In this document: positions 1-13,896 of the stretch, piece after piece | How positions within the stretch are numbered: the stretch's first letter is position 1 | Layout of the letters: each line of letters begins with the position of its first letter | NCBI GenBank assembly: GCA_017405545.1 | Contig: JAFRAF010000154.1 | Coordinates: forward strand, 1 to 13,896 | DNA length: 13,896 nucleotides | Direction of reading: 5' to 3' | Source: Oscillospiraceae bacterium | GTDB lineage: Bacteria > Bacillota > Clostridia > Oscillospirales > Oscillospiraceae | Made by a program: the position numbers and the translations under genes | The notes under the pieces: model-generated | Databases searched by the model: none | What the model was told of the DNA's origin: nothing | What the model saw: only the letters and a program-made list of their open reading frames with translations

Positions 1-193
1 CATGACCAGCTTCGGCGCTGAGAAGATCAAGGTCATCAAGGAAGTCCGCGGCATCACCGGTCTGGGTCTGGCTGAGGCCAAGGCTAAGGTCGAGGGCGTT
101 CCCGCCACCATCAAGGAGGGCGCTTCCAAGGAAGAGGCCGAGTCCATCAAGGAGAAGCTCGTGGCTGCCGGCGCAACCGTAGAGCTGAAGTAA
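1..193 (+). CDS. rplL: 50S ribosomal protein L7/L12, C-terminal part (5' end outside window)
   Basis: This is the ribosomal stalk protein that recruits and activates translation GTPases. The 63 visible residues are the C-terminal globular domain, with the family's hallmark stretches [24 protein letters not shown] and the ending AAGATVELK. The reading frame is open at the left edge, so the N-terminal dimerisation domain and hinge lie before the window. The Met at base 2 is an internal codon, not a start. Codon use is strongly biased (AAG, GAG, GTC, CTG), as expected for a highly expressed gene. It ends 17 bases before a strong terminator, so it is the last gene of its transcript here. Confidence 0.97.
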
Positions 194-209
194 GAATAGC
201 TGAATTATT

Positions 210-247
210 AAAACCAGCACAGGGTGTACGTCCTGTGCTGGTTTTTT
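210..247 (+). terminator. Intrinsic terminator of the rplL transcript, probably two-way
   Basis: A perfect stem pairs 211-223 (AAACCAGCACAGG) with 232-244. The loop has 8 bases and a run of seven T follows (242-248). Read on the minus strand the same stem is followed by TTTTAATAATT, so it can also end the deacetylase gene that converges on it and stops at 257. Confidence 0.95.
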
Positions 248-256
248 TGTTGGGCA

Positions 257-1045
257 TCAGCCCTTTGCGGGCTGCATGCGGCCGTTATTGTCTATCGTAT
301 AATCCCCCTTCAGCAGCAGCTCCGACACGGGCACTATCTCGTAGCCCTCGCCGATGAGATACTCGATTATCCCGGGCAGGGCCTCCGGCGTGTGCAGGGC
401 CGCGTTGTGAAACAGCACGATGCTACCGGGAGAGACCTTCCCCGTCACCCGGTCGTATATCGTGTCCGCGTCGTAGTCCTTCCAGTCCAGACTGTCCACA
501 TCCCACTGTATCGTATGTATGCCCATGCCGTTGACCGTGGCTATGACGTTGTCGTCATACTCCCCGTAGGGGGCCCTGAACAGCGTGGGCCGCTCACCGG
601 TCACGGCCTCGATCTTGTCGGAACACTCGTTTATATTGGCGATTATCTGCTCCGCCGAGAGCTTGTTGAAGTGGGCGTGGTCCGCCGAGTGATTCATGAC
701 CTCGTGTCCGGCCTCGTGCAGCTCCCTGACGGATTCGGGGTACTTATCCACCCACTCGCCCACCACGAAAAAGGTGGCCCTGACATTGTATTTGTCCAGT
801 ATCTCCACCAGGGTATGGGTGTCCTCGTTCCCCCAGGCCGCGTCAAATGTAAGCGACGCCATCTTCTGATCCCGCTCCACCGAGTATACGGGCAGCAGCC
901 GCGCCGTCGACGAGGCGACGGCGGCCCTGTGTCCGCCCACCGTGCAGGCTGTGACCGCCGCAAGCAGCAGGGCGGCGGCTGCGGTGATGCGCGGGTGTCT
1001 TATCCTCATCACAAGATGGGGCCTTTTTTTCAGTTTTTTCCTCAT
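257..1045 (-). CDS. pdaB: Polysaccharide deacetylase, PdaB-like (CE4/NodB domain)
   Basis: This is a predicted extracytoplasmic deacetylase of N-acetylated cell-wall sugars, 262 residues. NodB motifs appear in order: TFDAAWG at 66-72 (catalytic base D68), HSADH at 119-123 (metal ligands H119, H123), RAPYG at 157-161, DVDSLDW at 182-188 and LFH at 211-213. The TFD-x-x-WG form of motif 1, instead of TFDDG, is typical of the sporulation PdaB family, so the missing second Asp is not a defect. The N terminus is basic (MRKKLKK), followed by a hydrophobic stretch at 20-33 and VTAC34, a possible lipobox. I chose the ATG at 1045 because GGAGGG lies 7 bases upstream; the frame runs further upstream, but the next Met (1183) has no such site. 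An upstream ATA-rich stretch could hold a sporulation sigma promoter, but the match is weak. Confidence 0.88.
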   Translation of the reverse strand: MRKKLKKRPHLVMRIRHPRITAAAALLLAAVTACTVGGHRAAVASSTARLLPVYSVERDQKMASLTFDAAWGNEDTHTLVEILDKYNVRATFFVVGEWVDKYPESVRELHEAGHEVMNHSADHAHFNKLSAEQIIANINECSDKIEAVTGERPTLFRAPYGEYDDNVIATVNGMGIHTIQWDVDSLDWKDYDADTIYDRVTGKVSPGSIVLFHNAALHTPEALPGIIEYLIGEGYEIVPVSELLLKGDYTIDNNGRMQPAKG

Positions 1046-1385
1046 GACAAATCCCTCCGCTATAATAATATAGTCCCGCCGCGCGGATATGCCTGTGAGA
1101 GACGACCCCTCCCGTTTTCCCCAAAACCCTACCGCCGCTGTAAACAGGCGCCCCGAGCCTCCTCGCGCCATTCTGAAATCCAAGGGATACGGATACCGCT
1201 ATGCCCCCATATATGCATATAGATTATACGCATATTCGTTATTATATACATTTCCTTTATCTGCATATGAGATATTTATCGCTCTAATAAGTTCGGTATT
1301 TTTTGTTTTTTTGCGCTTTTTCCCAAAATTTATGTAAAAATGGTGAGTTTCAAAAAATTGCGGTAAAATTTTTTTCGAATATATA

Positions 1386-1414
1386 TTGACACATCTGCAT
1401 TTTAATGATATGTT
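1386..1414 (+). promoter_or_regulatory. Predicted promoter of the LysR regulator
   Basis: A perfect -35 TTGACA (1386-1391) is followed after 17 bases by TATGTT (1409-1414). The -10 lies inside a 10-base direct repeat, which would suit autorepression. Confidence 0.6.
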
Positions 1415-1422
1415 AATGATAT
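1402..1422 (+). repeat. Direct repeat of TTAATGATAT at 11-base spacing
   Basis: TTAATGATAT occurs at 1402-1411 and again at 1413-1422, so the two copies sit one helical turn apart on the same DNA face, over the -10 region of the lysR promoter. It is a candidate operator; the binding protein is unknown. Confidence 0.5.
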
Positions 1423-1466
1423 ACTGGTTAAGAGTTGTATTTTTTAGCGTTTCCCGAGGTATACAC

Positions 1467-2351
1467 ATGACTCTAAAGCATCTTAAAATCTTCACCGAAG
1501 TATGTCGTTTCGGCAGCATCACCGCCGCCGCCAAGTCCATGGGCATGACCCAGCCGGCTGTAAGCGCCGCTATAAAGGAGTTGGAAAAGTCCTACAATAT
1601 AAGGTTGTTCGACAGGATGAATAACAGGCTGTACATCACAGCAGCCGGTAAGCAAATGCTGGTCCACATCGAAGAGATTAACCGCCAGCTCAGTGAGTTA
1701 AAGGATATTGCCGACAGTACCCGCGGTGACAGAAAGCTCCGTATCGGCGTTGATGTCATACTCGGCATGTATCAGCTGCCCGAGCTGCTGGACAGAATAG
1801 GCATGGATGAGATGAGTTTAAAAACAGAGTTCTTTATTCTCACGCCGAGCCTTCTCAGCAGAAAGCTGCTTAACAACGAGCTGGATCTGGTACTGTCCTC
1901 CGGCTTTGACTCAAGCATGTTCACTGTTTCTGAGTTGGGCAGCTCCCCGCTGTGTCTCATGGGCGGTAGCCTGAACAACTCACCCTTCTCCGATCAGCTT
2001 AGCCCCGAGGATCTGAAGATAGAGCGGCTGCTGCTGCTTGAGACCGAATCCCCGATATATGAATCCTTCTGCAGATCCATTATGGAGAAGGCCGACGTAA
2101 ACAGCGGATTTATCAGGAGTATCACACCCGAGCCGCTTATAAAGGCCGCGGTTGACGGCCAGGGTATAATAGTCCTGCCGAGACTTATGGCAGATTACCT
2201 TATCCTCAGCGGGAAAAAGCTCAAAATACTGGAGACAGAGGGCATCTCCGCTCAGCTGCATTTTTACTCGGCAACCCACAAGCAAAAGGATCCCGACCCC
2301 TATGTTGAGCGAATAATAGAGATGACAAGGGCCATCCTGTCGCGTACTTAA
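1467..2351 (+). CDS. LysR-family transcriptional regulator
   Basis: This 294-residue protein has the usual LysR length and layout. The N-terminal winged helix-turn-helix is clear (AAAKSMGMTQPAVSAAIKEL, then LFDR and an ITAAG wing at about 20-62). A linker helix and a periplasmic-binding-protein-like effector domain (about 90-290) follow. Family members bind a small coinducer and usually control themselves and a divergent gene; here the divergent gene is the PdaB-like deacetylase, 421 bases away. I chose ATG 1467 because GAGGT lies six bases before it and the canonical LysR N terminus (MTLKHLKIFTEV) begins there. The frame is open 27 codons further upstream, but those codons overlap the predicted promoter. 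The effector cannot be told from sequence. Confidence 0.93.
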   Translation: MTLKHLKIFTEVCRFGSITAAAKSMGMTQPAVSAAIKELEKSYNIRLFDRMNNRLYITAAGKQMLVHIEEINRQLSELKDIADSTRGDRKLRIGVDVILGMYQLPELLDRIGMDEMSLKTEFFILTPSLLSRKLLNNELDLVLSSGFDSSMFTVSELGSSPLCLMGGSLNNSPFSDQLSPEDLKIERLLLLETESPIYESFCRSIMEKADVNSGFIRSITPEPLIKAAVDGQGIIVLPRLMADYLILSGKKLKILETEGISAQLHFYSATHKQKDPDPYVERIIEMTRAILSRT

Positions 2352-2402
2352 TTGAAATACACGCAGTAATTTAAATACACATATAATTACACAACAGAAA
2401 TC

Positions 2403-2445
2403 ATAAAGAGCGCTGCCGCAGAATGCCTGCGGCAGCGCTCTTTAT
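2403..2445. terminator. Terminator hairpin between convergent genes
   Basis: A perfect 18-bp stem pairs 2403-2420 with 2428-2445 around a 7-base loop (GAATGCC). The T tracts are short (TTTAT on the plus strand). It lies between the lysR stop (2351) and the stop of the serine hydrolase on the other strand (2464), so it probably ends both transcripts. Confidence 0.85.
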
Positions 2446-2463
2446 GTATTTGTAGTACTCTTA

Positions 2464-3537
2464 TCAGCTCTGTGCGCCCGTGAAAAAGCCATACGCGGCG
2501 GTGGATATATCGCTTATGGTCTGCTTCGCCGAGTCATCGCTCGCCGGGGAGTTGCATATGGCGCATATTATGTAGCTGTTCTCCGATATCACTATGCCCA
2601 CATCGCCTATGGATACGCCGGATATGTATCCGGGCTTTGAAGCGACAAGCACGTCCTCCGGGATGTTCCACTTAAGGCCCTCGTTTTTCTGCTGGGCCAG
2701 AAGCAGGCTGAGCATCTCGTCCGAACGCTCGCTGCTGACACATTCGCCCCTGTATATCATTTTCAGCAGCTTTGCGCAGTCCTTGGCGCTGACATAGTTT
2801 TCAAGGCCGTCCGACCAGTCCAACATGAGTCTGAGCATCTGTGTGTAGTAACAGCCGACGCTGTTCGCGTACGCGGTAACCTTCCCCAGGCCCACGGCGC
2901 TGTCCCCGCCCCCCAGCTTTTCGACAAGCCGGTTGGTGGCGTCATTGTCGCTCACCGTGATCATGGCATAGAGGTCGTCATAGACCTCGTCCTCCGACAA
3001 TACTCCCTTGTCTATCTGATCATAGACGGCGGCCATAACAAATATCTTTATAATGCTCGCGGAAATCATTTTGCCGTCGGTAGGGGGATTTTGGGTGCAG
3101 CTTATGCTCTCGCCCGAGGCGATGTCCTCAATATATACGTCCCAGATCCCGCTCTTGCCGGAGAGTATGGCATTTATATCCGATTCAAGGGAATCCAGCC
3201 TGCTGACCGGCGCCTCGGGATAGGGAACGGCCGCCGCCGGGCCAGTGTCGCCGGCGCCCTCCGCCGAATCAGCCGAAACTGTACCATCCGCGGCTTCCGC
3301 CGTGTTATCGGCCTCTGCCGCGTTTGCCGGGGCAGTCGTCTCAGAATAGCCCGGCTTCACGCTCTGTGGCTGCATTGTTCCGGTGTCGGCAACGCCCGAT
3401 TCGGACATATTCCCGGCCTTTTCGGCGAACATGCCCGTGTCCCGGCTGAACAGCAGCTCAGTGAGCACAAATCCCGCGCAGAACGCGATTATTATCAGCG
3501 ATATAGAAATACATATGGCTTCTTTGGATCTTTTCAT
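2464..3537 (-). CDS. Class A beta-lactamase-like serine hydrolase, membrane-anchored
   Basis: The 357-residue protein has an N-terminal membrane segment (about 8-28), an acidic low-complexity linker (about 40-110) and a penicillin-recognising catalytic domain. Motifs seen are S161-I-I-K164 (SxxK), SDN at 196-198 and K-P-G at 301-303 in place of KTG. SxxK to SDN is only 35 residues, where classical class A enzymes have about 60. No ExxxN omega-loop motif for deacylation is visible; the region reads DWSDGLENY. Real beta-lactam hydrolysis is therefore doubtful, and a cell-wall peptidase or similar role is as likely. Its ATG overlaps the amidase stop (TGATG) and has no good ribosome binding site of its own, so translation is probably coupled. 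It is the last gene of the operon. Confidence 0.85.
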   Translation of the reverse strand: MKRSKEAICISISLIIIAFCAGFVLTELLFSRDTGMFAEKAGNMSESGVADTGTMQPQSVKPGYSETTAPANAAEADNTAEAADGTVSADSAEGAGDTGPAAAVPYPEAPVSRLDSLESDINAILSGKSGIWDVYIEDIASGESISCTQNPPTDGKMISASIIKIFVMAAVYDQIDKGVLSEDEVYDDLYAMITVSDNDATNRLVEKLGGGDSAVGLGKVTAYANSVGCYYTQMLRLMLDWSDGLENYVSAKDCAKLLKMIYRGECVSSERSDEMLSLLLAQQKNEGLKWNIPEDVLVASKPGYISGVSIGDVGIVISENSYIICAICNSPASDDSAKQTISDISTAAYGFFTGAQS

Positions 3538-4586
3538 CAGCTTATACCCAGGAACCTGTCTATTCCGTTTGCCGCGCCCTGTACTATCTTGTCCTGATAG
3601 TCCTCTGTGGCCAGCAGCCTGTCCTCATCGGGGTTTGTCAAATACCCCATCTCCAGTATGGTGACCGGCACCCGGCTCCAGTTTATGCCGACCATGGTAT
3701 CGGTGACCCACACGCCCTCATTTCCGGCGCCGGTGGCGGCGACCACCCCGTCCAGCACACAGTGGCTGAGCTTATATGACTGCTCGTAGAGATCGCTGCA
3801 CCAGGGGTTGTCGCTGGACTGGCACACCACCATGACCCCGTTGACGCTGCTGTCCTCGGAGCCGTTGGCGTGCACTCTGATGAACACGTCGGCATTGGCC
3901 TCGTTGGCCATCTCCGCCCGCTCAACATTGGATATGTCCACATCGTTGCTCGTGCGGGTCATTTTGACGGTATATCCCCTGTTTTCAAGCTCATCCCGGA
4001 GCTTCAGGGAGACAGTCAGGTCCAGCTCATATTCCTCAAGGCCGCTGACAGCTCCGCTGGTACCGGAGGAAACCTTTGCCTTCATCTCATCTGAGCCGGG
4101 GCCAAGGGGCTCCTTGTCGCTGTTGGCCTTGGCCTGATGTCCGGGGTCGATGACAATTGTCTTCCCGTTGGGTTCCCTGTTCACGGGTCCACTTTCAGTC
4201 GACGCGTCCGTCTGGGAGACGGCGCTGTCACCAGAGGAGCTGTCCGATATTTGCGCATCGTCCGTCTGCTCTGCGTTTTCCTCAGGCGCGGCAGTGTCCG
4301 CTGCCGGGTCCTGCACGGGGGCAGTCTGACTGTCATTGGTCTCCGTCTCCGTATCTGACGCCACGAGCTCATCCGGCTCGCCGTCCTGTCTCGCATCGCC
4401 CGCGGGTCCGGAGCTGAGCGCGCCCGTCTGCCCTGCGCCCATGGCGCTCTGGGCCTCGGCGTCAGCGTCCATCTGTACGCTCTCATCATTCCTGTCAAAA
4501 AGCCGCGTTCCGACAACCGTAACAACGCCGCAGAGCATAGCGGCGCTCAGAGCGAGCATCAGCACAGCCACGATTTTTTTCGCCAT
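3537..4586 (-). CDS. N-acetylmuramoyl-L-alanine amidase (Amidase_3), membrane-anchored
   Basis: This enzyme is predicted to cut the bond between muramic acid and L-alanine in peptidoglycan, outside the membrane. It has 349 residues: an N-terminal signal anchor (about 4-27), a roughly 110-residue acidic linker rich in Asp, Glu, Ser, Thr and Ala (31-140), and the catalytic domain (141-349). Zinc ligands are H150 (IDPGH), E187 and H239 (VHANGS). The catalytic Glu is E312 (ILEMGYLTNPDED). ATG 4586 is preferred because GGAG lies six bases upstream. The frame runs on to 4673 without a better signal, and the true N terminus matches a membrane anchor. It follows the phosphatase gene and is coupled to the serine hydrolase. 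Confidence 0.92.
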   Translation of the reverse strand: MAKKIVAVLMLALSAAMLCGVVTVVGTRLFDRNDESVQMDADAEAQSAMGAGQTGALSSGPAGDARQDGEPDELVASDTETETNDSQTAPVQDPAADTAAPEENAEQTDDAQISDSSSGDSAVSQTDASTESGPVNREPNGKTIVIDPGHQAKANSDKEPLGPGSDEMKAKVSSGTSGAVSGLEEYELDLTVSLKLRDELENRGYTVKMTRTSNDVDISNVERAEMANEANADVFIRVHANGSEDSSVNGVMVVCQSSDNPWCSDLYEQSYKLSHCVLDGVVAATGAGNEGVWVTDTMVGINWSRVPVTILEMGYLTNPDEDRLLATEDYQDKIVQGAANGIDRFLGIS

Positions 4587-4674
4587 AAAAATCTCCATTC
4601 CGGCCGTTTTTCCCTCAAGCACATCGCCCCGCAAACGGCAGGCGGGCACGACCGGGCCATAAGCTCTCTTCAAA

Positions 4675-4701
4675 ACATGTCCAGGCGTATGCCAGACACG
4701 T
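4675..4701 (-). other. Intercistronic hairpin between phosphatase and amidase genes
   Basis: On the minus-strand RNA, ACGUGUCU-GGC pairs with GCC(U)GGACAUGU around an ATAC loop. The stem has 11 pairs, two of them G-U, and one bulge. Four T follow. The wobble pairs fold only in the minus-strand RNA, the direction of the operon. It may be a partial terminator, a processing site or an mRNA stabiliser. Confidence 0.4.
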
Positions 4702-4734
4702 ATCCCGCTATACGATCCCCGTGCTCTCCCCTGT

Positions 4735-5673
4735 TTATCTGCTTATAACCGAGATAAGGGCGCCCAGCACAAGGGCCAGAAGCATGTACAGCCCTGTGCC
4801 CTCCATTTCGCCGCGGAGAGAGCCCAGTCCCTTATTTCCGGGTTTGCTTTTGGGGATGCTCTTTCCGGACGCCTCCCCGCCTTGCCCGGCCCGCTTTCGA
4901 GCTTTGGAAAATTCCCAGCTCTCCCGAACCTTCACCACAAGGGCGGTGATGTTATCCCTGCTGCCCTGCTGTACCGCCGCTGTGACCAGGTCCCGGGACA
5001 GTGTCTCGGCGTTGCCGCCTTTTTCAAAAAGGGCGGACAAGCGCTCCTCGCTGAGGCTGTTTAAGCCATCGCTGCACAAAAGCAGGCAGTCGCCGGGGAC
5101 CAACTCCGCCTCGCAGCTCTCAACAGCTTCCAGCCTGCTCACATCCGGATCGCCCCCTATGCAGGCAGAAAGGCCGCTCCGTCCGTATCTTGAATTCTGC
5201 CCAGAGCTCACAGGCTCCCGCGCCCGGGTGAGCCTTTTCAGCTTTCCGCTGTGGTAGAGAAAAGCCGAGCCGTCGCCAAGATTATGTATTCTGGCCCGGT
5301 TCCCTCCGGCGGTGAGAAGGGTCATTGTGGACGTGGCATGCGCGTGTTTTTCACTCGAGAGGGCGCACAGTCGGCTATTTGCGCTTTTCACATACTCGAT
5401 AACAGCCAGTTCATTTCCATGGAGGAGCTTTCGCCCGTTTTTCGCCATGAGTTTTGCGCAGGCCGCCGAGGCCAGCTCTCCAACGCCCAGTCCTCCGGCC
5501 CCGTCGAACACCGCCGCGACCACCTCGGGCATATCCGACGACTTCTCCGAATGTCTGCTGCTGAGCTTGTCTGAGGGCAGAGTCAGCCCGTTTATGCAGT
5601 AATTATCCTCGTTTAAGTCTCCGCGCACGCCCACATCGGTGCACACGGCGCAATCAAATAAACAGTTGTCCAT
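4735..5673 (-). CDS. PP2C-type Ser/Thr protein phosphatase with C-terminal membrane anchor
   Basis: This is a predicted metal-dependent protein phosphatase of the Stp/PrpC kind, 312 residues. PP2C motifs in order are DVGVRGDLNEDN (13-24), DGAGG (57-61, metal Asp D57), GDGSAF (133-138), SDGLNSLSE (201-209, metal Asp D202) and RDNIT (239-243, metal Asp D240). A basic, glycine- and lysine-rich linker (about 255-290) leads to a single hydrophobic segment at 294-310 ending in SR, so the catalytic domain should stay in the cytoplasm. The usual partner, a PASTA-type kinase, is not in the window. ATG 5673 is chosen for its GGGTG upstream and its place 25 bases after a predicted start of transcription. 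It is the first gene of the envelope operon. Confidence 0.92.
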   Translation of the reverse strand: MDNCLFDCAVCTDVGVRGDLNEDNYCINGLTLPSDKLSSRHSEKSSDMPEVVAAVFDGAGGLGVGELASAACAKLMAKNGRKLLHGNELAVIEYVKSANSRLCALSSEKHAHATSTMTLLTAGGNRARIHNLGDGSAFLYHSGKLKRLTRAREPVSSGQNSRYGRSGLSACIGGDPDVSRLEAVESCEAELVPGDCLLLCSDGLNSLSEERLSALFEKGGNAETLSRDLVTAAVQQGSRDNITALVVKVRESWEFSKARKRAGQGGEASGKSIPKSKPGNKGLGSLRGEMEGTGLYMLLALVLGALISVISR

Positions 5674-5704
5674 AAAGCACCCGCTTATTGTTCTGATTAT
5701 TGAT

Positions 5705-5733
5705 ATATTAACACTGTTCACCGGGCTTTTCAA
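5705..5733 (-). promoter_or_regulatory. Predicted promoter of the phosphatase-amidase-hydrolase operon
   Basis: On the minus strand TTGAAA (5733-5728) and TAATAT (5710-5705) are 17 bases apart. Transcription would begin near 5698, leaving a short leader before ATG 5673. Confidence 0.65.
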
Positions 5734-5756
5734 CAATCCCGGTCCTTATCATACTG

Positions 5757-5788
5757 TTAAAGCGGCTCGATGCCTCGAACCGCTTTAA
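5757..5788 (-). terminator. Hairpin terminator downstream of the small acidic protein
   Basis: A 14-bp stem pairs 5757-5770 with 5775-5788 around a 4-base loop. One position is G-U in minus-strand RNA but a C-A mismatch in plus-strand RNA, so it is built for the minus direction. It lies between the acidic ORF and the operon promoter. No long U tract follows. Confidence 0.65.
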
Positions 5789-5883
5789 ATTTTCAGATCG
5801 CTCTGTACACAGCGCGTGTATCTATGTTAGAATAGGCATACGGCTCTCCGCGCCGTGTCCGGCGGCAGAGCCTTAGCAAAGGG

Positions 5884-6186
5884 CTAACAGAGCTTGGGCC
5901 ACTCGATGTCCACGCCGTACTCCAGCGTACATTCCTCTCCGTCTTCCCCCTCGCCGTTCAACTCTCCTGCCAGGGAGGCAAAGGCGTTGCCCAGATCGGA
6001 GAGAAAGCCGAACATGTCAAAGCCCTCGTCGGAACCATTCCCCTCGTCGGCGGGCTGCTCCGCTTCCGCGGCGGGTCCTTCCGCCGAAGTCTCATCGGCG
6101 GTGTTCTCCATGCCGACCACCTCAAAGCCCTCGCTGGTTCCGAATATCTCGGCCAGGTCTATGCCGTCAATATTGAAATCGCTCAC
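5884..6186 (-). CDS. Hypothetical small, very acidic protein (GTG start)
   Basis: I do not recognise this 100-residue protein. It has 27 Asp/Glu and a single basic residue (Lys98), so its predicted pI is very low. Its middle (about 27-57) is low-complexity (Ala, Glu, Gly, Asp). A more ordered end follows: FGFLSDLGNAFASLAGEL, then C86 and the C-terminal EWPKLC with C100. No signal peptide or membrane segment is seen. The GTG at 6186 is chosen because AAAGGAG sits 8 bases upstream. The in-frame ATG at 6210 has no ribosome binding site and lies only about 10 bases after the likely transcription start. A hairpin terminator downstream suggests a single-gene unit next to the envelope operon. Confidence 0.65.
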   Translation of the reverse strand: MSDFNIDGIDLAEIFGTSEGFEVVGMENTADETSAEGPAAEAEQPADEGNGSDEGFDMFGFLSDLGNAFASLAGELNGEGEDGEECTLEYGVDIEWPKLC

Positions 6187-6226
6187 TTCAAACGCTCCTT
6201 TAATCTTCATTATCTGTGCGACATCA

Positions 6227-6255
6227 AGTATAGCACTTCTACAGGGAAAAATCGA
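6227..6255 (-). promoter_or_regulatory. Predicted extended -10 promoter of the small acidic protein
   Basis: On the minus strand GTGCTATACT gives a -10 TATACT (6232-6227) with the TGn extension. The -35 position (TCGATT, 6255-6250, 17-base spacer) is weak. Transcription would start near 6220. Confidence 0.55.
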
Positions 6256-6351
6256 GCCAAAGCCCTACATTTTACATATCCGAAACATTTTTCGCTTATC
6301 CCCCGGGCCGGCCATCCTTTGTCAAACTCTTTCTGAGGGCTGACTCGGTCA

Positions 6352-6403
6352 TATATACAGGCGCCGGGAGCGGCGCACACCGGAGCACTGTATATAAATA
6401 CAG
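6352..6403 (+). promoter_or_regulatory. Structured, repeat-bearing leader upstream of mntP
   Basis: TATATACAG (6352-6360) can pair with CTGTATATA (6388-6396), enclosing a perfect 6-bp GCGCCG/CGGCGC hairpin with GGAG loop (6361-6376). CTGTAT (6388-6393) can instead pair with ATACAG (6398-6403). ATACAGGCGC itself is repeated at 6355-6364 and 6398-6407. The two pairings exclude each other, as in a switch. It could equally be a DNA operator. It does not match the yybP-ykoY manganese riboswitch consensus as far as I can see, and I could not place a clear promoter. Confidence 0.4.
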
Positions 6404-6461
6404 GCGCACCCGTCTGTTTGTATCAATAAGCCTATTAACAACCAAAAGCGAGTGAGATAAT

Positions 6462-7025
6462 ATGAGTCTTCTGGAACTGTTTATTCTTGCCGTGGGCCTC
6501 TCCATGGACGCGTTTGCAGTAGCCATATGCAAGGGGCTCGCCTGCCCCTCGGTGAACGGAAAAAACGCCTGCCTTGTCGGCCTCTGGTTCGGCGGATTTC
6601 AGGCGCTTATGCCCCTGCTGGGCTGGCTGCTGGGCACCGGCTTCGCCGCCTGCATAAGCCGCTTTGACCACTGGATAGCCTTCATCCTGCTGGCGGCCAT
6701 CGGATTGAATATGATCAAAGAATCCGCCGGCGGCGCAAGCGAGGAGGACGCATCCCTGAGCTTCAGGAATATGCTTATACTCGCTGTTGCCACAAGCATA
6801 GACGCCCTGGCCGTGGGTGTGACCCTGGCCTTTCTGGAGGTGCGCATACTGCCCGCCATAAGCTTTATCGGCGTTACGACCTTCATCCTGTCCTGTATAG
6901 GAATGAAAGCGGGCAGTCTGCTGGGCAACAGATACAAATCAAGGGCTGAGCTGGCCGGGGGGATCATACTCTGCCTGCTTGGCACGAAGATACTTTTGGA
7001 GCATCTCGGCATACTGGCCTTTTAG
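6462..7025 (+). CDS. mntP: Manganese efflux pump MntP
   Basis: MntP exports manganese across the cytoplasmic membrane and protects against excess metal. The 187-residue protein is the family's usual length with six predicted membrane segments in two related halves. The two conserved acidic motifs are [10 protein letters not shown] (D16) and the matching [11 protein letters not shown] (D114). The start ATG 6462 begins the typical N terminus and is preceded by GAGTGAG. In other bacteria mntP is controlled by MntR and/or a manganese riboswitch; here a different structured leader precedes it. It converges with sfsA, with only 18 bases between the stops and no obvious terminator in that gap. Confidence 0.95.
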
Positions 7026-7043
7026 AAGAAGCCCGCCAGGCGG

Positions 7044-7715
7044 TCACAGCAGTATCTCAACCGGGCTGTCCGCGTATATCTCATCCTCACTGACAACGCA
7101 GTCGAGGGCGTACAGCTCCACCCCGTGCCGCGCCGCCTCACGCAGGGCGATCGCAAATTCCGGGTGGGTCCGGGCGTTGGCAGTAAAGGCGGAGACACCC
7201 TTCATCTGTATGACAAAGAGCACAGCCGCTCCATATCCCTCGTCCCCGGCCCTCATGAGCTCCCGCAGATGCTTCACGCCCCGCTCCGTGGGCGCGTCCG
7301 GAAACATGGCAAGGCCGTTTTCCTCGAGGGTGACGCCCTTGACCTCGATATACTTTATCCTCTCTCCCGTTTTGAGCATGAAGTCAAAACGGGATTTTCC
7401 GTATTTGCGCTCAGCTGTCAGCTCCGCGCCCGGATACAGGCGGAACAGGTATTCCGCCGCCACGGCGTTGGGTGCCTGACTGTCGATGTTTATCAGCCGC
7501 TCCCCCTTCCGCACGGCTATGAGATCATAGGCCGTCTTCCTGCCGGAATTTGCGGCTCTGCTGAGCACCACCTTTGCACCGGGAATGAGCAGTTCCCTGC
7601 ACCTTCCGGTGTTTTTGACATGGCATATCTCCGGCTTCCCGTCGATCTCCACATGGGCGATAAACCTGTTCGACCGTTCTATGAATCTCCCTGTCAGCAC
7701 ATTTTCGTATCTCAC
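7044..7715 (-). CDS. sfsA: SfsA family DNA/RNA nuclease (sugar fermentation stimulation protein)
   Basis: The protein has 223 residues from a GTG start, close to the usual length of about 230. Family motifs are NRFIAHVEIDG (16-26), HVKNTGRCREL (32-42), SRFDF (108-112), YIEVKGVTL (122-130) and FPDAPTERGVKHL (138-150). D111, E124 and K126 fit a PD-(D/E)xK nuclease core; the cellular role is poorly known. The GTG at 7715 is chosen because the family's N terminus (M-x-Y-x-N-V) begins there, GGGG lies about 6 bases upstream, and a good promoter overlaps the upstream in-frame ATGs at 7754 and 7763. The frame is open to 7940, but that part would run through both promoters of the divergent region. 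Confidence 0.92.
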   Translation of the reverse strand: MRYENVLTGRFIERSNRFIAHVEIDGKPEICHVKNTGRCRELLIPGAKVVLSRAANSGRKTAYDLIAVRKGERLINIDSQAPNAVAAEYLFRLYPGAELTAERKYGKSRFDFMLKTGERIKYIEVKGVTLEENGLAMFPDAPTERGVKHLRELMRAGDEGYGAAVLFVIQMKGVSAFTANARTHPEFAIALREAARHGVELYALDCVVSEDEIYADSPVEILL

Positions 7716-7754
7716 ACGCACCGCCCCGCAAATCCCGCGTTTTCTTACAAACAT

Positions 7755-7783
7755 ATGATACATGCAAACACGGCTGAAAACAA
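7755..7783 (-). promoter_or_regulatory. Predicted promoter of sfsA
   Basis: On the minus strand TTGTTT (7783-7778), a 17-base spacer and TATCAT (7760-7755). The start of transcription would be near 7748, about 33 bases before the GTG. This placement supports the internal GTG start. Confidence 0.55.
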
Positions 7784-7863
7784 GTGCGTTCTCGGTTCGG
7801 GCATCTCTCTTATTGCGTAAAGAGGCGAAATGAGCGGACAAATCGGCTAATGATACCGAGGCA

Positions 7864-7892
7864 TTGAACTGCGGCGCTTTTTGTGCTATTCT
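7864..7892 (+). promoter_or_regulatory. Predicted promoter of the alpha/beta hydrolase
   Basis: TTGAAC (7864-7869), a 17-base spacer, and TATTCT (7887-7892) with a TGn extension (GTGCTATTCT). It is about 40 bases before ATG 7933. Confidence 0.7.
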
Positions 7893-7932
7893 AATGGGCG
7901 AAAGCAATAAACACTTTGTGCGGAGGTGGCAC

Positions 7933-8664
7933 ATGTACATAGATGTTAACGGCGTTGGTCTGTACTACGAGGTCACGGGCTCCGGCCCTGCCCTTGTCTT
8001 CATCCACGGCAACAGTGAGAGCCATGATATCTTCAACGCCCTGGCAAACAGCCTGTCAGACAGCTTTACCGCATATCTGCCTGACAGCCGGGGCCACGGC
8101 CAGAGCCAGCCCGTCAAAGCTCTGCATTACGAGGATATGGCGGAGGACTACGCCCGCTTTATAGCCGTGCTGGGCCTGTATAAACCCATTGTAGTCGGCT
8201 TTTCGGACGGGGCCATAATCGGGCTCATGCTTGCCGCAAAATACCCGGACATGCTGGGCGGACTTATCGCATGCGGGGCCAACACCAATCCGGGCGGGCT
8301 GAAAAAGCAGACCCTTATAACCAGCAGGCTCATATACACCGTGAGCCGTTCTCCCTATCTGAAGCTCATGGTCACAGAGCCGGACTTGACGCCCGAGCTG
8401 CTGGGCAAGATTACCGTTCCCACGCTGGTCACCGCCGGCAGCGGCGACGTGATAAAGCAGTCGGACACTGAGCTCATCGCAAAGTCCATACCTGAGGCCG
8501 AGCTCCGCATATTCAAGGGCGAGAATCACAGCAGCTACGTGGTAAACAGCAGATTTTTGGAGCCGATCATAAGGGAGTTCTTCCGGCGGGTCGTAATTTG
8601 GCTGGAGGAGGAGATAAAACACGAAAAAGAAGCGGAAAACGGGCAGGAAAATGTCGAGATCTGA
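7933..8664 (+). CDS. Alpha/beta hydrolase
   Basis: A 243-residue cytoplasmic hydrolase of unknown substrate. The fold's signatures are visible: the oxyanion loop HGN (25-27), DSRGHGQS (51-58), the nucleophile elbow GFSDG with S91, the acid D172 (AGSGD) and the catalytic H199 (GENHS). There is no signal peptide. The last 20 residues are charged (EEEIKHEKEAENGQE). ATG 7933 has GGAGG six to seven bases upstream. The frame is open 23 codons further upstream, but that part overlaps the promoter. It is divergent from sfsA, and no partner gene indicates a pathway. A GGCAGGA/TCCTGCC inverted repeat spans its stop codon (8642-8675) with six T further down (8691-8696), possibly a weak terminator. Confidence 0.9.
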   Translation: MYIDVNGVGLYYEVTGSGPALVFIHGNSESHDIFNALANSLSDSFTAYLPDSRGHGQSQPVKALHYEDMAEDYARFIAVLGLYKPIVVGFSDGAIIGLMLAAKYPDMLGGLIACGANTNPGGLKKQTLITSRLIYTVSRSPYLKLMVTEPDLTPELLGKITVPTLVTAGSGDVIKQSDTELIAKSIPEAELRIFKGENHSSYVVNSRFLEPIIREFFRRVVIWLEEEIKHEKEAENGQENVEI

Positions 8665-8701
8665 TGAATCCTGCCGCCCGGTTAATCGCATTTTTTGCCA
8701 T

Positions 8702-8715
8702 AAAATCATGATTTT
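8702..8715. repeat. Perfect 14-bp palindrome AAAATCATGATTTT
   Basis: The palindrome lies downstream of the hydrolase and about 100 bases before the importer promoter. It may be part of an untidy terminator or a protein-binding site. Confidence 0.45.
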
Positions 8716-8735
8716 TACAACTTTTTTGCTTTCTT

Positions 8736-8749
8736 AATCAAATTTGATT
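8736..8749. repeat. Perfect 14-bp palindrome AATCAAATTTGATT
   Basis: A second AT-rich palindrome, 20 bases beyond the first and about 58 bases upstream of the importer promoter's -35. It is a candidate operator for the importer operon; no regulator is identified. Confidence 0.45.
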
Positions 8750-8793
8750 TAAATGCTCCGTATTATTCCGAAAAATTTGTCTATATTGACACT

Positions 8794-8821
8794 TTGCTTT
8801 TTGCATAAAAAGTGCTAAACT
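8794..8821 (+). promoter_or_regulatory. Predicted promoter of the aromatic amino acid-type ABC operon
   Basis: The best fit is TTGCTT (8794-8799), a 16-base spacer and TAAACT (8816-8821) with a TGn extension (GTGCTAAACT). A perfect TTGACA at 8786-8791 is too far from this -10 (24 bases). An inverted repeat CACTTT/AAAGTG (8790-8795 and 8809-8814) spans the spacer and could be an operator. Transcription would start near 8828, about 40 bases before the leader ORF. Confidence 0.55.
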
Positions 8822-8869
8822 TTAGGGCAGCAAATGGTTACATTATGCATTCGGAAGGGATGAGCTTTG

Positions 8870-9004
8870 ATGGTAATGATAAATTCAGTCAATCAGATCG
8901 CCAATGTCTCAGTCTGCGCGGATGAAAGTGTGATCATCGCTAAAAGAGCGGATTTTGTGTCTTATCCCTTTTTCCGATTTTGCTTTGAAGAAAACAGGAT
9001 ATGA
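8870..9004 (+). CDS. Leader peptide with clustered Phe codons (attenuator)
   Basis: This 44-codon frame is too short for usual gene calling. Codons 29-39 read F-V-S-Y-P-F-F-R-F-C-F: five Phe and one Tyr in eleven codons, with no Phe or Tyr in the first 28. The stop TGA (9002-9004) is one base before the 5' arm of the antiterminator (9006). GGAAGGG (8853-8859) is 10 bases before the ATG, or 7 before an in-frame TTG at 8867, so the exact start is open. I infer that it is translated as a sensor: slow Phe-tRNA supply would stall ribosomes on codons 34-39, leaving the antiterminator arm free. The long, uninformative N-terminal half is unusual for such peptides. Confidence 0.6.
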   Translation: MVMINSVNQIANVSVCADESVIIAKRADFVSYPFFRFCFEENRI

Positions 9005-9072
9005 TTCAAATCTGCGAGGGCAATAACGGACCGATCATGCGGCTTCGTCAGATTTGATGGAGCCGGTTTTTT
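8984..9072 (+). promoter_or_regulatory. Predicted ribosome-mediated transcription attenuator
   Basis: Three competing pairings fit the classical scheme. 1:2 is TTTGAA (8984-8989) with TTCAAA (9005-9010). 2:3, the antiterminator, is TCAAATCTG (9006-9014) with CAGATTTGA (9049-9057), extended by CGAGG (9015-9019) with CTTCG (9043-9047) after one bulged base: 14 pairs in all. 3:4 is the terminator at 9040-9072. A ribosome at the stop codon would cover 9006-9014 and allow termination; one stalled at Phe codons 34-39 would cover region 1 and allow antitermination. CAATAA (9021-9026) can also pair with TTATTG (9071-9076). No T-box consensus (AGGGTGGNACCGCG) is present. Confidence 0.65.
9040..9072 (+). 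terminator. Intrinsic terminator in the leader of the ABC operon
   Basis: CGGCTTCGTCA (9040-9050) pairs with TGATGGAGCCG (9055-9065): 11 pairs including two G-U pairs, GATT loop, then G and six T (9067-9072). The wobble pairs fold in plus-strand RNA. It lies 45 bases before the first structural gene and after the leader ORF, so it must be read through for expression. Confidence 0.8.
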
Positions 9073-9116
9073 ATTGCTCGGAAGTCTTGATATCAATCAA
9101 AAACAGGAGGAAAAAA

Positions 9117-10199
9117 ATGAAAAAGATCTTATCCCTTATTCTCGCGCTGATGATGATATTCAGCCTTGCAGCCTGTGGGACCGCCGACTCCGGCACTGAT
9201 GCCGGCGACGCCGCCTCCACTGAAGACGCTGCCACCGAAGACGCCGCTGCCGCTGAGGATGCCACCGCTGAGGGCGACGCCGACGCAGCCGAGGCCGAAG
9301 AGACCGCCGAGGCCGGCGATGTCGTCTACAATGTAGGCATTTGCCAGCTGGTCACCCACGCCGCTCTTGACGCCGCTACCCAGGGCTTCAAGGACGCTCT
9401 CACCGACAAGCTGGGCGACTCTGTTGTATTCAATGAGCAGAACGCCGCCGGCGACAACCAGACCTGCGCCACCATCTGCAACCAGCTGGTAAGCGAAAAG
9501 GTCGACCTGATCCTGGCCAACGCAACTCCCGCTCTGCAGGCAGCTGCTTCCGCCACCAACGAGATCCCCATTATCGGCACTTCCATCACCGATTACGGCA
9601 CCGCCCTTGACATCGACAACTGGACCGGCACCACCGGCACCAACATCTCCGGCACCTCCGACCTGGCTCCTCTGAAGGAGCAGGCTCAGATGCTCAACGA
9701 GCTGTTCCCCGACGCCAAGAACGTGGGTCTCATCTACTGCTCTTCCGAGGCAAACAGCCTGTATCAGATAGGCGTTGTCAAGGCTGAGCTGGAGAGCATG
9801 GGCTACACCTGCACCGAGTTCACCTTCGTGGATTCCAACGACGTGTCCTCTGTCTGCCAGTCCGCCGCCTCCAACAGCGACGTTCTTTACGCTCCCACCG
9901 ACAACACTGTGGCCTCATGCGCCGAGCTCATCAACAATGTCTGCCTGACCGCTGGTGTTCCCATCGTAGCCGGTGAGGAGGGCATGTGCGCCGCTCTGGG
10001 CGTAGCCACTCTGTCCATCAGCTACTACGACATCGGCTACACCGCCGGCGAGATGGCCTATGACATCCTTGTAAACGGCGCTGACATCTCCAACATGGAG
10101 GTCCAGTTCGCTCCCAACGTTGTTAAGAAGTACAATCCCACTATCTGTGAGCAGCTCGGCATCACAGTTCCCGACGATTACGAAGCAATCGGCGAATAA
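9117..10199 (+). CDS. ABC transporter substrate-binding lipoprotein (TrpX type, ABC_sub_bind family)
   Basis: The extracytoplasmic binding protein of a TrpXYZ-type importer, 360 residues. It starts with a signal peptide and lipobox (MKKILSLILALMMIFSLAAC, C20 lipidated). An acidic linker of Ala, Asp, Glu and Thr follows (about 21-67), then a two-lobe periplasmic-binding-protein-like domain beginning VVYNVGICQLVTH. Family members are annotated as tryptophan/tyrosine binding; the Phe-rich leader here suggests Phe or a mix of aromatic residues. ATG 9117 has CAGGAGG seven bases upstream. Codon use is as biased as in rplL (GCC, ACC, GAC, AAG), which points to high expression. It is the first structural gene of a three-gene operon. 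Confidence 0.92.
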   Translation: MKKILSLILALMMIFSLAACGTADSGTDAGDAASTEDAATEDAAAAEDATAEGDADAAEAEETAEAGDVVYNVGICQLVTHAALDAATQGFKDALTDKLGDSVVFNEQNAAGDNQTCATICNQLVSEKVDLILANATPALQAAASATNEIPIIGTSITDYGTALDIDNWTGTTGTNISGTSDLAPLKEQAQMLNELFPDAKNVGLIYCSSEANSLYQIGVVKAELESMGYTCTEFTFVDSNDVSSVCQSAASNSDVLYAPTDNTVASCAELINNVCLTAGVPIVAGEEGMCAALGVATLSISYYDIGYTAGEMAYDILVNGADISNMEVQFAPNVVKKYNPTICEQLGITVPDDYEAIGE

Positions 10200-10227
10200 T
10201 CTTAAAGCACTAAAGGACTGAAAGCAA

Positions 10228-11175
10228 ATGGGTGCAATACAATTCTCAGCGCTGCTTACTGCGCTGCCCGGTAACATATCACAAGGTCTTATTTGGGGCA
10301 TTATGGCGCTGGGCGTTTTCATAACATTCAAATTGCTCAATTTTGCCGATCTGTCTGTAGACGGTACCATGGCCACAGGCGGCGCAGTAGTCGTGGTCCT
10401 GATATTGTCTGGATGGAATCCGCTGGCCGCCCTTCTGGTGGCGTTCATCGCGGGTATTTTAGCTGGATTAGTTACAGGCATATTACATACACTGCTCGGT
10501 ATACCGGATATTTTATCCGGTATACTGACGCAATTGGCGTTATATTCCATCAACCTGCGCATCCTGGGCGGCAAAGCCAACCAGGGCATTTCTGTTGATA
10601 AGTACGACCTGCTTATCAGTTCCAGGACTGTCAGCCACGCCATAGTCATCGGTCTTGTATTCACGGTTGCCCTTATAATCATCCTGTATTGGTACTTCGG
10701 CACCGAGCAGGGCTGCGCCATCCGCGCTACCGGAAGCAACGAGCACATGGCCCGGGCCCAGGGCATCAACACCAAGACCATGAAGATACTGGCCCTGGCC
10801 CTGTCCAACGGCATCGTCGCCATATCCGGCGGCCTGCTTGCCCAGTATCAGGGCTTCGCTGACGTGTCCATGGGACGCGGCGCCATAGTCATCGGTCTTG
10901 CCGCCGTGATCATAGGCGAGGTGCTTTTGAATGCCGTATTCAAAAAGCCCACTCCCTTCACCGTCCGTCTGGGCTTCATCGCCCTCGGCGGCGTTATCTA
11001 CTACATCGTCATCGGCATAGTCCTGTGGCTGAGGATGCCTTCCAACGACATGAAGCTCTTCAGTGCCATCATCGTCGCCATATTCCTGGCCGTCCCCTAT
11101 CTTAAGGATAAGTCGGGCTTCAAAAAGGCACCGAAAAAAGTCAAAAAAGCTGAGGAGGTCGAGGAAAATGCTTAA
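10228..11175 (+). CDS. ABC transporter permease (TrpY type)
   Basis: The membrane subunit of the importer, 315 residues with about eight to nine hydrophobic segments. Typical family stretches are LLNFADLSVDGTMATGGAV, SINLRILGGKAN, RATGSNEHMARAQGI and SNGIVAISGGLLAQYQGF, close to the branched-chain/ribose permease fold. The C-terminal tail (about 290-315) is Lys/Glu-rich and cytoplasmic. The start 10228 has AAGGA about 10 bases upstream and lies 28 bases after the binding-protein gene. The first 110 codons use many AT-rich codons (ATA, TTA), unlike the GC-biased remainder and unlike its neighbours. A strong hairpin lies in that part. The end overlaps the ATPase start by 8 bases. Confidence 0.92.
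   Translation: MGAIQFSALLTALPGNISQGLIWGIMALGVFITFKLLNFADLSVDGTMATGGAVVVVLILSGWNPLAALLVAFIAGILAGLVTGILHTLLGIPDILSGILTQLALYSINLRILGGKANQGISVDKYDLLISSRTVSHAIVIGLVFTVALIIILYWYFGTEQGCAIRATGSNEHMARAQGINTKTMKILALALSNGIVAISGGLLAQYQGFADVSMGRGAIVIGLAAVIIGEVLLNAVFKKPTPFTVRLGFIALGGVIYYIVIGIVLWLRMPSNDMKLFSAIIVAIFLAVPYLKDKSGFKKAPKKVKKAEEVEENA
10497..10527 (+). other. 14-bp hairpin inside the permease gene
   Basis: CGGTATACCGGATA (10497-10510) and TATCCGGTATACTG (10514-10527) pair fully, with one G-U, around a TTT loop. It encodes a GIPDILSGIL stretch of the permease. Such a stem is far stronger than expected by chance in coding DNA and could slow ribosomes, protect the upstream binding-protein mRNA, or bind a protein. 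Confidence 0.7.
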
Positions 11176-11962
11176 TATATTAAAACTCTCTAAAACCTTC
11201 TCAAAAGGTACCGTAAACGAAAAAGTGGCCATCAGGGATGTGACCATCACATTCAACGACCAGGACTTCGTCACCGTAATCGGAGGAAACGGCGCCGGCA
11301 AATCCACCCTGCTCAACCTGATTTCAGGCAAGCTGGAAACCGACAGCGGCTCCATATCACTGGACGGGGTGGAGATATCCCGCCTGCCCGAGCACAAGCG
11401 TGCGCCTATGCTGGGCAGAGTGTTCCAGGACCCCATGATGGGCACAGCCGCCGACATGATGATAGAGGAGAACATGGCTCTGGCCTACAGACGCGGAAAG
11501 TCCCGCGGTCTCCGCTGGGGCATAGGCAAGAAGGAGCGGGAGTTCTACCGCGAGCATCTGGAAAAGCTTGGCCTCGGCCTTGAGGACAGGCTGACCACAA
11601 AGGTCGGACTTCTGTCCGGCGGACAGAGGCAGGCTCTGACACTGCTCATGGCGACCATGGAGCAGCCCAAGCTGCTGCTGCTGGATGAGCACACCGCCGC
11701 CCTCGACCCCAAGACAGCCCTCAAAGTGCTCGAGCTCTCCGATCAGATGATTCGCGAGCAGGCTCTGACCGCCATCATGGTCACCCACAACATGAAGGAC
11801 GCCATAACCTACGGCAACAGGCTCATAATGATGCACGAGGGACGCATAATCCTTGACGTTTCCGGTGAGGAGAAAAAACAACTCACCGTTGAAAACCTGC
11901 TGAAGAAATTCTCCGAGGTAAGCGGCGACACCTTCGACAGCGACAAGGCGCTTCTGGCGTAG
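11168..11962 (+). CDS. ABC transporter ATP-binding protein (TrpZ type)
   Basis: The ATPase that powers the importer, 264 residues. Motifs are Walker A GGNGAGKST (39-47), Q-loop Q87 (VFQDPMMGTA), signature LSGGQRQAL (149-157), Walker B LLLLDEH (169-175, catalytic E174) and switch H207 (MVTHNM). Long family members of this kind have the RKGKSRGLRWG-like insertion seen at about 108-120. The start ATG 11168 overlaps the permease stop by 8 bases, with GAGGAGG just upstream, so translation is coupled. The frame is open upstream but there it is only the permease in another phase. It ends 37 bases before the operon's terminator. Confidence 0.95.
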   Translation: MLNILKLSKTFSKGTVNEKVAIRDVTITFNDQDFVTVIGGNGAGKSTLLNLISGKLETDSGSISLDGVEISRLPEHKRAPMLGRVFQDPMMGTAADMMIEENMALAYRRGKSRGLRWGIGKKEREFYREHLEKLGLGLEDRLTTKVGLLSGGQRQALTLLMATMEQPKLLLLDEHTAALDPKTALKVLELSDQMIREQALTAIMVTHNMKDAITYGNRLIMMHEGRIILDVSGEEKKQLTVENLLKKFSEVSGDTFDSDKALLA

Positions 11963-11998
11963 CTGTTTCGGTAATAAGGAAATCTTTTGTAAATGACC

Positions 11999-12033
11999 AC
12001 GGCCTTCCGCCGAGACGGAAGGCCGTTTTCTTT
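11999..12033 (+). terminator. Intrinsic terminator of the ABC operon
   Basis: A perfect 11-bp stem pairs ACGGCCTTCCG (11999-12009) with CGGAAGGCCGT (12016-12026) around a 6-base loop, followed by TTTCTTT. It separates the importer from the MarR genes. Confidence 0.95.
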
Positions 12034-12041
12034 ATGTCAAA

Positions 12042-12062
12042 TTATCATTATTTCCATGATAA
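12042..12062. repeat. Inverted repeat TTATCAT/ATGATAA before the first marR gene
   Basis: Perfect 7-bp arms (12042-12048 and 12056-12062) with a 7-base spacer, ending four bases before the -35. It is a candidate regulator-binding site. Confidence 0.4.
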
Positions 12063-12066
12063 CGCC

Positions 12067-12095
12067 TTGACACGCCCCGGCGGATATGATTTAAT
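12067..12095 (+). promoter_or_regulatory. Predicted promoter of the first marR gene
   Basis: TTGACA (12067-12072), a 17-base spacer and TTTAAT (12090-12095). GCAATA (12102-12107) and TATTGC (12124-12129) form an inverted repeat between this promoter and the start codon, enclosing the weak TAGGA ribosome binding site. Confidence 0.6.
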
Positions 12096-12136
12096 GTATA
12101 TGCAATAAAGTTTTTTCGTAGGATATTGCGTTAAAA

Positions 12137-12565
12137 ATGCGAAGACAGATCGACAAGATTGACTGCCATCTGATGAAGCTCTACCGGACCGCGATGAACG
12201 TACAGGAGTATTACGATTCCTGCATCGCGCCATCCGGTATAAGCTCCAAACAGTTCACTACTCTCAGACATCTGAGCTTTTTTGAGGGATGTTCGACAAG
12301 TGAGCTCGCGGAGCATATGTATCTCTCACGCTCTACCCTCTCGCGAAATTTGAAGCCTCTGTTCACCGCCGGATTAATCGCGGACCTCAAGGAGCCCGGT
12401 GCCCGTGACAGCATACTCACTCTCACTGAAAAGGGCAAAGCCGTTTACGCGGAAGCTACCGCCCTGTGGGAAAAAGCTCAGCAGGCATACACGGCAAAAC
12501 TCGGGGAGGAGACCCTGAGATCCTTCGAAGGGGTTCTCGATCAGCTGCAGGACATACTGACATAG
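12137..12565 (+). CDS. MarR-family transcriptional regulator, first of a tandem pair
   Basis: A 142-residue winged helix-turn-helix regulator of usual MarR length. The DNA-binding core lies at about 50-100: STSELAEHMYLSRSTLSRNLKPL (recognition helix region) followed by a wing with the hallmark D-R/S segment (GARDSILTLTEKGK). Long terminal helices for dimerisation flank it. It is about 41% identical to the next gene (58 of 140 positions in my ungapped hand alignment), so the two arose by duplication. The start ATG 12137 aligns exactly with the start of the paralogue, but has only a weak and distant TAGGA upstream. The ligand is unknown. Confidence 0.88.
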   Translation: MRRQIDKIDCHLMKLYRTAMNVQEYYDSCIAPSGISSKQFTTLRHLSFFEGCSTSELAEHMYLSRSTLSRNLKPLFTAGLIADLKEPGARDSILTLTEKGKAVYAEATALWEKAQQAYTAKLGEETLRSFEGVLDQLQDILT

Positions 12566-12668
12566 AGAGTGAAACACTAGGGGACCCGGACAGTCTGTAC
12601 GCGGTTTTATCATTCTTGAGTCCACTGCGCCTCTTTTCCACAGCCTCATATAAAACGGAGTGATTTAA

Positions 12669-13091
12669 ATGGGAAAACCGATAAAGAATGTTGAGTGCCA
12701 CTATCTTAAACTCTTTCGCACGAAACAAAACGTTGAAACAATCTACGACAAGCACATGAAACCCTCGGGTATCTCTCTGGGGCAGTCTTTTCTCCTGACA
12801 GAGATACTGAAAAACCAGGGCTGCACTATGAACAGGCTCTCAGAGATTACCTGCCTGGACCGCTCCTCCATCTCAAGGGCGCTCAAGCCGCTCATGGTAG
12901 CAAATCTGGTCGTTGATGACAACGACCCCGGCAAGCGTGACAGTGTGCTCATGCTGACGGAGGAGGGGAAAAAAGCGCAGCAGCGGGCCATCTCATGCTG
13001 GAAGCAGGCCCAAAAAGAATACGAGGAGATGCTCGGCGAGGAAAAAGTCAGAGAGTTTGAGTCAATAATGGAGGCATTTGAGAACGTTTAG
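12669..13091 (+). CDS. MarR-family transcriptional regulator, second of a tandem pair
   Basis: A 140-residue MarR-type regulator with the same layout as its upstream paralogue: N-terminal helices (IKNVECHYLKLFRT), the helix-turn-helix (NRLSEITCLDRSSISRALKP) and the wing (PGKRDSVLMLTEEGKK). Both keep the PSGIS stretch before the DNA-binding domain. The ATG has GGAG 8 bases upstream. It begins 103 bases after the first marR stop and ends 97 bases before the acetyltransferase. That gap contains two palindromes, which makes it the likely direct regulator of the enzyme. It may form heterodimers with its paralogue, which is inference only. Confidence 0.9.
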   Translation: MGKPIKNVECHYLKLFRTKQNVETIYDKHMKPSGISLGQSFLLTEILKNQGCTMNRLSEITCLDRSSISRALKPLMVANLVVDDNDPGKRDSVLMLTEEGKKAQQRAISCWKQAQKEYEEMLGEEKVREFESIMEAFENV

Positions 13092-13111
13092 TTCCATTTT
13101 TTTCCATTATC

Positions 13112-13125
13112 GTTGCGTATGCAAC
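13112..13125. promoter_or_regulatory. Candidate MarR operator GTTGC-N4-GCAAC
   Basis: GTTGC (13112-13116) and GCAAC (13121-13125) flank GTAT. The TTGC/GCAA half-sites resemble known MarR-family operators and recur as GCAATA/TATTGC before the first marR gene. Confidence 0.5.
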
Positions 13126-13143
13126 AATCAAGCCATTGTAATC

Positions 13144-13171
13144 ATATTGTCCCCGGACAATATTATAAAAT
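13144..13171 (+). promoter_or_regulatory. Palindromic operator and -10 region before the acetyltransferase
   Basis: A perfect palindrome has 9-bp arms ATATTGTCC (13144-13152) and GGACAATAT (13155-13163) around CC. It runs straight into the -10-like TATTAT/TATAAA (13161-13169). No good -35 is visible, so activation or a weak promoter is possible. A repressor bound here would block RNA polymerase. Confidence 0.6.
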
Positions 13172-13188
13172 AGGAAGGGAGAAATAAA

Positions 13189-13845
13189 ATGACAATCGAG
13201 AACAAATTCACCCCTATCGACATGGAGACCTGGCCCAACGCCGGTACCTTTATGGCCTTTACACAGATGGATCTCAGAGGCTTCGCACTCACTGTCAACA
13301 TCGACATAACCCATATGCTGGAGGTTGTCAAGGATTCAGGTTATAAGTTCTGGCCCACATGGGTCTGGCTCGTGACCAGAAATCTCAACAAGCAGCAGGA
13401 TTTCAGAGTGGGCATAGAGGACGGCGTCGTCGGCTATTACGAGACCCTGAACCCCCTGTCACCCATACTCCACGATGACACCATGACCATCACCATGTTC
13501 ACTGAGGACTACTATGACAGCCTCAAGGAGTTCCACGAGGCTTACATGAACCACGTCAAGGAGTTTGAGAAGATCCCCTCCGGCTTTGCCAATCATCCCC
13601 CTCATTCATACTTCACCATCGCTTCACTGCCCTGGTTCTCGTTCACCCACTTCCACACCCGTCACGAACTGCAGAAGGATCACTTTGCGCCCCTTATAGA
13701 AACCGGAAAGCTTTTTGAGGAAAACGGCAAGAAGATGATGCCCCTGTCTATGACCTGTCACCACGCCACGCTTGATGGGTACAATATAAAGATCTTCCTC
13801 GAGGATCTTCAGGCAGATATGGAGAACCTTGAGAAATTACTGTAA
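13189..13845 (+). CDS. Chloramphenicol acetyltransferase-like enzyme (CatA family fold)
   Basis: An acetyl-CoA-dependent O-acetyltransferase of 218 residues, the usual CAT length. The active-site motif is HHATLDG (191-197), giving catalytic H192 and structural D196. The substrate-side segment LPWFSFTHF (147-155) matches the CAT stretch that contributes the conserved Ser. The N-terminal region (YKFWPTWVWLVTRNLNKQQDFRVGIEDG) also fits the fold. It is diverged from classical CatA, so the true substrate may be chloramphenicol, a related acceptor, or something else. The ATG has AGGAAGGGAG upstream. It is preceded by two MarR regulators and palindromic sites, which points to induced expression. No mobile element flanks it. 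Confidence 0.88.
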   Translation: MTIENKFTPIDMETWPNAGTFMAFTQMDLRGFALTVNIDITHMLEVVKDSGYKFWPTWVWLVTRNLNKQQDFRVGIEDGVVGYYETLNPLSPILHDDTMTITMFTEDYYDSLKEFHEAYMNHVKEFEKIPSGFANHPPHSYFTIASLPWFSFTHFHTRHELQKDHFAPLIETGKLFEENGKKMMPLSMTCHHATLDGYNIKIFLEDLQADMENLEKLL

Positions 13846-13889
13846 TCCCTTTTTTAAACATAAATATTAAATGATTTGGAGTTGATCAC

Positions 13890-13896
13890 GTGGCTA
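13890..13896 (+). CDS. Possible start of a further gene (cut by the window end)
   Basis: GGAG (13878-13881) lies 8 bases before a GTG at 13890-13892, followed by GCT and the window edge. It lies 45 bases after the acetyltransferase with no hairpin between, so it may be cotranscribed. Only two codons are visible, and nothing can be said about the product. Confidence 0.35.

Follow-up and report, generated by a model that had tools for sequence, protein, structure and literature searches.

The window, a stretch of 13,896 nucleotides of Oscillospiraceae DNA, very probably carries a ribosome-mediated transcription attenuator that controls an ABC importer for aromatic amino acids, probably tyrosine/phenylalanine. 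An aromatic-rich leader ORF is followed by two mutually exclusive hairpins, folding calculations give a switch between them, and the arrangement recurs before homologous genes. That the window leader is translated, that ribosomes stall on it, that transcription terminates and in which direction the system responds are inferences, which run as follows. When charged tRNA-Phe and tRNA-Tyr are ample, the ribosome would reach the stop codon (9002-9004) and cover the start of the antiterminator arm (from 9006); with this arm covered, 9040-9065 would fold as a terminator and transcription would end near 9072. A shortage of charged tRNA-Phe or tRNA-Tyr would instead stall the ribosome at codons 32-39 and leave the arm 9006-9019 free. 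The free arm would then pair with 9043-9057 before the 3' arm of the terminator is made, and RNA polymerase would read into the importer genes. The leader and importer features are all on the + strand.

The leader peptide ORF (8870-9004) comprises 44 codons, reads MVMINSVNQIANVSVCADESVIIAKRADFVSYPFFRFCFEENRI and ends with the TGA at 9002-9004. A direct check placed Phe at codons 29, 34, 35, 37 and 39 and Tyr at codon 32, just where the original prediction had them. The putative regulatory codons run from Tyr 32 to Phe 39 (YPFFRFCF, 8963-8986). Upstream of the ATG of this short ORF lies a Shine-Dalgarno-like AAGG (8855-8858), a 4-base match to AAGGAGG, so that sequence signs of translation are present. 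Aromatic codons as dense per 12 as those of the ORF were obtained in 8 of 2000 dinucleotide shuffles of 8820-9039. A consensus scan of 8650-9150 gave no sigma-70 consensus promoter on the + strand; a possible extended −10 element, TGCTAAACT (8813-8821), is proposed tentatively from the sequence only, and the transcript would then start at about 8828.

The TGA stops one base before the antiterminator arm, which starts at 9006, as had been claimed. The predicted antiterminator was also found on direct checking: 9006-9019 pairs with 9043-9057 through 14 pairs with one bulge (9048), and the energy of this duplex is −16.5 kcal/mol. When 9005-9039 was considered against the 5' side of the terminator, a duplex this strong appeared in 8 of 2000 dinucleotide shuffles. 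The exclusive terminator (9040-9072) likewise has the predicted 11 pairs and six T; its stem (9040-9065) closes a 4-base loop, and a G stands between the stem and the U run (9067-9072). The third proposed structure, a 1:2 stem (8984-8989 with 9005-9010), is present but weak, as the segment that holds it (8980-9015) folds at only −1.8 kcal/mol, and its role is doubtful. Judged at the level of sequence, the window leader thus appears to have the testable features of the leader-peptide attenuator class, save a firm 1:2 hairpin.

We then calculated the switch with a model in which a codon occupies the A site and the RNA is free from 12 bases downstream. For nascent RNA reaching 9059, the antiterminator probability was 0.93-0.94 for A-site positions 8948-8993; it fell to 0.79 at 8996, 0.48 at 8999 and, once the stop codon occupied the A site, 0.01. 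Folding with ribosome masking therefore gave the contrast that the original prediction called for (0.94 versus 0.01 at the stop). Nascent RNA reaching only 9054 gave a lower range, 0.34-0.71, over A-site positions 8948-8996, with 0.44 at codon 34 and 0.66-0.71 for codons 35-39; the value at the stop was 0.01 as before. In the full-length leader at equilibrium the terminator dominates: its probability has a minimum of 0.60-0.65 with codons 34-37 (FFRF) in the A site, is 0.78 at codon 33 and is at least 0.90 at the other computed positions. In this model, the antiterminator, mutually exclusive with the terminator, would be masked by a ribosome at the stop and free when the ribosome stalls earlier.

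At the DNA level, a similarity search of 60 genomes, including the window's own, gave, apart from the window, just one match of 26 bases at the ribosome-binding-site region and no alignable similar leader. We looked upstream of homologous genes. The binding protein of the importer was found (E <= 1e-40) in 203 of 400 genomes of the family, and 162 upstream regions were collected: 149 same-family copies, window included, taken from among the matches listed (the G285 copy, at a contig start, was left out), and 13 from named records. A strong terminator (at least as stable as −14 kcal/mol and with its end 18-112 bases ahead of the gene) was present in 48 of the 162 regions, all of them from the window's family. 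In 43 of these 48 regions we found an ORF that reaches 4 or more aromatic codons per 12, compared with 7.6 expected from dinucleotide shuffles; at least 6 were reached in 25 (0.36 expected) and ten in 4 (0 expected). Among the other 114 regions, 108 had enough sequence, and 35 of them reached 4 aromatic codons (20 expected) and 6 reached 6 (1.1 expected), an excess suggesting that the set probably misses a few leaders whose terminators are weaker. At the thresholds of this analysis, terminator and aromatic ORF together were absent from 119 of the 162 regions. Homologous leaders that keep the hairpins while lacking the Phe cluster would have spoken against the proposal; four regions (L067, L068, L150 and L154) carried a terminator and no aromatic ORF (best count 1).

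These four were removed, and the 44 leaders kept (L161, with a count of 3, was retained) are spread over 19 genera. For 43 of the 44 an in-frame start could be assigned; each is an ATG preceded by a Shine-Dalgarno sequence with 4 or more matching bases. The two other frames over a similar span gave such a start in 7 and 4 of the 44. Cut at these starts, the 44 peptides amount to 1518 residues with 187 Phe, 151 Tyr and 0 Trp. As Trp was counted among the aromatic residues when the ORFs were selected for density, the Phe and Tyr numbers are inflated while the absence of Trp is not. Examples are MAKRVFARRFYYYYF, MPFVNFVVAYYYYYFVTR and ...FAGFFGFVYFYFYFF..., and another, MTAARFSILASYPFFFYFKKRG, is close in look to the SYPFFRFCF of the window. 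The view that the leader answers to Phe (and Tyr) and not to Trp is supported by these peptides, by the 43 aromatic ORFs and by the lack of any Rfam match in the window; the emphasis that had been placed on Phe needs refining, as the relatives' leaders hold similar amounts of Phe and Tyr. For the window leader itself, the Phe-heavy codons would leave Phe, or both Phe and Tyr, as the sensed signal.

We extended the calculation to the 44 leaders by computing the probability that upstream pairing ties up the 5' arm of the terminator in nascent RNA that stops short of the 3' arm. With the ribosome on aromatic codons the mean was 0.70, compared with 0.50 for shuffled spacers (Wilcoxon p = 1.5e-6); with the ribosome at the stop it was 0.37, compared with 0.30 for shuffles. 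The fall from aromatic codon to stop is partly trivial because less RNA is free, and the shuffles also went from 0.50 to 0.30. For 17 of the 44 leaders, at most 2 of their own 40 shuffles reached the observed value. The window leader is outside that group and unremarkable (0.73 at aromatic codons, 0.71 at the stop, reached by 7 of 40 shuffles), because any upstream pairing counts in this test, whereas the window-specific calculation (nascent RNA to 9059 or 9054) follows the named antiterminator alone. At equilibrium, the full-length terminator probability averaged 0.86 at Phe/Tyr codons; it was higher both at other codons (0.92, p = 0.002) and at the stop (0.95, p = 0.0003; 42 of the 44 leaders computable). 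Large equilibrium switches were obtained for L110 and L127 (terminator 0.02-0.03 versus 0.97 at the stop), L063, L053 and L161; most other leaders switch little, the window leader moderately (0.82 versus 0.96), and L019 runs in reverse (0.63 at Phe/Tyr codons versus 0.57 at the stop). As the terminator averages at least 0.82 over Phe/Tyr codons at equilibrium in 38 of the 44 leaders, the switch would have to be kinetic.

The leader precedes three importer genes. The first, with its Shine-Dalgarno AGGAGG at 9105-9110, encodes a substrate-binding lipoprotein (9117-10199, PF04392); it is followed by a permease (10228-11175, PF02653) and an ATPase (11168-11962, PF00005), whose start at 11168, chosen from the translation (the ORF list gives 11063), overlaps the permease stop. 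About 50 residues rich in Ala, Glu and Asp follow the lipoprotein signal of the binding protein (9180-9330), and in many relatives the match to this protein begins only after that stretch. Against the NCBIfam TrpX equivalog the binding protein scores 220.8 bits, below the curated cut-off of 390, and Trp would be a family label only. By sequence, the nearest solved structure is CD0873 of Clostridioides difficile (PDB 6HNI), a tyrosine binder whose specificity is ascribed to Glu263 and Tyr279 (PMC6816091); at these two places the Phe-bound protein of V. cholerae has Ala/Tyr and the Trp-bound one of S. pneumoniae has Ala/Gln (PMC6816091). The window protein has the same Glu and Tyr, as do 42 others of the first set, and in a wider set Glu/Tyr is present in 100 of 103 (the exceptions are L200, Asp/Tyr; L222, Glu/Phe; and L224, Ala/Tyr). 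The pocket residues do not separate leader-bearing from leaderless copies. The suggestion that the importer carries Phe or mixed aromatic residues despite its Trp label is refined accordingly: from its predicted pocket, the binding protein is more precisely described as of the tyrosine-binding CD0873 type.

By RpoB identity, one genome of the same order (G568) is closer to a Gemmiger MAG (73.3%) than to a Lachnospiraceae MAG (67.3%), and four same-order genomes, three of them from the window's family, have 67.8-69.0% identity with Gemmiger and 63.4-65.3% with Lachnospiraceae; these values are compatible with a placement in Oscillospirales and do not by themselves fix the order or the family. 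Outside the family, the binding protein was found (E <= 1e-60) in 89 of 295 genomes of the order sample, and 60 upstream regions from other families, one per genome and part of those listed, were studied. A terminator (at least as stable as −11 kcal/mol and with its end 15-130 bases ahead of the gene) was present in 19 of the 60, and a T-box motif in 9, all nine among the 19. Rfam, at the gathering threshold, confirmed the T-box in five (L184, L211, L217, L221 and L224) of 39 distinct sister-family loci. The specifier, which we take to be the codon after the stem I GAA, is UAC in L184, L211, L217 and L221 and, slightly offset, in L187, L216 and L219; it is UUC in L224 and, offset, in L208. As read, seven of the nine T-boxes would carry a Tyr specifier. 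The UUC (Phe) T-box of L224 (family f26) stands before the sole Ala/Tyr pocket among the 103, as in the Phe-bound V. cholerae protein, so that specifier and pocket agree; the L208 binding protein has a Glu/Tyr pocket. Two other loci, L174 (...SYYRFMKVRYAGLF...) and L218 (MKRISVHYYYYYYYISAMERPSIN), have unmistakable aromatic leaders, as judged by eye and not against shuffles. In the displayed part of the protein tree, whose branching was read without support values, the L218 gene with its seven-Tyr leader is sister to the Tyr T-box gene L217, which we read as an exchange of sensors. It is reasonably likely that in this clostridial order T-box riboswitches and classical leader-peptide attenuators, the latter with leader peptides of up to seven consecutive Tyr, have been swapped for one another as the tRNA-charging sensor of the Tyr/Phe importer, and probably not just once. 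If so, nature would offer, before one and the same gene, a series of sensors for related signals, from the Tyr T-box and the Phe T-box to the Phe/Tyr leader and the poly-Tyr leader. Four loci of family f18 (L193, L199, L202 and L207) have a strong terminator about 50 bases upstream of the same gene but no T-box and no clear aromatic leader; within the last 150 bases before the binding-protein gene, a hairpin and a TCGGGCAAATGCGGTTTGCGGCTTCG stretch are common to L193 and L199. Perhaps these four loci hold another type of attenuator.

The T-boxes of the sister families raise the question of a leader that binds a ligand or a protein (a riboswitch, a T-box remnant or the target of an antitermination protein) and next to which the ORF would be incidental. 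Eight of the 19 terminator-bearing sister-family loci, the four of f18 among them, have neither a T-box nor a clear aromatic leader, which could be taken in the same sense. In the window's own family the picture is different. A T-box motif of the GTGGTACCGCG type was found within 450 bases upstream in 0 of the 149 same-family loci, window included, and in 0 of the 13 named ones; at the gathering threshold, Rfam gave no T-box on the importer strand in the window and 29 same-family loci and none in 11 named loci, the T-box at L008 sitting on the strand opposite the importer. Over the whole window Rfam gave zero matches at gathering thresholds, and a permissive search of 8780-9120 gave a single chance-level snoRNA match (E = 0.67). 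A T-box or riboswitch match over the region, named at the outset as grounds for abandoning the attenuator, was thus not obtained from Rfam, and a T-box or other known RNA in the window is ruled out on this basis. Since the ORF, its start signals and its Phe/Tyr content also go far beyond chance, we regard a ligand- or protein-binding leader as very unlikely.

Many of the relatives' leaders contain, within the ORF, a GGYCCGC/GCGGGCC hairpin with loops of 3 to 9 bases. It was present at 22 of 27 folded sites, and in two of the other five (L050 and L104) the motif is present elsewhere. Variants that preserve pairing, seen by inspection and not by a formal covariation count, are TGC/GCA in L026, L095, L105 and L156 and CTC/GAG in L158. 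This hairpin bears on another reading, in which the peptide itself and not codon starvation stalls the ribosome, as when the nascent TnaC peptide stalls it with Trp, and free Tyr or Phe would be sensed. A sequence [FY]AG[RLF][FY] does recur in many leaders, as an arrest peptide might. It lies, however, on the GGYCCGC/GCGGGCC hairpin, and as the variants of the latter keep pairing, RNA pairing explains the motif; moreover, other leaders do without it and have plain runs such as YYYYF or seven Tyr, and it is missing from the window leader. Nascent-chain arrest is therefore regarded as very unlikely. Within a codon-sensing attenuator, the in-ORF hairpin may serve as a protector or pause hairpin; the window leader, whose own 1:2 stem is weak, does not have it.

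In L017, L025 and L030 the in-ORF hairpin runs straight into a stretch of T that encodes Phe codons, so that it looks like a terminator or a pausing signal inside the leader itself. Among the 400 family genomes, 14 have a single site with the exact pattern GGTCYGCTWYGCRGGCC: seven of these sites are importer leaders, as told by their place, five lie in long reading frames and two (L246 and L247) are hairpins with no visible importer-type leader. No second target of this leader type was found among these sites of the 400 genomes.

A chance neighbourhood of an ordinary short ORF and an ordinary terminator is also very unlikely. The leader as a whole (8870-9075) does not stand out from shuffles in its folding (z = −1.10, with 30 of 200 shuffles as good), but both the aromatic ORF and the antiterminator of the window are rare among shuffles and the arrangement recurs in most terminator-bearing relatives.

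Ribosome-mediated attenuation is classically represented by the pheA, pheST and trp leaders of Proteobacteria, in which a short ORF has clustered cognate codons, its stop lies beside an antiterminator arm and an exclusive terminator follows. The window leader resembles them in all three respects; it differs in lineage, in having no Rfam match, in preceding an importer rather than biosynthesis or tRNA-charging genes and in mixing Phe with Tyr. For such sensing in Firmicutes, T-boxes were expected. In 2010, according to the account cited, leader-peptide attenuators were known only in Proteobacteria and Actinobacteria, ermC aside, until a Bacillus His leader was predicted (PMC2965389). This leader peptide of hisS*/hisZ is a regular one where relatives have a T-box, but it concerns histidine, tRNA synthetase and biosynthesis genes, and Bacilli (PMC2965389). 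The Leu-rich ilv attenuator of Staphylococcus aureus provides experimental support for leader-peptide attenuation in a Gram-positive bacterium, in that case for branched-chain amino acids and a biosynthetic operon (PMC5794164). The uORFC-13-1 motif before aroF in Acholeplasma belongs to the aromatic pathway and is a predicted uORF that has one or more Phe codons and adjoins a terminator; it differs in being based on 24 sequences from one genus and environmental DNA and in preceding a biosynthetic gene, and Tyr runs are unmentioned in the passage describing it (PMC8632094). In trpXYZ of Streptococcus suis, of a related importer family, a tRNA-charging sensor also chooses between terminator and antiterminator; there the sensor is a Trp T-box and the importer takes up Trp (PMC9382623).

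Among the matches listed in a full-text search of open-licence PMC papers, we found no account of an importer of this kind preceded by a leader rich in Phe or Tyr, and the attenuator may to that extent be called undescribed, as originally supposed. One lineage would thus rely on Phe/Tyr leader peptides, which vary in both sequence and layout, to control an importer that is under T-boxes in members of sister families. With the same importer under leader peptides or T-boxes, the replacement of one RNA sensor by another becomes directly testable. For annotation, an importer family labelled tryptophan would read as tyrosine/phenylalanine by its leader codons, its binding pocket and the T-box specifiers before homologous genes. 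Beyond the importer, the window contains, at 12137-13845, two successive MarR-like regulators and a CatA-type protein that resembles chloramphenicol acetyltransferase and scores below the NCBIfam cut-off.
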